This document shows positions 1 to 64,000 of a DNA stretch of 64,000 nucleotides, one piece after another (the stretch's first letter is position 1; each line of letters begins with the position of its first letter). This stretch comes from Crossiella sp. CA-258035 (GTDB lineage: Bacteria; Actinomycetota; Actinomycetes; Mycobacteriales; Pseudonocardiaceae): assembly GCF_030064675.1 (NCBI RefSeq), contig NZ_CP116413.1, forward strand, positions 1,335,001 through 1,399,000, given 5' to 3'. The position numbers and the translations under genes are program-made. Below the pieces are notes generated by a model that saw only the letters and a program-made list of their open reading frames with translations, was not told the origin of the DNA and searched no databases.

Positions 1-2046
1 GCCGGCCGCTACGGCGTCAGCGTGGTGGACGCGACCCCCGCGACCTACCACACCATGCTCAACCTGCTGCGCCGCCGGCCGGAGTTCGGCACCGGGCTGC
101 GCGGGGTGCGGATGTGGTGCGTGGGCGGCGCGCCGCTGGACCGCGCGCTGGCCGACAAGTTCATCGCGGCCACCGGCCAGCCCCTGCTGGACGGCTACGG
201 CAGCACCGAGCTGGGCAACATCGCGCTGGCCGCCCCGGACAACCCGGTCGGCTGCGGCAAACCGCTCGACGGCGTGGACCTGCAGATCATCAACGACAAC
301 GGGGTCACCGCCGCGCCCGGCGAGATCGGCGAGATCCTGGTCCGCTCCAGCGGCCTCATGCAGGGCTACCTGGCCGCCGACGGCAGCGTCACGCCGCGGG
401 AGAACGACACCTACCGCACCAACGACATCGGCTACCGGGACGCCGAGGGCAACCTCTACGTGGTCGGCCGCAAGTTCGCCGTGCACCGGATGGGCCACAC
501 GCTCTACCCGGAAGCCCTGGCCCGCAAGGCCGAGGTGGTGGGCGCGCCGATCAAGGTGGTCGCGCTGGACGACCAGCGCCGGGGCAGCCAGCTGGTGTTC
601 GTGGTCGCCGACCCCGAGCTGCGCGAGGCCAGGCACTGGCGCGAGCTGATCTGCGCCGAGCTGCCGCCCTTCGAGCAGCCCAACCAGGTGCTGGTGCTGC
701 CGGAGTTCCCGCTCAACGCCAACGGCAAGCCCGACCCCCGGCAGCTGGAGCAGCTCGTGCTGGAAGCCCTGCCCGGCGCCAAGGACCGGGTGACCCGGAC
801 CACCGAGCCCGAGCCGGTTCCCGACCTGTCCGCGCTGCACTACCCGGAGCGGGTGCAGGCGCTCAACGCGGTGCTGGACTTCCTGCGCGCCAACCCGCAG
901 CAGGTCATCGACGTGCTCACCGAGATCTCCAACCACAAGGCGGTGCTGGAGGAGATCGAGGCGACCATCAGCGCGCTGGAGGGCGCGGTCGAGGAGGTCT
1001 CGACCTACCGGCCGGGCCAGGTGGACAAGATGGCCGTGTTCATGTCCTCCAACGTGCTGCTCTACTCCTACGCGCTGTACATGCTGATCCCGTCGCTGTA
1101 CACCGACGAGATCATCTTCCGGCCGTCCAGCCAGGTCGCGGGCACCACCAGGCGCGTGCACGAGCTGCTGGCCCCGGTGCACGAGCTGGAGTCGATCGAG
1201 CTGACCACGCTGAGCCAGCGGCAGTTCGTCGAGGTCCCGGTGGCCGAGGCGGACGTGCTGGTGTTCACCGGCGCGTACCAGAACGCGGAGCTGGTCCGTT
1301 CCGAGCTGCGCGATGACCAGATGCTGCTGTTCTTCGGCCAGGGCGTGAACCCGTTCATCGTCGCCCCCGGCGCGGACATCGACCTGGCGGTCACCGACGC
1401 GCTGCGCATCCGCATGGTCAACTCCGGCCAGGACTGCTTCGGCCCGGACGTGTTCATGGTCAACTCCGCCGAGGCGGAGCGGTTCACCGACCAGCTGGTC
1501 AAGCGGGTGGCCGACCTGCGCTACGGCAGCTACACCGACCCCGAAGCGGACTATTCTTCCCTCTGCTACGACACCGCGCTAGAGGCGGCGGCGGACTACC
1601 TGCGAACCAACAGAGAACACATCGTGCAGGGCGGCCGGGTGGACTTCCGGTCGCGGCATGTGGAGCCCACGGTGCTCGTGCGCAGGTACAACAAGAAGAT
1701 GCCCATCGAGGAGACGTTCTCGCCCATCTTCAACGTGGTGGTCTACGAGAACGCGCAGCAGCTCAAGTCGTTCATCAACTCGCCGCTGGTCAACGAGCGG
1801 GCCATGGCCGCGATGATCTACGGCGAGGACCAGGCGGCGACCGAGCTGCTGGCCAAGCGGCACGCGGTGTGCGCCAACATGACGATCTTCGAGGTGGAGA
1901 ACGGCAACAAGCCGTTCGGCGGGCACGGCGTGGCCGCCAACTACGTCGCCTACCAGGGAGAGCGGCACGCCGAGCCGATCCTGATCTCCAAGGCGGTCGC
2001 CGAGCACCTCCCCGCAGCCAAGCAGAGCAGGATGGCCAACGCATGA
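1..2046 (+). CDS. Adenylate-forming ligase fused to aldehyde-dehydrogenase-like reductase (5' partial)
   Basis: The reading frame is open from the first base, so the N-terminus lies outside the window. Visible residues 1 to about 265 are the C-terminal half of an adenylate-forming enzyme: DGYGSTE (A5-like), YRTNDIG and VVGRKF (A7/A8-like), and NANGKPD carrying the A10 lysine. About 40 linker residues follow. From about residue 340 the protein is an aldehyde dehydrogenase, with SGQDCFGPD holding the presumed catalytic Cys near visible residue 479 and GNKPFGG near the end. The usual catalytic Glu motif (ELGG) is replaced by FFGQG, as in acyl-transferring family members. I infer activation of a carboxylate and its reduction to an aldehyde through a Cys thioester. 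No carrier-protein domain is visible. Its stop overlaps the next start (ATGA), so the two genes are coupled. The substrate is unknown. Confidence 0.8.
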   Translation, partial: AGRYGVSVVDATPATYHTMLNLLRRRPEFGTGLRGVRMWCVGGAPLDRALADKFIAATGQPLLDGYGSTELGNIALAAPDNPVGCGKPLDGVDLQIINDNGVTAAPGEIGEILVRSSGLMQGYLAADGSVTPRENDTYRTNDIGYRDAEGNLYVVGRKFAVHRMGHTLYPEALARKAEVVGAPIKVVALDDQRRGSQLVFVVADPELREARHWRELICAELPPFEQPNQVLVLPEFPLNANGKPDPRQLEQLVLEALPGAKDRVTRTTEPEPVPDLSALHYPERVQALNAVLDFLRANPQQVIDVLTEISNHKAVLEEIEATISALEGAVEEVSTYRPGQVDKMAVFMSSNVLLYSYALYMLIPSLYTDEIIFRPSSQVAGTTRRVHELLAPVHELESIELTTLSQRQFVEVPVAEADVLVFTGAYQNAELVRSELRDDQMLLFFGQGVNPFIVAPGADIDLAVTDALRIRMVNSGQDCFGPDVFMVNSAEAERFTDQLVKRVADLRYGSYTDPEADYSSLCYDTALEAAADYLRTNREHIVQGGRVDFRSRHVEPTVLVRRYNKKMPIEETFSPIFNVVVYENAQQLKSFINSPLVNERAMAAMIYGEDQAATELLAKRHAVCANMTIFEVENGNKPFGGHGVAANYVAYQGERHAEPILISKAVAEHLPAAKQSRMANA

Positions 2047-3752
2047 CCGAGCAGACCTACCAGGGCGCCTGGAACGCCGCTGTCGACTTCCTCACCGCGG
2101 CGGGGATCGAGACGATCTTCGGCCTGCCCGGTGACGACCTCGGCATGCTGCGCGCCCTGGAGCCCACCGACCGGCGCATGGTGCTGTGCCGGGACCAGCG
2201 CAACGCGGTGTTCATGGCCACCGGGTACGCGCTGCAGTCCGGCAAGCCCGGCATCGCGGTCATCGGCAAGGGCCCGGCCGCGGCCAACGCGGTCACCGGT
2301 CTGCTGGAGGCGCACTGCTCGGCCGCGCCGGTGGTGGTGCTGGCCGGCGGCACCAGCGTGGAACAGCGCGGCAGCAACGCCTTCCAGGAGCTGGACCAGC
2401 TCGCGCTGGTGGCTCCGCTGACCAAGTGGGCGCACCGGGTGGACCACCCGGACCGGGTGGCCGCGGCGCTGGAGAAGGCGCTGCTGATCGCCACCTCCGG
2501 CCAGCCCGGCCCGGTGTACCTGGAGTTCCCGGACCACCTGCTCAAGGAAGAGATCCCGCGCACCCGCCCGTGGAACACCCTGGCCGACGTGGCCAGGGCC
2601 GACCACGCCCTCGGCGCCGCTGAGGGCGCTGCTCTCGAAGCGATCAAGGCGGCCAAGCGGCCGCTGATCCTGGTCGGCGGCGGCATGCGGCACCGCAACG
2701 CCGACCGCCTGGTCGAGCGCCTGGCCGAGACCATCGGGGCCGGCATCTACAGCACGGCCACCGGACGCTCCACTGTGGACGAGAGCCACGCCCAGTTCTG
2801 CGGCCTGGCCGGGCTGTACTCGCCGCAGCAGACCGCCGAGCTGTGGAGCGGCGCGGACCTGCTGATCACGCTGGGCTCCCGCCTTGAGGAGACCGCCACC
2901 TTCGGCTGGGAGGGCATCGGCTCCACGGTGCCGGTGGTGCAGGTCAACATCGACGCCGCCGGGCTGTCCGTGGAGTTCGCCGGTCCCAAGGTGATCGGCG
3001 ACGGCGCGGGCACCGTGGCGGCCTGGCTGACCGCGCTGGCCGGGCACACCCCGGACGCGGACTGGGTGGCCACCATCTCCCGCTGCCGCGCCGCCACGGC
3101 CGCCGCCGCGCAGGACCGGCTGAAGATCTTCGGCGAGGACGGCTACACGCACGTGGCCGAGGTGCTCGCGGCCATCGACGCGGTGGCCCCGGCCTCCCGG
3201 ATCCTGGTGCAGGAGAACGGGTTGCAGGACATGTGGTCCTACATCTACCCGTACTACTCCACCGGCGCGCAGGGCGGCTCAGTGGTCCCCTCCGAGCAGA
3301 CCACGCTGGGCTTCGGCGCGGCCGCGGCCGCCGGGGTCAAGATCGCCGCGCCGGACCGCCCAGTGATCGCCTTCGTCGGCGACGGCGCGTTCAACCTGTT
3401 CCGCAGCGACCTGGAAACCCTTGGCCGGGAAGGCATCGGGGTGGTCTACGTGGTGCTGCGCAACGGCGGCTACGGCTGGTTGCAGTCCCAGCTGGACCAG
3501 CACGGCCTGCCCGCCGAGCGCTACCCGTTCGTCTCCAGCGAACTGGCCGCCGCCGCGCACGCCACCCCGCCGAAGGTCGAGCAGGTCGTGATCACCGACA
3601 AGGCGGCGCTCACCGACGCGCTCGGCCAGGCGGTGACCGCCTCACTGGAGGGCCGGGTCACCGTGGTGCACGTGCCGGTCGAGCTCTCCGACGCCCCGCC
3701 CGGGATCAGCGACCTGGAGGGCGACTTCCCCGGCGGCAACGAGAAGCACTAA
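2043..3752 (+). CDS. Thiamine-diphosphate-dependent enzyme, acetolactate-synthase/benzaldehyde-lyase superfamily
   Basis: The 569-aa protein has the three-domain ThDP layout: Pyr domain (about 1-165), central domain (about 185-320) and PP domain (about 360-545). The ThDP/Mg motif begins at GDGAF and ends at LRNGGYGW. The conserved cofactor-activating Glu of the N-terminal domain (RHE in homologues) appears as RDQ here, a Glu-to-Gln change that only a few carboligases tolerate. The start chosen is the ATG overlapping the upstream stop; the longer open frame upstream is only a shadow of the ligase gene. The family catalyses decarboxylation or acyloin-type carboligation. Beside an aldehyde-forming fusion, a role in joining that aldehyde to a second unit is plausible but inferred. 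It ends tail to tail with the next gene, overlapping it by 4 bp. Confidence 0.85.
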   Translation: MTEQTYQGAWNAAVDFLTAAGIETIFGLPGDDLGMLRALEPTDRRMVLCRDQRNAVFMATGYALQSGKPGIAVIGKGPAAANAVTGLLEAHCSAAPVVVLAGGTSVEQRGSNAFQELDQLALVAPLTKWAHRVDHPDRVAAALEKALLIATSGQPGPVYLEFPDHLLKEEIPRTRPWNTLADVARADHALGAAEGAALEAIKAAKRPLILVGGGMRHRNADRLVERLAETIGAGIYSTATGRSTVDESHAQFCGLAGLYSPQQTAELWSGADLLITLGSRLEETATFGWEGIGSTVPVVQVNIDAAGLSVEFAGPKVIGDGAGTVAAWLTALAGHTPDADWVATISRCRAATAAAAQDRLKIFGEDGYTHVAEVLAAIDAVAPASRILVQENGLQDMWSYIYPYYSTGAQGGSVVPSEQTTLGFGAAAAAGVKIAAPDRPVIAFVGDGAFNLFRSDLETLGREGIGVVYVVLRNGGYGWLQSQLDQHGLPAERYPFVSSELAAAAHATPPKVEQVVITDKAALTDALGQAVTASLEGRVTVVHVPVELSDAPPGISDLEGDFPGGNEKH

Positions 3753-4315
3753 CCGCGCAGGTACGCCTCGCCCCGAGGGGAGAGGCGGTAGCCGACCTCA
3801 AGGCTCTCGGTCAGCCCGAGCTCCTTGAGCTTGCGCACGTCGTTCTTGAACGGCACCGTGTCCCGGCCGGTCCGGGCGGCCAGCTCAGCCGCCCGGACCC
3901 CGGGACACTCCGCGATCAGCCCGAGCACCGCGGCCGTCCACGGCCCGCGCTTGGCCCGACTGTCCATTCCGGACAGCTTCCGCGCGATTTCCGCTCTGTC
4001 CACTTCGGACAGTGCGTCCTGTTCGCGCAACGAGATCCGCGGATCGGCCCCGCCCAGCCGCAGCTCGATCCGGTACAGCGTGCCGCCTTCACCCTTGTGC
4101 AGGCTCCGCAACAGCGCCGCCCGGTCGGCGAACCCGGCCCGCACCGCCTCCTCCTCGCCGACCTCCTCGACCGGTTCCACCGCGAGGATCTCCACCAGCC
4201 CTGCCGCGGTGCGCAGCACGGTGCCCGCGCGCACGCTCGGCCGCCGCCAGCGCCGGAACGCCAGGGTGACCGCACCGGCGGCGATGCCCTCCAGTGCGGC
4301 ACTGGTGAACAGCAT
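3749..4315 (-). CDS. ASCH/PUA-like N-terminal protein with C-terminal winged-helix-like region
   Basis: A 188-aa protein. Residues about 1-55 (LEGIAAGAVTLAFRRW, then RAGTVLR) look like an ASCH domain, a PUA-like RNA-binding fold. Residues about 120-188 (AAELAARTGRDTVPFK, LKELGL, YRLSPRGEAYL) resemble a winged-helix DNA-binding end. Its ATG shares one base with the stop of the EspG gene (TGATG), so it is translationally coupled to the ESX-associated genes. The role is unknown; regulation of the operon through RNA or DNA binding is one possibility. Two short palindromes of the GTCC-N5-GGAC type lie inside the gene. Confidence 0.7.
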   Translation of the reverse strand: MLFTSAALEGIAAGAVTLAFRRWRRPSVRAGTVLRTAAGLVEILAVEPVEEVGEEEAVRAGFADRAALLRSLHKGEGGTLYRIELRLGGADPRISLREQDALSEVDRAEIARKLSGMDSRAKRGPWTAAVLGLIAECPGVRAAELAARTGRDTVPFKNDVRKLKELGLTESLEVGYRLSPRGEAYLRG

Positions 4316-5103
4316 CAGTCCTGGTCCAGCTCTCCCAGCAGGCGCTCGATCTGCCCGGTCAGCCGGTTGCCGTCGGCCGGGCTCATCGTGGTCCACGGCG
4401 TGCCGTCGGAGCCCCGGTGCTCCTCCATCAGGTAGCGCCCGGCCGGGGTGTCGTAGAAGGCCACCACGTGGTCGGCCCGGTTGCGCCGCCCGAGCCGGTC
4501 GGTCACAGTCGCCCCGAACTGACCGCTCTGCTCCGCGCCCTCGATCATGATCGCCACACTCTGCGCGTCGGCGGCGCTGATCCCGTTGTCGCGCAAGGCT
4601 TCCGCGAACGCCTTGACCGAGGTGCCGACATCCCGCGCGGCGGTGTCGATCACCGAGCTGGGCAGCGAGATCGAGTGACCCGGCCCGGCCTTGCGCACGG
4701 GCAGCAGGCCCACCACCGCCCTGGCCAGCCCGCCGGGGTAGATCGGCCGCAGGCTCAGCTCGTCCTCGCTGAGCACCGCCAGCACCGCGTCCTCCCCGGC
4801 GCTGACGGCCAGCGCCCGCACCTCCCGGCCCAGCCACAGCCGCGCGTCCACCGCGCGGGCGGGCTTGGCCAGCAGGGTCAGCGCGTCCACCAGCTCCGGC
4901 CGCACCCCACCGTTGCTGACCAGCTCGTTGCGGTGCAGCTCGTCCCAGGCCTCGTTGACCGCCTCGGTGCGCTCGTGTTCTTCGTAGCCGCGCGGGTTCA
5001 CGTGCAGCACGATCGGCATCTCGGTCAGCCGCAGCTTCTCCCACAGCACCTGGTACGCCGAGGCGGAGAGCCGGAACTCCGGCGCGGCAGAGGTTTCCAG
5101 CAT
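4315..5103 (-). CDS. EspG-family ESX secretion-associated chaperone
   Basis: A 262-aa protein whose opening (FRLSASAYQVLWEKL, then LHVNPRGYEEHERTE) and C-terminal part (GRRNRADHVVAFYDTPAGR, TMSPADGNRL) match the EspG family. EspG proteins are cytosolic chaperones that bind PE/PPE substrates before type VII secretion. The gene follows the PPE-like gene by 3 bp and has a good ribosome site (AGGAG, 6 nt from ATG). No EccA-E secretion components are nearby, so this looks like an orphan substrate/chaperone set using a secretion system encoded elsewhere. Confidence 0.88.
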   Translation of the reverse strand: MLETSAAPEFRLSASAYQVLWEKLRLTEMPIVLHVNPRGYEEHERTEAVNEAWDELHRNELVSNGGVRPELVDALTLLAKPARAVDARLWLGREVRALAVSAGEDAVLAVLSEDELSLRPIYPGGLARAVVGLLPVRKAGPGHSISLPSSVIDTAARDVGTSVKAFAEALRDNGISAADAQSVAIMIEGAEQSGQFGATVTDRLGRRNRADHVVAFYDTPAGRYLMEEHRGSDGTPWTTMSPADGNRLTGQIERLLGELDQD

Positions 5104-5106
5104 CGC

Positions 5107-6327
5107 CTACTCCTGGTGCTCGCCGATGACCGGCGGCGCGACCAGCCGATCGTCGACGAAGATCTCGTCGGAGTCGAGCACGTACTGGTTCTCGTGCTCC
5201 TCGTCCTCCTCGCCGGGCCGCGCCGCCCCGGCAGGCGCCGCCTGCTGCATGAACTGCCCGGCCCGCCCGGCAACCGGCGACCCGGTCCGCGAGGCGGGCA
5301 CCTGCGGCGAGCCACCAACCCCAGCCGCCCCACCCCGCCCAACCTGGTTCCCGGCCCCAGCACCGCCAGCACTGCCGCCGCTGCTGCCGCCGCCGAACCC
5401 ACCACCGACAAAGCCGCCGCCGAACCCGCCACCGCCGGTCCCGCCACCACCCCCGGTCGGCCCGAAGTTCCCCGGCACGTTTGCCGCCCCCTGCGTCGGC
5501 ACCGGCGTGTACTGGCTCGGCGTCACCGCCGCCACCCTGGTCGGATCCTCGGTCCCACCGGGCCGATCACCCACCGGCCGATCACCCGTCGGCTGCTCCG
5601 GCCGCTGCGGATCCCGCGGCTCCTGCGGTTGCGGCCCAACGGGATCAGTCCCATCCCGGCCGCTGCCAACCCCACCGGGGTAGCTCTGGTCGCCACCCCC
5701 GCCACCACCACGCCGGGTCGGCGCGCCCACCGGCCGCCGCCCGCCACCAGGCCCCGGCGGCGGGGGAGTGACCTGCTCGTCCACCGCCACCAGCGGCGGC
5801 TCGGCGATCGTCGGCAAGGCCCGCACGTTCGCACTGGAGGAGGTCGAGTAGGTCGACATCACCTGCGCGGCCCGGATGTGCGCCTCCTTGGCCGCCTCTT
5901 CCTCCTCCTGCCGATCGGTCTTGACCCCGAAGAAGTTCTTGACCCCCTTGACCGGCGCCCAGTCCTCCCCGGACTTCACCTCCACCGGCTTCGGCATCGC
6001 CGTCTTGGCCGCACTGAACGCATCCGCCTGCGAACCGGTCGCCCTGCCCGCGTTCTCCACCGCGGTCCTGGCCAGCTCCAGCCACGGCCCCAGCCCACCG
6101 ATCGCGGCCTGCGCGTTGTCCGCCGCCTGCCCCTGCCAGACCCCGCCGAGCTTGCTCAGCCCGGTCTTGAGGTCGTTGACGGCGTTGTAGAACCCTTGCG
6201 CCAGCTCGGCCTGGACCCGTTTGGCGGGTTCGGCAGTGGCGGGGCCGCGGCCCTGGTGCAGGTCGTTGTAGAGCTTCTGGTGCGGGACGGCCATCCAGTT
6301 CCGGCACACGTCCAACGAGTTCATCAT
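5107..6327 (-). CDS. PPE-like ESX substrate with Gly/Pro-rich C-terminus
   Basis: A 406-aa protein. The start is set by AGGGGGAACC just before a double ATG; the longer frame upstream overlaps the DUF3558 gene in another frame. Residues 1-150 are helical and WXG/PPE-like (NWMAVPHQKLYNDLHQGR, then a GGVWQG turn). The middle is Pro-rich with dozens of basic and acidic residues. From about residue 290 it becomes a Gly-rich tract of GGGG and GGGF repeats, and it ends in an acidic tail. This matches actinobacterial PPE-domain proteins exported by type VII systems. The adjacent EspG gene supports the call. The Gly-rich part is probably extracytoplasmic. Confidence 0.8.
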   Translation of the reverse strand: MMNSLDVCRNWMAVPHQKLYNDLHQGRGPATAEPAKRVQAELAQGFYNAVNDLKTGLSKLGGVWQGQAADNAQAAIGGLGPWLELARTAVENAGRATGSQADAFSAAKTAMPKPVEVKSGEDWAPVKGVKNFFGVKTDRQEEEEAAKEAHIRAAQVMSTYSTSSSANVRALPTIAEPPLVAVDEQVTPPPPGPGGGRRPVGAPTRRGGGGGGDQSYPGGVGSGRDGTDPVGPQPQEPRDPQRPEQPTGDRPVGDRPGGTEDPTRVAAVTPSQYTPVPTQGAANVPGNFGPTGGGGGTGGGGFGGGFVGGGFGGGSSGGSAGGAGAGNQVGRGGAAGVGGSPQVPASRTGSPVAGRAGQFMQQAAPAGAARPGEEDEEHENQYVLDSDEIFVDDRLVAPPVIGEHQE

Positions 6328-6341
6328 GGTTCCCCCTGTTG

Positions 6342-6926
6342 CTATTTCTTCGACAGCGTGGCCACCGCGGCTTCGGCGACCTGGGCGGCGCGCTTGCACA
6401 GCTCGGCCCGGCCGAGCGGTTGCTTCCGGTTGCTCTCGCTGTAGTGCGAGCGGAGCACCTGGCCGTCGGCGACGTCGACCTGCACAGTGCAGAACTCGTT
6501 GCCCGGCATGCTCGGCGTCCACACCTCGTAGGCGAAGTAGCCGGAAACGGCGACCTGGCGCACCTCACCGGTGACCTGTCCAGGCGCGAACCGCGCCACG
6601 CCTTCCTTCGTCATGGCGGTCAGCACGAAGCCGACCTTCTCCTTGTCGTTGATGAAGTTGCAGTCGTCGGCGTTCAAGGTGTCGCTGTGCCCGGCCTGGA
6701 TCGGGCGGTCGATGCCGAACGGCGCCTGCTGTTCCTTGGTCAGCAGCTCGCACGGCCGCACCCCGTTGAGGTCGAGCACCTTGGGCCGGGCCGGTGTGGC
6801 CGGGGAGGTGCTCGTGCTCGACTGCGCCGTCGAACTGGTGCCCGGTCCGGCGTTGCCCCCGCCGCACGCGGCCAGGCCGAGTGCGAGCGCGGTGGTGGCG
6901 GCGATCAGGATGCGGCGGTCAGCCAC
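6342..6926 (-). CDS. DUF3558 family lipoprotein
   Basis: A 194-aa protein starting at a GTG preceded by AGGGAGA. A signal peptide ends in a lipobox (LGLAAC, Cys near residue 20), followed by a Ser/Thr-rich linker. The mature part has the DUF3558 features: RPCELLTKEQQAPFG, a central DDCNF and a late Cys in EFCTVQV and LCKRAAQ. The family is common beside ESX genes in actinobacteria; its function is unknown. The gene overlaps the stop of the upstream small ESX-like gene by 8 bp. Confidence 0.85.
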   Translation of the reverse strand: MADRRILIAATTALALGLAACGGGNAGPGTSSTAQSSTSTSPATPARPKVLDLNGVRPCELLTKEQQAPFGIDRPIQAGHSDTLNADDCNFINDKEKVGFVLTAMTKEGVARFAPGQVTGEVRQVAVSGYFAYEVWTPSMPGNEFCTVQVDVADGQVLRSHYSESNRKQPLGRAELCKRAAQVAEAAVATLSKK

Positions 6927-7266
6927 GCGCGTCTCCCTGGAACTTGCCCCGGTTGCCCTCATCGGAGAGGCGGTACTGCTGCTGCACGGCGGTGAGCTGC
7001 TCGATGATCGTCTCCAGGCGCGCCTGGAAGGCGACCACCGCCGCGTACACCGAGCCGGTGCTCTGCAGGTTCTTGGCGTTGAACTCGGCCGCGACATCCT
7101 TGCTGACGTCGTCATTGCCCATGGGTTGGATCTGGAGGTCCGTCTGCGCCTTGCGCGCGAGGACGAACATCCGGTCCTTGGTCTGCTGGTACAGCTGGAT
7201 CGTGGCCGGGACCTGGGCCAGGTCGATCTTCATGCCGTCCACTGAGACGCTGCCTTGTGGTGCCAC
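6919..7266 (-). CDS. Small helical ESX-associated protein, WXG100-like size
   Basis: A protein of about 115 aa, mostly predicted helix (IQLYQQTKDRMFVLARKA; VVAFQARLETIIEQLTAVQQ), with a size and placement like ESX-associated small proteins. No WXG turn is visible. The GTG at 7266 is chosen because GGGGG lies 9 nt upstream; a TTG at 7272 is the alternative but sits too close to that site. It is the first gene of the DUF3558/PPE/EspG/ASCH operon, all on the minus strand with overlaps or short gaps. The function is not recognised. Confidence 0.65.
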   Translation of the reverse strand: MAPQGSVSVDGMKIDLAQVPATIQLYQQTKDRMFVLARKAQTDLQIQPMGNDDVSKDVAAEFNAKNLQSTGSVYAAVVAFQARLETIIEQLTAVQQQYRLSDEGNRGKFQGDARG

Positions 7267-7279
7267 TTTCAACTACCCC

Positions 7280-7299
7280 CTGAGATCAGCTCATCTCAG
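7280..7299. promoter_or_regulatory. Inverted repeat in the leader of the ESX-associated operon
   Basis: A perfect 7-bp inverted repeat, CTGAGAT-N6-ATCTCAG, lies directly upstream of the ribosome site of the first operon gene. It could be an operator or a small hairpin near the translation start. The binding factor is unknown. Confidence 0.45.
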
Positions 7300-7376
7300 A
7301 TCGTAGCCGCGGCAAACGACCCTCACCGGCCTGTTCAGCCTGCTCGGGCGACTCCACTCGTTCGGGTGACGTGCAA

Positions 7377-7943
7377 CTACTTAGCGCTGGTCAGCGTCCC
7401 TACCGCGGCCTCGGCGACCTTGGTGGCGCGCTGGCAGACCTCGTCCTTGGCGAGGGGCTTGTCGCGGCCTTCCTCGATGTAGGCGGCGGTCAGCACGCGG
7501 TTCGGGGCGGCGTCCAGGTGGACCGTGCAGAACTGCTCGCCCGCGGGCTGGTCGGTGCGGACCCGGAAGCCGGGGAAACCGGCCACGGTGACCGGGTCGG
7601 TCTGGCCTGCGGCCTTGCCGGGGCCGAACTCGGCGATGCCGCGGTCGCCGACCAGGACCACCGACAGGCTCACCTTCTCCTTGTGGCTGACGAAAACACA
7701 GCTGGGGGCGTTGAAGGTGGGGCTGGTGCCGTCCTCGGCGGGCTGGTCGACGCCGAGCTCGGTCTGCTGCGGCTGGGGCAGCAGCGCGCAGGGCTTGACG
7801 TTGTCGAAGGCCAGTTCGCGCGGGCGGGCCGGGGAGCTGCTCGTGCCGGGGTCCGCGGTGGAGCTGCCGCAACCTGCCAGGCCTAAGGCGAGAGCGGCGA
7901 TCGTCGCGGCGACGAGCGGGCGGCTGGCGAACACGGCGGGCAC
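7377..7943 (-). CDS. DUF3558 family lipoprotein (second copy)
   Basis: A 188-aa paralogue of the lipoprotein at 6342-6926. It begins at GTG with AGGAGA 6 nt upstream. The lipobox is LGLAGC (Cys near residue 25). The mature region keeps the family pattern: KPCALLPQPQQTELG, APSCVFVSHKEKV, GEQFCTVHLD and VCQRATKVAEAAV. Two copies flanking one small ESX-like gene suggest a local duplication. It stands about 110 bp upstream of the main operon and may be transcribed separately. Confidence 0.85.
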   Translation of the reverse strand: MPAVFASRPLVAATIAALALGLAGCGSSTADPGTSSSPARPRELAFDNVKPCALLPQPQQTELGVDQPAEDGTSPTFNAPSCVFVSHKEKVSLSVVLVGDRGIAEFGPGKAAGQTDPVTVAGFPGFRVRTDQPAGEQFCTVHLDAAPNRVLTAAYIEEGRDKPLAKDEVCQRATKVAEAAVGTLTSAK

Positions 7944-8049
7944 GGGGGTCTCCTGGCGCTTGCGCGGTCCGGTCCGGATCCGGACTCTGCGTGCAGTACA
8001 GATTACCGAACGTGCGCCGAGGGGCCGCGAGCGCCTGCGGGCGGGCCGC

Positions 8050-8697
8050 TCAGGTGTGCTTCACCGTGACGTCGCCGCGGTCGGAGCCCACCTCGATGCG
8101 CGGGCCGGGCCCGTTCGGCACCTCGACGGTGGCCTTGCCCAAGCGCTCCTTGACCTTCGTGGTCACCTGGTAGGACCGGCCGCCCGGCACGGTCACGGTG
8201 ACCTCGCCGCCCTCGGTGTGCGCGGCCAGCCGGTCGAACTCGCCGGTGGCGCCCACCACGACCTCGCCGAGCTTGGTCCTGGCCTCGATCTCCTTGGCCG
8301 CCACCGCGTTCAGCGTGATGCTGCCGGTCTTGTTGACCACCTTCACGGTGACGCCGCCCGGCAGCGCGATGTCCCAGTTCACCGCGCAGTCGCCGCCCGC
8401 GCCGGCGCAGGTGCCGGTCAGCCGCAGGGTGCCGCCCTCCTTGACCACCTCGGCCTGGGACGTGCGGGTGGTCTGCTGGGTGAGCTCCCGCTTCACCACC
8501 AGCCGGTCGCCGCCGGTGATCTTGATGGTGCCGACCAGGTTGGTCAGGTCGATCGCGGTGATCTCGGGGCCGAACTCGTCGGACTGGCTCTCCACCGTCT
8601 CGGTGACCTTGTTGACCACCGCGCACCCACCGGCGGCGATGGCGACGGATCCGGCGAGCACGACACCCGCGAGCCGTGCGGGAAGCTTCACTGTCAA
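8050..8697 (-). CDS. DUF4097-type beta-helix lipoprotein
   Basis: About 215 aa. Residues 1-25 are a lipoprotein signal with lipobox IAAGGC. The rest is a run of short beta-strands (IKITGGDRLVVKREL, TLRLTGTC, GSITLNAVA, GEVTVTVPGG) typical of DUF4097 putative adhesins. I place the start at TTG 8697, with GGAGAG 7 nt upstream; GTG at 8691 is the alternative. The protein is probably anchored on the outer face of the membrane. Its function is unknown. Confidence 0.75.
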   Translation of the reverse strand: MTVKLPARLAGVVLAGSVAIAAGGCAVVNKVTETVESQSDEFGPEITAIDLTNLVGTIKITGGDRLVVKRELTQQTTRTSQAEVVKEGGTLRLTGTCAGAGGDCAVNWDIALPGGVTVKVVNKTGSITLNAVAAKEIEARTKLGEVVVGATGEFDRLAAHTEGGEVTVTVPGGRSYQVTTKVKERLGKATVEVPNGPGPRIEVGSDRGDVTVKHT

Positions 8698-8895
8698 CGC
8701 TCTTCTCTCCACTGCGGGGATGAGGGACCGGGTCCCGTTGGCTGAGCTGTCGGCCAAGGTGTACCCAGCGGAGCGGCGGTCGTCGACGCGCGGCGGCACA
8801 AATCGGTCTGACGGCTGACCCCCGGGACGCCGGTGTCGTCCGCGGGGGAGCGCGGCATCCGCATCGAGGCGGTCGGCCCGTAGTGTGCTGGGACG

Positions 8896-9648
8896 ATGAG
8901 CGGACTGACCTCAGTGGCGCGGCCCCTGCCCCGCCCGGACGCCACCCGGATGCTGATCGGCCTGAGCTACGCGGGCGGCGGCACCGCGCCACTGCGGCCA
9001 TGGGCGCGGGCGCTGCCTGCGGACACCGAGCTGGTGCTGATCTGCTACCCGGGAAGGGAACGCCGGTTCACCGAGCCGATGCCCGCCGACTTCGCGGACC
9101 TGGTAGCCGACGTGGTGACCGCGGTGCGCTCGGCGGCCCGGCTGCCGTACGTGCTCGCCGGACACAGCATGGGCGCGCTGGTCGCCTTCGAGACCGCGGT
9201 CCGCCTGGCGGACACGGCGGAAGCGCCGGCCGCGCTGGTCGTCTCCGGCCACCACGCCCCGCCGTACCTGCGCTTCACCGGCGACACCGGTCCGGTGGCC
9301 CGGCACGCCGACGCCGAGCTGCTGGCCTGGATCAGGGAGTACGGCACGCTGCCGGAGGAGATCCTGGCCGACGAGGACCTGGCCCAGGTGGTGCTGGCGG
9401 CCTTCCGCGCGGACCTGGCCCTGCACGGCACCTACCGCTACCAACCGGGAACCACGGTCAACATCCCGGTCCAGGCCCTGATCGGAGCCCAGGACCCGGT
9501 GACCCTGGCAGGCGCACGCCGCTGGCAGGAGATGACCACCGGCGACTTCCGCGCGGACGAACTCCCCGGTGCACACTTCTACACGCCGGAGGTGTGGCAG
9601 CACCTGCCTCGGCACATGGCTGCCGTCACCGGCGGGAATCTGGCCTGA
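8896..9648 (+). CDS. Type II thioesterase
   Basis: A 250-aa alpha/beta hydrolase of the GrsT/RifR type. The nucleophile elbow is GHSMGAL (Ser near residue 93), the early motif is LSYAGGG, and the catalytic His is in PGAHFY near residue 225. Such stand-alone enzymes remove mis-primed or stalled acyl groups from carrier proteins of polyketide or nonribosomal peptide synthases. No synthase is adjacent, so it may serve a cluster elsewhere or the locus at the left edge. A candidate -10 (TAGTGT) lies only about 10 bp before the ATG, so the leader is short. Confidence 0.85.
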   Translation: MSGLTSVARPLPRPDATRMLIGLSYAGGGTAPLRPWARALPADTELVLICYPGRERRFTEPMPADFADLVADVVTAVRSAARLPYVLAGHSMGALVAFETAVRLADTAEAPAALVVSGHHAPPYLRFTGDTGPVARHADAELLAWIREYGTLPEEILADEDLAQVVLAAFRADLALHGTYRYQPGTTVNIPVQALIGAQDPVTLAGARRWQEMTTGDFRADELPGAHFYTPEVWQHLPRHMAAVTGGNLA

Positions 9649-9659
9649 GGCAAAGAAAA

Positions 9660-9684
9660 GGGACGGTCCACACAGGACCGTCCC
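9660..9684. terminator. Intrinsic hairpin between convergent genes
   Basis: A 10-bp perfect stem, GGGACGGTCC / GGACCGTCCC with a 5-nt loop, lies 12 bp after the thioesterase stop and before the stop of the Spo0M gene. It can act on both strands. Confidence 0.75.
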
Positions 9685-9721
9685 TCACTTGCGGTTCGCG
9701 AAGCTCAACCGCCCGCGAACC

Positions 9722-10705
9722 TCACTCGTCGTCGCCGCCGAAGAAGTCGCCCACCTCGTCGATCATCTCCGCCGCGACGAACCCGCCGACCACACCAGCG
9801 GCACCGGCCGCGACCATGCCGCCCATGCCCATCCCGCCACCGCCGCGGCGGTGGTCGTCGTGGTCGCCGTAGTGCTGCTGGTGGCCGTAGCCCTGCTGGT
9901 GGCCGTAACCGGGCTGCTGGCCGTAGTGCTGGGCCATCCGGCCCGCGGCCTGGCCCAGCCAGCCGTCGATGTGCGCGGCCCAGTCGGTGCGCTCGGCTTC
10001 CTGGTGGCTGAGGTGGAAGCGGCCGAAGGCGTCGCCGCCGCTGCGGAACAGGCCGCCGCGCTTGTCGGCTTCCAGGACCACGGCGAGTTCGCCGGGGCTG
10101 GCCACGAAGGTGAGCTCGACCTCGTTGATCCGGCCCGCGTACTGGCTCGGCGGGAAGAACTCGATCTCCTGGTAGAACGGCAGCTCCTGGCGCACGCCGT
10201 GCAGGTGACCGCGTTCGACGTCGGCGTTCTTGAACTGGAAGCCGAGGCGGCCGAAGGCGTCCAGCACGGCTTCCTGGGAGGGCAGCGGGTGCACGTGCAC
10301 CGCGTCCAGGTCGCCCTTGTCCACGGCCTTGGCCACGGACAGCTCGGTGCGCACGCCCACCGACATGCCGCGCAGCGGCGCGCCGCCGACCAGGGTCACC
10401 GGGGTCTCCCACGGCACCGGGAGCTGGAACGGGATGCTGCGCTGCTCGCCTTCGCGCAGCTGGAACCGGCCGGCCACCGCGACCCGGAAGAACTCGACCA
10501 CGGCGTTGTGCTCGCTGTCGCCGCGCTCGACCTCCATCCGGGTCACCAGGGACAGCGTCACGTGTTCGATGTCGACGTCGGCGCTGCCGCCCGCGAGGCG
10601 GACCTCACCGGAGAGCTGCCCGCCCGGCCGGCAGTTCGGGTCGTGGAGCACCGTGTCCACGGTCGGCCCGCCAACGCCGAAAGCCTGGAGCATCCGCTTG
10701 AACAC
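9722..10705 (-). CDS. Spo0M-family sporulation-control protein
   Basis: A 327-aa protein. Residues 1-240 form the arrestin-like Spo0M domain (GGQLSGEVRLAGG, VTLSLVTRMEVERG, SIPFQLPVPWETPVT). The C-terminus has a Tyr/Gln/His-rich repeat (QQPGYGHQQGYGHQQ), a GGGGMGMGGM stretch and an acidic end with FFGGDDE. In Bacillus the family affects sporulation and cell shape; actinobacterial homologues are common and poorly studied. It is monocistronic, between a shared terminator and a 90-bp upstream gap. Confidence 0.85.
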   Translation of the reverse strand: MFKRMLQAFGVGGPTVDTVLHDPNCRPGGQLSGEVRLAGGSADVDIEHVTLSLVTRMEVERGDSEHNAVVEFFRVAVAGRFQLREGEQRSIPFQLPVPWETPVTLVGGAPLRGMSVGVRTELSVAKAVDKGDLDAVHVHPLPSQEAVLDAFGRLGFQFKNADVERGHLHGVRQELPFYQEIEFFPPSQYAGRINEVELTFVASPGELAVVLEADKRGGLFRSGGDAFGRFHLSHQEAERTDWAAHIDGWLGQAAGRMAQHYGQQPGYGHQQGYGHQQHYGDHDDHRRGGGGMGMGGMVAAGAAGVVGGFVAAEMIDEVGDFFGGDDE

Positions 10706-10794
10706 CAGTAACCGTCCTTATTCCCTGTGAGGATTGTGTGGCCCAGCGTAAGGCCAACGAACGGGACGAACGACGCGTTCCCGGCCTCGGTGGT

Positions 10795-11475
10795 TCACTG
10801 GAGAGTTCGGCGCTCGTTCACCTCGCGCCAGCGCAGCAGCAGCGCGTAGGCGACCAGGAACAGCACGCCCGCGTTGCACAGGTGCCACAGGAAGTGGGTG
10901 CCGATGACGAACTGGCCGCACACCGGGCCGTCGACCGTGCGCAGGAACAGCGAGACCGCGAACAGCGCCGCGGTCAGGCCGAACCACTTGCGGTAGGGCC
11001 GCAGCGCCGGGTCCCGGTGCAGGCCGAGGGCGACCGCGAAGGCGATCATGGTGATCAGCGCGGGCAGGTACTGGCCGCCGCCCCCGCCGACCAGTCGGCC
11101 GAGGGTGAGCGAGATGAGCTGGCCGACGACCAGGTAGGCGGGCACGCCGAGCCAGGCCCAGTGCCACTTCAGGCCCCAGAACCAGTGCAGGAAGCAGACC
11201 ACGTAGAAGTGGATGAACAGCGCGATGAAGCCGACGTCCAGCAGCACCGACCAGCCGTTGGCGAAGGTGTGGAAGGCCAGGCTGCCCAGGCCGATCAGCA
11301 GCAGCAGCGCGGCCAGCGTGTGCAGGCTGGCCGGTGCGGACCGGCGGCGCATCAGCCACCACAGCGCGAACGCGGCGATGATGAAACCGGCGTTGCTGAC
11401 CGCGTTGAGCGGTTCGCCCCACAGACCGGGCGCCACGCGTTCGCAGTAGTTGTCCAGCGGGGCGTTCCAGTCCAC
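10795..11475 (-). CDS. Ceramidase-like (CREST superfamily) membrane hydrolase
   Basis: A 226-aa protein with about seven membrane helices, starting at GTG with AGGGTG upstream. Residues typical of alkaline ceramidases are all present: CERVAPGLWGEPLNAVSN near the N-terminus, GSLAFHTF in helix 2-3 (Ser and His), LLDVGF (Asp), and GTHFLWH in the last helices (two His). These would form the metal site of the CREST superfamily. Hydrolysis of an amide-linked lipid in the membrane is likely, but the substrate is unknown, because most actinobacteria are not known to make ceramides. The next gene, a serine hydrolase, lies upstream on the same strand. Confidence 0.75.
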   Translation of the reverse strand: MDWNAPLDNYCERVAPGLWGEPLNAVSNAGFIIAAFALWWLMRRRSAPASLHTLAALLLLIGLGSLAFHTFANGWSVLLDVGFIALFIHFYVVCFLHWFWGLKWHWAWLGVPAYLVVGQLISLTLGRLVGGGGGQYLPALITMIAFAVALGLHRDPALRPYRKWFGLTAALFAVSLFLRTVDGPVCGQFVIGTHFLWHLCNAGVLFLVAYALLLRWREVNERRTLQ

Positions 11476-11512
11476 GCGCTCACCCTGGCAGGCGCGCGCG
11501 TGCCCCACAACA

Positions 11513-12598
11513 TCACAAGCAGGCGTAAACCGCCGGTACCAGTCGCCGCCACCGGGGGTCCGCGCCGTGCAAGGTGGTGATCGTGCGGCTCGGCGTGAAC
11601 CCGAAGCCCAGCCGGGCGTCCGGATCGGCGAACCCGAGCGCGCCGCCCGCGCCGGGATGGCCGAAGGCCCGCGGACCGGGGGAGAACGGCCTGAGCTCGC
11701 CGGGGAGCATGAAACCGAGGCTGAACCTGGTGTGTCCGAGCAGCACCGCGTCCCGGCCCGCTGAGCGCTCCTCAACCGCGCCGGGGAGGTCCTGGCAGGC
11801 CAGACCGCCGTACAGCTCGGCGAGCGCGCGGGCGTTGCCGTGGCCGTTGGCGGCCGGGATCTCCGCCTGCCGCCAGCGCGGGTCGGCCACCAGATCGGGG
11901 GTCAGCAGATCGGGCGGGTTGACGAAGGCGAGCGCGGCCATCGACGTGGGATCGGCCAGTGCGGCCAGCAGTTCGCCGCCGGGCTCGCCGGGGCCGGGCG
12001 GGACCAGCGGCGCGGCGGTGATCGGCGCGGCGCGGTGGGCCTGCCCGAGCGGCAGGCCGATGTGCAGGTCCAGGCCGAGCTGGGCGACCAGTTCGCGCGG
12101 GGTGCGGCCGGAGACCCGGCGCAGCACCTCGCCGACCAGCCAGCCCCAGGTCACCGGGTGGTAGCCGTGCGCGGTGCCCGGCTCCCACCAGGGCTGTTCG
12201 GCGGCCAGCGCGGCGGCCATCTGCGCCCAGTCGAACAGCGCGCCCGGCGGCTGGGCAGCGCGCAGCGCGGGCAGGCCGGCGCGGTGCGCGAGCAGGTCGG
12301 CGACCGTGACCGGCGTGGTGAGCTCCGGCCAGTACCGGGTCACCGGCGCTTCGGGGTCGAGCTGCCCGCGCTCGATCAGCCGGTGCGCGCACGCCGCGAG
12401 CACGCCCTTGGTCACCGAGAACAGGTTCACCACGGTGTCCCGCTGCCATGGGCCGCCCCACAGGTCGACCGCGGTGCGCCCGTCCACCCGCACGGACACC
12501 GCCGCGGCCTGGTCCTCACCTGAGGCGAACCCGGCCGCGAACGCCTCCCGCACCGCGGCGAAGGCGGGATCGCAGTGGCCGTGGACCGTAAGCTCCAT
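11513..12598 (-). CDS. Serine hydrolase, class C beta-lactamase/esterase superfamily
   Basis: A 361-aa protein. The SxxK nucleophile motif is SVTK (Ser near residue 67), with a Tyr motif in HGYHPVTWG near residue 150 and a late GHPGAGGALGF segment (HxG-type). It lacks a signal peptide, so it is a cytoplasmic EstB-like esterase or peptidase rather than a beta-lactamase. The ATG at 12598 is chosen; the long frame upstream is a shadow of the divergent MarR gene. It shares a 57-bp divergent promoter region, with a palindrome, with the MarR gene and is probably its target. Confidence 0.85.
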   Translation of the reverse strand: MELTVHGHCDPAFAAVREAFAAGFASGEDQAAAVSVRVDGRTAVDLWGGPWQRDTVVNLFSVTKGVLAACAHRLIERGQLDPEAPVTRYWPELTTPVTVADLLAHRAGLPALRAAQPPGALFDWAQMAAALAAEQPWWEPGTAHGYHPVTWGWLVGEVLRRVSGRTPRELVAQLGLDLHIGLPLGQAHRAAPITAAPLVPPGPGEPGGELLAALADPTSMAALAFVNPPDLLTPDLVADPRWRQAEIPAANGHGNARALAELYGGLACQDLPGAVEERSAGRDAVLLGHTRFSLGFMLPGELRPFSPGPRAFGHPGAGGALGFADPDARLGFGFTPSRTITTLHGADPRWRRLVPAVYACL

Positions 12599-12608
12599 GC
12601 GACTAGTC

Positions 12609-12632
12609 AACCACAGTTGCGCAACCGTGGTT
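12609..12632. promoter_or_regulatory. Palindromic operator between MarR and serine hydrolase genes
   Basis: A 24-bp palindrome with one mismatched pair: AACCAC-A-GTTG, centre CG, then CAAC-C-GTGGTT. It fills the short gap between divergent starts and fits a MarR-dimer site controlling both genes. Confidence 0.7.
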
Positions 12633-12655
12633 TCGTAAATTTCGGAGGGACCGCC

Positions 12656-13132
12656 GTGCTCGACCCGGCCGACGATCTTGTGCTGCTGTTCACCGCGCTG
12701 TCCGCGGCCGCCGACGCCGAGGTGCGCCGCCGGGTGGAGGCGGCCGGGTTCACCGGGCTGCGGCAGGCGCACGGCTACCTGTTCCAGCACCTCATCCCCG
12801 GTCCGGCGCGGATCTCCGAGCTGGCGGCCAAGCTCGGCATGACCCCGCAGGGGGTGTCCAAGACGGTGACCGAGCTGGCCCGCCTCGGCTACGCGCGGCG
12901 CAGTGTGGACGAGGGGGACCAGCGGGGCCGGGTGGTCGAGCTGACCGAGCGGGGACTCGGCGCGATCGAGGCGGCCCGTACCGCGCGAGCTGATCTTCGG
13001 GCGCACTACCAGGAGGTTCTCGGCCCGGCCGCGGCCGAGGCGGTGCTGACCGGGTTGCGCAGGCTGGCGGTCGAGACCGGGGCGCTGGCTGAGCTGACCG
13101 CGCGCCGGTTGCGGCCCATACACGGGACCTGA
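12656..13132 (+). CDS. MarR family transcriptional regulator
   Basis: A 158-aa winged-helix regulator. The recognition region is about residues 55-75 (ISELAAKLGMTPQGVSKTV), with the wing at RRSVDEGDQRGRVV. The start is GTG with GGAGG 7 nt upstream; the longer frame would run through the operator. The palindrome just upstream supports autoregulation and control of the divergent hydrolase. The ligand is unknown. Confidence 0.88.
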   Translation: MLDPADDLVLLFTALSAAADAEVRRRVEAAGFTGLRQAHGYLFQHLIPGPARISELAAKLGMTPQGVSKTVTELARLGYARRSVDEGDQRGRVVELTERGLGAIEAARTARADLRAHYQEVLGPAAAEAVLTGLRRLAVETGALAELTARRLRPIHGT

Positions 13133-13345
13133 CCCTCCGTGGTTACCCAGTGGTATCTGTCACCAAACTTCGCCCTTTGAACCCCTAAAGCTTGCTTCCC
13201 GTTATCGCTGGTGGTTACCGTCCCGGCCGAACGTCACGGTTCGGTCACGCGAGACAACCTGTGGTGGACCCCGAATCCGCCACAGACCCGGATCCCCCGC
13301 CGGGTGTCTCGACCGGGCTCCCCGAGACGGAAAGGCAACGAGTCT
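13133..13345 (+). other. Structured leader upstream of the M23 peptidase
   Basis: A 213-bp gap with several potential hairpins, including CCGAAC-GTCAC-GGTTCGG near 13230, TGTGGTGGA pairing with TCCGCCACA near 13260, and a GTCTCG/CGAGAC pair near 13305. Peptidase genes of this type are sometimes under c-di-AMP riboswitches, but I could not find the conserved core of that class. No other gene is seen. Confidence 0.35.
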
Positions 13346-14170
13346 GTGGCTCGACATAGAGCCCGCGCCACCACCCCGAAGTGGCGCGGAAGCACAATGG
13401 CGGCTGCCGCCGCACTGACCACGACGGTCGTGGTGGGCAGCCCGTTCCAGTTGATGACCTCCTCGACCTCCGGGGCCAACCCCGAGCCGGCCGACCTGCA
13501 GGCGAACTTCGCCGGAGTCGCCCGATCGGCCCCCGAGGTCCTGCCGAGGGCGGTGACCACCGACCCCGGCATCGAACTGGCCAAGCTGGCCAAGGCCGAG
13601 CGGATCGCCGACGAGCGCCAGTCCGCCCAGAAGGCCGAGGCGGAGAAGGTCGAAGCCGAGAAGGCGAAGGCCGAGGCCGAGAAGGCGAAGGCCGACGCGG
13701 ACAAGGCGGAGGCCGAGAAGGTCGCCGCCGAGGCGGCCAAGCGGGCCGCGGCCGCGGCGGCGAAGGCCGCGAGCAAGCCCGGCGGCGAGTTCGTCCGGCC
13801 CGCCGAGGGCCGGTTCACCTCGAACTTCGGCATGCGCGGCGGCACCATGCACTACGGCGTGGACATCGCCAACTCGATCGGCACCCCGATCCTGTCCGCA
13901 GCCGACGGCACCGTGGTCGAGTCCGGCCCGGCCAGCGGCTTCGGCCTGTGGGTGCGGGTGCAGCACAAGGACGGCACGATCACCGTCTACGGCCACATCA
14001 ACGCCTCCATGGTCCGCGCGGGCCAGCAGGTGCAGGCCGGGCAGCAGATCGCGACCATGGGCAACCGCGGCCAGTCCACCGGACCGCACCTGCACTTCGA
14101 GGTGTGGGCGCCAGGCGGCAAAAAGGTGAACCCTGGCACCTGGTTGGCCGAACGGGGCGTTCGCCTCTAA
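13346..14170 (+). CDS. Secreted M23 family peptidoglycan endopeptidase
   Basis: A 274-aa protein. The N-terminus is basic, followed by a hydrophobic segment (AAAAALTTTVVVG) that acts as signal or anchor. Residues about 70-145 form a charged coiled coil built of KAEAEK-type repeats. The C-terminal LytM/M23 domain has zinc ligands in MHYGVD and HLHFE, plus the general GRFTSNFGMRGG start. It cleaves peptide cross-links in the cell wall. The GTG at 13346 gives a sensible signal; an earlier in-frame start at 13211 would add about 45 residues of unlikely sequence. Confidence 0.87.
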   Translation: MARHRARATTPKWRGSTMAAAAALTTTVVVGSPFQLMTSSTSGANPEPADLQANFAGVARSAPEVLPRAVTTDPGIELAKLAKAERIADERQSAQKAEAEKVEAEKAKAEAEKAKADADKAEAEKVAAEAAKRAAAAAAKAASKPGGEFVRPAEGRFTSNFGMRGGTMHYGVDIANSIGTPILSAADGTVVESGPASGFGLWVRVQHKDGTITVYGHINASMVRAGQQVQAGQQIATMGNRGQSTGPHLHFEVWAPGGKKVNPGTWLAERGVRL

Positions 14171-14219
14171 CCCCGATAGCGGCTGGTGAGAGCCCCTGGG
14201 TTCGTAGCAGTCTCGGACC

Positions 14220-14720
14220 ATGATCCGGGTGGGCGGTGGACGTGCGCGGCATCGCGCGCGCCCACTGTCCGACGCCCAGGCGGCACAGTTGGTCGCGGTG
14301 ATCGCCACCGCCGAGTGGAAGCGCCTGGTGCGCCGCCGCACCATCGAGCTGGCCGGTCAGCCGTTGTGGACCTCGTTCCAGTTCGGCCTGCGCCCGGCCA
14401 GTTGCCGCCGCCTGGCCCGGCAGTCCCGCAGGCTGCTCTCGCCCAACGTGTTCCGCCGGGCCGCGGCCAGGGCGGGCGGGTTCCTGCCCGGCCGGTGGTC
14501 GGTGGAGCGCAAGATCGCCAACCGGATGCGCCGCGGCTGCCGCCTGCCCGGCGAGCAGGGCAGGCTGGCCACCGCGCGGGCGCTCCAGGTGCTCGGCGTC
14601 TACGCCTGCGTCCGCATGCAGCGGCCGCCCGCGGAGTGCCAGTGCCTCAACGACCTCACCAAGGAGCTGTCCCCGCAGGGCCTCACCCGCAGCCTGCGTG
14701 AGGCGCTGACCCGGATCTAG
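14220..14720 (+). CDS. Basic hypothetical protein
   Basis: A 166-aa, very Arg-rich protein with no recognised domain. It has a Cys-containing C-terminal half (RRGCRLPGEQ, GVYACVRMQ, AECQCLNDLTKEL). Codon use matches its neighbours. It lies 49 bp after the M23 gene on the same strand, so co-transcription is possible. Nucleic-acid binding would fit the charge but is not shown. Confidence 0.6.
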   Translation: MIRVGGGRARHRARPLSDAQAAQLVAVIATAEWKRLVRRRTIELAGQPLWTSFQFGLRPASCRRLARQSRRLLSPNVFRRAAARAGGFLPGRWSVERKIANRMRRGCRLPGEQGRLATARALQVLGVYACVRMQRPPAECQCLNDLTKELSPQGLTRSLREALTRI

Positions 14721-14804
14721 CGGTTACCGGGTAAGGTTGTTGTCACCGAGGGTATGTCGCGCGGAGGCAATCAAGCTGACGCCGCCTTGGGCGCACCACG
14801 ATTC

Positions 14805-14826
14805 CCGGCCGGCATTCGCTGGCCGG
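14805..14826 (+). promoter_or_regulatory. Hairpin in the leader of the Cys-rich trio
   Basis: A 6-bp perfect stem, CCGGCC-N10-GGCCGG, 17 bp upstream of the ATG of the Cys-rich microprotein. It could affect translation start. No known riboswitch pattern is seen in the 120-bp leader. Confidence 0.4.
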
Positions 14827-14842
14827 AGGCGGGAGCGCCGGG

Positions 14843-14992
14843 ATGAGTTCGGATCCACGTATGGCCACCGGCGATGAGCCGGTCTGCCTCGCCTGCCCGC
14901 ACGCCTGGCACGACCACGACCAGATCGCCGCGCGGTACTGCGCGGCGTCCGCGAGCAGCGGACTCAACCGAGGTTGTGTCTGCCCGGGTTAG
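14843..14992 (+). CDS. Cys/His-rich microprotein ending in RGCVC
   Basis: A 49-aa protein, with GGGAGCGCCGGG before the ATG. Its Cys and His residues are arranged as CLACPHAWHDHD, then RYC, then a terminal RGCVCPG (five Cys, three His). The pattern suggests metal binding or thiol chemistry. It resembles small actinobacterial proteins I recall as the RGCVC family; that assignment is from memory. The next gene starts 11 bp later and an opine/alanine-dehydrogenase-like enzyme follows. A regulator, metal-binding adaptor or modified-peptide precursor are all possible. Confidence 0.75.
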   Translation: MSSDPRMATGDEPVCLACPHAWHDHDQIAARYCAASASSGLNRGCVCPG

Positions 14993-15003
14993 GAGAACTC
15001 ACC

Positions 15004-15162
15004 ATGACCACCACCATCACCCCCATGTCCCGCTACGACCGCCGGATCGAACTGGTCAAGAACACGCTGCGGGAAAACTCCAAGCTCAACGAGAAGGACG
15101 CCACCGCGCTGGCCGCACACGTGCTGCACGCGATGGACCACATCGCCGAGACCGTCCGCTGA
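15004..15162 (+). CDS. 52-aa conserved helical protein (DUF6307-like)
   Basis: The protein starts at ATG with AGGAGA 8 nt upstream. Sequence features are SRYDRRIELVKNTLRENSKL, then AAHVLHAMDHI and a C-terminal ETVR. It is predicted to be two helices. I associate it with DUF6307, from memory. It lies between the Cys-rich microprotein and the dehydrogenase-like gene, whose frame begins at or just after this stop, so all three are likely one translation-coupled unit. The function is unknown. Confidence 0.7.
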   Translation: MTTTITPMSRYDRRIELVKNTLRENSKLNEKDATALAAHVLHAMDHIAETVR

Positions 15163-15185
15163 GCGCGGACCGGCTCAACCTCGGC

Positions 15186-16316
15186 GTGCTGGCGCGCTCA
15201 ACCAAGGAGAACGAGCGCAGGCTGCCGATCCACCCCGCCCACCTGCGGCTGATCGACGCCGCGCTCCGGGAGAACATCTTCCTGGAGCGCGGCTACGGCG
15301 CTCGTTTCGGCGTCTCCGACGACGCGCTCGCACCCTACGTCGGCGGACTGCGCTCGCGGGAGTGGCTGCTCGCCAAGTGCGAGGCGATCCTGCACCTCAA
15401 GCCGATGCCTGAGGACGTCGCCGCGCTGAGCGAGGGCCAGCTGCTCTGGGGCTGGCCGCACTGCGTGCAGAACGCGGAGATCACCCAGCTCGCGGTGGAC
15501 CGGAAGCTGACCCTGATCGCCTTCGAGGCGATGAACCACTGGACCGCCGACGGCGGGTTCAGCCTGCACGTCTTCCACAAGAACAACGAGCTGGCCGGCT
15601 ACTGCTCGGTGCTGCACGCCATGCAGCTCGTGGGCAGCACCGGGGACTACGGCAGGCGGCTGCGGGCGGTGGTGATCGGTTTCGGCGCCACCGCGCGCGG
15701 CGCGGTGACCGCGCTCAACGCGCACGGCGTGCACGAGGTGACCGTGCTGACCGGCCGAGGGGTCACCGCGGTCGGCTCGCCGATCCACTCCGCGCGGATC
15801 AAGCACCTGGAGCACAACGGCGATGCCCGGAGCAGCCAGGTGCTGGCCGACCGGGGCCGGGTGCCGCTGGCGGAGTTCCTGGGCGAGCACGACATCATCG
15901 TCAACTGCGTGTTGCAGCGCACCGACGCGCCGCTGACCTTCCTGGCCGAGGCGGACCTGCCCGCCCTGGCCCCCGGCAGCCTCATCGTGGACGTCTCCTG
16001 CGACGAGGGCATGGGGTTCAGCTGGGCCCGGCCGACCACGTTCACCGAGCCCATGTTCACCGTGGGCGACAACATCCACTACTACGGCGTCGACCACAGC
16101 CCCTCGCACCTGTGGAACTCGGCCACCTGGGAGATCAGCCAGGCGGTGCTGCCGCACCTGGCGACCGTGCTCGACGGCCCGGCCGCCTGGGCGGCCGACG
16201 ACATCCTGCGGCGCGCCACCGAGATCCGCGACGGCGTGATCCAGAACCCGGACATCCTGTCCTTCCAGCACAGGTCACCGGACTACCCGCACCAAGTCCT
16301 GCCAGGGGCGGCTTAA
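15186..16316 (+). CDS. N5-(carboxyethyl)ornithine synthase-like / alanine dehydrogenase-fold oxidoreductase
   Basis: About 376 aa. The N-terminal domain opens with KENERRLPIHP, as in AlaDH/PNT and saccharopine-dehydrogenase-like proteins, and contains HLKPMP. A Rossmann motif (VVIGFGATARGA) sits near residue 165, followed by VDVSCDEGMGFSWARP and HSPSHLW. Relatives reduce imines formed between an amino acid and a keto acid. The start is uncertain: GTG 15186 lacks a clear ribosome site, and the frame is open upstream to a CTG at 15159 that overlaps the previous stop. Translational coupling is likely. The gene ends overlapping the stop of the ABC transporter gene. Confidence 0.75.
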   Translation: MLARSTKENERRLPIHPAHLRLIDAALRENIFLERGYGARFGVSDDALAPYVGGLRSREWLLAKCEAILHLKPMPEDVAALSEGQLLWGWPHCVQNAEITQLAVDRKLTLIAFEAMNHWTADGGFSLHVFHKNNELAGYCSVLHAMQLVGSTGDYGRRLRAVVIGFGATARGAVTALNAHGVHEVTVLTGRGVTAVGSPIHSARIKHLEHNGDARSSQVLADRGRVPLAEFLGEHDIIVNCVLQRTDAPLTFLAEADLPALAPGSLIVDVSCDEGMGFSWARPTTFTEPMFTVGDNIHYYGVDHSPSHLWNSATWEISQAVLPHLATVLDGPAAWAADDILRRATEIRDGVIQNPDILSFQHRSPDYPHQVLPGAA

Positions 16317-17062
16317 AGCCGTCCGGCGGCGATGATGCGGCTGAGGAACTGCCGGGTGCGGGGCTCGACCGGGTCGCCGAGCACCTGCTCCGGCGGGCCC
16401 TGTTCCAGCAGCACGCCGCCGTCGAGGAAGCAGACCCGGTCGGCGACCTGTTTGGCGAAGCCCATCTCGTGCGTGGCCATCAGCAGCGTGCGGCCCTGCC
16501 CGGCCAGCTCGCGCACCAGGGCGAGCACCTCGCCGACCAGTTCCGGGTCCAGGGCGCTGGTGATCTCGTCGAGCAGCAGCAGGCGCGGCTCGTAGGCCAG
16601 GGCGCGGGCGATGGCCACCCGCTGCTGCTGGCCGCCGGAGAGCCGGTCCGGGTAGCTGTTCGCCTTGTCCGCCAGGCCGACCCTGGCCAGCAGCGCCAGC
16701 GCCTGCTCCTCGGCCTGCCCCCGGTCTGCCCTGTGCACGACCCTGGGCGCCAGGGTGACGTTGTCCAGCACGGACAGGTGCGGGAACAGGTTGAACGCCT
16801 GGAACACCACGCCCATCCGCCGCCTGGCCACATCCGGGTCGGTGCGCGGGTGCGAGATGTCCTCGCCGTCGAGCAGGATCTGCCCGTCGTCCAGCTCCTC
16901 CAACAGGTTCACGCAGCGCAGCAGGGTGGACTTGCCGGAGCCGGAGGCGCCGATCAGCACCACCACCTCGTGCTCGGCCACGTCCAGGTCGACCCCGCCC
17001 AGCACCGGGTTCCCGTGGTAGCGCTTGACCAGGTTGCGCACCCGGAGCACGGGTTCGCTCAT
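16313..17062 (-). CDS. Polar amino-acid ABC transporter ATP-binding protein
   Basis: A 249-aa ABC ATPase of the GlnQ/HisP type: Walker A GASGSGKST (about 37-45), Q-loop VVFQAFNLFPHL, signature LSGGQQQR and Walker B LLLLDEITSALDP. The downstream D/H-loop region is TLLMATHEMGFAKQVADR. It powers import by the permease and binding protein encoded just upstream on the same strand. ATG 17062 overlaps the permease stop by 4 bp. Confidence 0.93.
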   Translation of the reverse strand: MSEPVLRVRNLVKRYHGNPVLGGVDLDVAEHEVVVLIGASGSGKSTLLRCVNLLEELDDGQILLDGEDISHPRTDPDVARRRMGVVFQAFNLFPHLSVLDNVTLAPRVVHRADRGQAEEQALALLARVGLADKANSYPDRLSGGQQQRVAIARALAYEPRLLLLDEITSALDPELVGEVLALVRELAGQGRTLLMATHEMGFAKQVADRVCFLDGGVLLEQGPPEQVLGDPVEPRTRQFLSRIIAAGRL

Positions 17063-17910
17063 GCCACACCTCCGCCGGACTGCCGGCGCGCCGCCCGCGC
17101 GCTCGCCCAGTCGGCCAGTCGGCCGGACGGCACCGCCAGCAGCACGAACAGCAGCCCGGCGAGCACGTACGGGGTGAAGTTGTAGGCGGTGGCCGAGGAG
17201 ATCTGCGCCGCGCGCACCGCGTCCACCGCGCCCAGCACCGAGATCAGGCCGCAGTCCTTCTGCAGCGCCACGAAGTCGTTGAGCAGTGGCGGCAGCACCC
17301 GGCGCACCGCCTGCGGCAGCACCACGATCCGCATGGTCTGGGCGTGGGTGAGCCCGATCGAGCGGGCCGAGGCGCGCTGCGAGGGGTGCACCGAGTCGAT
17401 GCCGGCCCGGAAGACCTCGGCCACGTAGGCGGAGTAGACCAGCACCAGCGCGATCGAGCCCAGCACCACCGGCTCGTTCGGGATGCCGGTCAGCCGCAGG
17501 CCGGGCAGGCCGAAGCCGACCAGGTACAGCACGATGATCAGCGGCAGGCCGCGGAAGAGGTCCACGTAGCCGGTGCCCAGCGCGCGCAGCGGGAACCACA
17601 CCGGGCCGCGCAGCGTGCGCAGCGCGGCCACCGCCAGGCCCAGCGCCAGGATCAGCACCTCGCAGACCACCAGCACCCTGATGTTGAGCCACAGCCCGTC
17701 CAGCACCGCGGGCAGCGCCTTGACCGCGGCCTCGTAGTTGAAGAACGAGTCGCGCACCCGTGGCCAGCCCGGCGCGCTGGTGATGGTCAGCCAGGCCGCC
17801 ACCGCGAAGACCACTGTGGACAGCAGAGCGACCACAGTGGACTTGCGGCGGCGGGATCGCTGGTACGCCAGGCGTTCCCGCTGGATCGAGCTGGGTTCCA
17901 CTGTGGTCAC
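17059..17910 (-). CDS. Polar amino-acid ABC transporter permease
   Basis: A 283-aa membrane protein of the His/Glu/Gln/Arg/opine family. One N-terminal helix (about 35-55) precedes the transport core, and the EAA-loop-like segment is ARSIGLTHAQTMRIVVLPQA. GTG 17910 overlaps the stop of the binding-protein gene (GTGA). Three copies of the CCAC-N2-TGG palindrome occur inside the first 100 bp. Confidence 0.92.
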   Translation of the reverse strand: MTTVEPSSIQRERLAYQRSRRRKSTVVALLSTVVFAVAAWLTITSAPGWPRVRDSFFNYEAAVKALPAVLDGLWLNIRVLVVCEVLILALGLAVAALRTLRGPVWFPLRALGTGYVDLFRGLPLIIVLYLVGFGLPGLRLTGIPNEPVVLGSIALVLVYSAYVAEVFRAGIDSVHPSQRASARSIGLTHAQTMRIVVLPQAVRRVLPPLLNDFVALQKDCGLISVLGAVDAVRAAQISSATAYNFTPYVLAGLLFVLLAVPSGRLADWASARAARRQSGGGVA

Positions 17911-18761
17911 GAGAGTTCCGGCGCCTTGCCCGCCGCGGCCAGCCACTCCTGCTCCAGCTTGGCCAGCGTGCCGTCCGCGCGCAGCGCCTCCACCGCCTTG
18001 GTGAAGCAGCCGGTGAGCGCGCTGCCCTTGTCCAGCACCGCGCCGAACTGCTCCGGCTTGCCGCCGCCGGCGGGCAGCTGGCCGACGATGACCGCCTCGG
18101 AGATCTCCGCCGAGGTGATGTAGAACGCGGTCGGCAGGTCCACCACCAGCGCCTGGACCTGGTTGTTGCGCAGGGCCTGCTTGGCGTCGTCGTTGGTGTT
18201 GTAGACCGAGGCCTGCTTCTTCGGCTTGACCTGGTTGGTCACCGCGTCGTAGCTGGTGGTGCCGACCTGCGCGCCCAGGGTGAACCCGGCCAGCTCGGCC
18301 ACCGACTTCGCGGTCGCCGCCGGGGACTCCTTCAGCGCCACCACGGCCTGGCGCACGGTGTAGTACGGGGCGGAGAAGTCCACCGCGTTGCGCCGCTCAT
18401 CGGTGATGGAGAACTGGTTCAGGTCCGCGTCGAAGGTCTTCGGGCCGGGCTGGATGGCCGCGTTGAACGGCACCCGCACCCAGCTGACCTCCTCCTTGGC
18501 GAAGCCGAGCTTGCCTGCCACGGCGTAGGCCACCGCGGACTCGAAGCCCTTGCCGTTGGCCGGGTCGTTGCCGGTGAACCACGGCTCGTAGGCCGGCTCG
18601 TCGGTGCCGAAGGTGAGCTTGCCCGCGGCCACGGTCTTCAGCGAGCCCTTGGCGCAGTCCGAGGGACCGCTGGCCCCTGGTGATCTGCCCTGGTCAGCCG
18701 GGGCGCAGGCGGTGGCGGCCGCGACGAGGGCCAGTGTGGCGGCGAGGAGGGAAACGCGCAT
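17907..18761 (-). CDS. Amino-acid ABC transporter substrate-binding lipoprotein (family 3)
   Basis: A 284-aa protein with a signal ending in a lipobox-like AAATAC (Cys near residue 20). The mature part has FGTDEPAYEPWF, GFESAVAYAVA and the typical family 3 lobe motif RRNAVDFSAPYYTVRQAVVAL. It captures a polar amino acid outside the membrane for the coupled permease and ATPase. The ligand cannot be told from the sequence. It is the first gene of a three-gene operon with 4-bp overlaps. Confidence 0.92.
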   Translation of the reverse strand: MRVSLLAATLALVAAATACAPADQGRSPGASGPSDCAKGSLKTVAAGKLTFGTDEPAYEPWFTGNDPANGKGFESAVAYAVAGKLGFAKEEVSWVRVPFNAAIQPGPKTFDADLNQFSITDERRNAVDFSAPYYTVRQAVVALKESPAATAKSVAELAGFTLGAQVGTTSYDAVTNQVKPKKQASVYNTNDDAKQALRNNQVQALVVDLPTAFYITSAEISEAVIVGQLPAGGGKPEQFGAVLDKGSALTGCFTKAVEALRADGTLAKLEQEWLAAAGKAPELS

Positions 18762-18900
18762 GGGCGCATCTAACCGCAGCACCGCCGGGAACCGGAGCAG
18801 CCATGCGCGCGTTCCAATGGGCGGACACGTTTCCGGCGATTCGGACACCGCTCGTTCGGGTAGACCGGGAACACCCGACCGCTGAACTTGAGGAGTTGAG

Positions 18901-19077
18901 ATGGCCGGACTGTTCGCCAAGCTCGCCCGGTTCGCTTCCAGCCCGAAGGGCCAACGACTGATCGACCAGGCCCGCAGGCAGGCGGCCAAGCCGAAGAACC
19001 GGGCCAAGCTCCAGCGCCTGTTCGCCCGCTTGACCGGCCGCGGCCGGGGTGGCGGTGGCGGTCACTACCGGCCCTGA
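18901..19077 (+). CDS. 58-aa highly basic protein with Gly-rich tail
   Basis: The protein starts at ATG with AGGAG 5 nt upstream and reads MAGLFAKLARFASS onward, with GQRLIDQARRQAA, KNRAKLQRLFARL and a tail of GRGRGGGGGHYRP. It has strong positive charge, amphipathic helices and no Cys. Size and charge would suit nucleic-acid or membrane binding; the family is not recognised. It is divergent from the ABC importer operon and ends 7 bp from the convergent C39-like gene. Confidence 0.7.
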   Translation: MAGLFAKLARFASSPKGQRLIDQARRQAAKPKNRAKLQRLFARLTGRGRGGGGGHYRP

Positions 19078-19084
19078 CCGTGCG

Positions 19085-20344
19085 TCACGGCAACGGCAGC
19101 CAGCGCGGATGGATGACGTAGGCGATGCCTCCCGGGCCGCCGGCCACTGAGCCGTCGGCCCGGTACCGCTTGGTGCGCTGCCAGATGTTCTCGAACTGCG
19201 CCCGCTTGTACACGTGCCGCACCGCAGGGTTGTTCGGCGAGGCCGGGTCGTTGGCGATCACGTCGCCGGTGCGGGTGAACCCGACCACCACCATGATGTG
19301 CCCCGTGGTGCCGTAGCCCGCGCCATCGAGCTCGGAGGCCAGGAACGACTGCGAGGTGATCACCGGGATGCCCTGCCGGATGTAGCGCTCCAGCTCGGTC
19401 AGCGAGCTGAGCCTGGTGATGTGCCCGGCCAGCCCGAAGGAGGCCGCGTAGGCGGTGTTGAACGGCCAGTTGCCGGTGCCCCGGTAGTCGTAGTCGTAGT
19501 TGTGCCGGGCCGCGTAGGCCACGCTCGGATCGGTGTAGCCCTGCGGAATCCAGGACATCTGCTCGGCGGAGGGCTTGCGGCCCCAGTACTCCAGCACCAT
19601 CTGGGTGGAGGTCGGGCTGCACCACACCTGACCGCCGCCGCCGTACTCCGGGAAGTTGCCGCGGTGCACGTTCTGCGAGTAGCGCGGCACCGGCAGCTCC
19701 ATGCCCCAGGCCCCGCCCGGCCCGCTGGCCGGCACGATGAACCGGTCCGGGATGGCCGAGGCCAGCGCGCCCACCTTGGTCACCTGCGCGGCGGACTTCG
19801 CGCCCGGCACCCGGTACAGCGTCACCCGCAGCTGGTAGGAGGTCCACGGGGTGGTGGCCTTGAAGGTGTCCACGTCCACGGAACCGTTGGCGTCACCCTG
19901 GTCCGGCACCGTGGTCCGCTTGATCAGCGAGTCCGCCGAGGCCCACCGGCCCATCACGTACCACTTGCTGTCCACAGTGGACGATCCGCCGCGGCCGCGC
20001 AGCTCCACCTGCAACCAGGTCTCGGCCGGGGTGCTCGCGTTCCAGGAGGCGATGAGCTCGGTGGCGGGGAAGGACAGCGCGCGCCGGGAGGAGGTCCAGC
20101 GGGCGTACTCGAACTGCTGGGTCTTCCCGGTGTGCGGGTCGGTGTAGCCGGTGGTGCCCGCGGGCGTGGCCATGGTCAGCCCGCTCGGGGTGGCCGTGGT
20201 GCCCTCGTTGGCGCCCTGGTGGAAGTCGTGCACGGACTGCCAGGCATGGAAGTCGATCATGGTGGACTTTCCGGCGGTGGCCGAGGCGGGAGCCGCGAGC
20301 AGAGCGCATAACGCGGCCAGTGGGGCAACGAGGAATCGGCGCAT
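19085..20344 (-). CDS. Secreted C39-like papain-fold peptidase with N-terminal beta domain
   Basis: A 419-aa protein with a Sec signal peptide (about 1-24, LAAPASATA). Residues 30-210 are beta-rich. From about residue 240 a C39-like domain follows: active Cys in QVWCSPTSTQMVLEYWG, His in GHIMVVVGF and a partner Asp in IANDPASPNN. The domain is usually linked to cell-wall or protein turnover in actinobacteria. Its ATG shares a base with the stop of the glycoside hydrolase gene (TGATG), so the two secreted enzymes are made together. Confidence 0.82.
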   Translation of the reverse strand: MRRFLVAPLAALCALLAAPASATAGKSTMIDFHAWQSVHDFHQGANEGTTATPSGLTMATPAGTTGYTDPHTGKTQQFEYARWTSSRRALSFPATELIASWNASTPAETWLQVELRGRGGSSTVDSKWYVMGRWASADSLIKRTTVPDQGDANGSVDVDTFKATTPWTSYQLRVTLYRVPGAKSAAQVTKVGALASAIPDRFIVPASGPGGAWGMELPVPRYSQNVHRGNFPEYGGGGQVWCSPTSTQMVLEYWGRKPSAEQMSWIPQGYTDPSVAYAARHNYDYDYRGTGNWPFNTAYAASFGLAGHITRLSSLTELERYIRQGIPVITSQSFLASELDGAGYGTTGHIMVVVGFTRTGDVIANDPASPNNPAVRHVYKRAQFENIWQRTKRYRADGSVAGGPGGIAYVIHPRWLPLP

Positions 20345-21900
20345 CAGAACTCCCAGAAGGCGGGCACCCAGACCGGGCGCGGCGTGCTCTCCCGGTGGGT
20401 GCGGTCCAGGGCGGTGACCAGGTAGGTGAACCGGCGGTCCGTCGGCGCGCCCGCGTCGAGCAGGGACTTCTCGCGGGTGGTGCCCAGCAGGGTGGCCGGA
20501 TCGGCGGTGGAGCACTCGGTGACGGACTGGTGTCCGGGCAGCCGGTACACCGCGAACGCGCTCGCGCCCGCGGTGGCCTGCCAGCTCAGCTTGTAGCCGC
20601 CGCCGGGATTCGGCTCGGCGCGCACACCGGCCGGCGCGCCGGGCGGTGTGCCGGGGACGGTGCCGCGGACCGGCACCAGCGCGGGATGGCGGTGCTGGTC
20701 GGCATTGAGCCGGTCGGCGAAGCCCAGCGGGTTGGCGAAGACGCTGTTGACGTTGTAGTAGATGTCGCCGCCGACCTGCGGGTGCGACCGGTTGAGCGCC
20801 AGGTGCTTGGGCATCTCCTCCGGGTCGGTCCAGGCCGCGGGGTTGCTGGTGCCGATCTTGTAGGCGCCCTGTCCGATGTAGAGGGACACCCCGGTGCCCT
20901 CGACCTCCTTGGCCCACCAGGGGATCAGCTTGTCGTAGGCGGCCGGCGGGTAGCCGATGCTCCAGTACACCTGCGGCGCCACGTAGTCGATCCAGGCGTT
21001 GCGGATCCAGGTCCGGGTGTCGGCGTAGAGGTCGTCGTAGTTGTGCACGCCCGCGGTGGTCTCCGAGCCGGTCGGGTCGTGTCGCTTGTCCCGCCACACG
21101 CCGAACGGGCTGACCCCGAAGGACACCCAGGGCTTGCGCGCGCCGATCTGCTCGCCGACCTCCCGGATCAGCCGGTTCACGTTGTCCCGCCGCCAGTCCG
21201 CCTTCACCGGGAAGTCCGCGCCGTGCTGGCGGTAGGTCGCCTCGTCCGGGAACTCCTGACCGGCCACCGGGTACGGGTAGAAGTAGTCGTCGAAGTGCAC
21301 GCCGTCCAGGTCGTAGCGGCCGAGCACATCGCTGATCACCTCGCGCACGTGCGCGCGGACCGCGGGCAGGCCGGGGTTGTAGACCAGCCCGTTGCCGTAG
21401 CGGATCACCCAGTCCGGGTGCACCCGCGCGGGGTGGCTGGGCGCCAGCTTGGCCGGATCGGGCTGGGTGCTCACCCGGTACGGGTTGAACCAGCCGTGGA
21501 ACTCCAGGTCCCTGGCGTGCGCCTCGGCGACCAGGAAGGCCAGCGGGTCGTAGCCGGGGGACTGGCCCTGGGTCCCGGTCAGGTACTGCGACCACGGTTC
21601 CAGGGTGGACGGGTAGAACGCGTCCGAGGCCGGGCGGACCTGCACGAACACCGCGTTGAACCGCAGCTGCTTGGCCCGGTCCAGCAACCGCCGGTACTCG
21701 TCCTGTTGTTGCGCGACGGACAGGCCGGACCGGGACGGCCAGTTGATGTTGGACACGCTGGCGATCCACAGCCCGCGCAGCTGCCGCTTGGGCTGGGCGG
21801 GTTCCGGGCAAGCGGCCAGGGCGGTCGCGCCCGCCGGTCCGGAGGCCAGCAGCGGCGCCACCAGCAGCAGGCACAGGAGCATGCGCAGGAGGCGGAGCAT
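20344..21900 (-). CDS. Secreted GHL10 (DUF187-type) glycoside hydrolase with C-terminal Fn3-like domain
   Basis: A 518-aa protein with a signal peptide about 1-30. The catalytic barrel includes LRGLWIASVSNINW, VFVQVRP, HGWFNPYR and YDLDGVHFDDYFYPYP with the likely acidic residues, then WIDYVAPQVYW. Residues about 400-510 form an Fn3-like beta domain (GAPAGVRAEPNPGG, ASAFAVYRLPG). It probably acts on cell-wall or envelope glycans. The ATG at 21900 is chosen; a TTG at 21915 is possible. No strong ribosome site is visible. Confidence 0.82.
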   Translation of the reverse strand: MLRLLRMLLCLLLVAPLLASGPAGATALAACPEPAQPKRQLRGLWIASVSNINWPSRSGLSVAQQQDEYRRLLDRAKQLRFNAVFVQVRPASDAFYPSTLEPWSQYLTGTQGQSPGYDPLAFLVAEAHARDLEFHGWFNPYRVSTQPDPAKLAPSHPARVHPDWVIRYGNGLVYNPGLPAVRAHVREVISDVLGRYDLDGVHFDDYFYPYPVAGQEFPDEATYRQHGADFPVKADWRRDNVNRLIREVGEQIGARKPWVSFGVSPFGVWRDKRHDPTGSETTAGVHNYDDLYADTRTWIRNAWIDYVAPQVYWSIGYPPAAYDKLIPWWAKEVEGTGVSLYIGQGAYKIGTSNPAAWTDPEEMPKHLALNRSHPQVGGDIYYNVNSVFANPLGFADRLNADQHRHPALVPVRGTVPGTPPGAPAGVRAEPNPGGGYKLSWQATAGASAFAVYRLPGHQSVTECSTADPATLLGTTREKSLLDAGAPTDRRFTYLVTALDRTHRESTPRPVWVPAFWEF

Positions 21901-21948
21901 GCCGGTGATTTTCAAGAATCGGCCCGACCTTGTAAACCGCTGACCGGG

Positions 21949-23040
<1,092 letters not shown>

Positions 23041-23058
23041 GAGTGCCCAGCTTAGGTC

Positions 23059-23436
23059 CTAGAACATCGTGTTGCTGTTCGCGGCCTGCTCAGGCACCTC
23101 CTGCGCCACGTCCCAGTGCTCCACGATCCGCCCCTCCCACAGCCGCATGATGTCCATGATGGCCGTGCCCCGGCTCTCCGGCGTCAGCTTCAGGTGGCAG
23201 TGCGTGATCACGTGGTCCCGGTCGGCGAAGACCCGCTTGATCTCCAGGCTCAGGGCGGGGAACCGGGCGACGAAGTCGGTCAGGTGCGCGGCCGAGGCGG
23301 CGGCGCCGTCCGGGGCGTGCGGGTTGTGCTGGACGTAGTCCGGGTGCACGTGCCGGGCGAAGGCCTCCGCCGGGCGCTTGTAGTTGAAGGCCAGGTTGAG
23401 GAAGTCCTGGACGGTCCGCTTGTGCTGTTCGCTCAT
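23059..23436 (-). CDS. SnoaL-like (NTF2-fold) protein
   Basis: A 125-aa protein with the SnoaL/ester-cyclase-like pattern: FLNLAFNYKRPAEAF, DYVQHNPHAPDG, FARHVHP and MRLWEGRIVEHWDV. The fold is a small cone-shaped barrel that binds hydrophobic substrates. ATG 23436 is chosen; a GTG at 23454 overlapping the SDR stop (GTGA) would add six residues. It is coupled to the SDR gene and likely shares a pathway and LysR control. Confidence 0.85.
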   Translation of the reverse strand: MSEQHKRTVQDFLNLAFNYKRPAEAFARHVHPDYVQHNPHAPDGAAASAAHLTDFVARFPALSLEIKRVFADRDHVITHCHLKLTPESRGTAIMDIMRLWEGRIVEHWDVAQEVPEQAANSNTMF

Positions 23437-23450
23437 CTCTCCTGCCTCGG

Positions 23451-24179
23451 TCACCACGGGATGATGCCGTCCTCGCCCCAGAACTGGCCGGTCGGCCCGT
23501 CCGCGCCCAGCAGCGCCAGCCGGATCGGCAGCGCCGCTCCCTCCGCCGGGGTGCGTTCGCCCCTGGGGAACGGGGACCCGGCGTTGAGGTCGGTGGCCAC
23601 CAGGCCGGGGCTGACCGCGTTGACCAGCACGCCGTCCGGGCGCAGCGCGTTGGCGTAGAGCAGGGTGACCGCGTTCAGCGCGGCCTTGGACGAGCTGTAG
23701 GCCAGCAGGTGGCGCTGCGCGATCGGGCTCTCCGGCGTGCTGAGCAGGCCGAGCGAGCCCAGCGGGCTGGACACGTTGACCACCCGCCCGACCTCGGCCC
23801 CGCGCAGCAGCGGCAGGCAGGCCCTGGTCATCGCCACCGCGCCGAAGACGTTCACCTCGAAGCTGCGCCGCAGCGCCTCGGCATCCGCCCCGGCCGGGCC
23901 GTGCGCCCAGTCCAGGGCCACGCCCGCGTTGTTCACCAGCACGTCCAGCCGCCCGGTCTCCGCCTCGATCCGCGCGGCCGCGCCGTCCACCTCGGCCTGG
24001 CTGGTCACGTCCAGCCGCAGCACCCGCACCTCGCCCGGCAGCTCCGCCGCCGCCCGCGCGCCCCGCTCCTGATCGCGGGCGCCGAGGTAGACGGTCAGCC
24101 CGGCGGCGGCCAGGCCCCTGGCGATCTCCCGGCCGATTCCCTTGTTGGCGCCGGTCACCAGCGCCACCGAATTGCTCAT
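23451..24179 (-). CDS. Short-chain dehydrogenase/reductase
   Basis: A 242-aa classical SDR with cofactor motif TGANKGIG (about 9-16), NNAG at about 84 and a YSSSK active site (the Tyr of the YxxxK motif). The end (GQFWGEDGIIPW) is like carbonyl reductases. It is divergent from the LysR gene across 70 bp and coupled to the SnoaL-like gene. The substrate is unknown. Confidence 0.88.
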   Translation of the reverse strand: MSNSVALVTGANKGIGREIARGLAAAGLTVYLGARDQERGARAAAELPGEVRVLRLDVTSQAEVDGAAARIEAETGRLDVLVNNAGVALDWAHGPAGADAEALRRSFEVNVFGAVAMTRACLPLLRGAEVGRVVNVSSPLGSLGLLSTPESPIAQRHLLAYSSSKAALNAVTLLYANALRPDGVLVNAVSPGLVATDLNAGSPFPRGERTPAEGAALPIRLALLGADGPTGQFWGEDGIIPW

Positions 24180-24248
24180 GCGTTCACCCCACCAGGGCCG
24201 GGGCGCGGCCGGAAATACCGGCTTGGTCTGTGCTTATACCCTGGCGGC

Positions 24249-25130
24249 ATGAGCGAGGTGGAGGTGCGCGAGCTGCGGTACTTCCGCGCCGTGGCCGAGC
24301 AGCTGAACTTCTCCAGGGCGGCGGCCGGGCTCGGCATCGCCCAGCCCGCGCTGTCCAGGGCGATCCGCCAGCTGGAGCGGCGGCTCGGCGTGCCGCTGTT
24401 CCTGCGGGACACCCGCACGGTCGAGCTGACCGCCGCCGGGCAGGCCCTGCTCACCGAGACCGGCCGGGTGCTGGACGCGCTCTCCGCCGCGGTGCACCGC
24501 ACCCGCCGCGCCGGCACGCCCACCCCGACGGTGGTGATCACCGCGAAGGCCGGTGTGGCCACCGAACTGTTGCGCCGCATGGTCACCGCGCAGGCGGCGC
24601 TGCCGGATGCGGTGCGGGTGGAGGTGGTGATCAGCGGTTACGGCGAGCAGACCGCCATGCTCAGCGACGGCCGCGCCGACCTGGCCCTGATCGGCTCACC
24701 CGCCGAGCACACCGGGTTCGACGTCGAGCCGCTGCTGTCCGAACCGAGGGTGGCCGCGCTGCCGCTGGGGCACCCGCTGGCCGCGCGGGCGGTGCTGGAC
24801 TGCGCCGACCTCCGCGGCCACCCGATGCCGCAGTGGCCGGGCGCGACCCCGGCCGCGCGGGCCTACTGGGCGGGCCGGGACCACGACCTGCCGGATGGGC
24901 CCGAGGTGCACGACAACTCGCTGCTGCTGGAGACCGTCGCGCTCGGCCAGGCGATCGCCCTGGTGCCGTCCTCGCTGGCCAGGCACAGCGCACGGGCGGA
25001 CATCGAGTACCGGCCGGTGCGCGACGCCGCCCCGTACCGGACCGTGCTGGCCTGGCCCGCCGGTTCCCGAGCCCCCTGGATCGCGCGGTTCCTGCGGATC
25101 GCGCGGGAGCTGGCGGCAGAGTCTTCGTAG
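24249..25130 (+). CDS. LysR family transcriptional regulator
   Basis: A 293-aa protein with the LysR HTH at about 4-62 (LRYFRAVAEQLNFSRAA, QPALSRAIRQLERRLG) and an effector-binding domain from about 90. It is divergent from the SDR/SnoaL-like operon and probably controls it from the shared 70-bp gap. The ATG is chosen because it lies exactly before SEVEVRELRYF, the usual LysR opening. Confidence 0.9.
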   Translation: MSEVEVRELRYFRAVAEQLNFSRAAAGLGIAQPALSRAIRQLERRLGVPLFLRDTRTVELTAAGQALLTETGRVLDALSAAVHRTRRAGTPTPTVVITAKAGVATELLRRMVTAQAALPDAVRVEVVISGYGEQTAMLSDGRADLALIGSPAEHTGFDVEPLLSEPRVAALPLGHPLAARAVLDCADLRGHPMPQWPGATPAARAYWAGRDHDLPDGPEVHDNSLLLETVALGQAIALVPSSLARHSARADIEYRPVRDAAPYRTVLAWPAGSRAPWIARFLRIARELAAESS

Positions 25131-25145
25131 CGGCAGAGTCCCCAT

Positions 25146-25242
25146 AGACGACGCGCCCGACCGGATCACCCCCGGACCAGCGCCTCCCCGCGCCGGATCC
25201 CCCTGATGATCGCCCTCCCCCTGAGGTCCGGGCGCGTCGTCT
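25146..25242. repeat. 14-bp inverted repeat with 69-nt loop between convergent genes
   Basis: Arms AGACGACGCGCCCG (25146-25159) and CGGGCGCGTCGTCT (25229-25242) are perfect. They lie in the 160-bp gap between lysR and the GGDEF-EAL gene. The loop holds smaller GC-rich inverted pieces (GGATC/GATCC). It may be a bidirectional terminator or a longer structured RNA. No ORF of note is seen in the gap. Confidence 0.55.
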
Positions 25243-25290
25243 GCGGCAAATACTCGCCGAGACCGGCGGCGCGGCACAGCGGGGAACTAC

Positions 25291-27420
25291 TCAACCTCGG
25301 CTGGGGGACTGCCCGGACAGCAGCGCCCGCGCGTCCTCCGGCGTGCCGGCCACCCCGAAGTAGGGGCCCTGGGCCGCGTCGCAGCCCAGCTCGGTCAGCC
25401 GCCGCACCTGCTCGGCGTCGCAGACGTGCTCGACGATCACCGGCAGCTCCAGCACGTGCGCCAGCGCGATCAGGTCCGCGACCATCCGCTCCCGGGCCGG
25501 GTCGACGCCGTTGCCGAGGGTGGACAGCGGGACCCGGTGCACCTTCACCGCGTGCAGCGGCAGGTTGCGCAGGTGGGCCGGGTCGGCCGGGGACTTGCCG
25601 AAGCGGTCCAGCAGGATCTCCACGCCCATCTCGGCCAGGATGGTCAGCGTCTCGATGGCCTCGGTGGCCTCCACCGGGACAGCGCTCTCCGGGATCTCCA
25701 GCCACAGCCGGTCCGGGGCGAGCCCGGTGTCCCGCAGGATGGTCTGCACATCGCGCACCAGGTCGGCGTCGCGCAGCTGGCGGGGGCACAGGTTCACGCT
25801 CACCGCGGGCGCCCGCGCACCCAGCTCGGCGGTCCAGGCCGCGGCCTGCGCGCAGGCCTCCCGCAGCACCCAGCGGCCCAGCCGGACGATCAGGCCGATG
25901 TCCTCGGCCAGCTCGCAGAAGTCGTCCTGCACCAGCACGCCCAGCTCCGGGTGGTCCCAGTGCAGCAGCGCCTCCACCCCGCGCACCAGGCCGTCGCGCA
26001 GCCGCACCACCGGCTGGAACTCCAGGTAGAACTCCTCGTTGTCCATGGCCAGCGCCATGGTGGTGGCCATCTCGTAGCGCACCCGCTCCCGCCGGGCCCG
26101 CTCGGTGTCGAACAGCGTCCACTGCCCGCGCCCGTCGGTCTTGGCCCAGTGCAGGGTGAGGTCGGCGTCGCGCAGGAGGTCGGGGGTGCGCACCCCGGCG
26201 GCGGGGCGCTCCACCACCCCGGCGCTGGCCGAGACGGTCAGCCGGTGCCCGACCACCTGGATCGGTTCGCCGATCGCGGCCAGCACCCGCTCGGTCAGCG
26301 CGACCGCGGCCTGCGCGCCGGAGCTGCGGGGCAGCAGCACCGCGAACCGGTCCCCGCCGAGGTAGGCGGCCAGCGACTCCGGCTCCGCGGCCACGCCGTC
26401 GCTGATCCGGCCGCCGACCTCCTTGAGCACCTCATCGCCCACCACCGGCCCGAGTCCGCCGTTGACCACCCGGAACCCGTCCAGGTCGAACAGGCACAGC
26501 GCCACCCGCGCGTTCGGCCCGGCCTGGTTGAGCAGGCCGTCCACCGCGCTGGTGAACCTGGCCCGGTTGGGCAGGCCGGTGAGCTGGTCGTGCAGGGTCT
26601 GCCTGCGCAGCTGTTCGTAGAGCAGGTGGCGCTGGGAGATGTCCTCCACCATCGCCATCCGGTAGGTCGGCAGGCCCCTGGCGTTGTGGATCAGCGCCAC
26701 CGACAGGAAGGCCCACACCAGGTCGCCGTCGGGCAGCAGGAAGCGTTTCTCGGTGCGGTACAGCTCGATCCCGCCGCGTTCCAGCTCGGCCTCGCACCGG
26801 GTCAGCGCGGCCGCGTCGTCCGGGTGCACCAGCTCGGCCAGGGTGCAGCCGGTGAGCGCGCTCGCCGGGCTGCGCAGGATCTCCTGCAGCGCGCCGTTGG
26901 CCTCCACGATCCGCCCGTGCAGGTCGGTGATCGCGATGCCGATGGGGGAGACCGAGAACACCGCCCGGAACCGGGCGTCGCTGGCGCGCAGGGCGGTCTC
27001 GGCGTCGTCGCGGGCGCGCAGCACGGCCCGCTTGATGGTCTCCTGCTCGTCGAAGGTGCGCTCGCGCAAGGCATCGGCATACCCGGCGGCCAGCGCGGCC
27101 ATCAGCGCGACCACCCGGCCGGGTAGCTCGCCGTGACGCGGGTAGTTCCCCCTCTGAATATCCACTGTGGACAGAAGGTGGTCGCCGACCAGGCGTAACG
27201 TCCGGTCCAGCACGGTGGGGCCGGTGTAGTGCGCGGCGACCAGGTCCTCGGCCACCTGCGCGGCGGGCACCGCGCTGAACGGCTCCGCGGTCAGCGCGGC
27301 GACCAGCCGGCCGGTCAGGCCGAGCAGGAAGTGCTCGGTCTCCGGCCGGGACATCGAGACGAAGCTGGTGCCGTAGACCTGCGCGGTCCAGGCCCTGGCG
27401 AACGCCGCGTGGTCAGCCAT
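25291..27420 (-). CDS. PAS-GGDEF-EAL protein with degenerate catalytic motifs
   Basis: A 709-aa protein. An all-helical N-terminal region (1-130) leads into a PAS domain (about 140-270, FSVSPIGIAITD), a GGDEF domain (about 275-430) and an EAL domain (about 440-700). The GGDEF signature is GGDRF near residue 354, losing the catalytic Glu. The EAL domain keeps EALLHW and the VNLCPRQL Asn, but the DDFG pair is DRFG (about 603) and the KxD motif is KVH. Both enzyme activities are therefore probably weak or lost, leaving c-di-GMP sensing or protein contact. It starts 6 bp after the third methyltransferase gene, so it is the last gene of that operon. Confidence 0.9.
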   Translation of the reverse strand: MADHAAFARAWTAQVYGTSFVSMSRPETEHFLLGLTGRLVAALTAEPFSAVPAAQVAEDLVAAHYTGPTVLDRTLRLVGDHLLSTVDIQRGNYPRHGELPGRVVALMAALAAGYADALRERTFDEQETIKRAVLRARDDAETALRASDARFRAVFSVSPIGIAITDLHGRIVEANGALQEILRSPASALTGCTLAELVHPDDAAALTRCEAELERGGIELYRTEKRFLLPDGDLVWAFLSVALIHNARGLPTYRMAMVEDISQRHLLYEQLRRQTLHDQLTGLPNRARFTSAVDGLLNQAGPNARVALCLFDLDGFRVVNGGLGPVVGDEVLKEVGGRISDGVAAEPESLAAYLGGDRFAVLLPRSSGAQAAVALTERVLAAIGEPIQVVGHRLTVSASAGVVERPAAGVRTPDLLRDADLTLHWAKTDGRGQWTLFDTERARRERVRYEMATTMALAMDNEEFYLEFQPVVRLRDGLVRGVEALLHWDHPELGVLVQDDFCELAEDIGLIVRLGRWVLREACAQAAAWTAELGARAPAVSVNLCPRQLRDADLVRDVQTILRDTGLAPDRLWLEIPESAVPVEATEAIETLTILAEMGVEILLDRFGKSPADPAHLRNLPLHAVKVHRVPLSTLGNGVDPARERMVADLIALAHVLELPVIVEHVCDAEQVRRLTELGCDAAQGPYFGVAGTPEDARALLSGQSPSRG

Positions 27421-27426
27421 CCACGG

Positions 27427-28242
27427 TCACCGCCGTCGCCCGACCGCGGCGTAGATCACCGACCGCTCCGGGTCGTCACCGACCTCTTCCGGGCTCTCCG
27501 GCCGCCAGGCCGAGGTGAACACGATGCCCGGCGCGATGAGGTCGAACCCGTCGAAGAGCACCTCCAGCTCGGCCTTGGTGCGCGAGGTCATCGGGTTCTG
27601 GCTGTTCTCGTACAGCTGCCGGACCTGCTCGGTGATCGCGGGCTGGTGCTCGAGGGTGGCGTGCGAGAGGGCCAGGTAGCTGCCCGGCGCGAGCGCGTCC
27701 CGGTACTGGGCCAGGAACGCCTTGGGCTCATCAGCGGGCGGGACGAAGTGCAGCAGCGCCACCATCAGCAGCCCGACCGGCTCGTCGAAGTCGATCAGCG
27801 CCCTGGTCTCCGGGGCGCCGAGGATCGAGTCCGGGTCGCGCACGTCGGCCTGCACCACCGCGGTGCGCGGGTCGCCGGAGAGCATCATCCGGCTGTGCGC
27901 CACCGCGACCGGCTCGTTGTCCACGTAGACCACCCTGGCCTCCGGGTTGATCTGCTGGGCCACCTCGTGCACGTTGCCCACGCTCGGGATGCCGGAGCCG
28001 ATGTCCAGGAACTGCCGGATCCCGTGCTGCACGCAGAAGCGCACCGCCCGCCGCAGGAACACCCGGTTCTGCTGGGCGATCATCGGCAGGCTGGGCAGCA
28101 GCGCGATGGCCTTGCGGGCGAACTGCCGGTCGGACTCGAAGTTGTAGCCGCCGCCGAGGTAGTAGTCGTAGATGCGCGCGGCGCTGGGGCGCTCCACGTC
28201 CACGCCCTGGGGCACCCAGCCCGACCTCGGGTTCTCGGTCAC
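27427..28242 (-). CDS. SAM-dependent methyltransferase, SAV2177/DUF574 type (copy 3)
   Basis: A 271-aa protein with a family N-terminal motif PSAARIYDYYLGGGYNF, SAM-binding DIGSGIPSVGNVHE, VYVDNEPVAVAHS and a mid-domain LLHFVPP. It is a paralogue of the two copies upstream. GTG 28242 overlaps the stop of copy 2 (GTGA). Actinomycetes carry many such genes, mostly of unknown target. The one-operon association with a GGDEF-EAL protein is unusual. Confidence 0.9.
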   Translation of the reverse strand: MTENPRSGWVPQGVDVERPSAARIYDYYLGGGYNFESDRQFARKAIALLPSLPMIAQQNRVFLRRAVRFCVQHGIRQFLDIGSGIPSVGNVHEVAQQINPEARVVYVDNEPVAVAHSRMMLSGDPRTAVVQADVRDPDSILGAPETRALIDFDEPVGLLMVALLHFVPPADEPKAFLAQYRDALAPGSYLALSHATLEHQPAITEQVRQLYENSQNPMTSRTKAELEVLFDGFDLIAPGIVFTSAWRPESPEEVGDDPERSVIYAAVGRRR

Positions 28243-29042
28243 AGCAGCCTGCCAGCCATGCCGTACCAGCCCGCGTCCTGCGGGCGCTCCGGGCGCTCGG
28301 CCAGCGGCTCGGGCCGCCACAGCGGGGTGAACACCACACCGGGCTCGACGATCTCGAATCCGTCCATCAGCTCGACGCACTCCTGCTTCGTGCGGGTGAT
28401 GACCTTGTTGGGGCTGCGGTTGTAGAGCTCCTGGATCTTCCTGGCCGAGGGCGCCTGCTCCTCCAGGGTGCCGTGCGAGAGCACCAGCACACTGCCCGGC
28501 GCCAGCCGCTCGCGGTAGCGGGCCAGCACCGACTTCACCAGCTCGGTGTCCAGCACGAAGTGCAGCACGGCCACGATCAGCAGCCCGACCGGCTGGTCGA
28601 AGTCGAGCAACCGCCTGGTCTCCGGCGCGTTCAGGATGGTGTCCGGGTCGCGCAGGTCGGCGTGCACGATCGCGGCCCGGTCCGAGCCGCGCAGCATCAT
28701 CCGGCTGTGCGCCACCGCGACCGGCTCGTTGTCCACGTAGACCACCCGGGCCTCCGGCGCCACCTCGTGCACGTTGCCGGAGGTGGGCAGGCCGGAGCCG
28801 ATGTCCAGGAACTGCCGGATCCCGTTGTCCGCGCAGAAGCGCACCGCGCGGCGCAGGAAGGAGCGGTTCTCCCGGCACACCATGGGCAGGCCGGGGTGGA
28901 TGGCGATGGCCTGCTGGGCGAAGGCCCGGTCGGCGGCGAAGTTGTAGCTGCCGCCCAGCAGGTAGTCGTAGACCCTGGCCGCGCTCGGCGCGTCCACGTT
29001 CACCTCGGTCGGCACCCAGAGCCGACGGTCCACCACGGTCAC
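28239..29042 (-). CDS. SAM-dependent methyltransferase, SAV2177/DUF574 type (copy 2)
   Basis: A 267-aa paralogue with PSAARVYDYLLGGSYNF, DIGSGLPTSGNVHE and YVDNEPVAVAHS. The sequence between the SAM loop and YVDNEP is shorter than in the other copies (about four residues lost after HEVA). GTG 29042 overlaps the copy 1 stop. It is the middle gene of the four-gene operon. Confidence 0.9.
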   Translation of the reverse strand: MTVVDRRLWVPTEVNVDAPSAARVYDYLLGGSYNFAADRAFAQQAIAIHPGLPMVCRENRSFLRRAVRFCADNGIRQFLDIGSGLPTSGNVHEVAPEARVVYVDNEPVAVAHSRMMLRGSDRAAIVHADLRDPDTILNAPETRRLLDFDQPVGLLIVAVLHFVLDTELVKSVLARYRERLAPGSVLVLSHGTLEEQAPSARKIQELYNRSPNKVITRTKQECVELMDGFEIVEPGVVFTPLWRPEPLAERPERPQDAGWYGMAGRLL

Positions 29043-29848
29043 GGTTTGCGCCCCACAATCGCGTAGAACCCGGCCAGCTCCGGCTCGTCCGGCACATCCG
29101 ATGGCGACTCCGGCCGCCACTCCGGGGTGAACACCAGGCCGGGCTCGACGATCTCGAAGTCGCCGAGGAACGCGGTGATCTCCGCGCTGGTGCGGGTGGT
29201 CACCCGGTTGGCCCGCTGGTTGTACAGGTCGCGCACCGCGTGCACCTGCGGCGGCTGCCGCTCCTCGGTGCCCTGGGACAGCGCGAGGAAGCTGCCCGGC
29301 GCGAGCACCTCCCGGTAGCGGCGCATGAACTCCGCGGGCTCGTCGGCATCGGGCACGAAGTGCAGCAGCGCCACCATCAGCAGCGCCACCGGCTGATCGA
29401 AGTCGATCAGCGCCCTGGTCTGCGGGGCGTTGAGGATCCAGTCCGGGTCGCGCACGTCGGCGTGCAGGATGGTCGCGCTGTCGTTGTCCTTCAACATCAG
29501 CTCGCTGTGCGCCACCGCGACCGGCTCGTTGTCCACGTAGACCACCTTGGCGTCCGGGTAGGCCGCCTGGGCGATCTCGTGCACGTTGCCGGTGGTGGGC
29601 AGGCCGGAGCCGATGTCCAGGAACTGCCGCACGCCGTGGCCGAGGATGTACTGCACCGCGCGGCGCAGGAAGGAGCGGTTCTGCCTGCACACCATCGGCA
29701 TGGTCGGCGCGACCGAGAGCAGCTGCTGGGCGAAGGCGCGGTCCACCGCGAAGTTGTAGCTGCCACCCAGGAAGTAGTCGTAGACCCTGGCCGCGCTCGG
29801 TTTGGACACATCGACTTCCTTCGGCACCCAGCTCGGCCGCTGCTCCAC
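29039..29848 (-). CDS. SAM-dependent methyltransferase, SAV2177/DUF574 type (copy 1)
   Basis: A 269-aa first gene of the operon. The start is GTG with AAGGTG upstream. Motifs are PSAARVYDYFLGGSYNF, DIGSGLPTTGNVHE and YVDNEPVAVAHS. The promoter must lie in the 156-bp divergent gap shared with the phospholipase gene. The three copies keep the same C-terminal WRPE motif, showing tandem duplication followed by divergence. Confidence 0.9.
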   Translation of the reverse strand: MEQRPSWVPKEVDVSKPSAARVYDYFLGGSYNFAVDRAFAQQLLSVAPTMPMVCRQNRSFLRRAVQYILGHGVRQFLDIGSGLPTTGNVHEIAQAAYPDAKVVYVDNEPVAVAHSELMLKDNDSATILHADVRDPDWILNAPQTRALIDFDQPVALLMVALLHFVPDADEPAEFMRRYREVLAPGSFLALSQGTEERQPPQVHAVRDLYNQRANRVTTRTSAEITAFLGDFEIVEPGLVFTPEWRPESPSDVPDEPELAGFYAIVGRKP

Positions 29849-30004
29849 GGCTCACCTTCCCCTGACACCGGTGACCGAACGGAACCGAGTGCGCCCGGTC
29901 CGTAGCGGTGAGTGTACTGACCGTGGCGGCGCGGGCCATTCATTCACTCGATGGTCATCCCTTCGCCTCTACCCAATGAACGCCTGCCGGGTGAAGTTGG
30001 CGGA

Positions 30005-32080
30005 ATGACCGCTGTCTCCCGCCGCCGGGTGCTCGCCACCGGAGCCGCCACCCTCGGCGCCGCCGCACTCGGCTCGTTGCTGCCGCCGTCCCTGCACCGT
30101 GCGCTCGCCCTGCCCGCTCCCGCCGGGGGCCTGCGCGACCTGCGGCACGTGGTGGTGCTGATGCAGGAGAACCGGGCCTTCGACCACTACTACGGCACGC
30201 TGCGCGGGGTGCGCGGCTTCGGCGACCGCAATGCGCTCGAACTGCCCGGTGGCGGCTCGGTCTTCGCCCAGCCCAGGGCCGGTGGCGAGCCGGTGCCGCC
30301 GTTCTCGGTGCGGCAGGCGGCCAAGGACAGCCAGCGGCCAGGGGACGCGGTGCACTACATCGGCGACCTGGACCACGACTGGGACGGCGGGCACAAGGCC
30401 TGGGGCCAGGGCAGGCTGGACGGCTGGATCGGGGCGAAGTCCCCGGCCACCATGGCCTACTACGACCGCGCGGACATCCCGTTCCACTACGAGCTGGCCG
30501 ACACCTTCACCCTGTGCGACGCCTACCACTGCTCGGTCTTCGGCGCGACCAACCCGAACCGGATGTACCTGATGAGCGGCACGGTCGGCTTCGAGCCGCC
30601 GCCGAACCAGCAGCGCCGCGCGGTGCGCAACTGGGCCTATGACGAGGACAAGCACGCCGGGTACGACTGGACCACCTACCCGGAACGCCTGCAGCAGGCC
30701 GGCCGCAGCTGGCAGGTCTACCAGGAGTGGGACAACTTCCAGGACAACGCGCTGGAGTTCTTCAGCCGCTTCAAGGCCATCGCGCGCAAGGCGCTGGCCC
30801 CGGCCGGTGACTTCAAGAGCCTGGACACCTTCTACGGCAAGGTCCGCAAGGCCGAACCCGTTGAGCGGCAACGACTGCTGGACCTGCTGGCCAAGGGCGT
30901 GGCCACGCTGACCGCCGAGGAGCGCGCGCTCTACGACCGCGGCCTGCACCGGGTGCCGACCGGTCAGCTGGCCGCCTCGCTGCGCGCCGACATCGCCGCG
31001 GGCCGGTTGCCGGAGGTGTCCTACCTGGTGCCCTCCGCGCTGGACTCCGAGCACCCCGGCGCGTCCTCGCCGGCGGCCAGCGCCGGGATCACCTACCAGG
31101 TGCTGGACGCGCTGGCCTCGGACCCGGAGGTGTGGCGGCACACCGCGTTGATCATCAACTACGACGAGAACGACGGCTACTTCGACCACGTGCCCCCGCC
31201 GGTCCCGCCGCCGGGCACCGCGGACGAGTTCGTGGACGGCCTGCCCATCGGCCTGGGCTTCCGGGTGCCGGCGACCATCGTGTCCCCGTGGACGGTCGGC
31301 GGCTACGTCAACTCCCAGGTCTTCGACCACACCTCGGTGCTGCGCTTCCTGGAGACCTGGCTCGGCGTCCGCGAACCCAACATCAGCACCTGGCGGCGCA
31401 CCGTCACCGGCGACCTGACCTCGGTCTTCGACTTCCACGGCCGCCGGCCGGGCCGGGTGCCCACGCAGCCGGTCAAGACCCCGCCCGCGATCTCCCGCTG
31501 GCGGCCGGCGCCCCCGGCCAAGGGCGTGCTGCCCACCCCCGAACCGGGCACCCGCCCCGCGCGCCCGCTGCCCTACCAGCCGGACGCCACGGCCGCCCTG
31601 GACGCCACCGGCACCCACCTGCTGCTGCGCCTGACCAACTCCGGCCGGGCCAGCGCGCACCTGTCCCTGCACTCCTACGGCGGCGAGTTCCTCGCGCCCC
31701 GGCACTACGACGTGGCAGGCGCGAAAACCGACGCAGTCCCGCTCACCGGATCGTCCTACCGGTTGACCCTGTTGGGCCCCAACGGTTTCCGCCGCGAGTT
31801 CGGCGGTGACAAGAGCTCGGCCGCCGAGGTCACCAGCGAGGTCGCGGCCATCTCCCGCCTGCTCCGCCTGACCCTGCGCAACACCGGCGGCACCCCGCTC
31901 ACCTTCGATCTGGACGGCCGCAAGATCCGCGTCGCGCCCTCGTCCAGCCGCACCGTGCACCACTCGGCAGCGGCCACCCGCGGCTGGTACGACCTCACCA
32001 TCCGCGTCCAGGGCGACGGCGCCTTCCGCCGCCGCCTCTCCGGCCACATCGAAAACGGCCGCGACAGCTCCAGCGGCTGA
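30005..32080 (+). CDS. Tat-exported phosphocholine-specific phospholipase C
   Basis: A 691-aa protein. The N-terminus SRRRVLATGAATLG is a twin-arginine signal. The phosphoesterase domain (about 45-430) has the QENRAFDHYYG nucleophile region and metal-binding stretches at DLDHDWDGGH and NYDENDGYFDHV. Two beta-sandwich DUF756-type domains follow (about 490-690). It hydrolyses phosphatidylcholine-type lipids outside the cell and is used for phosphate or choline scavenging in actinobacteria. The ATG at 30005 is chosen; the upstream GTG-like extension is without ribosome site. Confidence 0.93.
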   Translation: MTAVSRRRVLATGAATLGAAALGSLLPPSLHRALALPAPAGGLRDLRHVVVLMQENRAFDHYYGTLRGVRGFGDRNALELPGGGSVFAQPRAGGEPVPPFSVRQAAKDSQRPGDAVHYIGDLDHDWDGGHKAWGQGRLDGWIGAKSPATMAYYDRADIPFHYELADTFTLCDAYHCSVFGATNPNRMYLMSGTVGFEPPPNQQRRAVRNWAYDEDKHAGYDWTTYPERLQQAGRSWQVYQEWDNFQDNALEFFSRFKAIARKALAPAGDFKSLDTFYGKVRKAEPVERQRLLDLLAKGVATLTAEERALYDRGLHRVPTGQLAASLRADIAAGRLPEVSYLVPSALDSEHPGASSPAASAGITYQVLDALASDPEVWRHTALIINYDENDGYFDHVPPPVPPPGTADEFVDGLPIGLGFRVPATIVSPWTVGGYVNSQVFDHTSVLRFLETWLGVREPNISTWRRTVTGDLTSVFDFHGRRPGRVPTQPVKTPPAISRWRPAPPAKGVLPTPEPGTRPARPLPYQPDATAALDATGTHLLLRLTNSGRASAHLSLHSYGGEFLAPRHYDVAGAKTDAVPLTGSSYRLTLLGPNGFRREFGGDKSSAAEVTSEVAAISRLLRLTLRNTGGTPLTFDLDGRKIRVAPSSSRTVHHSAAATRGWYDLTIRVQGDGAFRRRLSGHIENGRDSSSG

Positions 32081-32092
32081 CCCCACCCCGCC

Positions 32093-32224
32093 GTGTTGGC
32101 CGATCTCGTACACCGTGTTGGCCGAAGTGGGACACCGTGTTGGCTGAACCGGTCGACCCGGCGTCCCACTTCGGCCAAGACACCGTCCGTATCGGCCAAC
32201 ACTGCGTACAAGTTCGGCCAACAC
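32093..32224. repeat. Cluster of 22-bp repeats, three direct then three inverted
   Basis: The units start with GTGTTGGCCGA and are exactly 22 bp apart on the plus strand at 32093, 32115 and 32137. The same unit occurs in the reverse orientation in the second half, at about 32164-32183, 32193-32202 and 32203-32224. The halves form a large imperfect inverted structure filling the gap between convergent genes. This is not a CRISPR, since there are no distinct spacers. A role as a bidirectional terminator or a dispersed intergenic element is possible. Confidence 0.8.
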
Positions 32225-32238
32225 TCGGGGCGGGGTTG

Positions 32239-32517
32239 TCAGCCTGCGGCTTCGTCGACGGCGCTGAGGGTGACTACGACCTGGTCTAGGAAGGCGTCCA
32301 CCTCGTCGACGTTGTAGCCGCGGCGGCCCAGTGGCGGCTTGCTGAAGGTGACCTCGTCGACCTGGCGGGCGGTGACCGAGTCGGCGCCCCGCAGGGTGGC
32401 CTCGACGCGGTCCAGGAAGGCGTCGACCTCGCCTTCGTCGTAGCCGCGGCGGAGCAGCGTGGAGTTGCTGAACTCCACCTCGCGGATGTCCTTCGGGGTG
32501 AGTCCCCGCTCGTTCAT
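32239..32517 (-). CDS. Tandem DivIVA-domain protein
   Basis: A 92-aa protein made of two copies of the DivIVA N-terminal motif: RRGYDEGEVDAFLDRVEATL and RRGYNVDEVDAFLDQVVVTL, each preceded by a VxFS lead (EVEFSNSTL, EVTFSKPPL). The start ATG has GGGGAGGA upstream. DivIVA N-domains bind negatively curved membrane. This form lacks the long coiled coil, so it may act as an adaptor or competitor for Wag31/DivIVA at poles and septa. Confidence 0.85.
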   Translation of the reverse strand: MNERGLTPKDIREVEFSNSTLLRRGYDEGEVDAFLDRVEATLRGADSVTARQVDEVTFSKPPLGRRGYNVDEVDAFLDQVVVTLSAVDEAAG

Positions 32518-32586
32518 GGCAGTCCTCCCCGGGTGGGTGACCGGGGCAGTATCACGCCGGTGGGGGGTGCGTGCGCCATGAGTGGG

Positions 32587-33270
32587 TCAGGCGTCACCCT
32601 TCGGGGTAGCCGCTGTCCCCGGAGTGAGTGTGACGCGGATCCCGGCGAGCACCACGTCCAGCTTGGCGCCGAACCACTCGTCCTGATCTTCGACCATGGC
32701 CTCGAAGGCGATCCGGCGCAGCTCCGCGTCGTCCGGGCCGGGGAAGGTCTCGCGCAGCTGCTCGGCCACCGCGTCCGCGCCCAGCCGCCGGGCGTCCACC
32801 GCGGTCACCGCCGACTCGTCCACCATGTCCACCACCACGTCGGCGGCCAGCATCGCGGCATCCGGCGCGAAACCCAGCACCACCAGGTGCCGGATGACGG
32901 GCAGGGTGCGGGCGGCGAAGGGGTCGGTGGGCGAGGCCAGGCCGGAGATGGCCTGGCGGATGCCCGGGTACTCGGTGAAGATCCGCCAGCGCACCCAGGC
33001 CTCGCCGCGCAGCAGCTCCTCCCAGTCCGGGCCCAGCAGCGGTTGCGGCGCGCGGTCGGCGACCCGTTCGATCGCGGCCCGCACCAGGTCGTCCCGGTCG
33101 GTGACGTGCCGGTACAGCGCGGCGTGCGTGGCGTTGAGCCGCTGCGCCACCGCGGTGACCGTGACCTCCTCGAAGCCGACCCCCAGCACCGCCTCGGCGA
33201 TGAGGTCCCGGCTCAACCGGGGTGCGGGACCCGGCCTGCGTCGGCCGGATGTCGGCGGTGGAGTAGTCAC
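32587..33270 (-). CDS. TetR family regulator
   Basis: A 227-aa protein with an N-terminal HTH (LIAEAVLGVGFEEVTVTAVA, LNATHAALYRHV). Start GTG 33270, preceded by a weak AGG site; a TTG two codons earlier is possible. It lies 2 bp from the PucR-like gene stop, on the same strand, and so likely shares a transcript. The ligand domain (about 90-220) is unclassified. Confidence 0.85.
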   Translation of the reverse strand: MTTPPPTSGRRRPGPAPRLSRDLIAEAVLGVGFEEVTVTAVAQRLNATHAALYRHVTDRDDLVRAAIERVADRAPQPLLGPDWEELLRGEAWVRWRIFTEYPGIRQAISGLASPTDPFAARTLPVIRHLVVLGFAPDAAMLAADVVVDMVDESAVTAVDARRLGADAVAEQLRETFPGPDDAELRRIAFEAMVEDQDEWFGAKLDVVLAGIRVTLTPGTAATPKGDA

Positions 33271-33272
33271 GA

Positions 33273-34472
33273 TCAAGAACCTACCCGCTCGGCGGTGCGG
33301 TCGGCCGGGGGCGACAACCGCAGCGCCTCCAACGCCAAATGCAGCTGGCTCAACGCTTTCGGGCTGGTCAGTGCCAGTCCGGTGAGCTCCTCCAGCCTGC
33401 GCAACCGATACCGGACCGTGTTGCGGTGGCAGTGCAGTTCTGCCGCCGCGGCACTGGTCGCGCCGTCGTGCGCCAGCCAGACCCGCAAGGTCTCCAGCAC
33501 CAGCTCCCGGTCCCGCGCGGGCAGGTCGAGCACCGGGCCGAGCGCGGCCTGGGCCACCGCGCGGGCCGCCTCCGGCGCGCTGGCCAACAGGATCGGCACC
33601 GGGGCCTGGTCGTGCCGGAGCACCCCGGGACCGCTCGTGCCCACTGCCGCGCGGGCCAGCCCGGCGGCGTGCCGGGCGCCCGGGGTGGCCTCGACCTGGT
33701 GGTACTCCGCGCTCACCCCGACCCTGGCCCTGGTGTGCCCGGCCAGGTGCGCGCACAGCTGCTCCGGCGAGCCACTCGGCGGCAGCAGCACGATCCCGGC
33801 GTGGGCGTCGATCTCCTGCCGCCACACCGACACCGTGCCGCGCAGCCGCAGCCGCTCCTCGATCCTGGGCAGCGCGTGCGTGTCCGCGACCACCACCAGG
33901 AACCGCCCGGCCGCGGGCAGTCGCAGGTCGGCCGCGCAGTCCAGCAGCGAGCGGCCGGCCGCGGAGTTGCCCGCGAACAGCGCCTCCAGCAGCGCGGAGC
34001 GGACCTCGGTGTCGGTGCGTGCCCGGTCCTCGCTGGCCTGCCGGTGCCCCTCGGCGAGTGCGGCGGAGTAGGTGTCGATGAAGGTCCACAGCGTGGTCGC
34101 GGCGGCCAGCACCGCGCGCTGGTCGCCCAGGTCGGCGCCGGCCGCGCTGACGAAGGTCTCCCACATGAACTGCCCGCCGATGCGGTAGCTGCGCAGGGTC
34201 GCCTCCACCGGGAAGCCCTGCTCGGCGCGGCGGCGGCCGAGGCGGCGGGCCGCGTCCGTGCCGTTCCAGGACGGGCTGTCCACATCGCGCAGGCCCTGCG
34301 CCAGGTTGGCCTGGCACTCGGCCACCAGGTCGGCGAAGTTGACCAGCCGTTCGTCCTGGTAGACGGGCACCTCGGCGCGGACCCGGGTGGCCAGGGCGAA
34401 GGCCAGCTCGGGCACGCGGCCGGAGAGCTCCCTGGCCAGCCTGCGCACCGCGGCCGGGAAAGTCGGAGTCAT
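33273..34472 (-). CDS. PucR/CdaR-type helix-turn-helix regulator
   Basis: A 399-aa protein with a helical N-terminal part, a GGDEF-like central region typical of PucR proteins, and a C-terminal HTH about 330-390 (HDGATSAAAAELHCHRNTV, YRLRRLEELTG). It is divergent from the secreted lipase across 140 bp, which could be its target. Upstream the TetR gene is co-oriented. ATG 34472 follows GTG directly; either may be used. Confidence 0.87.
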   Translation of the reverse strand: MTPTFPAAVRRLARELSGRVPELAFALATRVRAEVPVYQDERLVNFADLVAECQANLAQGLRDVDSPSWNGTDAARRLGRRRAEQGFPVEATLRSYRIGGQFMWETFVSAAGADLGDQRAVLAAATTLWTFIDTYSAALAEGHRQASEDRARTDTEVRSALLEALFAGNSAAGRSLLDCAADLRLPAAGRFLVVVADTHALPRIEERLRLRGTVSVWRQEIDAHAGIVLLPPSGSPEQLCAHLAGHTRARVGVSAEYHQVEATPGARHAAGLARAAVGTSGPGVLRHDQAPVPILLASAPEAARAVAQAALGPVLDLPARDRELVLETLRVWLAHDGATSAAAAELHCHRNTVRYRLRRLEELTGLALTSPKALSQLHLALEALRLSPPADRTAERVGS

Positions 34473-34612
34473 CACCTGGGGGACCGCCCAACCTCGTCGT
34501 TGTGCGTGAGCACAACCGGGGCCGAGCCAAGGCTGTGCTCGCACCCATTCCACCACAGCGTGACCACGATCACGATTAGGCCGGGGCCACCCGTTGATGG
34601 AAGGGACACCTG

Positions 34613-35497
34613 GTGTCGATGAGGATGTTGCGTGCCCTGGTATTTGCCCTGGTGACAGCCTTGACCGCACTGGTGGTGGGCGCCGGGGCGGCATCCGCCG
34701 CGGTGCCGCCCACCGAGCCGGGCTCGCCGCCCGGCGCCAACGACTGGGCGTGCAAGCCGAGCAAGGCCCACCCCGAACCGGTGGTGCTCGCGCATGGCGC
34801 CAGCGCCAACATGACGCTCAACTGGTTCGCCCTGTCGCCGAAGCTGAAGGCACAGGGGCACTGCGTGTTCGCGCTGACCTACGGGGTGCCTGCCGGGACC
34901 CCGTTCCCGATCAACCAGATCGGCGGCCGGCTGCCCATGGAGCAGAGCGCCAAGGAGTTCGGCGCGTTCGTGGACCGGGTGCTCCAGCACACCGGCGCGC
35001 GCAAGGTCAACATCGTCGGGCACTCCGAGGGCAGCCTGATGCCCAACTACTACGTGAAGTTCCTCGGCGGCAAGGACAAGGTCAACCGCTACGTGGCGCT
35101 GACCCCGCTGTGGGACGGCAGCCAACTGCTTGCCCTGCCCAAGCTGCTGGAGTTCGCCCGCAAGCTCGGCCTCGGCCCGGTCATCGACGGCATCATGGGC
35201 CCGGTGTTCCCCTCCGCGCTGCAGTTCCTGCACGGCTCGGAGTTCCTGCGCAAGCTCAACCAGGACGGCGTCGCGGTGCCGGGGGTGACCTACACCAACG
35301 TGATGACCCGCTACGACGAGGCGGTGGTGCCTTACACCAGCGGGTACATGCACGCGTCCAACGCGACCAACTACGTGCTGCAGGACCTGTGCAAGTTCAA
35401 CATCTCCGAGCACGTCCTGGTCGCGGTCGACCCGCTGGTGCACCAGCTGGTGGCCAACTCGCTGGACCCGGCCAACGCCAAGCCGATCCGCTGCTGA
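34613..35497 (+). CDS. Secreted lipase (lipase class 2 type)
   Basis: A 294-aa alpha/beta hydrolase with a Sec signal peptide (about 1-28, cleaved after GAASA). The nucleophile elbow is GHSEGSLMP (Ser near residue 142), with oxyanion-loop AHGASANM and a late catalytic His likely in DPLVHQL. Three Cys pairs are possible. It hydrolyses extracellular esters. Start GTG 34613 has AAGGG 9 nt upstream. A large palindrome after the stop ends the transcript. Confidence 0.88.
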   Translation: MSMRMLRALVFALVTALTALVVGAGAASAAVPPTEPGSPPGANDWACKPSKAHPEPVVLAHGASANMTLNWFALSPKLKAQGHCVFALTYGVPAGTPFPINQIGGRLPMEQSAKEFGAFVDRVLQHTGARKVNIVGHSEGSLMPNYYVKFLGGKDKVNRYVALTPLWDGSQLLALPKLLEFARKLGLGPVIDGIMGPVFPSALQFLHGSEFLRKLNQDGVAVPGVTYTNVMTRYDEAVVPYTSGYMHASNATNYVLQDLCKFNISEHVLVAVDPLVHQLVANSLDPANAKPIRC

Positions 35498-35501
35498 CCT
35501 G

Positions 35502-35544
35502 ACACCGCGGCCCACCGTCCACTGTGGACGGTGGGCCGCGGTGT
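35502..35544. terminator. Perfect 43-bp palindrome, bidirectional terminator
   Basis: The arms are 21 bp each around a single central T at 35523, beginning ACACCGCGGCCCACCGTCCA. It lies 5 bp after the lipase stop and 3 bp before the stop of the convergent hydrolase gene. Its centre, GTCCACTGTGGAC, is a motif that recurs through the window. Confidence 0.85.
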
Positions 35545-35546
35545 GC

Positions 35547-36305
35547 TCAGGCCGCCAGGAACTCCCTGATCAGCTTGGCCACCTCGGCCGGGTGCTCCCG
35601 GACCATGGCGTGACTGCTGCCGATCCGCTCGACCTGCACGTTCCACACCTCGGCCAGCGTGGCCAGATCCCGGACCAGTCCCCGGCGGTACGCCTCGGTC
35701 AGCTCGGGGAACTGGTCCTGGGCGGGCAGGTTCTCGGTGGCCGCGACCACCAGCAGCGGTGAGCGGGCCGCCCGGCAGGCGGCGATGTGGTCCTCCTCCA
35801 CGGCCGCCCTCAGCTCGTCGATGATCTCCGCCAGCGGCCCGGTGACCGCGGCCGCCTGCTCGTCGAACATCGCCCGCAGCCGGGTGAGTTCCTTCTCCCG
35901 CAAGGCGGGATCGAGGCCGGGGTAGTTCTCCGGCGCGGTCAGGTACCCGCGCAGGCCGTCCAGGTTGACCGCGCCGGGACAGCCCGGCCGGGCCGCCCAG
36001 CGGGTGGCGACCATGCCCCCCAGCGACATGCCTGCCACCGCCGGGCTGCCCAGGTCGAGTGCGGTGACCACCGCCTCGACGTCGGCCAGCGCGGCCGGCC
36101 AGCTCCACGGCCCCACCCCGGAGCCGCCGTGCCCGCGCAGGTCCATCAGCACCACCCGGTGGGTCCCGGTCAGCTCCGGCACCACCGGGTCCCAGTGCGC
36201 CATCGACCCGCCGAGCCCGTGCAGCAGCAGCACCGGCAGGCCGTCGCCGCCGTGGTCCCGCACCGCGATCGGCACCGGACCAGACTCGACCGTCAGCTCA
36301 ATCAT
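35547..36305 (-). CDS. Alpha/beta hydrolase
   Basis: A 252-aa protein with oxyanion motif LLHGLGG, nucleophile GMSLGGM (Ser near residue 90) and a His in SSHAMVREHP near residue 235. ATG 36305 overlaps the stop of the upstream HTH gene (ATGA); an ATG at 36317 would add four residues. The coupled HTH protein probably represses it. Confidence 0.88.
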   Translation of the reverse strand: MIELTVESGPVPIAVRDHGGDGLPVLLLHGLGGSMAHWDPVVPELTGTHRVVLMDLRGHGGSGVGPWSWPAALADVEAVVTALDLGSPAVAGMSLGGMVATRWAARPGCPGAVNLDGLRGYLTAPENYPGLDPALREKELTRLRAMFDEQAAAVTGPLAEIIDELRAAVEEDHIAACRAARSPLLVVAATENLPAQDQFPELTEAYRRGLVRDLATLAEVWNVQVERIGSSHAMVREHPAEVAKLIREFLAA

Positions 36306-36790
36306 GTTGTCCCCCATGCGTTTCCGTCCTCTCTGGCGAGTAGCCGGGCGCGGACGGACTCGGTGCGTACGCCGCCGTCGGGGTGCCGGTCGAGCTTGTG
36401 CCGGTTGACCAGGTCGTGCACGCCCTGCCGGGTGACGCCGAGCATCGCCCCGGCCACCGAGTACGGGACCGCCTCGGTGGCCGGGTGCCCGATCCGGCGG
36501 GCCACCGCCTGGCCCAGCGGCGTCCGCCACCACTCCAGCGGCGGGTCGAACGGCTCATCGCCCGGGTACAGCGCGCCGATCACCCTGGCGGCCGCCTGCC
36601 GGGCCAGTTGTTCGTCCCGCCCGAGCAGCTGCGCCGCCTGGGTCTCCACCGCGGCGCGCAGGTAGGTGCGCGCGGTGGTCAGGGGATCGGCCGACTGGAG
36701 CAGGATCTCCAGCGGGTCGAGCAGCCGCTGCTCGCTCAGTCGCAGCAGTTGCCCGACCAGGGCGGTGTGCACGGTCGTCGGACTGGGCAT
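36302..36790 (-). CDS. Regulator with C-terminal helix-turn-helix
   Basis: A 162-aa protein, helical throughout, with a C-terminal HTH about 105-140 (YSVAGAMLGVTRQGVHDLV). The start ATG 36790 has GGAGG 6 nt upstream. Two operator-like repeats overlap the likely promoter, so autorepression is the simplest model. The coupled hydrolase is the second gene of the operon. Confidence 0.75.
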   Translation of the reverse strand: MPSPTTVHTALVGQLLRLSEQRLLDPLEILLQSADPLTTARTYLRAAVETQAAQLLGRDEQLARQAAARVIGALYPGDEPFDPPLEWWRTPLGQAVARRIGHPATEAVPYSVAGAMLGVTRQGVHDLVNRHKLDRHPDGGVRTESVRARLLAREDGNAWGTT

Positions 36791-36808
36791 CGAGTACCTC
36801 CGCTTGCT

Positions 36809-36849
36809 ACTTGACGGCAAACGTAAAGTACTTGACGCCAGGCGTCAAG
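36809..36849 (-). promoter_or_regulatory. Promoter with two operator copies upstream of the HTH/hydrolase operon
   Basis: On the minus strand TTGACG (36843-36848) and TACGTT (36820-36825) are 17 bp apart, a good -35/-10 pair. The perfect palindrome CTTGACGCCAGGCGTCAAG covers the -35, and a second, imperfect copy (ACTTGACG, then CGTAAAGT) covers the region after the -10. The copies are 21 bp apart, two helical turns, so two dimers could bind the same face. Confidence 0.7.
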
Positions 36850-36859
36850 GAGCCTGCGG

Positions 36860-37258
36860 TCAGAAGACCTGCCGCCGGGTCACCTGGAAAGCGCTGATCA
36901 GCCACCTGTCCTCGGTGCGCACCACGACCGCGGTGGTCACCGAGTCGCGCTCCGGGGCCGGAGCGTCCTCCCCCGGCAGGGTGCTGCCGCCGGAGTTGAC
37001 CACCACCGCGACGTCGGGACCGAGGAGCTTGACCGAGGGCGGCGCGGCCTCGGCCGACCCGCCGCCGAGCTTGACCCCCTTGAGCGGACCGGCGAACAGC
37101 TTGGCGTGCCCGGACTCCAGCTCCGCGCGGCCGCGGATGTGCATGCCGTGGAAGGTGACGTAGTCGACGTCCTCGGTGAACTGCGCGGCGTAGGCGGTGG
37201 CGTCGCCGTTGTTCCAGGCCTCGACCAGGCGCTGGAAGGTCTCGTTGATCTCGGGCAT
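36860..37258 (-). CDS. SnoaL/SgcJ-like protein with NTF2 fold
   Basis: A 132-aa protein with opening INETFQRLVEAWNNGDATAY, then FTEDVDYVTFHGMHIRGRAE and WLISAFQVTRR at the end. This is the SgcJ/EcaC oxidoreductase-like or SnoaL-like NTF2 pattern. Start ATG 37258 has GGAGGAG upstream. The biochemical role is unknown. Confidence 0.85.
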   Translation of the reverse strand: MPEINETFQRLVEAWNNGDATAYAAQFTEDVDYVTFHGMHIRGRAELESGHAKLFAGPLKGVKLGGGSAEAAPPSVKLLGPDVAVVVNSGGSTLPGEDAPAPERDSVTTAVVVRTEDRWLISAFQVTRRQVF

Positions 37259-37355
37259 GCGGATGCTCCTCCTCGGCTGGTCCGCGTGGCGCCCCCGGCT
37301 ATCCTGGGTTCGCGTTACCGGGCGCGAGAGCCGCCACGCGGTGCTTGCGATTCCA

Positions 37356-37391
37356 CTTCTCGGCGCGGTGTTGGCGCACCGCGCCGAGAAG
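37356..37391 (-). terminator. Intrinsic terminator of the PadR gene
   Basis: A 15-bp perfect stem, CTTCTCGGCGCGGTG with CACCGCGCCGAGAAG and a 6-nt loop, sits 4 bp after the PadR stop codon. Being symmetric it may also block transcription toward PadR. Confidence 0.8.
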
Positions 37392-37395
37392 CGCG

Positions 37396-38052
37396 TCAGT
37401 CCACTTCGGACTGTGCGTCTGGTGGGCCGAACGGCGGCAGCTGACCCGGCTTCGCGCCCCGCGCATGCCAGTCGCGCCACCAGTCCGCGCCCTCGATGGT
37501 GTGCTGCTCGATGCCCTCGGCCACGCCGGACACCCAGCGGTGCTCGGCCTCGATCATGGCCACCCGGTACTCCAGCTCGATCCAGGCCAGCGCGGGCACG
37601 CCCTGCGCGCGCAGGGCGGCCATCACCGAGCGCAGCCCCTCGGCCTGTCCGGACAAGGTCTCCGCGCGCTGACCGAGCAGGCGCGCCGCCTCCTCTGGCG
37701 ACAGGATGCCGAGCAGCGAGACCCCGGCCTCGAACCGCGGGTACTCCTTGTGCGGCACCGCGATCAGCTCGCGCAGCCAGTCGTTCAGCTCGGCCAGCCC
37801 GGCCTCGGTCAGCCGGTACCGGGTGCGTTCCGGGCGCCGTCCGTCCCGCTCGGCCTCGGCCGCCTCGATCAGCCCGTGCTTGGCCAGCGACTCGACCACC
37901 GTGTACAGCGTGCCCCAGTTGAGCTTGACGCTCTCGTCCTTGTGCCGTTCGCGCAGCGTGGTGGCCATCTCGTAGGGATGCATCTCGCGTTCCCAGAGCA
38001 GCGACAACAGGGCGAGGGCCAGCGGGTTCGAGCGGCGGTATGTGGCGGCCAT
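37396..38052 (-). CDS. PadR family transcriptional regulator
   Basis: A 218-aa protein with the PadR winged helix at about 5-90 (NPLALALLSLLWEREMHPYE, NWGTLYTVVESLAKHGLIEA, YRLTEAG) and a C-terminal helical dimer domain. The start ATG 38052 has GGAG 5 nt upstream. It is divergent from the PLP decarboxylase operon, which it may repress. A palindrome lies just upstream. Confidence 0.9.
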   Translation of the reverse strand: MAATYRRSNPLALALLSLLWEREMHPYEMATTLRERHKDESVKLNWGTLYTVVESLAKHGLIEAAEAERDGRRPERTRYRLTEAGLAELNDWLRELIAVPHKEYPRFEAGVSLLGILSPEEAARLLGQRAETLSGQAEGLRSVMAALRAQGVPALAWIELEYRVAMIEAEHRWVSGVAEGIEQHTIEGADWWRDWHARGAKPGQLPPFGPPDAQSEVD

Positions 38053-38069
38053 CTTCGCTCCGTTCCGAG

Positions 38070-38085
38070 TACTCGTATCCGAGTA
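38070..38085. promoter_or_regulatory. PadR-operator-like palindrome
   Basis: TACTCG-N4-CGAGTA, 18 bp upstream of the PadR ATG, in the 115-bp gap with the decarboxylase operon. It is likely the PadR site. Confidence 0.6.
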
Positions 38086-38167
38086 TACGGGGACGGAGGT
38101 CCCGTGGCAACCAGGACTCCGCTCCCGCCCCGGTAGTGGCCGGTCCCCTGCTGGCGGGAGGTTCCAC

Positions 38168-39556
38168 GTGGAGCCAGCGGCGAGGCTGGTTCTCGTGGAT
38201 CTCCGACACTGGCTGGGCAGCGCGGTCGACCTGGTGGACAACTGGGCGGCGACCTTCGGCCCGGTCGCCCCGCACCCGGCGAACGCGGTCACCGACGCCG
38301 ACTTCGGCCGCGCCTTCGCCGAGTTCGGCGACCGGATGCGGGCGAACTACCCGTTCGGCCACCCGCGCTACGCCGCGCAGATGGTCAAGCCGCCACACCC
38401 GGCCGCCGTGGTCGGCTACCTGGCCGCGATGCTGGTCAACCCGAACAACCACGCCCTGGACGGCGGCCCGGCGACCGCGCGGATGGAACGCGAGGTGGTC
38501 GCCGCGCTGGCCGGGATGTTCGGGCTGCCGGTCCACTTAGGACATCTCACCACCAGCGGCACCATCGCCAACCTGGAAGCGCTGTTCGTGGCGCGGGAAA
38601 CCTACCCCGGCAAGCTCGTCCTGCACAGCGCGGAGGCGCACTACACGCATGGCCGGATGTGCCGGTTGCTCGGCGTGCCCAGCGAACCGGTGCCCACTGA
38701 TGTTCTCGGCCGGATGGATCTGGTTGCCCTGGAACGGAAACTGCGCCGTGGCGACGTGGGCACCGTGGTGCTCACCCCCGGCACCACCGGACTGGGCGCG
38801 GTGGACCCCATCCACGAAGCCCTTGCGCTGAAAGAGAAGTACGGCGTGCGCATCCACGTGGACGCGGCCTACGGCGGCTTCTTCGCCCTGCTGGCCGGGG
38901 AGCTGGGCGTGCCCGCCGAGCCGTTCGCCGCGATCCGGCACTGCGACTCGGTGACCATCGACCCGCACAAGCACGGCCTCCAGCCCTACGGCTGCGGCGC
39001 GGTCCTCTTCGCCGACCCGGCGGTCGGCCGCTTCTACCGGCACGACTCGCCCTACACCTACTTCACCTCCGACGAGCTGCACCTGGGCGAGATCTCCCTG
39101 GAGTGCAGCCGGGCCGGGGCCGCCGCGGCCGCGCTGTGGCTGACGCTGAAGGTGTTGCCGCTGACCAGGGACGGCCTCGGCGAGGTGCTCGCGGCCGGGC
39201 GGCGGGCCACGCTGCACTGGGCCGAGCTGATCGAGAAGTCCGCGGAGCTGGTGCTCTACCAGCAGCCGGAACTGGACATCCTCACCTACTTCCCGCGCCG
39301 CGACACACTGTCCGAAGTGGACGGAGGGTCGGCGCGGGCGCTGGCCGAGGGCATGGCCGATGAGGCCGATCCGGTCTACCTCAGCACCCTGCGCGTCTCC
39401 GCCGCCGAGCTGGGCCGCCGCCACCCCGGCGTGCGCGCCGACGCCGCCGCGGCCCGGGTGCTGCGCAGCGTGCTGCTCAAACCCGAGGCGGAGCCGGCGA
39501 TCGACCGGCTGCACCGGCGGGTCACCCAACTCGTCCGACAACGGGAGGACACATGA
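38168..39556 (+). CDS. PLP-dependent group II decarboxylase-like enzyme
   Basis: A 462-aa protein of the aromatic/glutamate/diaminobutyrate decarboxylase fold. GHLTTSGTIANLEAL binds the phosphate of PLP, HVDAAYGG holds the cofactor Asp and DPHKHGLQPYG the Schiff-base Lys (near residue 265). The start is GTG with GGGAGG 6 nt upstream; the longer frame runs into the PadR gene. It is the first of three tightly coupled genes. It could be a decarboxylase or a beta-elimination enzyme; the substrate is unknown. Confidence 0.87.
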   Translation: MEPAARLVLVDLRHWLGSAVDLVDNWAATFGPVAPHPANAVTDADFGRAFAEFGDRMRANYPFGHPRYAAQMVKPPHPAAVVGYLAAMLVNPNNHALDGGPATARMEREVVAALAGMFGLPVHLGHLTTSGTIANLEALFVARETYPGKLVLHSAEAHYTHGRMCRLLGVPSEPVPTDVLGRMDLVALERKLRRGDVGTVVLTPGTTGLGAVDPIHEALALKEKYGVRIHVDAAYGGFFALLAGELGVPAEPFAAIRHCDSVTIDPHKHGLQPYGCGAVLFADPAVGRFYRHDSPYTYFTSDELHLGEISLECSRAGAAAAALWLTLKVLPLTRDGLGEVLAAGRRATLHWAELIEKSAELVLYQQPELDILTYFPRRDTLSEVDGGSARALAEGMADEADPVYLSTLRVSAAELGRRHPGVRADAAAARVLRSVLLKPEAEPAIDRLHRRVTQLVRQREDT

Positions 39557-40167
39557 TCACCCTGGACCGCCTGGTGCGCAAGGGCACCCCGGCCGACGTC
39601 CCGGCGCTGACCCGCCTGCTCGCCGAGTCCTTCGCCACCGACCCGCTGGTCGAGTGGATCTTCCCGGACCCCGTGCGGCGCAAGCAGTTGCTGCCGGGGA
39701 TGTTCCGGGTGTTCCTGGACCTGTCCCTGGCCAGCCACGGCGTCTACACCACCGTGGACCTCGACTGCGCGCTGCTCACCCTGCCACCGGGCGCGACCGC
39801 GCTGAGCGAGTTCCAGCAACGCGAGCTGGACCGCCGGTTCACCGCCGCCCTCGGCCAGGACGCGGCCAGGCTGCGCACCATCAGCGCGCTCCAGGACGCC
39901 GCGCACCCGCAGCGGGAACCGCACTGCTACTTCAGCTTCGCCTGTGTGGCCCCCGACCTCCAGCACACCGGCCGCGGCAGGCTGCTCGCCCCGTACGTCA
40001 TCGACCGCTGCGACCAGCTCGGCCTGCCCGTCTACCTGGAGGCCAGCTCACCCGGCGGCGAGGCGGCCGCCCGGCTGCTCGGCTTCACCGCGCACGGCCC
40101 GGACATCCGGCTGCCCGGCGGCCCCAGCCTGCGACCGATGTGGCGCGCGCCCAGGACAGTCCGATGA
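39553..40167 (+). CDS. GNAT family N-acetyltransferase
   Basis: A 204-aa protein with acetyl-CoA loop residues in VAPDLQHTGRGRLLAP (near residue 135-150, the Q/RxxGxG/A motif in the form QHTGRG) and a C-terminal strand YLEASSPGGEAAARLLGF. ATG 39553 overlaps the decarboxylase stop. It may acetylate the amine product of the first gene. Confidence 0.85.
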   Translation: MITLDRLVRKGTPADVPALTRLLAESFATDPLVEWIFPDPVRRKQLLPGMFRVFLDLSLASHGVYTTVDLDCALLTLPPGATALSEFQQRELDRRFTAALGQDAARLRTISALQDAAHPQREPHCYFSFACVAPDLQHTGRGRLLAPYVIDRCDQLGLPVYLEASSPGGEAAARLLGFTAHGPDIRLPGGPSLRPMWRAPRTVR

Positions 40168-40757
40168 CCCCCCGGCTCTGGACCGCGACCGAGGTCGAAG
40201 CCGGTCTGCCGCCACTGGCCGAGCGACCCCCGCTGGAGCGGGTCCTGCGCTGGGCCAAGGACTTCCTCATCCCCGGCCACCCCGACCTCGGCCGCAGCGG
40301 CCCGGTCTGCCCGTACACCCGCCCCGCGCTGCGCCGGGAGCTGTTCCACCTCGGCGTCGGCTCCGGCAACCTGCGCGAGTCGCTGACCGCGCTGCGCACC
40401 GGCTACACCGCAAAACTGTCCACAATGGACTCCGAAGACGCCGACCTGCTCACCTACCTGCTGGTGCTGCCGGATGCCGACCCCGGCCAGGTCGACGCGG
40501 TGCAGCGGGAGCTCAAGTCAGAGTTCGTCGCCGAGGGCCTGATGCTCGGCCAGTTCCACCCGCACTGCGCCGAACCCGGCCTGTGGAACCAGGACTTCCG
40601 CCCGCTGCGCTCACCGGTGCCGCTGCTGGCGATCCGGCGACTGCTGCCGGTGGACCTGCCGTTCCTGCTGGCCGACAACGGTCACCTGGACGCTTACCTG
40701 GCCAGGTTCGCCCCCGGCATCCCGGCCCGGCTGCGCGCCCAGCTCATCTCGCGCTGA
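40164..40757 (+). CDS. DUF6875-like protein
   Basis: A 197-aa protein. It has CPYTRPALRREL near residue 50, FVAEGLMLGQFHPHCAEPGLW (His/Cys-rich) and LAIRRLLPVDLPFL. I associate this layout with DUF6875, from memory. The ATG overlaps the GNAT stop. A strict three-gene operon with a decarboxylase and an acetyltransferase looks like a small biosynthetic unit. Confidence 0.7.
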   Translation: MTPRLWTATEVEAGLPPLAERPPLERVLRWAKDFLIPGHPDLGRSGPVCPYTRPALRRELFHLGVGSGNLRESLTALRTGYTAKLSTMDSEDADLLTYLLVLPDADPGQVDAVQRELKSEFVAEGLMLGQFHPHCAEPGLWNQDFRPLRSPVPLLAIRRLLPVDLPFLLADNGHLDAYLARFAPGIPARLRAQLISR

Positions 40758-41003
40758 ACCGGTGGCGGCCACTTTTCCGTAGTCCGGTCCTGACCACGCA
40801 GGCACGACGAAGGAGAACGGCATGCCCCTGCACCGGTGAGGCCGCAGAGTCCTGCGCGGCCAGCAACGCAACCCGGACCCGCTCGCCGCCGCCCGCACCG
40901 CCAACCGCCAGGCCGTGGTCGAGCTGATCCAGCAGCGCCGCAGAACCGCGGGCTGCACCGGCGAGACTCCCGGCGGCGCCTCGGCTAGGACCAGTGGAAA
41001 GGA
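40758..41003 (+). other. Gap with an isolated ribosome site and five-codon ORF
   Basis: At 40812 AAGGAGA precedes ATG 40822, which opens the five-codon frame MPLHR ending in TGA at 40837. The same frame then stays open for over 80 codons (through GRRVLRGQQRNPDPL and VVELIQQRRRTAGC). This could be a leader peptide, a decayed small gene with one nonsense change, or chance. The downstream part overlaps the terminator and trypsin gene antisense, so it is not called a gene. Confidence 0.4.
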
Positions 41004-41037
41004 GTCCGGCCCGACTGCGCTCGCAGCCGGGCCGGAC
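41004..41037 (-). terminator. Terminator after the trypsin-like gene
   Basis: Stem GTCCGGCCCG pairs with CGGGCCGGAC, extended inside by CTGCG/GCAG, 18 bp beyond the protease stop. It is also oriented to stop the convergent DUF6875 operon. Confidence 0.75.
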
Positions 41038-41054
41038 GGTCCACTAAGGACAGA

Positions 41055-41798
41055 TCACACGGTTCCCGCGTACTGGCTGATCCAGCTGCGGAAGTACGGC
41101 ACGTCCACGTAGATCGACGGGCCGGTGGCGCAGCGCGGGTCGCCGTTGCCGGAGCGGCTGGTCGCGCCGACCAGCTGCCAGGCCCCGCCGACCTGCTTGA
41201 CCTGCGGGCCACCCGAGTCGCCGTAGCAGGCGCCCTGGTTGCCACCGGTGTTGTTGGTGCAGATCTCCGCGGCCGCGTTCATCCCGTTGGTGCAGCGGGT
41301 GTCCGCCACGATCGAGGTGTTCAGCTCCTTGAGGTAGGTCGCCGCGCCCGAGCCGTCCGCCCGGGTGGCGCCCCAGCCGATGATGCGGGTCGCGGTGCCC
41401 ACCGGGCCGGAGGTGGAGGCCACCGGCACGGTCGCCTGGCTCACCGGGGAGGCCAGCTCCAGCAGGGCCAGGTCGATCGAGGGGTGCCGGACGACCCGCT
41501 TCACCGCGGCGGTGCTGCCGCCCTGGTTGCGGTACAGCGAGCCGACCCGCACCTGCCGCGGCGTGCTGTTGGTGCAGTGCTTGGCGGTCACCACCCAGGT
41601 GGGCTTGATCAGCGAGCCGCCACAGCCGGTGTCCAGCGACACCATGAACGAGTAGGTCTGGGTCGCGTTGCCGCCACCCACGATCAGCGGCGACACATCG
41701 TCGCTCGGAGCAGGGGCGGCCGAGGCGGAACCGGCGAGGCCACCGACGGCGGCAGCCGCGGCGACGAACAGGCTTATCGCGATACGACGGATCTTCAT
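41055..41798 (-). CDS. Secreted trypsin-like serine protease
   Basis: A 247-aa chymotrypsin-fold protein: signal peptide about 1-27, short propeptide, and IVGGGN near residue 40 as the mature start. The catalytic triad is His in TAKHC, Asp in SIDLALLEL and Ser in GDSGGP. Six Cys allow three disulphides. Ribosome site AAGGAG lies 11 nt from the ATG. It is an extracellular protease of the Streptomyces trypsin kind. Confidence 0.93.
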   Translation of the reverse strand: MKIRRIAISLFVAAAAAVGGLAGSASAAPAPSDDVSPLIVGGGNATQTYSFMVSLDTGCGGSLIKPTWVVTAKHCTNSTPRQVRVGSLYRNQGGSTAAVKRVVRHPSIDLALLELASPVSQATVPVASTSGPVGTATRIIGWGATRADGSGAATYLKELNTSIVADTRCTNGMNAAAEICTNNTGGNQGACYGDSGGPQVKQVGGAWQLVGATSRSGNGDPRCATGPSIYVDVPYFRSWISQYAGTV

Positions 41799-42012
41799 GA
41801 GAAAAGCGCTCCTTCCCGTCCGCGACACCCCGCGAAGCAGGGGAGAGCGGGGACCGTTAATCGGACGGTGGTGTTCGGGCTTCGCACAGAGCATCCGACA
41901 CCGGTCCGCGCCAGGGGAAGAGCCGGAATTTCACACTCCGAGGAGTGAAACGGTTCCTACTTATGGCGGGGAGCCAAGCAAGCGTGGGTGACTCAGTATG
42001 TTCGATCGGCCA
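41799..42012 (-). other. Upstream region of the protease gene
   Basis: A 214-bp region with no gene. An interrupted inverted repeat (TTTCACACTCC with GGAGTGAAA) lies at about 41930-41952 and may be an operator. A plus-strand ORF here is a shadow. Confidence 0.4.
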
Positions 42013-42396
42013 TCAGGCGGACTCGTGATAGACCCGCCGGGCGATCTCCTCGACCTGTTCGACGGTGAGCACAGGAGTGGCGGGCGCCCGCAGCGCCTCG
42101 GTGAGCAGGCGGCGCACCAGCGCCGAAGTGGGAATGTGTTCGGCATCCGCCCGAGCCTTCAGCTCGGCCACCAGCGACGCGGGCACCCGCAGGGACAGCG
42201 CGGCCTGCTGGTTCTCCGCGACCTCCGCCGCGATGGCCTCGGCCTCTTCCGCCGCGACCTCCTCGCGCAGCCGTGCGTGCCGCGACCGCCGCTCGCGCTT
42301 GACCGGATCCGCCTCGGCCTCGGCGGCGTTTCGCTGGTCGGCGATTTCCTGCCGGATGGCGGCCAGGGCTTCATCCCGGGTGGTCTTGTCAGTCAT
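42013..42396 (-). CDS. Ribbon-helix-helix antitoxin-like protein
   Basis: A 127-aa protein. The first 65 residues are charged coiled coil; then LSLRVPASLVAELKARADA and SALVRRLLTEAL form a CopG/Arc-type ribbon-helix-helix. ATG 42396 overlaps the stop of the gene upstream (ATGA). This order and coupling fit a BrnTA-like toxin-antitoxin operon with the toxin first. Confidence 0.7.
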   Translation of the reverse strand: MTDKTTRDEALAAIRQEIADQRNAAEAEADPVKRERRSRHARLREEVAAEEAEAIAAEVAENQQAALSLRVPASLVAELKARADAEHIPTSALVRRLLTEALRAPATPVLTVEQVEEIARRVYHESA

Positions 42397-42725
42397 GACC
42401 TGCCGTCCTCTCCCCGTCGATCGCCCAGGTACTCCCGCAGATCAGCCCCGCTGGTCTTCCACGCCGTGACGCCGGAGTGATCCTCGGGATCGATGATCAC
42501 GGTCAGAACGAATCCCGCTGACAGCGAGTAGCCGACGATTCGGGTGTGACCACTTCGGCTTTTGGGATCGGGTTCACGGGTGATCCGGTGCGGATCGGCT
42601 GCTGCTTCCAGTGTCCAGGCGGGTTCGATGTCCGTGGCTCCCGGATAGCGAGGGGAGCGCTGGCGAATGTGCTCCGCGTCTTCATCATCCCACCACAGGC
42701 CGAGGATCACAACACACGTTGTCAC
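42393..42725 (-). CDS. Probable BrnT-like toxin
   Basis: About 110 aa, with GLWWDDEDAEHI at the start and GHTRIVGYSLSAGFVLTVIID and GVTAWKTSGADLREYLGD toward the end, like a BrnT/RelE-type small RNase fold. The start is uncertain among GTGs at 42737, 42725 and 42710. It is directly upstream of, and coupled to, the RHH protein. It lies 13-40 bp after a TetR gene on the same strand. Confidence 0.6.
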   Translation of the reverse strand: MTTCVVILGLWWDDEDAEHIRQRSPRYPGATDIEPAWTLEAAADPHRITREPDPKSRSGHTRIVGYSLSAGFVLTVIIDPEDHSGVTAWKTSGADLREYLGDRRGEDGRS

Positions 42726-42749
42726 ACATCTGCACACACCTGCTGGCGG

Positions 42750-43397
42750 TCAGGCCTTGGTCACCCCGCGCAGCTTGGCCTTGAGCGCGCGCCGGGCCAC
42801 CGGTCCCAGGTTGTCCACCACCTCGGCCAGCACCGCCAGTTGTTCCAGCGCGGCCAGCCCGTCCTCGGCCCCCTGCGGATCGGCCGCCGCCCACAGCTCC
42901 ACGCCGATGAAGCTGGCCGCCACCGCGCGGGCCAGCCCGGCCGGGTCGGCCAGCTCGCCCACCGGGGAGGCGGCCAGGATGCGGCGCAGCACGAGCTCGA
43001 TCTCGGCGACCCAGAGGTCCAGTGCGGTGCGGGTGGCCTCGGCCAGCTTCGGGTCGCCCTGGGCGCCTGCCAGCATCTGGGCCAGCACGGTGACGTTGCC
43101 CGCGGCCCGTTCCTCCTGTTGCAGGGCGCGGCCCAGGTTCAGCAGGGCGCGCAGGTCGGAGACGGTGGCGAAGCGGTCGCGGTAGGCATCGACCCTGGCC
43201 TTGGTGCTGGTGAGGCAGGCCGTGCCGAGCAGCTCGTCCACGCTGCCGAAGTGGTAGAAGATCAGCGCCTGGTTGACGCCCGCGGTGGTCGCGATGGACC
43301 GCGCCGAGACGCCGCTGATGCCGTGCGCGCGGATGGTGTCGATCGCGCCGTCCATCAGCCGCCTGCGGGTCTCCGCGGTGCGGGCGTCCTTACTCAC
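42750..43397 (-). CDS. TetR family regulator
   Basis: A 215-aa protein with an HTH at about 8-55 (ETRRRLMDGAIDTIRAHG, SARSIATTAGVNQALIFYHF). Start GTG 43397 has GGAGGAG about 5 nt upstream and overlaps the DUF4166 gene by 8 bp. It is the third gene of an operon whose promoter carries two TTGAGC-N4-GCTCAA repeats, probably its own operators. Confidence 0.9.
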   Translation of the reverse strand: MSKDARTAETRRRLMDGAIDTIRAHGISGVSARSIATTAGVNQALIFYHFGSVDELLGTACLTSTKARVDAYRDRFATVSDLRALLNLGRALQQEERAAGNVTVLAQMLAGAQGDPKLAEATRTALDLWVAEIELVLRRILAASPVGELADPAGLARAVAASFIGVELWAAADPQGAEDGLAALEQLAVLAEVVDNLGPVARRALKAKLRGVTKA

Positions 43398-44094
43398 GCA
43401 GCTCCTCCCGATAGGGCCGGACCGTCGCCGGCACCCGAGCCGCCGCGGTGTCCCAGTACCGGGCGGTGAAACTGCCGCGGTAACCGAACAGCGGACCGGC
43501 CCAGCTGCTGGCCACCCGCACCTCGATCCGGAACTCCCCGGCCTGCTCGTCATACCACTCGCGCACCTCGGCCCGCGCCAGCAGCGCCCGGGGCACCCGC
43601 AGGTCGAGCAGGCCCGCGCGCAGCCGCTGCTCGCCGCTGCGGATCACCAGCCCGCCCCTGCTGTCCACCGACAGGTCCAGGTCGACCGCGACGTGCTGGT
43701 GCGTGCCAAGGTAGTCGACCACGCATCCGCGCCGCGTGCTGTGCACCACGGTGGCGTCGAAGCGCCGCCGCAGGCCGCCGCCGAACTCGAAGGTGCGCAC
43801 GAAGGTGACCGTGTCCCGGCCGAAGTCGTCCAGGTAGGCGTAGTTCTCGATCACGAACGGCACGTCCCTGCCGGTCTCCGGGAACAGGATGTTGCGGGCC
43901 GCGCCCAGGTGCAGGAACGGCACGGTGAACGCGGGGCCGCGCCAGATCTCCTCCATCACGCCCTCGCCGGCGCAGGCCACCCCGTCCGCGCTGCCGAAGC
44001 CGAACCGGCGCTGGAGCTGCGGGTGCAGGCGGTCGAAGTCCGCGCCCAGCGCCTTGCGGAAGATCGAGCCGGTCTTGGTCAGGGTGGTGGTCAT
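43390..44094 (-). CDS. DUF4166 family protein
   Basis: A 234-aa protein with FRKALGADFDRLHPQLQRRF, FPETGRDVPFVIENYAYLDD and FEFGGGLRRRFDATV, typical of DUF4166. No membrane helix or known catalytic motif is seen. ATG overlaps the SRPBCC stop. It is associated with redox or lipid-like functions in other genomes, but no activity is established here. Confidence 0.8.
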   Translation of the reverse strand: MTTTLTKTGSIFRKALGADFDRLHPQLQRRFGFGSADGVACAGEGVMEEIWRGPAFTVPFLHLGAARNILFPETGRDVPFVIENYAYLDDFGRDTVTFVRTFEFGGGLRRRFDATVVHSTRRGCVVDYLGTHQHVAVDLDLSVDSRGGLVIRSGEQRLRAGLLDLRVPRALLARAEVREWYDEQAGEFRIEVRVASSWAGPLFGYRGSFTARYWDTAAARVPATVRPYREELRE

Positions 44095-44762
44095 GGCAGC
44101 TCCAGTCGGGCCAGGGTGGCTGGGGGAGTGGCGTCGCGGGCCGCGCGCCGGCAGCGCCGGGCGGCCGGGGTGCGGGCCGAGGGCGGCAGGAACAGCGCGA
44201 GGGCCGCGGTCGCGAGCGCGAGTGGCAGCGGGGTGAGCAGCAGGGCGGCGGTGGTCAGCAGCAGCCGGGCGGCGAGCTCGAACAGGGCGCGGCGCAACGA
44301 GGACTCCGGGCTGATGCCGTGTTCCAGCCACAGCCGCAGCCGGTCGAAGGACCAGGCGGTGGCCCAGCCCATCAGCGGCCGGAACACCAGGTCGGCCAGT
44401 GGTCCGAGCCCGCCCCAGCCGGGCCGGTAGTCATAGCCCGTGCAGAACCGGACGCCGTCCGGGCCCGGCCGGTAGCGCCAGTAGCCGGAGCCCGCGCGGA
44501 TCAGCGACAGCGGGTGGTCGCAGGCAAAGCGCAGCGCCGAGGTGCTCGATCCGTCCGGGGTGTGCCGCTCGCCGACGCTGATGCCGACCCCGGCGATGCC
44601 GAAGGTCGCGTAGCGGAACCGCTGCGGCGCACCGTCTTCCTTCGGCAGGTACTCGATGCGGTGGAAGCGCAGGTCCCAGCGCTGGTGCTGGGCCGGGTCC
44701 TGGGTGCGAACCCACAGCTCCGCCGGGTCCGCCCTGATCGTGGTCTCGATGTAGAGCCGCAT
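44091..44762 (-). CDS. SRPBCC (START-like) protein with C-terminal hydrophobic helices
   Basis: A 223-aa protein. Residues 1-150 form a START/Bet v 1-type pocket (IETTIRADPAELWVRTQDP, WDLRFHRIEYL). A hydrophobic stretch at about 165-195 could anchor it to the membrane. It is the first gene of the operon with DUF4166 and TetR. Lipid or hydrophobic ligand binding is likely. Confidence 0.8.
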   Translation of the reverse strand: MRLYIETTIRADPAELWVRTQDPAQHQRWDLRFHRIEYLPKEDGAPQRFRYATFGIAGVGISVGERHTPDGSSTSALRFACDHPLSLIRAGSGYWRYRPGPDGVRFCTGYDYRPGWGGLGPLADLVFRPLMGWATAWSFDRLRLWLEHGISPESSLRRALFELAARLLLTTAALLLTPLPLALATAALALFLPPSARTPAARRCRRAARDATPPATLARLELP

Positions 44763-44775
44763 GTCACCACCGTTC

Positions 44776-44833
44776 TTGAGCGTCTGCTCAATTCAACGGG
44801 CGCAGCGTAACTCTTCTTGAGCGAGTGCTCAAG
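44776..44833. promoter_or_regulatory. Two TetR-type operators upstream of the SRPBCC/DUF4166/TetR operon
   Basis: TTGAGC-N4-GCTCAA at 44776-44791 and CTTGAGC-N4-GCTCAAG at 44816-44833, 41 bp apart centre to centre. Both are perfect. They fit autoregulation by the TetR gene in the same operon. Confidence 0.8.
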
Positions 44834-44836
44834 TAG

Positions 44837-45715
44837 CTAGCTGGTGATCCACCGGATGCCGTAGTTGCCGGCTTCCGGCTGCGGCACCACCAGGTGCGTG
44901 GTGTGGTACTGGCCGACCCACAGCTGTCGCACGGTCTCGGACTCGCCGTCCGGGCGCAGGTAGCCGAGGCAGTCGGCGGGCACCGCGGCCGGGTCGAAGT
45001 GCACCTGGAGCAGGTAGTCCCGCGCGCCCAGCGGCAGCCGCCGCTCGTGGTGGTCGACCGGCTTGCCACCGTGGAAGGCCAGCTCGTAGTCCAGCACCGC
45101 GGTCTCCTCCACCGCGAGCGGGCGCTCCAGCAGCAGCTCGGCCAGCAGCAGCCCGGCGGTGGGGTCGGTGCGGATCCGGCCGATCCGGCAGCCGCCGGCC
45201 GCGGTGAGCGCGGGCAGCGGCGATTCGCCGTGGTAGTAGACAAAAGCCCGGCCGACGCCGTCCCGCTTGGCCCGCACCACCTCGCGCACCCGCAGCAGCC
45301 GGTGCCGGAAGTCCGGGCCGAGGTGGTAGTTCTCCTGCACCATCAGGCGTTCCAGCCGCGGCGTGCGCATCCGGCGCTGCAACTGGGCCAGGTCGGTGCG
45401 TGGATCCGCCGGGTCCTCATCGGCCAGCAGCGCGCCGAGTGAACCGGGCGGCAGGCTGAGCACGCTCTCCAGGGCCGCGATCTCCGGCCGCTCGCCGTCC
45501 TCGGCAGGGAGGGCGTCGCTGCACCGCCAGTCACTGAGCGTGTTCGGATCCAGCCGGGCGCCGCGGGCGGAGAGCTCGCGCTGGATGTGTTCGAGGGTCA
45601 GTTCGCTGCGCTGGATGGCCAGGTCGAGCGCCCGGCCGAACGGTCCGTCGGCCAGGGCCCCGGCGAGCGGGTCCCGCGTGCTGCTGAAGTCCTTGTCCGA
45701 AAACGGATCCGTCAT
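44837..45715 (-). CDS. XRE-like helix-turn-helix regulator
   Basis: A 292-aa protein with HTH about 40-75 (TLEHIQRELSARGARL, NTLSDWRCSD). The remainder, rich in beta-strands, has no recognised domain. Start ATG 45715 has GGAGGGAGG upstream. This architecture is common in actinomycetes, often with unknown targets. Confidence 0.7.
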   Translation of the reverse strand: MTDPFSDKDFSSTRDPLAGALADGPFGRALDLAIQRSELTLEHIQRELSARGARLDPNTLSDWRCSDALPAEDGERPEIAALESVLSLPPGSLGALLADEDPADPRTDLAQLQRRMRTPRLERLMVQENYHLGPDFRHRLLRVREVVRAKRDGVGRAFVYYHGESPLPALTAAGGCRIGRIRTDPTAGLLLAELLLERPLAVEETAVLDYELAFHGGKPVDHHERRLPLGARDYLLQVHFDPAAVPADCLGYLRPDGESETVRQLWVGQYHTTHLVVPQPEAGNYGIRWITS

Positions 45716-45827
45716 GCCTGCCCCTCCCTCCGGCGAGGGCGAGACTACCTGCTGAAAGGCAACCTTCTTGCCCTCTCGGAAACTCCAGCGGGACGTCACC
45801 GAGTACACGTTCAGTTAACAGATTTCG

Positions 45828-46484
45828 TCACAGATTTTGGCCATTCGATCGGGGGACGGCGATGGTCGTGACCACCAGCCCGTCGGCCACCAGCCAGCGC
45901 CCGGAAAAGCCCTCGACCGGACCGGGAACCAGCAGGTCAGCGCGGAAAGTGCCGCTGGAGGGGTGCACCGTGAGCCGGGCCTCCTCGAAGCCGAGCCAGC
46001 GCCGGGCGAGCGGGAACCACGCCTTGTAGACCGACTCCTTAGCACTGAACAACAACCGGTCCCAGTGAACTTCGGGGTCGGTGCGGGACAAGGTGTTGAG
46101 CCAGCTCCGCTCCTCGGCCAGCGAGACCGACTCCAGCACGCCCTCGGGCAGCGGGGCGTGCGGTTCGGCGTCGATCCCGATGGTCTGGACAACCGAGTCC
46201 TCGGCCACCGCGGCCGCCCGGTACCCATCACAGTGCGTCATGCTGCCGACGATGCCGGCAGGCCAGATCGGCGCCCCGCGCTCACCGCGCAGCAGCGGCG
46301 CGGGCGGCCGGCCCAGTTCGGCCAGCGCGCGCCGGGCGCAGTGCCGCACGGTGGTGAACTCGCGCCGCCGCTTCTCCACCGAGCGGCCCAGCAGCGCCTC
46401 CTCCTCGGCGAAGAGCACGGCTTCGGCCGGGTCGTCGAAGGCCTCGGACACCGCGATGTTGTTCGGCAGGATCTTCTCAAGCAC
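45828..46484 (-). CDS. 4'-phosphopantetheinyl transferase, Sfp type
   Basis: A 218-aa protein with the Mg-binding motif GIDAEPHAPLP (near residue 105) and FSAKESVYKAWFPL (near residue 150). GSMTHCDGY precedes. It attaches phosphopantetheine to PKS/NRPS carrier proteins. Start GTG 46484. It is divergent from the FMN reductase over 74 bp. Together with the type II thioesterase it indicates a genome with multidomain synthases. Confidence 0.93.
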   Translation of the reverse strand: MLEKILPNNIAVSEAFDDPAEAVLFAEEEALLGRSVEKRRREFTTVRHCARRALAELGRPPAPLLRGERGAPIWPAGIVGSMTHCDGYRAAAVAEDSVVQTIGIDAEPHAPLPEGVLESVSLAEERSWLNTLSRTDPEVHWDRLLFSAKESVYKAWFPLARRWLGFEEARLTVHPSSGTFRADLLVPGPVEGFSGRWLVADGLVVTTIAVPRSNGQNL

Positions 46485-46524
46485 CCGATCAAAATACCTG
46501 TGCCTGCGCGGAATCCGGTGCTTG

Positions 46525-46544
46525 ACCTCAAGTTAGGTCGAGGT
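46525..46544 (+). promoter_or_regulatory. MerR/SoxR-like imperfect repeat before the FMN reductase
   Basis: ACCTCAAGTT is followed by AGGTCGAGGT, a near inverted repeat next to a TTGACC -35-like element at 46522. The pattern is like MerR/SoxR operators, but the -10 is unclear. Confidence 0.35.
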
Positions 46545-46558
46545 TGTTGGCTTGCCCC

Positions 46559-47107
46559 ATGACCACTTCAGCCACTGGCACTGACCGACTCAAGATCGCC
46601 GTCATCATCAGCAGCACCAGGGAGGGCCGCCTCGGCCCCGCGGTGGCCCGCTGGTTCCTCGGCGAGGCGGCGACCAACCACGACGTCGACCTGGACCTGG
46701 TCGACGTGGCCGACGGGGTCGAGGGCTTCGCCGCCCGGATCGCCGGCGCGGACGCCTTCGTCATCGTGACCCCCGAGTACAACCACGGCTATCCGGCCCC
46801 GCTGAAGGAGGCGATCGACTCCTCCTACGCGGAATGGCGGGCAAAACCGGTGGCCTTCGTCTCCTACGGCGGCATGTCCGGCGGCCTGCGCGCGGTGGAG
46901 CAGCTGCGCCAGGTGCTGGCGGAGATGCACGCCACCACGATCAGGGACACCGTCAGCTTCCACTCCGTCTACGAGAAGTTCGACGCCAACGGCCCGCTGG
47001 CCGAGTTCGAGCACAGCGCGACCGCGGCCAAGGTGCTGCTGGACCAGCTGACCTGGTGGGGCATCGCACTGCGGGAAGCGCGCGCCAAGCGGCCGTACGC
47101 GGCCTGA
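46559..47107 (+). CDS. NADPH-dependent FMN reductase family protein
   Basis: A 182-aa flavodoxin-like protein: FMN phosphate loop SSTREGRLG (about 17-25), flavin-binding TPEYNHGYPAPLKEAID (about 78-94) and SYGGMSGG. It is probably a quinone or azo/flavin reductase in the cytoplasm. Start ATG 46559. A hairpin ends the transcript. Confidence 0.92.
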   Translation: MTTSATGTDRLKIAVIISSTREGRLGPAVARWFLGEAATNHDVDLDLVDVADGVEGFAARIAGADAFVIVTPEYNHGYPAPLKEAIDSSYAEWRAKPVAFVSYGGMSGGLRAVEQLRQVLAEMHATTIRDTVSFHSVYEKFDANGPLAEFEHSATAAKVLLDQLTWWGIALREARAKRPYAA

Positions 47108-47121
47108 GTGAGCGGTCCACA

Positions 47122-47145
47122 GGCTGCGGATGGGGGTCCGCAGCC
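47122..47145 (+). terminator. Intrinsic terminator after the FMN reductase
   Basis: GGCTGCGG-N8-CCGCAGCC, an 8-bp perfect stem, 14 bp after the stop. Confidence 0.75.
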
Positions 47146-47153
47146 CGTGTGAC

Positions 47154-47214
47154 TTGACCCTGCCCCTGGGGCAGGCCCGCACGCTGTCCCCCAACGAGGA
47201 AGGGGGGACAGCGT
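47154..47214 (+). promoter_or_regulatory. MerR-type operator and hairpin over the start codon
   Basis: TTGACC (47154-47159) is followed by the perfect palindrome CCTGCCCCTGGGGCAGG (47159-47175), the usual place for a MerR dimer in a long-spacer promoter. Next is a 12-bp perfect stem, ACGCTGTCCCCC (47181-47192) with GGGGGACAGCGT (47203-47214), whose 3' arm contains the G-rich ribosome site and first two bases of the GTG start at 47213. Depending on where transcription begins it is either an RNA hairpin blocking translation or a DNA palindrome. Confidence 0.65.
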
Positions 47215-47764
47215 GCGGGTGTTCGGAGCGCTGTGGCACCGGTTGCGCGGACGGCGGCTGGTGCCCGAGGGGGCGCGGACCATCGACTACGCGGGTGGGC
47301 TGGCCGCGCCGCTGCTGGTCATGGTGGCGGCGGCGGTGATCGAGATCGTGGCCGGTGAGCTGCTGGTGCCCTGGCTCTGGCTGCGGCTGGTGCTGCTGGC
47401 GATCGGAGCCTACGGCCTGCTGTGGGTGCTGGGCCTGCTCGCCGCCACCAGGGTCTACCCGCACGCGGTCGGGCCGGAGGAGCTGCGGCTGCGGTTCGCC
47501 TGCTTCACCGAGGTGGTGGTGCCGCTGACCAAGCTCGGCGCGGTGCGCAGGGAGTTCTGCGGCAGGCACGAGCGGATGATCGAGGTGGACGGCGGCACGC
47601 TGTCCTTCGCCTCGCTGGGCACCACCGGGGTGCTGGTCGAGCTGACCGAACCGCACGAGGTCGACCTCGGCAAGCGCGGCCGGCACCGGATCGAGCGGAT
47701 CCGGCTGCACGCCGACGATCCGGCCGCCGCGGTGGCCGTGCTCAGCGGCGCCCGGCTACCGTGA
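47213..47764 (+). CDS. Two-helix membrane protein upstream of MerR
   Basis: A 183-aa protein starting at GTG with GGGGGG upstream. Two membrane helices (about 28-50 and 55-80) are followed by a cytoplasmic PH-like beta domain (about 90-180, LRLRFACFTEVVVPLTKL, IEVDGGTLSFASLG). The MerR gene overlaps its stop by 4 bp (GTGA), so both are one operon. No characterised homologue is recognised. Confidence 0.75.
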   Translation: MRVFGALWHRLRGRRLVPEGARTIDYAGGLAAPLLVMVAAAVIEIVAGELLVPWLWLRLVLLAIGAYGLLWVLGLLAATRVYPHAVGPEELRLRFACFTEVVVPLTKLGAVRREFCGRHERMIEVDGGTLSFASLGTTGVLVELTEPHEVDLGKRGRHRIERIRLHADDPAAAVAVLSGARLP

Positions 47765-48525
47765 GGATCGTGCTGACCATCGGGGAGGTGGCCCGGCTCG
47801 CGGGCACCACCGTGAAGGCCGTGCGGCACTACCACGCGCACGGCCTGCTCCCCGAACCCGGCCGCGACCACGCCGGCTACCGGCGTTACGGGGCAACGGC
47901 CCTGGTCCGGCTGCTGCGGATCCGGCGGCTGCGCGAACTGGGCCTGTCCGTGCCACGGATCCGCGAACTGCTCGGCGACGGCCCGGCCACCGTGCGCGCG
48001 GCCCTGGACGAGCTGGACCGGGAGCTGGCGCAGCGGCAGCGCGAGATCGAGGAGCAGCGCGGGAGGATCGCCGAACTGCGATCGTCCACAATGGACCTCG
48101 ATCTGCCGGAGCCGGTGGCCGAGGTCTTCGACCGGCTGGAGCTCGACGGCCTGCCCGCCGACCTGCTGGAGCTGGAGAAGAGCGCGGTGCTGCTGCTGCA
48201 CGCGCTCGCCCCCGAGCACGCCGGCGCGGTGGCCGGGTTCTGCCGGCAGGTGTGGCAGGAGCACCGCGAGCTGTCCCAGCGGATCGCCGACCGCCTCCAG
48301 GCCCTCGCCGACGCGCCTGCGGACGACCCCGGGATCGAGCCGCTGGTGGAGGACCTGGCCGCGCTGGTCCAGACGGGGGAGTGGGACGCGGTGACCGGCC
48401 AGGCGACCGAGCAGCACGGCCCCGCGCTGATGGCCGACTACCTGAGCGGGTTCTCCCCGGCCCAGCGCCGGGCGCTCACACTGCTGGCGGAACGGCTGCC
48501 CGCACCCGCCCCACTACCTGGGTGA
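47761..48525 (+). CDS. MerR family transcriptional regulator
   Basis: A 254-aa protein with the MerR HTH about 5-70 (LTIGEVARLAGTTVKAVRHY, GYRRYG) and a coiled coil (about 75-115). The C-terminal domain lacks the metal-binding Cys set. It probably responds to a small molecule and controls its own operon from the palindrome at 47159. The 3' end overlaps the convergent DUF2165 gene by 50 bp. Confidence 0.88.
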   Translation: MRIVLTIGEVARLAGTTVKAVRHYHAHGLLPEPGRDHAGYRRYGATALVRLLRIRRLRELGLSVPRIRELLGDGPATVRAALDELDRELAQRQREIEEQRGRIAELRSSTMDLDLPEPVAEVFDRLELDGLPADLLELEKSAVLLLHALAPEHAGAVAGFCRQVWQEHRELSQRIADRLQALADAPADDPGIEPLVEDLAALVQTGEWDAVTGQATEQHGPALMADYLSGFSPAQRRALTLLAERLPAPAPLPG

Positions 48526-48991
48526 CGATCAGCACCAGCCCGCCGATGACCACGTTCTGCAGCGCGGCCTGCAACCCGTTCCACTGCTTGGACTGCCACA
48601 TGCAGAACCACTCGCCGCCGATGGCGATGAACCCGCCGCCGAAGAGCAGCAGCTGCATGCTCAGCCCGAGGCTGCCGATCCGGCGCGCGACCTCCACATC
48701 GGCGCGCACCCAGCTGACCGTGGCGATGACCAGCACGACCGCGGTGGCCGCCTCCCAGGCGATGATCAGCAGGTAGGCGAGGTTCACCAGCGCGGGGCTG
48801 GTGATCGCCCGCCACATCGTGTTCGGCGACTTGAACGTGGTGTCCATGGCGAACACGTGCTGCACGAAGGCGTGGTTGGTGCCGAAGTCGGTGAGGTTGT
48901 TGAAGACCACCAGGGCCAGGTAGAGCGCGGTGACGCCGGTCAGCACCGCGCCCACGGTGCGCGGGCCGCCCAGTCCCATCAGGAGACGCAT
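48476..48991 (-). CDS. DUF2165 family membrane protein
   Basis: A 171-aa protein with four membrane helices (about 12-32, 62-88, 108-130, 145-165) and the family features FNNLTDFGTNHAFVQHV and GGEWFCMWQSKQWNG. The function is not known. It starts at ATG and follows the STAND-WD40 gene on the minus strand by 14 bp, so they may form one transcript. Confidence 0.85.
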   Translation of the reverse strand: MRLLMGLGGPRTVGAVLTGVTALYLALVVFNNLTDFGTNHAFVQHVFAMDTTFKSPNTMWRAITSPALVNLAYLLIIAWEAATAVVLVIATVSWVRADVEVARRIGSLGLSMQLLLFGGGFIAIGGEWFCMWQSKQWNGLQAALQNVVIGGLVLIVTQVVGRVRAAVPPAV

Positions 48992-49005
48992 AGCCGGACT
49001 CTAGG

Positions 49006-52000
49006 TCACTGGTCCGGACAGGGTGGCTCGTAGTCCAGCTGGGGCAGATGACGACGCCACTGGTCCTCGGTGAGCACGTCCCTGGTGCGCGCGCACACCC
49101 GCTGCTGCGCGTCCTCCAGGTTCAGGTCCCACAGCCGCAGCGTGTTGTCCGAGCCCGGGGTGACCAGGAACTGCCCGCCCGGGCTGTACACCGGGCTGCT
49201 CCAGGTGGCGAAGCTGGTGGTCAGCGGCACGCCGACCGGCTCGCCCCCGGGCACCGACCAGCGCCGCACGGTGCGGTCCGCGCTGCCGCTGACCAGGGTT
49301 TTCCCGTCCGGGCTGAAGTTGATCTGGTTGACGCTCTCGGTGTGCCCGGTCAGCACCTTGCCCGCCACCGGATGCCGGGGATCGGACAGGTCCCAGAGCC
49401 GGATGGTGTTGTCCCCGCCGCCGCTGGCGAGGGTCTTGCCGTCCGGGCTCAGCTCGGCGGTGCGCACCGCCTCGGTGTGCGCGCTCAGCGGCTCGCCGAT
49501 CGCGGCCGGCCGGACCGGGTCGGTCACGTCCCACAGCCGGATCCGGTGGTCGTCGCTGGCCGAGACCAGGGTCCTGCCGTCAGGGGTGAAGCGCAGCGAG
49601 GTGATCGACCCGGTGTGCGCCTCGGTGGGTGTGCCCAGCGGGCGCGGACGGGCCGGATCGCTGACGTCGATGAGCTGGATCATGTTGTGGTCCATGGGCG
49701 CGGCCAGCAGCTTGCCGTCCGGGCTGAACCGGATCGGCAGACTGTACTTCTGCGCGCCGGGGATGGGCGCGCCGAGCGGGACCGGCTTGGCCGGGTCGGT
49801 GACGTCCCAGAGCCGGATGGTGCGGTCGGTGGAGGCCGAGGCCAGCACCTTGCCGTCGCCGCGGAAGGTCACCCACCACACCGGGTCGGTGTGCCCGTTG
49901 TCGATCGCGGCCAGCGCCTTGGGCGCGTTCGGATCGGCCACGTCCCACAGCCGGATGGTGCGGTCGCCGCCGCCGCTGGCCAGCACCCGGCCGTCCGGGC
50001 GGAACTCCGGCGTGCCGACCGCGACCGCGTGGCCCACCAGCGCGCCGCTGGGCAGCGACCACAGCCGCGCAGCGCCGTCCTCGCCGCCGACGGCCAGGCT
50101 GCGCCCGTCCGGGCTGAAGGCGACCGCGTACAGCTCGTTGTTGCGGCCGGTCAGCTGTGGTCCGAACTGGGTGACCCCGGCCGGGTTGCTGATGTTCCAC
50201 AGCCGCGCGGTGCCGTCCGCGGAGGCCGAGGCGAGCAGGTTCTGGGTGCGGCTGAAGGCCACCGACCAGATCTGCGCGGAATGCCCGACCACCGGCGGAC
50301 CGGCCGGGTTGGCCGCGGCCGGGTCGCTGAGGTCCCACAGCCGGATCGTCTTGTCATCGCTGCCGGAGGCCAGCAGCTTGCCGTCCGGGCTGAAGGCCAC
50401 CGAGTGCAGTCCGGCCAGGTGCCCGGTGAGCGGGCGGCCGATCGGGGTGACCCGCGCCGGATCACGCACGTCCCACAGCCGGACCTGGGTGTCGTCGCTG
50501 CCGGTGGCCAGCATGGTCCCGTCCGGGCTGAAGGCGAGTGAGCGGACCTGACCGCTGTGCCCGGCCAGCGGCTCGCCGATCCGGACCGGGCGGGCCGGGT
50601 CGCGGACGTCCCACAGCCGCGCGGTCTGGTCCTCGTTGGCGGTGGCCAGGGTGCGGCCGTCCGGGCTGAACGCGAGCAGGTACGCGGTGCCGCCGCCGGT
50701 GTTCAGCGGCTGCCCGAGCAGCCTGGCCCGCGCCGGGTCGGTGACGTCCCAGAGCCGGATGGTGTTGTCCGCGCCGGTGGTGGCCAGGGTCCTGCCGTCC
50801 GGGCTGAACACCGCGGAGCTGAGCCACTTGGTGTGCCCGGTCAGCGGCTGACCGAGCTGGCGCGGCCGGGTCTGGTCGGTGACGTCCCAGAGCCGGGCGG
50901 TGCCGTCGTAGCCCGCGGTGGCCAGGGTCCGGCCGTCCGGGCTGAACGAGGTCAGGTAGACCGCGCCGTTGTGCCCGGTCAGGCCGGTGGCCAGGGGCAG
51001 CTGCTGGGTGGCCAGCACCCGGCTGCGCACCTCGGTGTCGCCGGGGCGGAGCTGGTGCGCGACCAGGCTGAGCTGGGCCGAGAGCGAGGGGTCGGTGTCC
51101 AGCACCCGGTCCGCCTCGGCCATCACCTGGCGGAACTGCGCCTCGTCCCGCTGCTCCAGGGTGACCACCGCGGCCACCGAGGCGATCAGCGCGAGCACGC
51201 ACACCGCGGCCACCGCGGCCCGGCGCAGCCACACCGCGCGCCGCCACTGCCGGGTGGAGGTGGCCAGGAACTGCCTGGCCAGCTCGCTCGGTCCGGCGCC
51301 GGCGACGGCCTGCCTGCTGGTCTGCAGCCGGGCGCCGCGGTAGAGCAGCGAGGCGTCCCGGTGCTGCGCGGCCCAGGTCTTGGCGTCCTCCTCCAGGCGC
51401 TGCCGGGTGAGGTGGCCCTCGCGGTCCTGGTCCAGCCAGCCGTGCAGCCGGGGCCAGGCCCGCAGCAGGGCCTCGTGGGTGATCTCCACCGACTCGGCGT
51501 CCAGGGTGACCAGCCGGGCCGAGACCAGGGTCTCCAGCGCGGTCTCGGTCGCGGCCCGGTCCGGCGCCTGGGCCAGCACCTCGTCCCGGCTGGCCCGGCG
51601 GCGGGTGTCCTCGGTGTCCTCGCCGATCCGGACCAGCCGCAGCAGCAGCGGCCGGGCCGCGGCCTGCCCGGCGGCGTCCAGCTCGGCCCAGGCCCGTTCC
51701 GCGGTGGCCGCGACCGCGCCCTGGATGCCGCCGGCCGCCCGGTACCCGGCCACGGTGAGCCGCCCGCCCTGCCGGTGCTGCCAGGTGGCCAGCAGCGCGT
51801 GCGAGAGCAGCGGCAGCGCGCCCGCGTCGTAGGTGTCCTTCTCCCCGCGCACCCGGCCGCGCCGCTCGCTCACACCGAGATCGCGCATCAGCAGCTCGAC
51901 CAGCCCGGTCTCCAGCTGCAGGCCGACCGCGCGGGCCGGGGCGGTGACCGCGGCGCGCAGCTCGGCCACCGTCATCGGGCCCAGCACCAGGTGCCGGTCC

Positions 52001-52875
52001 TGCAACGCGGCGACCAGCTCGGGGTGGTCCAGGCAGCGGCCGTAGAAGTCGGCGCGCAGCCCGAGCACCACCAGGGCCGGGCCCTCGGTGGCGGCCAGGT
52101 GCAGCAGCCGGATGAAGGTGCGCCGGGCCTCCTGGTCGGGGCAGAGGGTGAAGACCTCCTCGAACTGGTCCACGATGATCACCCGGCGCTGCTCGCCGAG
52201 CGCCTCCCGGACCTGCGCCGCGGTCTCCGCCTCGGCCATCCCAGGCAGGTGCCGGTCCAGCTCCTTGACCGGGTGCACGCCAGGGGTGAGCAGGGTGACC
52301 GGCCAGTCCGCGGTCTCGGCCCCGCCGGCCAGCGCGGGCACCAGCCCGGCCCGCAGCAGCGAGGACTTGCCCGCCCCCGACGCGCCGACCAGCATCGCGA
52401 GCCCGTCGCCCGCGCGCAGCAGGCGGAGCAGGGCGGCGGTGGCCCGTTCCCGGCCGAAGAAGTGCGGCGAGTTCTCCGGCTGGAAGGCGGCCAGCCCCCG
52501 GTACGGGCACAGCGTCTCATCCGGCGGCGGCTCGGCCTCCTCCACCGGACTGGCCTGCGCGGCCGACCACAGCTCCCGCCAGCCGTCCCGGTCGTAGAGG
52601 CCGGGCAGCACCGGCGCCGACCGCCGGGCGCGCGCCTCGCCGATGAGGATCTCCAGCACCACGGCCAGCCCGGCGAACCGGGCCGGCACGTTGCGGCCAC
52701 GCCGCCAGTCGCTGATCCGCTGGGTGGTCACCTGGACCGGCCTGCCGCGCTCGTCGGTGCGCCGGGCGCGCGCCACCGACTCGGCGACCCGCTTCAGCGG
52801 TGGGTCACCGGCTTCGGCGTACAGCAGCGCGAATCGTTCGGCGAAGGCCGCGCGGGCCCCGGATGCGACCGACAA
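49006..52875 (-). CDS. nSTAND1-type ATPase with XRE-like N-terminus, one membrane helix and 14 WD40 repeats
   Basis: About 1289 aa. HTH-like N-terminus (TTQRISDWRRGRN, about 45-75), STAND NTPase with Walker A VGASGAGKSS (about 162) and Walker B RVIIVDQFEEVF (about 228), helical bundle, one membrane helix (about 545-570), then 14 WD repeats (about 635-1265), enough for two seven-bladed propellers. It is a signal-transduction ATPase in which the propellers sense and the ATPase oligomerises. Start TTG 52875 has GGGGAG 9 nt upstream; a TTG at 52911 is possible. Such proteins are used in regulation and defence. Confidence 0.88.
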   Translation of the reverse strand: MSVASGARAAFAERFALLYAEAGDPPLKRVAESVARARRTDERGRPVQVTTQRISDWRRGRNVPARFAGLAVVLEILIGEARARRSAPVLPGLYDRDGWRELWSAAQASPVEEAEPPPDETLCPYRGLAAFQPENSPHFFGRERATAALLRLLRAGDGLAMLVGASGAGKSSLLRAGLVPALAGGAETADWPVTLLTPGVHPVKELDRHLPGMAEAETAAQVREALGEQRRVIIVDQFEEVFTLCPDQEARRTFIRLLHLAATEGPALVVLGLRADFYGRCLDHPELVAALQDRHLVLGPMTVAELRAAVTAPARAVGLQLETGLVELLMRDLGVSERRGRVRGEKDTYDAGALPLLSHALLATWQHRQGGRLTVAGYRAAGGIQGAVAATAERAWAELDAAGQAAARPLLLRLVRIGEDTEDTRRRASRDEVLAQAPDRAATETALETLVSARLVTLDAESVEITHEALLRAWPRLHGWLDQDREGHLTRQRLEEDAKTWAAQHRDASLLYRGARLQTSRQAVAGAGPSELARQFLATSTRQWRRAVWLRRAAVAAVCVLALIASVAAVVTLEQRDEAQFRQVMAEADRVLDTDPSLSAQLSLVAHQLRPGDTEVRSRVLATQQLPLATGLTGHNGAVYLTSFSPDGRTLATAGYDGTARLWDVTDQTRPRQLGQPLTGHTKWLSSAVFSPDGRTLATTGADNTIRLWDVTDPARARLLGQPLNTGGGTAYLLAFSPDGRTLATANEDQTARLWDVRDPARPVRIGEPLAGHSGQVRSLAFSPDGTMLATGSDDTQVRLWDVRDPARVTPIGRPLTGHLAGLHSVAFSPDGKLLASGSDDKTIRLWDLSDPAAANPAGPPVVGHSAQIWSVAFSRTQNLLASASADGTARLWNISNPAGVTQFGPQLTGRNNELYAVAFSPDGRSLAVGGEDGAARLWSLPSGALVGHAVAVGTPEFRPDGRVLASGGGDRTIRLWDVADPNAPKALAAIDNGHTDPVWWVTFRGDGKVLASASTDRTIRLWDVTDPAKPVPLGAPIPGAQKYSLPIRFSPDGKLLAAPMDHNMIQLIDVSDPARPRPLGTPTEAHTGSITSLRFTPDGRTLVSASDDHRIRLWDVTDPVRPAAIGEPLSAHTEAVRTAELSPDGKTLASGGGDNTIRLWDLSDPRHPVAGKVLTGHTESVNQINFSPDGKTLVSGSADRTVRRWSVPGGEPVGVPLTTSFATWSSPVYSPGGQFLVTPGSDNTLRLWDLNLEDAQQRVCARTRDVLTEDQWRRHLPQLDYEPPCPDQ

Positions 52876-52934
52876 CCGACATGCTCTCCCCGCTCCCCAG
52901 CGCTCCGCCAATCCGGACCGGAAAACTCATCCTA

Positions 52935-52949
52935 TGCAGGTGACCTGCA
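52935..52949. promoter_or_regulatory. Palindrome upstream of the STAND-WD40 gene
   Basis: TGCAGGTGACCTGCA, perfect around a central G, about 60 bp upstream of the start, is a candidate operator in the 199-bp gap after the MFS gene. A weak stem (GCTGAGA/TCTCAGC at 53049-53079) may end the MFS transcript. Confidence 0.4.
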
Positions 52950-53074
52950 CCTTCGGGTATCCGGTCCGGTGCTGACAGTGCGGCGGACAACCGGGGCTTG
53001 AAAGGTTGACCCAGCGAAGAGGTGTCCATGGGATCGGCGGGAAGCGCTGCTGAGAGTCCAACTGGGGGTACTTC

Positions 53075-54523
53075 TCAGCGGCGCGTCTCTGCCTCCTCCA
53101 CCGGGACACCTTCCGCGTCTTCGGCATCCACGTCATACCCGACTGGCTCCCAGCGCACCAGCAGCAGGGCGAGCAGCCCCAGCGCGGGCGCGAGCGCGAT
53201 GACCCAGAACACGCCGGTTCCCAGGCTCGCGCTCAGCACCGGGAACAGGAACAGGGACACCGTGGAGCCGATGCGCAGCATCCCCTGGTTGAACCCGACG
53301 CCCACCCCGCGCAGCGAGGTCGGATAGCTCAGCGTCGCGAAGGTCATGTAGTTCGCGCCCGGCCCCCAGCCCTGGGCGAACAGGAACGCCCCCAGCGCGA
53401 GCAGCGCGGCCACCGCCAGCTCCTGTCCGCTGGGCCGCCCGATCAGCGCGAGCGCGACCAGCGCGGCCAGCTGCACCCCGAACCCGAGCGCGGTCAGCTG
53501 CCACGCGCCCCGGCTGCGCACCCAGCGGATGCCGAGCAGGCCGCCGGTGACCGCGAAGCACACGTTGAGCACCAGCGAGGCGCTGATCGTGGTCAGCGGC
53601 CCCTGGGCGAGGAACCCGGCGATGATCACCGGCAGGCCGTAGGCGACCGCGTTGTAGCCGAAGGTCTGGGCCAGCGCCACGGCGAGGGAGAGCCAGGTGC
53701 GGCGGCGGTAGGTGCGGTTGAACAGCCGCCCGAACTCCGCCCGGACCGACCGCTTCGGCGCCTTCACCACGGTGGCCTCCGGCGCGACGACCGCGTTGAC
53801 CCCGTAGGACCTGCGCAGGATCGCCGCGGCGCCCTCCAGGTCGCCCTGACCAGCGGCCCAGGCAGGCGACTCGTTCATGTAGCGGTGCCGCACCAGCAGC
53901 ACGACCAGCGCGGGCACCGCGCCGAAGCCGACGGTGAACCGCCACAGCACGCCGTGGTTCTGCGCCGGGATCAGGAAGTACAGGCCGAGGATGATCAGGT
54001 AGCAGGCGCTGGTGGCCACGAACCAGGCCGCCGACCAGGACGCGGTGCGCGAGCCCTTGCTGCCCTTGCCGCGCAGCCGGGAGAACTCGGCCAGGAAGGC
54101 CATCGCCACCGGCAGGTCCATGCCGACACCGATGCCCATCAGGAACCGGAACAGCACCAGCACCTCGGCGCTGGGCGCCAGTGCGCAGCCGAGCGCGGCC
54201 ACCACGAAGAACAGCATGTCCGCCATGAACACCCGGTACCGGCCGATCTTGTCGACCAGGTAGCCGCCACCGAGCGCGCCGACCACCGCACCGACCATGA
54301 TCGAGGCGTTCACGATGCCCGCGCCCACCGGGCTGAGCCCGAACTGGACGGTGATGTCGCGCATCCCGTAGGCCAGCGAGCTGAAGTCGTAGGCGTCGAT
54401 GAAGATGCCGCCCAGCGCGATGATCACGATCATGGTGGCGTGACTGCCCCGCGCGGCCCCCGAGTTCACCAGGTCGGTGACATCGCGGGCCGAGCGGATC
54501 AGCACGGGTTCGGCCTGGCTCAC
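53075..54523 (-). CDS. MFS transporter, metabolite:H+ symporter type
   Basis: A protein of about 482 aa with 12 membrane helices. The loop 2-3 motif is GGYLVDKIGRYRV, with a second GIRWVRSRG after helix 8. It is the sugar-porter/aromatic-acid symporter type (DAYDFSSLAYGM). GTG 54523 is chosen, although a TTG at 54559 is possible. The substrate is unknown. It lies downstream of an SDR gene on the same strand. Confidence 0.87.
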   Translation of the reverse strand: MSQAEPVLIRSARDVTDLVNSGAARGSHATMIVIIALGGIFIDAYDFSSLAYGMRDITVQFGLSPVGAGIVNASIMVGAVVGALGGGYLVDKIGRYRVFMADMLFFVVAALGCALAPSAEVLVLFRFLMGIGVGMDLPVAMAFLAEFSRLRGKGSKGSRTASWSAAWFVATSACYLIILGLYFLIPAQNHGVLWRFTVGFGAVPALVVLLVRHRYMNESPAWAAGQGDLEGAAAILRRSYGVNAVVAPEATVVKAPKRSVRAEFGRLFNRTYRRRTWLSLAVALAQTFGYNAVAYGLPVIIAGFLAQGPLTTISASLVLNVCFAVTGGLLGIRWVRSRGAWQLTALGFGVQLAALVALALIGRPSGQELAVAALLALGAFLFAQGWGPGANYMTFATLSYPTSLRGVGVGFNQGMLRIGSTVSLFLFPVLSASLGTGVFWVIALAPALGLLALLLVRWEPVGYDVDAEDAEGVPVEEAETRR

Positions 54524-54560
54524 CAGGGCAGTCTGCGAACCCCGCCGCGCCCCGGGCAAC

Positions 54561-54582
54561 TCGTTCCGCCAGGTGGGAACGA
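54561..54582. promoter_or_regulatory. Inverted repeat upstream of the MFS gene
   Basis: TCGTTCC-N8-GGAACGA, between the SDR stop and the MFS start, is a candidate operator. Confidence 0.45.
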
Positions 54583-54588
54583 TTCGGC

Positions 54589-55320
54589 TCAGATGCCCAG
54601 CCCGCCGTCGACGTGCAGCTCGGCGCCGGTGATGTAGCCGGCGTCCGGCCCGGCCAGGAACACGATCGCGGCGGCCACCTCGGCCGGCCGGCCGTAGCGA
54701 CCGAGCGCGGTGAACGCGGTCCGCTGCGCCGCGGCCTCGCCCTCGTTGGGGTTCATGTCGGTCTCGATCGGACCGGGGTGCACGGTGTTGACGGTGATCC
54801 CGCGCCCGCCGAGGTCCCGCGCCCAGCCCTTGGCGAAGACGGTGATCGCGGCCTTGGTGCCGGAGTACTCGGCCATGCCCCCGAAGGGCTGCCGGGTGGC
54901 CAGCACGCTGCCCACGTTGATGATCCGGCCACCGTCGCTGAGCAGCGGCGTGGCCGCGCGCACAGTGGCCGCCACCCCGCCGATGTTGACCGCCAGCTGC
55001 CGGTCCAGCTCCTCGTCCCCGTTGTCCCTTGCGGCCACCCCGGCGTTGTTGACCAGCACGTCCAGCCGCCCGAAGTGCTCGTGCACCGTCCGCACCAGCT
55101 CCTTCACCTGCGCCGGGTCGGCCTGGTCCGCCTGCACCGCGAGTGCCCTGACCCCGGCCTCTTTCAGCTCCGCGACCACCGCCTCGGCCTTGTCCGGACT
55201 AGCGGTGTAGCTGATCGCGACCTCCGCCCCCGCCGCGCCCAGCGCCCGCGCGGTGGCCGCGCCGATCCCCCGCGAACCCCCGGTGACCAGCGCGACCTTG
55301 CCCGCAAGCTGCTTGCCCAT
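54589..55320 (-). CDS. SDR family oxidoreductase (FabG-like)
   Basis: A 243-aa protein with NADP motif TGGSRGIG, NNAG, and YSGTK active site. The end VDGGLGI is typical of 3-oxoacyl reductase-like SDRs. Start ATG 55320 has AGGGAG 7 nt upstream. A long palindrome lies right before it. Confidence 0.88.
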   Translation of the reverse strand: MGKQLAGKVALVTGGSRGIGAATARALGAAGAEVAISYTASPDKAEAVVAELKEAGVRALAVQADQADPAQVKELVRTVHEHFGRLDVLVNNAGVAARDNGDEELDRQLAVNIGGVAATVRAATPLLSDGGRIINVGSVLATRQPFGGMAEYSGTKAAITVFAKGWARDLGGRGITVNTVHPGPIETDMNPNEGEAAAQRTAFTALGRYGRPAEVAAAIVFLAGPDAGYITGAELHVDGGLGI

Positions 55321-55331
55321 GACCCAACTCC

Positions 55332-55361
55332 CTACTTCTGTAATGTCAAGTACAGAAGTAG
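55332..55361. promoter_or_regulatory. 30-bp operator with perfect 11-bp arms
   Basis: CTACTTCTGTA-N8-TACAGAAGTAG, 11 bp upstream of the SDR ATG. On the minus strand it overlaps the expected -10 of a TTGACG promoter starting near 55385, so it is probably a repressor site. No regulator gene is adjacent. Confidence 0.7.
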
Positions 55362-55420
55362 TCGCCGTGTCACCCACCCGTCAAGGCCGTTATGTACCGT
55401 TCGTTAAAAAGTGCGCCCCG

Positions 55421-56197
55421 TCACGCTTCCCGGTGTACCTGGAACCCGGCGAAGCTCTGCGCCACCGGCATCAGCTCGATGGTGTTGACGTTCACGTGCG
55501 CGGGCTGCCCGGTGACCCAGTGCACGGTCTCCGCGATGTCCTCGGCGGTCAGCGGCTGCATCCCGTCGTAGACCCCGGCCGCCTTGCCCGCGTCACCCTG
55601 GAACCGGACCAGGGAGAACTCGGTGCCACCGCACATGCCGGGCTCCACACAGGTCACCCGGACGCCGGTGCCGTGCAGGTCACTGCGCAGGTTGAGGCTG
55701 AACTGGTGCACGAACGCCTTGGTCCCGCCATAGGCGTTGCCGCCGGGGTAGGGGTGCGTGCCCGCCACCGACCCGATGTTGACCACGTGCCCGCGCCGCC
55801 GCTCGACCATCCCCGGCAACACCGCCCTGGTGCAGTACAGCAACCCCTTGCAGTTGGTGTCGATCATCTGCTCCCAGTCCGCCAGCGAGGCCCGCTGCGC
55901 CGGCTCCAGCCCCAGCGCCAGCCCCGCGTTGTTGACCAGGACGTCAACCTCAGCGAACTCCGCGGGCAACCCGGCGACCACCTGCTCCACCGCGTGGTTG
56001 TCCCGCACGTCCAGCTCCACCGGCAACACCAGGTCGCCGAACTCCCCGGCCAGCTCCGCCAGCTTGTCCTTGCGCCGCGCGGTCGCGATCACACGACTGC
56101 CCTCACCGGCGAACCGGCGGGCGATCGCCGCCCCGAACCCGGTGGACGCGCCGGTCACGAACACGGTCTTCGCCTGAGTGGTCACGGAAGTACTCAC
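55421..56197 (-). CDS. SDR family oxidoreductase (YdfG-like)
   Basis: A 258-aa protein with TGASTGFG, NNAG and YGGTK active site; the LRSDLHGTGVRVTCVEPGM loop is as in YdfG-like 3-hydroxy acid dehydrogenases. Start GTG with GGAGAG upstream. It is not overlapping the neighbouring SDR and may have its own promoter. Confidence 0.88.
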   Translation of the reverse strand: MSTSVTTQAKTVFVTGASTGFGAAIARRFAGEGSRVIATARRKDKLAELAGEFGDLVLPVELDVRDNHAVEQVVAGLPAEFAEVDVLVNNAGLALGLEPAQRASLADWEQMIDTNCKGLLYCTRAVLPGMVERRRGHVVNIGSVAGTHPYPGGNAYGGTKAFVHQFSLNLRSDLHGTGVRVTCVEPGMCGGTEFSLVRFQGDAGKAAGVYDGMQPLTAEDIAETVHWVTGQPAHVNVNTIELMPVAQSFAGFQVHREA

Positions 56198-56302
56198 CGT
56201 TCTCTCCAGATGGGCCAGGTGCCCGTCCAGGCTATGCGGTGAGCGACCGGAACTTCGGCGAATTCGGGGCGGGGGTCCGCGGACAAAGGCGTGCTGAGGG
56301 AG

Positions 56303-56376
56303 CGCCCCCAGCAGGACTCGAACCTGCGACCTAGAGATTAGAAGTCTCTCGCTCTATCCAGCTGAGCTATGAGGGC
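56303..56376 (-). tRNA. tRNA-Arg (UCU anticodon)
   Basis: A 74-nt cloverleaf. The acceptor GCCCTCA pairs with TGGGGGC, the D arm contains AGCTCAGCTGGATAGAGC, the anticodon loop is CTTCTAA (anticodon TCT, reads AGA) and the T arm is GGTTCGAGTCC. CCA is not encoded. No other RNA gene is near. Confidence 0.95.
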
Positions 56377-56468
56377 ACGGCGGTTGGCAACCGCCGGGCG
56401 AAATCGTAGCCGGAACCCGGCCCGGGGTCGCGCCCCCTTCCAGGTTCTTCGTTGCCTACGCTCGTCCT

Positions 56469-58493
56469 GTGGCACCCGAGCGCACCGACGAGGTCGACCC
56501 CACCCCCGTTCGACGTCCCACCGGCGGCATGGCGGTGCTGGTGGTCGTGGGGATCCTGCTGGCACTGAGCGTCGCGGTCGCGCTCACCGCGCTATCGCCC
56601 GGCCGGGTGTACGCCGAGTACGGGCTACCCGATCCCGGCGATCTCACCCGGTTCGGCCAGTCGCTGGTCAGGGCCATCGCCGAGGTGTGCGCGGCGATCG
56701 CGGTCGGCTCGCTGCTGTTCGCGGTCTTCCTCGCCCCGGCCCAGCGCAGCGGGCTGCTGGCCGCCGACGGCTACGCCGCGGTGCGGGCCGCGGGCTGGGC
56801 GGCGCTGGGCTGGTTCCTGGCCGCGTCGGCCATGGTGCCGCTGTTCGTGGCCAACGCGCTGGGCAAGCCGGTCACCGACGTGCTCGACCCGGCCCAGCTG
56901 ATCGTCTACATCGACGCGCTGGAGCAGGCCAAGGCGTGGGTGGCCACCGCGCTGCTGGCCGGGCTGCTGGCCATCGCCTGCCGGATCGTGCTGTCCTGGG
57001 GCTGGGCCTTCGCCACCTTCGCCTTCGGCCTGCTCTGCCTGATGCCGGTCGCGGTCACCGGGCACTCGGCCTCCGGCGGCTCGCACGACGTCGGCACCAA
57101 CTCGCTGATCTTCCACCTGCTGGCCACCGGCTTCTGGGTTGGCGGCCTGGTCGCGCTGGTCGCGCACGCCTACCGCGGCGGCGGCCACCTCCAGCTCGCC
57201 TACCGCCGCTTCTCCAAGCTGGCCCTGGTCTGCTGGATCACCCTGGCCGTCTCCGGCGTGGTCAACGCGCTGGTGCGGCTCACCCCGGCCGAGGTCTTCA
57301 CCACCCCGTACGGCGCGCTGGTGCTGGCCAAGATCGGCGCGCTGGGCGTGCTCGGCGTGATCGGCTTCTTCCAGCGGCGGCGCGGCGTGCTGGCACTGGG
57401 CGTGGACGAGTCCCGCTCGGTGCTGATGCGCCTGGGCGGCATCGAGATGCTGCTGATGCTGGCCACCATCGGCATCGCGGTCGCCCTGGGTGGCACCCCG
57501 CCGCCGGGGGAGATCAGCGCGCGGCCGAGCACCACCGAACTGCTGATCGGCTACGACCTGGACGGCCCGCCGACCTTCCTGGCGCTGCTGCTGGACTGGC
57601 GGTTCGACCTGCTCTTCGGCACGCTCTCGATCGCCGCCGCGCTGGTCTACCTGCTGGGCGTGCGCCGCCTGCGCAAGCGCGGCGACCGCTGGCCGGTCGG
57701 CCGCACCATCGCCTGGATCGCGGGCTGCCTGACCATCCTGATCGCCACCAGCTCCGGCATCGGCCGCTACTCACCGGCGATGTTCAGCGTGCACATGGGC
57801 AGCCACATGCTGCTGTCCATGCTGGCCCCGGTGCTGCTGGTGCTCGGCGGCCCGGTCACGCTGGCCCTGCGCGCGCTGCCCACCGCGGGCAAGGACGCCC
57901 CGAGCGGGCCGAGGGAGTGGATCCTGGCGCTGGTGCACTCGCCGGTCAGCCGGGTGCTGACCCACCCGCTGGTCGCGCTCGCGCTGTTCGTCGGCTCCTT
58001 CTACGGCCTGTACTTCTCCGGCCTGTTCGACGCCGCGCTGCCGCTGCACTGGGCGCACCTGGCGATGAACGCGCACTTCCTGCTCGCCGGGTACGTCTTC
58101 TACTGGCCGGTGATCGGTATCGACCCTGCGCCGCGCAGGCTGCCGCCGCTGGGCCGCCTCGGCCTGGTGTTCGCCTCGATGCCCTTCCACGCCTTCTTCG
58201 GCATCGCGCTGATGAGCGGCTCCACCGTGATCGGCGAGTCCTTCTACCACCAGCTCAACCTGCCCTGGGTGAGCGACCTGCTCTCCGACCAGCGCCTCGG
58301 CGGCGGCCTGACCTGGGCCTCCGGCGAACTGCCGCTGCTGGTGGTGGTGATCGCGCTGCTCGCCCAGTGGGCCAAGGCCGACGACCGGGACGCCAAGCGC
58401 TCCGACCGGCACGCCGAGGCCGACGGGGACGCCGACCTGACCGCGTACAACGAGATGCTCAAGCGGATGGCCGGGGGCAAGCGCGACGGCTGA
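56469..58493 (+). CDS. CopD-CtaG fusion, copper transport/cytochrome oxidase assembly
   Basis: A 674-aa membrane protein. Residues about 15-330 are the CopD-like part (NSLIFHLLATGFWVGGLVAL), and about 370-620 the CtaG/caa3 assembly part (MFSVHMGSHMLLSMLAPVLLV, ALPLHWAHLAMNAHFLLAGY, FASMPFHAFFGIALM) with repeated Met and His. It is probably involved in copper delivery to the terminal oxidase in the plasma membrane. Start GTG with little leader. The fusion is common in actinobacteria. Confidence 0.92.
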   Translation: MAPERTDEVDPTPVRRPTGGMAVLVVVGILLALSVAVALTALSPGRVYAEYGLPDPGDLTRFGQSLVRAIAEVCAAIAVGSLLFAVFLAPAQRSGLLAADGYAAVRAAGWAALGWFLAASAMVPLFVANALGKPVTDVLDPAQLIVYIDALEQAKAWVATALLAGLLAIACRIVLSWGWAFATFAFGLLCLMPVAVTGHSASGGSHDVGTNSLIFHLLATGFWVGGLVALVAHAYRGGGHLQLAYRRFSKLALVCWITLAVSGVVNALVRLTPAEVFTTPYGALVLAKIGALGVLGVIGFFQRRRGVLALGVDESRSVLMRLGGIEMLLMLATIGIAVALGGTPPPGEISARPSTTELLIGYDLDGPPTFLALLLDWRFDLLFGTLSIAAALVYLLGVRRLRKRGDRWPVGRTIAWIAGCLTILIATSSGIGRYSPAMFSVHMGSHMLLSMLAPVLLVLGGPVTLALRALPTAGKDAPSGPREWILALVHSPVSRVLTHPLVALALFVGSFYGLYFSGLFDAALPLHWAHLAMNAHFLLAGYVFYWPVIGIDPAPRRLPPLGRLGLVFASMPFHAFFGIALMSGSTVIGESFYHQLNLPWVSDLLSDQRLGGGLTWASGELPLLVVVIALLAQWAKADDRDAKRSDRHAEADGDADLTAYNEMLKRMAGGKRDG

Positions 58494-58509
58494 CCCCCGG
58501 CCTGCTCGC

Positions 58510-59334
58510 TCAGGGGCGGCGGAACCCGCGTTCGGCCAGCACCGCGCCGACCACCGCGATCCCCGCGCTGACCACCAGGGCCGAGGTCACCCCGGACCCG
58601 ACCGGGTTGTTCAGCGCCAGGTCGCGGGAGGCGTTGATGGCGTAGGAGATCGGGTTCACCTCGGCCACCACCTGCAGCCAGCTGGGCAGGCTCTGGATCG
58701 GCACGAACGCGCTGGAGGCGAACTGCAGCGGGAACAGCGCCATCATGCCCACCATCTGCGCGGTGGTGCTCTCCCGCAGCCAGGCGGCCGCGGCCAGGAA
58801 CAGCCAGCCGAGGCTCCAGCCGACCGCCAGCGCCAGCAGCAGCGCGCCGGTGACGCCGAGGATCCCGCCCGCCGGGGCGAAGCCGAAGAACAGCGCGGCC
58901 GCGATCAGCATCACGACCAGCTCGATCAGGCCCCTGGTGAGGTCGGCGATGCTGCGCGCGATCAGCACCGCCACCGGGCTCACCGGCATCGAGCGGAACC
59001 TGGCCAGCACGCCGTTCTTCATGTCGCTGGTCAGACCGACACCGGCCTGCACGCCGACCATGGTCGCGGTGGTGACCATGATCGCGGGCAGTAAGTAGTC
59101 GATGTAGGCGACACCCTTGGGGAACATCGGCCCCTCGGCGATGACCCGGAACACCTGGCTGAACAGCACCAGCATCAGCAGCGGCTGCATCAGGCTGAAC
59201 ACGAGCGTCTTGGGGTCGCGCAGCACCGGGCGCAGCGAGCGTCCGGTGAGCACCATGATCTGGGTGAACAGGCTGCTGCCCCGCCACGGGGTGGCCACCT
59301 CGGGCACCTCCGGGCGGGCGATGGTCGTGGTCAT
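58510..59334 (-). CDS. ABC-2 type exporter permease (DrrB-like)
   Basis: A 274-aa protein with six membrane helices and the ABC-2 pattern (LRPVLRDPKTLVFSLMQPL, MKNGVLARFRSMPVSP, QSLPSWLQVVAEVNPISY). Ribosome site AGGA 6 nt before ATG. It is paired with the DrrA-like ATPase 11 bp upstream. It pumps drugs or lipids outward. Confidence 0.92.
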   Translation of the reverse strand: MTTTIARPEVPEVATPWRGSSLFTQIMVLTGRSLRPVLRDPKTLVFSLMQPLLMLVLFSQVFRVIAEGPMFPKGVAYIDYLLPAIMVTTATMVGVQAGVGLTSDMKNGVLARFRSMPVSPVAVLIARSIADLTRGLIELVVMLIAAALFFGFAPAGGILGVTGALLLALAVGWSLGWLFLAAAAWLRESTTAQMVGMMALFPLQFASSAFVPIQSLPSWLQVVAEVNPISYAINASRDLALNNPVGSGVTSALVVSAGIAVVGAVLAERGFRRP

Positions 59335-59345
59335 CACGATTCCTC

Positions 59346-60290
59346 TCAGGCCGCGCTCGAGGAGCTGTGGGTCAGGGCCAGGTACACGTCGTCCAGGGTC
59401 GGCTCGGTCAGCGCCAGCCCGGCGGGTTCGATGCCGGCCTCGTCCAGCGCGCGCACCACGGTGACCAGCTCCTTGGAGGCCAGCACCGGCACGGTGATCG
59501 AGTTGCGCTCCGGGTCGAAGACCGGCTGCTTGCCGCCGCGGCGGATCGCCTCCACCGCCTGCCACGGATCGGCGCCGGGCTCCAGCGAGACCGCCACGGT
59601 GCGCTGCCCGACCTCCGCCTTCAGCTGCGCCGCGGTGCCCTGGGCGATCACCCTGCCCTTGTTCAGCACGGTGATCGAGTCGGCCAGCCGGTCGGCCTCG
59701 TCCAGGTACTGGGTGGTCAGCAGGATCGTGGTGCCGCCAGCGACCAGGCCCTCGACCACCTCCCACATGCCGACCCTGGCCGAGGGGTCCAGGCCGGTGG
59801 TCGGCTCGTCCAGGAACACCATGCTGGGCTGCCCGACCAGGCTCGCGGCCAGGTCCAGCCTGCGGCGCATGCCGCCGGAGTAGGTCTTGACCGGCCGACC
59901 GGCCGCGTCGGCCAGGTTGAAGGTCTCCAGCAGCTCCGCCGCGCGCAGCCGGGCCGCCCGCCGGCCCGCGCCGAGCAGCCTGGCGATCAGCACCAGGTTC
60001 TCGGTGCCGGTCAGGTCCTCGTCCACCGAGGCGAACTGCCCGGTCAGGCCGATCCGGCGGCGTACCTCGATGGGCTGGGCGACCACGTCGAACCCGGCCA
60101 CGCTGGCCGTGCCGGAGGTGGGCGGGAACATCGTGCTGAGGATGTTGACCAGCGTGGTCTTGCCCGCCCCGTTGTGGCCGAGCAGGCCGAGCACGGTGCC
60201 CTGCGGCACCTCCACGCTGACCCGGTCGAGCGCGGTGACCTTGCCGAAGGTCTTGGTCACCGCCGAGGCTCTGATCATCAGTTCGGTCAT
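59346..60290 (-). CDS. ABC exporter ATP-binding protein (DrrA-like)
   Basis: A 314-aa protein with Walker A GHNGAGKTT, signature YSGGMRRRLDLA, Walker B MVFLDEPTTGLDP and a C-terminal domain of the daunorubicin-resistance type. Start ATG 60290 has GGGGGA 7 nt upstream. The operon order is TetR, ATPase, permease, so the TetR likely senses the pump's substrate. Confidence 0.94.
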   Translation of the reverse strand: MTELMIRASAVTKTFGKVTALDRVSVEVPQGTVLGLLGHNGAGKTTLVNILSTMFPPTSGTASVAGFDVVAQPIEVRRRIGLTGQFASVDEDLTGTENLVLIARLLGAGRRAARLRAAELLETFNLADAAGRPVKTYSGGMRRRLDLAASLVGQPSMVFLDEPTTGLDPSARVGMWEVVEGLVAGGTTILLTTQYLDEADRLADSITVLNKGRVIAQGTAAQLKAEVGQRTVAVSLEPGADPWQAVEAIRRGGKQPVFDPERNSITVPVLASKELVTVVRALDEAGIEPAGLALTEPTLDDVYLALTHSSSSAA

Positions 60291-60317
60291 CGGAAAGTCC
60301 CCCAAGAGGTGTGGACG

Positions 60318-60944
60318 TCAGTTCGTGAGTGCGCCGTGCAGGAAGAAGTCGACGACCTCGTCGATCTCCGGTTCGCTGAGCTGCTTGGGCGTCCCGCCCA
60401 GTCCGCTGGAGATGACCAGGCCGAACAGGAACCGCACCGCCTGCTCCGGCGGCACGCGCAGCCGCCCGGCGTCCGCGCCGATCAGCTCGGCCACCGCGGT
60501 CAGCACCGGCCGGAAGTGGGCCATGTCCTCGTTCTTCTTGGTCTGCGCGCGGTGCTTGGCGTCGTCGAGCCGGTAACCGCTGGTGGCCAGGGCGCTGAGC
60601 ACCGAGCCCATCCGGAAGAAGTAGGCGTCCATGGTCCCCACCGCCGCGGCCAGCCGCCGGTCCAGCCGACCCTCGGCCGGGATCACGGCCAGCTGCTCGA
60701 CCAGCTCGTCCACCCGCAGCGCTGCCTCGACGCAGGCGGCGATCAGCTCGGACTTGTCAGCGAAGGCCCGGAACACGGTGCCCTCGGCGATTCCGGCCGC
60801 CTTGGCGATCTGGCTGGTGGTCACGTTGAGACCGTGCGTGGCCAGCAGCGGCAGCGTGCTGCGCACGATCTCCGCCCGCCGCTGCTCGGGACTCATCGCC
60901 GGCGCCCGCCGCCGCCTGCCCGCGCCTTCTCCGTCCACCACCAT
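60318..60944 (-). CDS. TetR family regulator of the exporter operon
   Basis: A 208-aa protein with HTH about 20-65 (IVRSTLPLLATHGLNVTTSQ, IAEGTVFRAFADKSEL). Start ATG 60944 lies 12 bp from a perfect 18-bp palindrome. The C-terminal domain resembles those of drug-sensing TetR proteins. Confidence 0.92.
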   Translation of the reverse strand: MVVDGEGAGRRRRAPAMSPEQRRAEIVRSTLPLLATHGLNVTTSQIAKAAGIAEGTVFRAFADKSELIAACVEAALRVDELVEQLAVIPAEGRLDRRLAAAVGTMDAYFFRMGSVLSALATSGYRLDDAKHRAQTKKNEDMAHFRPVLTAVAELIGADAGRLRVPPEQAVRFLFGLVISSGLGGTPKQLSEPEIDEVVDFFLHGALTN

Positions 60945-60956
60945 GCCACCAACTTA

Positions 60957-60974
60957 TGAGTGAGTGCTCACTCA
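60957..60974. promoter_or_regulatory. TetR operator
   Basis: TGAGTGAG-TG-CTCACTCA, perfect, directly upstream of the TetR gene of the exporter operon. Confidence 0.8.
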
Positions 60975-61004
60975 GTCAACCCGGTACCACCCCCCACCGA
61001 CATT

Positions 61005-61024
61005 CCCCGCCCCACCCCGCCCCC
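61005..61024 (-). promoter_or_regulatory. G-quadruplex-forming sequence upstream of ssb
   Basis: The plus strand reads C4-G-C4-A-C4-G-C5, so the minus strand has four G-runs with 1-nt loops. It lies in a 150-bp, strongly G-poor tract (about 60985-61135) with more C-runs at about 61063-61105. The ssb gene starts 120 bp downstream. Confidence 0.6.
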
Positions 61025-61145
61025 AAGATCCGCACTTCTCCACAACCCACCACCTGTCAACACCCCCACCGCCCCGCCTTTCCCCCACCCCAACCCCCAC
61101 AAAACTCATCCCCAACACCCCTCCCACCCCCAAGGAGCCCTCCCC

Positions 61146-62079
61146 GTGTTCGAGACCCCGTCACCGTCATCGGCCGCATCAACAGCGAGATCCGCGTCCG
61201 GCACACCGCGAGCAACGCCCGCGTGGCCGGCTTCCGCCTGGTCAGCCGCTCCCGCCGCTACGACAAGGACCGCCAGGAGTGGACCAACGGCGACTCCCTG
61301 TCCGTGTGGGTCAGCTGCTTCGACCAGATCGCCACCGGCGTCACCGCCACCCTCCGCCGCGGCGACCAGATCCTGGTGCACGGCGCGATGAGCACCCGCG
61401 AGTACGACGCCACCGACGGCACCCGTCGCTACTCCACCGAGCTGCGCGCCGAGGCCATCGGCCCCAACCTCCGCCACTGCACCGCCGACGTCCTCCGCCC
61501 ACCCGAGTTCGACCAGTACCTCTACGCCGACCAGTCCTTCGCCACCCCTGCTCCCGCCCCCCGCACCCCCGAACCCATCCCGCCCCCGCTCCCACCACCC
61601 CAGCCCCCGCCCACATCCCCGCACCCCGCCGCCTCAGCCCAGCCACCCTGGCCGCCAACAGCCCCGCCACCGCCCGCCGCACGGCCACCACCCCCTCCCC
61701 GCTCGCCCCCGCCACCCCAGCCCGCCCCACACCCCCGCCCGTCCCCTCGACCCACACCGCCCCGACCCCCACCGTCTCCACACCGCCCGCCGCGACGCCA
61801 GATCTCTTCGCACCCACCGCCGCACCCGACGCCGCGGCACCCCCAGCCCCCGCACCCGCCGCCCTGACGCCACGCGCTCCCAAACCGGCCCCCGCCCGCA
61901 CGACCAAGCCGCCCCGGCCCGCCACCCCCGACCCCGAGCCCGTCTCGACCGCCAGCGCCGCCGTCCGCAGAGCCGCCGCCTCCGCCCGGGCCGAGCTCGG
62001 CGGGCCCCGGGAGGGTGATCTGGAAGACGTCCTCGCCGAGTTGGACCACACCCGTCAGGAGGCCGTCCCTGTCGCCTGA
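61146..62079 (+). CDS. ssb: Single-stranded DNA-binding protein with two apparent -1 frameshifts
   Basis: GTG 61146 has AAGGAG 8 nt upstream and encodes FETP; the OB-fold (VTVIGRINSEIRVRHTASN, WVSCFDQIATGVTATLRRGD, RRYSTELRAEAIG) then lies in another frame after a C4 run at about 61155-61158. A Pro/Ala/Thr-rich linker and the C-terminal RAELGGPREGDLEDVLAELD are in a third frame, after C-runs at about 61553-61600. One base added at each C-run would restore a 311-aa protein. It binds ssDNA and is related to the second SSB of actinobacteria. Confidence 0.75.
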
Positions 62080-62249
62080 CCAGCCGAAGTCCCGATGTCC
62101 CCGAATTGCGTCATGCGGTCGAAAACGCGCGATGAGCGGTGGTGAACCCACCTAGAAGACGATCGTGGGCGGAGCCGTTCACCGAGAAGTCCGGACGCTC
62201 TCTGAGCGGATCCGCCCCACCGCCGTACGCGGCCCCCCGGGCACCGCTC

Positions 62250-62255
62250 TACGAT
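62250..62255 (+). promoter_or_regulatory. -10 element for leaderless ettA mRNA
   Basis: TACGAT ends 7 bp before the ATG of ettA, and no ribosome site precedes the ATG, so transcription probably starts at or next to the start codon. Confidence 0.45.
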
Positions 62256-62262
62256 CGCGGCC

Positions 62263-63939
<1,677 letters not shown>

Positions 63940-63951
63940 ACGGGGAACTCC

Positions 63952-64000
63952 GTGGCGGCCTTGGGCGCAGAGCGGGCGAAGAACGGCAAGGCGGGGGCAC
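63952..64000 (+). CDS. Start of a downstream gene, probably NAD-glutamate dehydrogenase (3' partial)
   Basis: GTG 63952 opens MAALGAERAKNGKAGA and remains open to the window edge. In mycobacteria the gene after ettA is the large NAD-specific gdh. The assignment rests on this gene order only. Confidence 0.45.
   Translation, partial: MAALGAERAKNGKAGA

Follow-up and report, generated by a model that had tools for sequence, protein, structure and literature searches.

In cspA-type and other translational leader RNAs and thermosensors, a long structured 5' UTR governs the start codon. ANTAR-target RNAs consist of two stem-loops, each with a hexaloop carrying A1 and G4 and they favour transport and sugar genes (Mehta and Ramesh, 2021; PMC8164766). 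The locus described here lies in a stretch of 64,000 nucleotides of the genome of Crossiella sp. CA-258035 (contig NZ_CP116413.1, positions 1,335,001 to 1,399,000), which we refer to as the window and whose own positions are used throughout. It opens with a conserved RNA element resembling the cspA-type leaders in being a long structured leader at a start codon, with cold-type genes among its members; folding of the leader modelled at 5–55 °C gave no sign of a thermal switch. Like the ANTAR-target RNAs, it is a structured actinobacterial mRNA element of a kind that in some cases lies over the ribosome site or start codon, and ANTAR-type genes are found near some of its copies. It differs from them in its P1-P2 helices, its P3 loop of variable length and its start-codon hairpin, and in favouring DUF5994 genes. 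The features of the locus are the following (A5 and A6 are alignments of leader copies presented below):

14731..14855, plus strand: leader RNA element, conserved and structured (103 bits with covariance model R1), with its 3' end over the RGCVC start codon
14731..14737, plus strand: -10 promoter box GTAAGGT at the 5' edge of the element (family pattern G-n-GTAnnnT)
14746..14791, plus strand: helix P1 (14746-14752/14785-14791) enclosing P2 (14758-14768/14775-14784, 6-nt loop), from covariation; the fold of the single sequence likewise contains P1 and part of P2
14805..14826, plus strand: P3 hairpin (14805-14811/14820-14826), from covariation; 7/7 pairs with p<0.01 in A5
14838..14852, plus strand: P4 hairpin (14838-14842/14848-14852), from covariation; 5/5 pairs with p<0.01 in A5 and 3/5 in A6
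14843..14992, plus strand: RGCVC-family protein, 49 aa (NF038206, 69.1 bits; 44-member alignment)
15004..15162, plus strand: DUF6307 protein, 52 aa (PF19826, 65.7 bits, cut-off 25)
15165..16316, plus strand: AlaDH/PNT-type dehydrogenase (PF05222 and PF01262; orthologues at 60–81% identity)

The three genes and the start of the enzyme

The preliminary description of this DNA had pointed to a 49-aa Cys/His mini-protein with a terminal RGCVCPG, and the ORF at 14843-14992 indeed encodes it, including the segment CLACPHAWHDHD. The protein belongs to the NCBIfam family RGCVC (NF038206), scoring 69.1 bits against a curated cut-off of 35 and sharing the Cys/His pattern of the family without any difference; the family has a name and no stated function. 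The 52-aa protein is in the same way a full-length match to Pfam DUF6307 (PF19826), without differences, at 65.7 bits against a gathering score of 25 (profile positions 1–43). Both small proteins are far above the curated cut-offs and are therefore not chance ORFs. The tight packing described earlier agrees with the coordinates: the 52-aa gene starts at ATG 15004, behind a GGAG site of its own that overlaps the RGCVC stop, and ends at 15162, and the enzyme frame, open to the stop at 16316, follows with nearly no spacer after the DUF6307 stop codon. At the thresholds used, each of the three genes has a single match in the 9.17-Mb genome.

We aligned the RGCVC protein of the window with 43 of the 55 distinct other sequences, leaving out 12. 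Over these 44 sequences ten residues are invariant, including five Cys and two His, and C15, C18, H20, H25, C33, C45 and C47 form a metal-site pattern. Among the 12 left out, two (L207 and L208) have no C-terminal R-x-C-x-C and one (L171) differs there. To judge from these residues, the most likely role of the RGCVC protein is that of a small helper that binds metal. The unit had been named as a candidate for an undescribed system; that all three proteins are undescribed is not supported, since both small ones are members of already named families without known function; the link among the genes is real, and what is new here is the context and the leader.

The third protein belongs to the AlaDH/PNT superfamily, with PF05222 (AlaDh_PNT_N) and PF01262 (AlaDh_PNT_C) at 47.3 and 48.7 bits, above their gathering scores. 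The solved structures that match it best are those of alanine dehydrogenases, with which it shares the N and C domains and an Arg, a Lys, a His and an Asp that we take to be the alanine dehydrogenase catalytic set; all four align. Nevertheless, it scores far under the alanine dehydrogenase equivalog TIGR00518 (72.5 bits against a cut-off of 391.85). By eye, its Rossmann segment does not have the usual NAD-binding Asp, so that the cofactor is perhaps NADP. N5-(carboxyethyl)ornithine synthase, which condenses pyruvate with ornithine or lysine in an NADPH-dependent reaction, is the likeness by which the enzyme had been named before. The orthologues are 60–81% identical (56–62% for one copy split over two contigs), and the one from Actinocrispum wychmicini, at 81%, starts with GTG behind a GGGAG ribosome site (L061).

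The enzyme had been said to lack a normal start, and this was borne out because a GCG at 15165-15167 replaces the orthologous GTG, TTG or ATG. A script could read the start in 36 of 80 enzyme loci, missing 44, and in 32 of those 36 it lies five codons before an "LG" motif (25 GTG, 4 TTG and 3 ATG). From 14874 to 15252 the frame has no ATG, GTG or TTG codons other than ATG 14874 and GTG 14976, both within the RGCVC gene, and GTG 15186, which sits within the first strand of the enzyme protein; a CTG at 15159, in frame with the enzyme, overlaps the DUF6307 stop (CTGA). The missing start may stem from loss of the codon, from a sequencing error or from coupled initiation of a non-standard kind, and the enzyme of this genome would be either poorly translated via coupling to the DUF6307 stop or decaying.

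Two neighbours of the cassette can be mentioned. A 166-aa ORF upstream (14220-14720, plus strand) matches nothing in Pfam or NCBIfam at E≤1, and two other genomes of the genus (G249 and G250) retain it upstream of their cassette site. Convergent with the enzyme, on the minus strand at 16317-19007, there are genes of an amino-acid-type ABC transporter (ATPase, permease and binding protein, by eye), whose DNA is retained in three congeneric genomes that have no enzyme (G249–G251) and which is thus probably unrelated to it.

A leader RNA with four helices

The earlier reading of the locus, centred on the genes, had overlooked its most unusual part, the leader RNA. The -10 box at its 5' edge is strongly conserved over 91 aligned copies (91–99% per position; T 98%, A 98%, last T 99% and G at -2 92%), and no conserved -35 was found among them. 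P1 follows about 8 nt after the end of the box, so the transcript is expected to start with the structure, and the element fits a structured leader RNA by its covarying helices and its position in the 5' UTR, with the transcript start taken from the promoter box. At its other end the RGCVC start codon (AUG 14843-14845) lies in the loop of P4, and a candidate ribosome site, GGGAG, is found between P3 and P4, just 5' of P4. In A1, an alignment of 37 sequences made with MAFFT, the helices occupy columns 18-24/59-65 (P1), 30-42/49-58 (P2), 79-86/95-101 (P3) and 114-118/125-129 (P4), and the conserved unpaired residues are a CAUnUCG joiner and a GGUCAA loop. Six of the seven positions of the joiner are complementary to the start-codon region, the middle one not (by eye).

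Covariation was measured on A1 and on two alignments fitted to the model, A5 with 91 copies and A6 with 77 distinct copies, the latter mostly from other orders of the class and none of them used in building the models. Two-sided changes were found in 20 of the 29 pairs in A1, 27 in A5 and 24 in A6. No shuffled alignment out of 500 reached A1 in any of five measures, and the fraction of paired cells was 87.3% in A1 (28.6–44.4% in slid controls) and 87.2% in A6 (34.3–51.2%), with P4 weaker in A6 at 65.2%. Since relatedness can mimic covariation, each set was compared with 60 alignments simulated on its inferred tree. Under this tree-preserving null the 10 best of 7140 column pairs in A5 were all within P1-P4, whereas only 4 of the 10 best were in A6. 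Family-wise (E<0.05), A5 retained three pairs and A6 one, all in P2 or P3, and the values given above for the five pairs of P4 were obtained under the same null. P1-P4 are in this way supported as predicted helices by covariation under a tree-preserving null.

By eye, two subtypes of the leader can be told apart at A1 columns 59 and 104, U-A in 20 of the 37 sequences and C-G in 12. The first comprises mostly DUF5994 leaders and the second mostly those of RGCVC, enzyme and desaturase genes, a possible gene-class specificity.

Distribution of the leader and the genes beneath it

The region upstream of RGCVC has stayed conserved even between distant genera. A DNA search with it found the leader in six genomes (G223, G132, G215 and G249–G251), standing 5' of RGCVC, enzyme and DUF5994 genes, and an iterative profile search gave 55 copies in 141 loci. 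The covariance model R1 at E≤0.01 matched 67 of the order's 249 genomes, from 31 of 69 genera, two or three of the 67 being possible chance matches at this per-genome threshold; 51 genomes remained at E≤1e-4. The model R2 at E≤1e-4 matched 53 of 394 genomes of the class Actinomycetes (15 of 138 genera); among 296 genomes of the phylum it matched eight, all inside the class. A genome can have up to seven copies.

Genes were assigned to the leader when their start codon fell within the last 18 nt of the match, and it was mostly at -13, that is, in the P4 loop. Among 138 matches, which include a few same-place duplicates (e.g., L244/L267, L182/L239 and L191/L232), 51 stand over DUF5994, 18 over RGCVC, three over the enzyme frame, two over DUF6307 and 64 over unclassed genes, i.e., those that fit none of the four gene tests, some of the matches being weak. 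Two of the enzyme frames (L070 and L122) reach the leader only by a long extension, so that their true start may be further downstream. The 77 matches counted out of 83 further ones gave 48 DUF5994, one enzyme and 28 unclassed; the six rows left out came from L296, L310 and L311, the last two of which duplicate other loci (L296 does not). DUF5994 is therefore the gene most often overlapped by the leader at its start codon.

Pfam searches with representatives of the unclassed genes identified ice-binding proteins (PF11999), a fatty-acid desaturase, a GAF-ANTAR protein (the leader-headed gene of L276), a phosphoketolase (XFP) and an SPFH/Band 7 protein (Band_7; slipin). One ice-binding protein was scored and eight copies are similar by eye; these ice-binding-like secreted proteins under the leader (L236, L245–L249, L253 and L254) mostly start with GTG, and the eight genomes belong to one family of the order (f16). 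STAS domains occur in four ORFs at or just 3' of the element, three above a cut-off and one just under it.

Neither RGCVC nor the enzyme depends on the leader, since at the threshold used 18 of 49 RGCVC genes are preceded by an element at a distance of up to 150 nt and 31 are not, and 59 of the 80 enzyme loci contain none. Both element and enzyme are present in 8 of the 18 genomes with the enzyme, which is not significant (p = 0.075, ignoring kinship). The element accompanies RGCVC in 34 of 48 genomes against 12.9 expected, a figure that ignores kinship and is partly circular because RGCVC loci were among those used to build the model.

Some copies have particular arrangements. Back-to-back, opposed leader pairs were seen at L061:7437-7718, L065:6389-6821, L267:143-450 and L325:234-599; in L061 one of the two heads DUF5994 and the other RGCVC, and in L065 both head DUF5994. 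Short ORFs of 52–73 aa, like cut-down versions of DUF5994, start in the leader in L181 (~8230, plus strand), L184 (~7455, minus strand), L183 (copy 8854-8973) and L076 (copy 1810-1930). They are followed by the enzyme in L181 and by a desaturase-like gene in L184 and are possible leader peptides; the one in L181 had a Pfam score of 15.5 bits, below the cut-off.

How the leader may act and alternative explanations

We regard it as fairly probable that the element is a so far undescribed cis-regulatory RNA of actinomycetes, which probably acts on translation and heads a stress-type regulon that includes this cassette; we infer the signal and the mechanism as follows. The sigma-70-type -10 box (14731) would start transcription close to P1, so that the 5' UTR, about 100 nt long, would consist almost entirely of one folded leader. 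P1 closing P2 would come first, then P3 and then P4, whose loop would display the RGCVC AUG just 3' of the candidate ribosome site. The leader would control the initiation of translation, and an initiating ribosome, a protein or a condition would decide between P4-closed and P4-open. The regulon would comprise DUF5994, RGCVC, DUF6307, the dehydrogenase, fatty-acid desaturase, ice-binding proteins, GAF-ANTAR and STAS regulators, phosphoketolase and slipin, and it may be a stress, perhaps cold or membrane, regulon, a theme read solely from gene families and their names. It is possible, if somewhat doubtful, that the leader represents a new class of actinomycete sensor RNA in which a physical or chemical stress is sensed directly or via a protein and the P4 hairpin switches the translation of a dispersed regulon, with DUF5994, RGCVC and DUF6307, all of them proteins of no known function, at its core; our best guess for the sensed stress, from the desaturase and ice-binding members, would be cold or membrane state.

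The literature and databases point to an undescribed class. Against Rfam 15 at gathering score, the window and eight other loci yielded only one tRNA each; at any E-value the best match had E = 2.2 and 16.9 bits where 50 are required, and at E≤1 there was none in six loci, each with a leader copy. RGCVC and DUF5994 are named in no paper of the open-licence literature (preprints and most subscription papers lie outside this scope), and a search there for DUF6307 gave a single paper, on an insertion sequence. In another source, ceo was not significant by the paper's own threshold (PMC13185595). The lack of Rfam matches and of the ANTAR hexaloops, together with the absence of RGCVC and DUF5994 from open-licence papers, indicates an undescribed class within a known kind, the structured leader RNAs.

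Two simple switches were considered. The single-sequence fold of the window leader (z = -1.94) contained P1, part of P2 and P3; P4 as drawn was absent and the ribosome-site region paired with the P1-P3 linker. Folding at 5–55 °C gave no sharp opening of the ribosome site, the predicted unpaired fraction rising from 0.33 to 0.58 for the AUG and from 0.21 to 0.28 for GGGAG, so the thermodynamics, with ribosome-site/AUG pairing nearly flat over this range, lend no support to an RNA thermometer. A two-state switch was also sought and none was found. The best alternative helix, which would sequester the SD by pairing the P1 3' strand with the ribosome-site region (A1 columns 56-62/101-107), was good in the covariation scan and its covariation score was reached in 0 of 500 shuffles, but its two-sided pairs were reached in 160 of 500 and its further pair types in 499 of 500. 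With the tree-preserving null, none of its seven pairs had p<0.01 in either A5 or A6, which leaves it unsupported as a switch.

The flat response to temperature would also suit a constitutive translation enhancer or mRNA stabiliser, in which the helices guard the 5' end, placed near P1 by the -10 box, and P4 offers the AUG of small abundant proteins. The great diversity of the genes under the leader is likewise compatible with such a role. We nevertheless think it unlikely, as regulation fits better with multiple copies in many genomes, mostly over the start codon, and with a gene set rich in regulators and stress-type genes.

The conserved unpaired joiner and GGUCAA loop would be understandable if the leader were a metabolite riboswitch or a protein target outside Rfam, perhaps of a non-canonical ANTAR protein, a reading to which we assign a low probability. 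A leader-bearing GAF-ANTAR gene (L276) and the presence of GAF-ANTAR-like genes (cluster 5, by eye) near 7 of 49 RGCVC loci, a raw count, point in this direction. However, the dual hexaloop with A1 and G4 that defines ANTAR targets, as given in PMC8164766, is absent: in alignment A1, by eye, the 6-nt loop of P2 is mostly GGUCAA, with neither A1 nor G4, and the P3 loop is variable, so the leader is not an ANTAR-target RNA in that sense. As for a metabolite, the downstream genes have no obvious one in common. A c-di-AMP riboswitch, the first guess, had no Rfam match.

The locus had been put forward as a three-protein system, with the Cys/His mini-protein as cofactor, regulator or substrate of the dehydrogenase. 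Among the 249 genomes of the order, 48 have an RGCVC gene above cut-off (51 at E≤0.001), 23 have DUF6307 and 18 have an enzyme of the close group (about 60% identity and more). Every pair occurs together above expectation in a statistic that ignores kinship: RGCVC and DUF6307 in 12 genomes (4.4 expected), enzyme and DUF6307 in 11 (1.7) and enzyme and RGCVC in 8 (3.5). The genes are also physically close. RGCVC and DUF6307 are about 60 bp apart or closer in nine genomes, the enzyme overlaps RGCVC in two (G223 and G192) and lies within 500 bp of DUF6307 in five (G000, G033, G116, G130 and G142), and in 5 of the 80 enzyme loci (L061, L069, L076, L088 and L123) RGCVC is the direct neighbour of the enzyme, at a distance of no more than 40 bp. 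Since pairwise adjacency recurs in distant genomes, the link between the genes is real, and the proposed check of co-occurrence was favourable as far as pairs are concerned.

It did not bear out a fixed three-gene operon. All three genes are found in only 7 of the 249 genomes (in G223 within 6 kb), and the fetched flanks of the 80 enzyme loci contain RGCVC or DUF6307 in 13 and both in 4. The tight order RGCVC-DUF6307-enzyme is seen only in the window; in L075 the order is the same, but with a gap of about 5.5 kb. Of the 48 genomes with RGCVC, 40 lack the enzyme, as do 12 of the 23 with DUF6307, which leaves little support for a small protein as peptide substrate of the enzyme. RGCVC follows a desaturase-like gene instead in L185–L187 (with DUF6307) and L194 (without it); the desaturase-like call was made by eye, and a similar protein, in L279, is PF00487. 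In the genus of the window none of the three other genomes (G249–G251) has the enzyme. Two of them (G249 and G250) keep RGCVC-DUF6307 at the same site, in G250 with an inverted repeat after the DUF6307 stop and then the next conserved gene, and in G251 the site is empty and RGCVC with its leader is at another place. A dedicated three-protein system is thus quite improbable. From the varied gene combinations and the states of the site within the genus, RGCVC, DUF6307 and the enzyme appear as partners in a flexible cassette, and we propose that the dehydrogenase is an optional passenger of it whose normal start codon was lost here.

Beside DUF6307, four loci (L173:9532-9918, L174, L184 and L189) encode a short protein with weak similarity to S30AE (ribosome hibernation); the copy in L173, the one scored of the four, reached 18.8 bits, below the cut-off of 23.7.

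Finally, that the element is a DNA-level cassette, a promoter and start region copied between genes and conserved as DNA rather than RNA, is very improbable, because although it holds promoter and start codon and moves with RGCVC (to another place in G251), the compensatory changes in P1-P4 exceed the tree-preserving null and the slid and shuffled controls.

A multi-copy actinomycete leader without an Rfam match would define a regulon and open a first way to the function of DUF5994, RGCVC and DUF6307. It offers a reason for the repeated company of unrelated small genes and, as its copies end at the start codon, it is a directly testable element.
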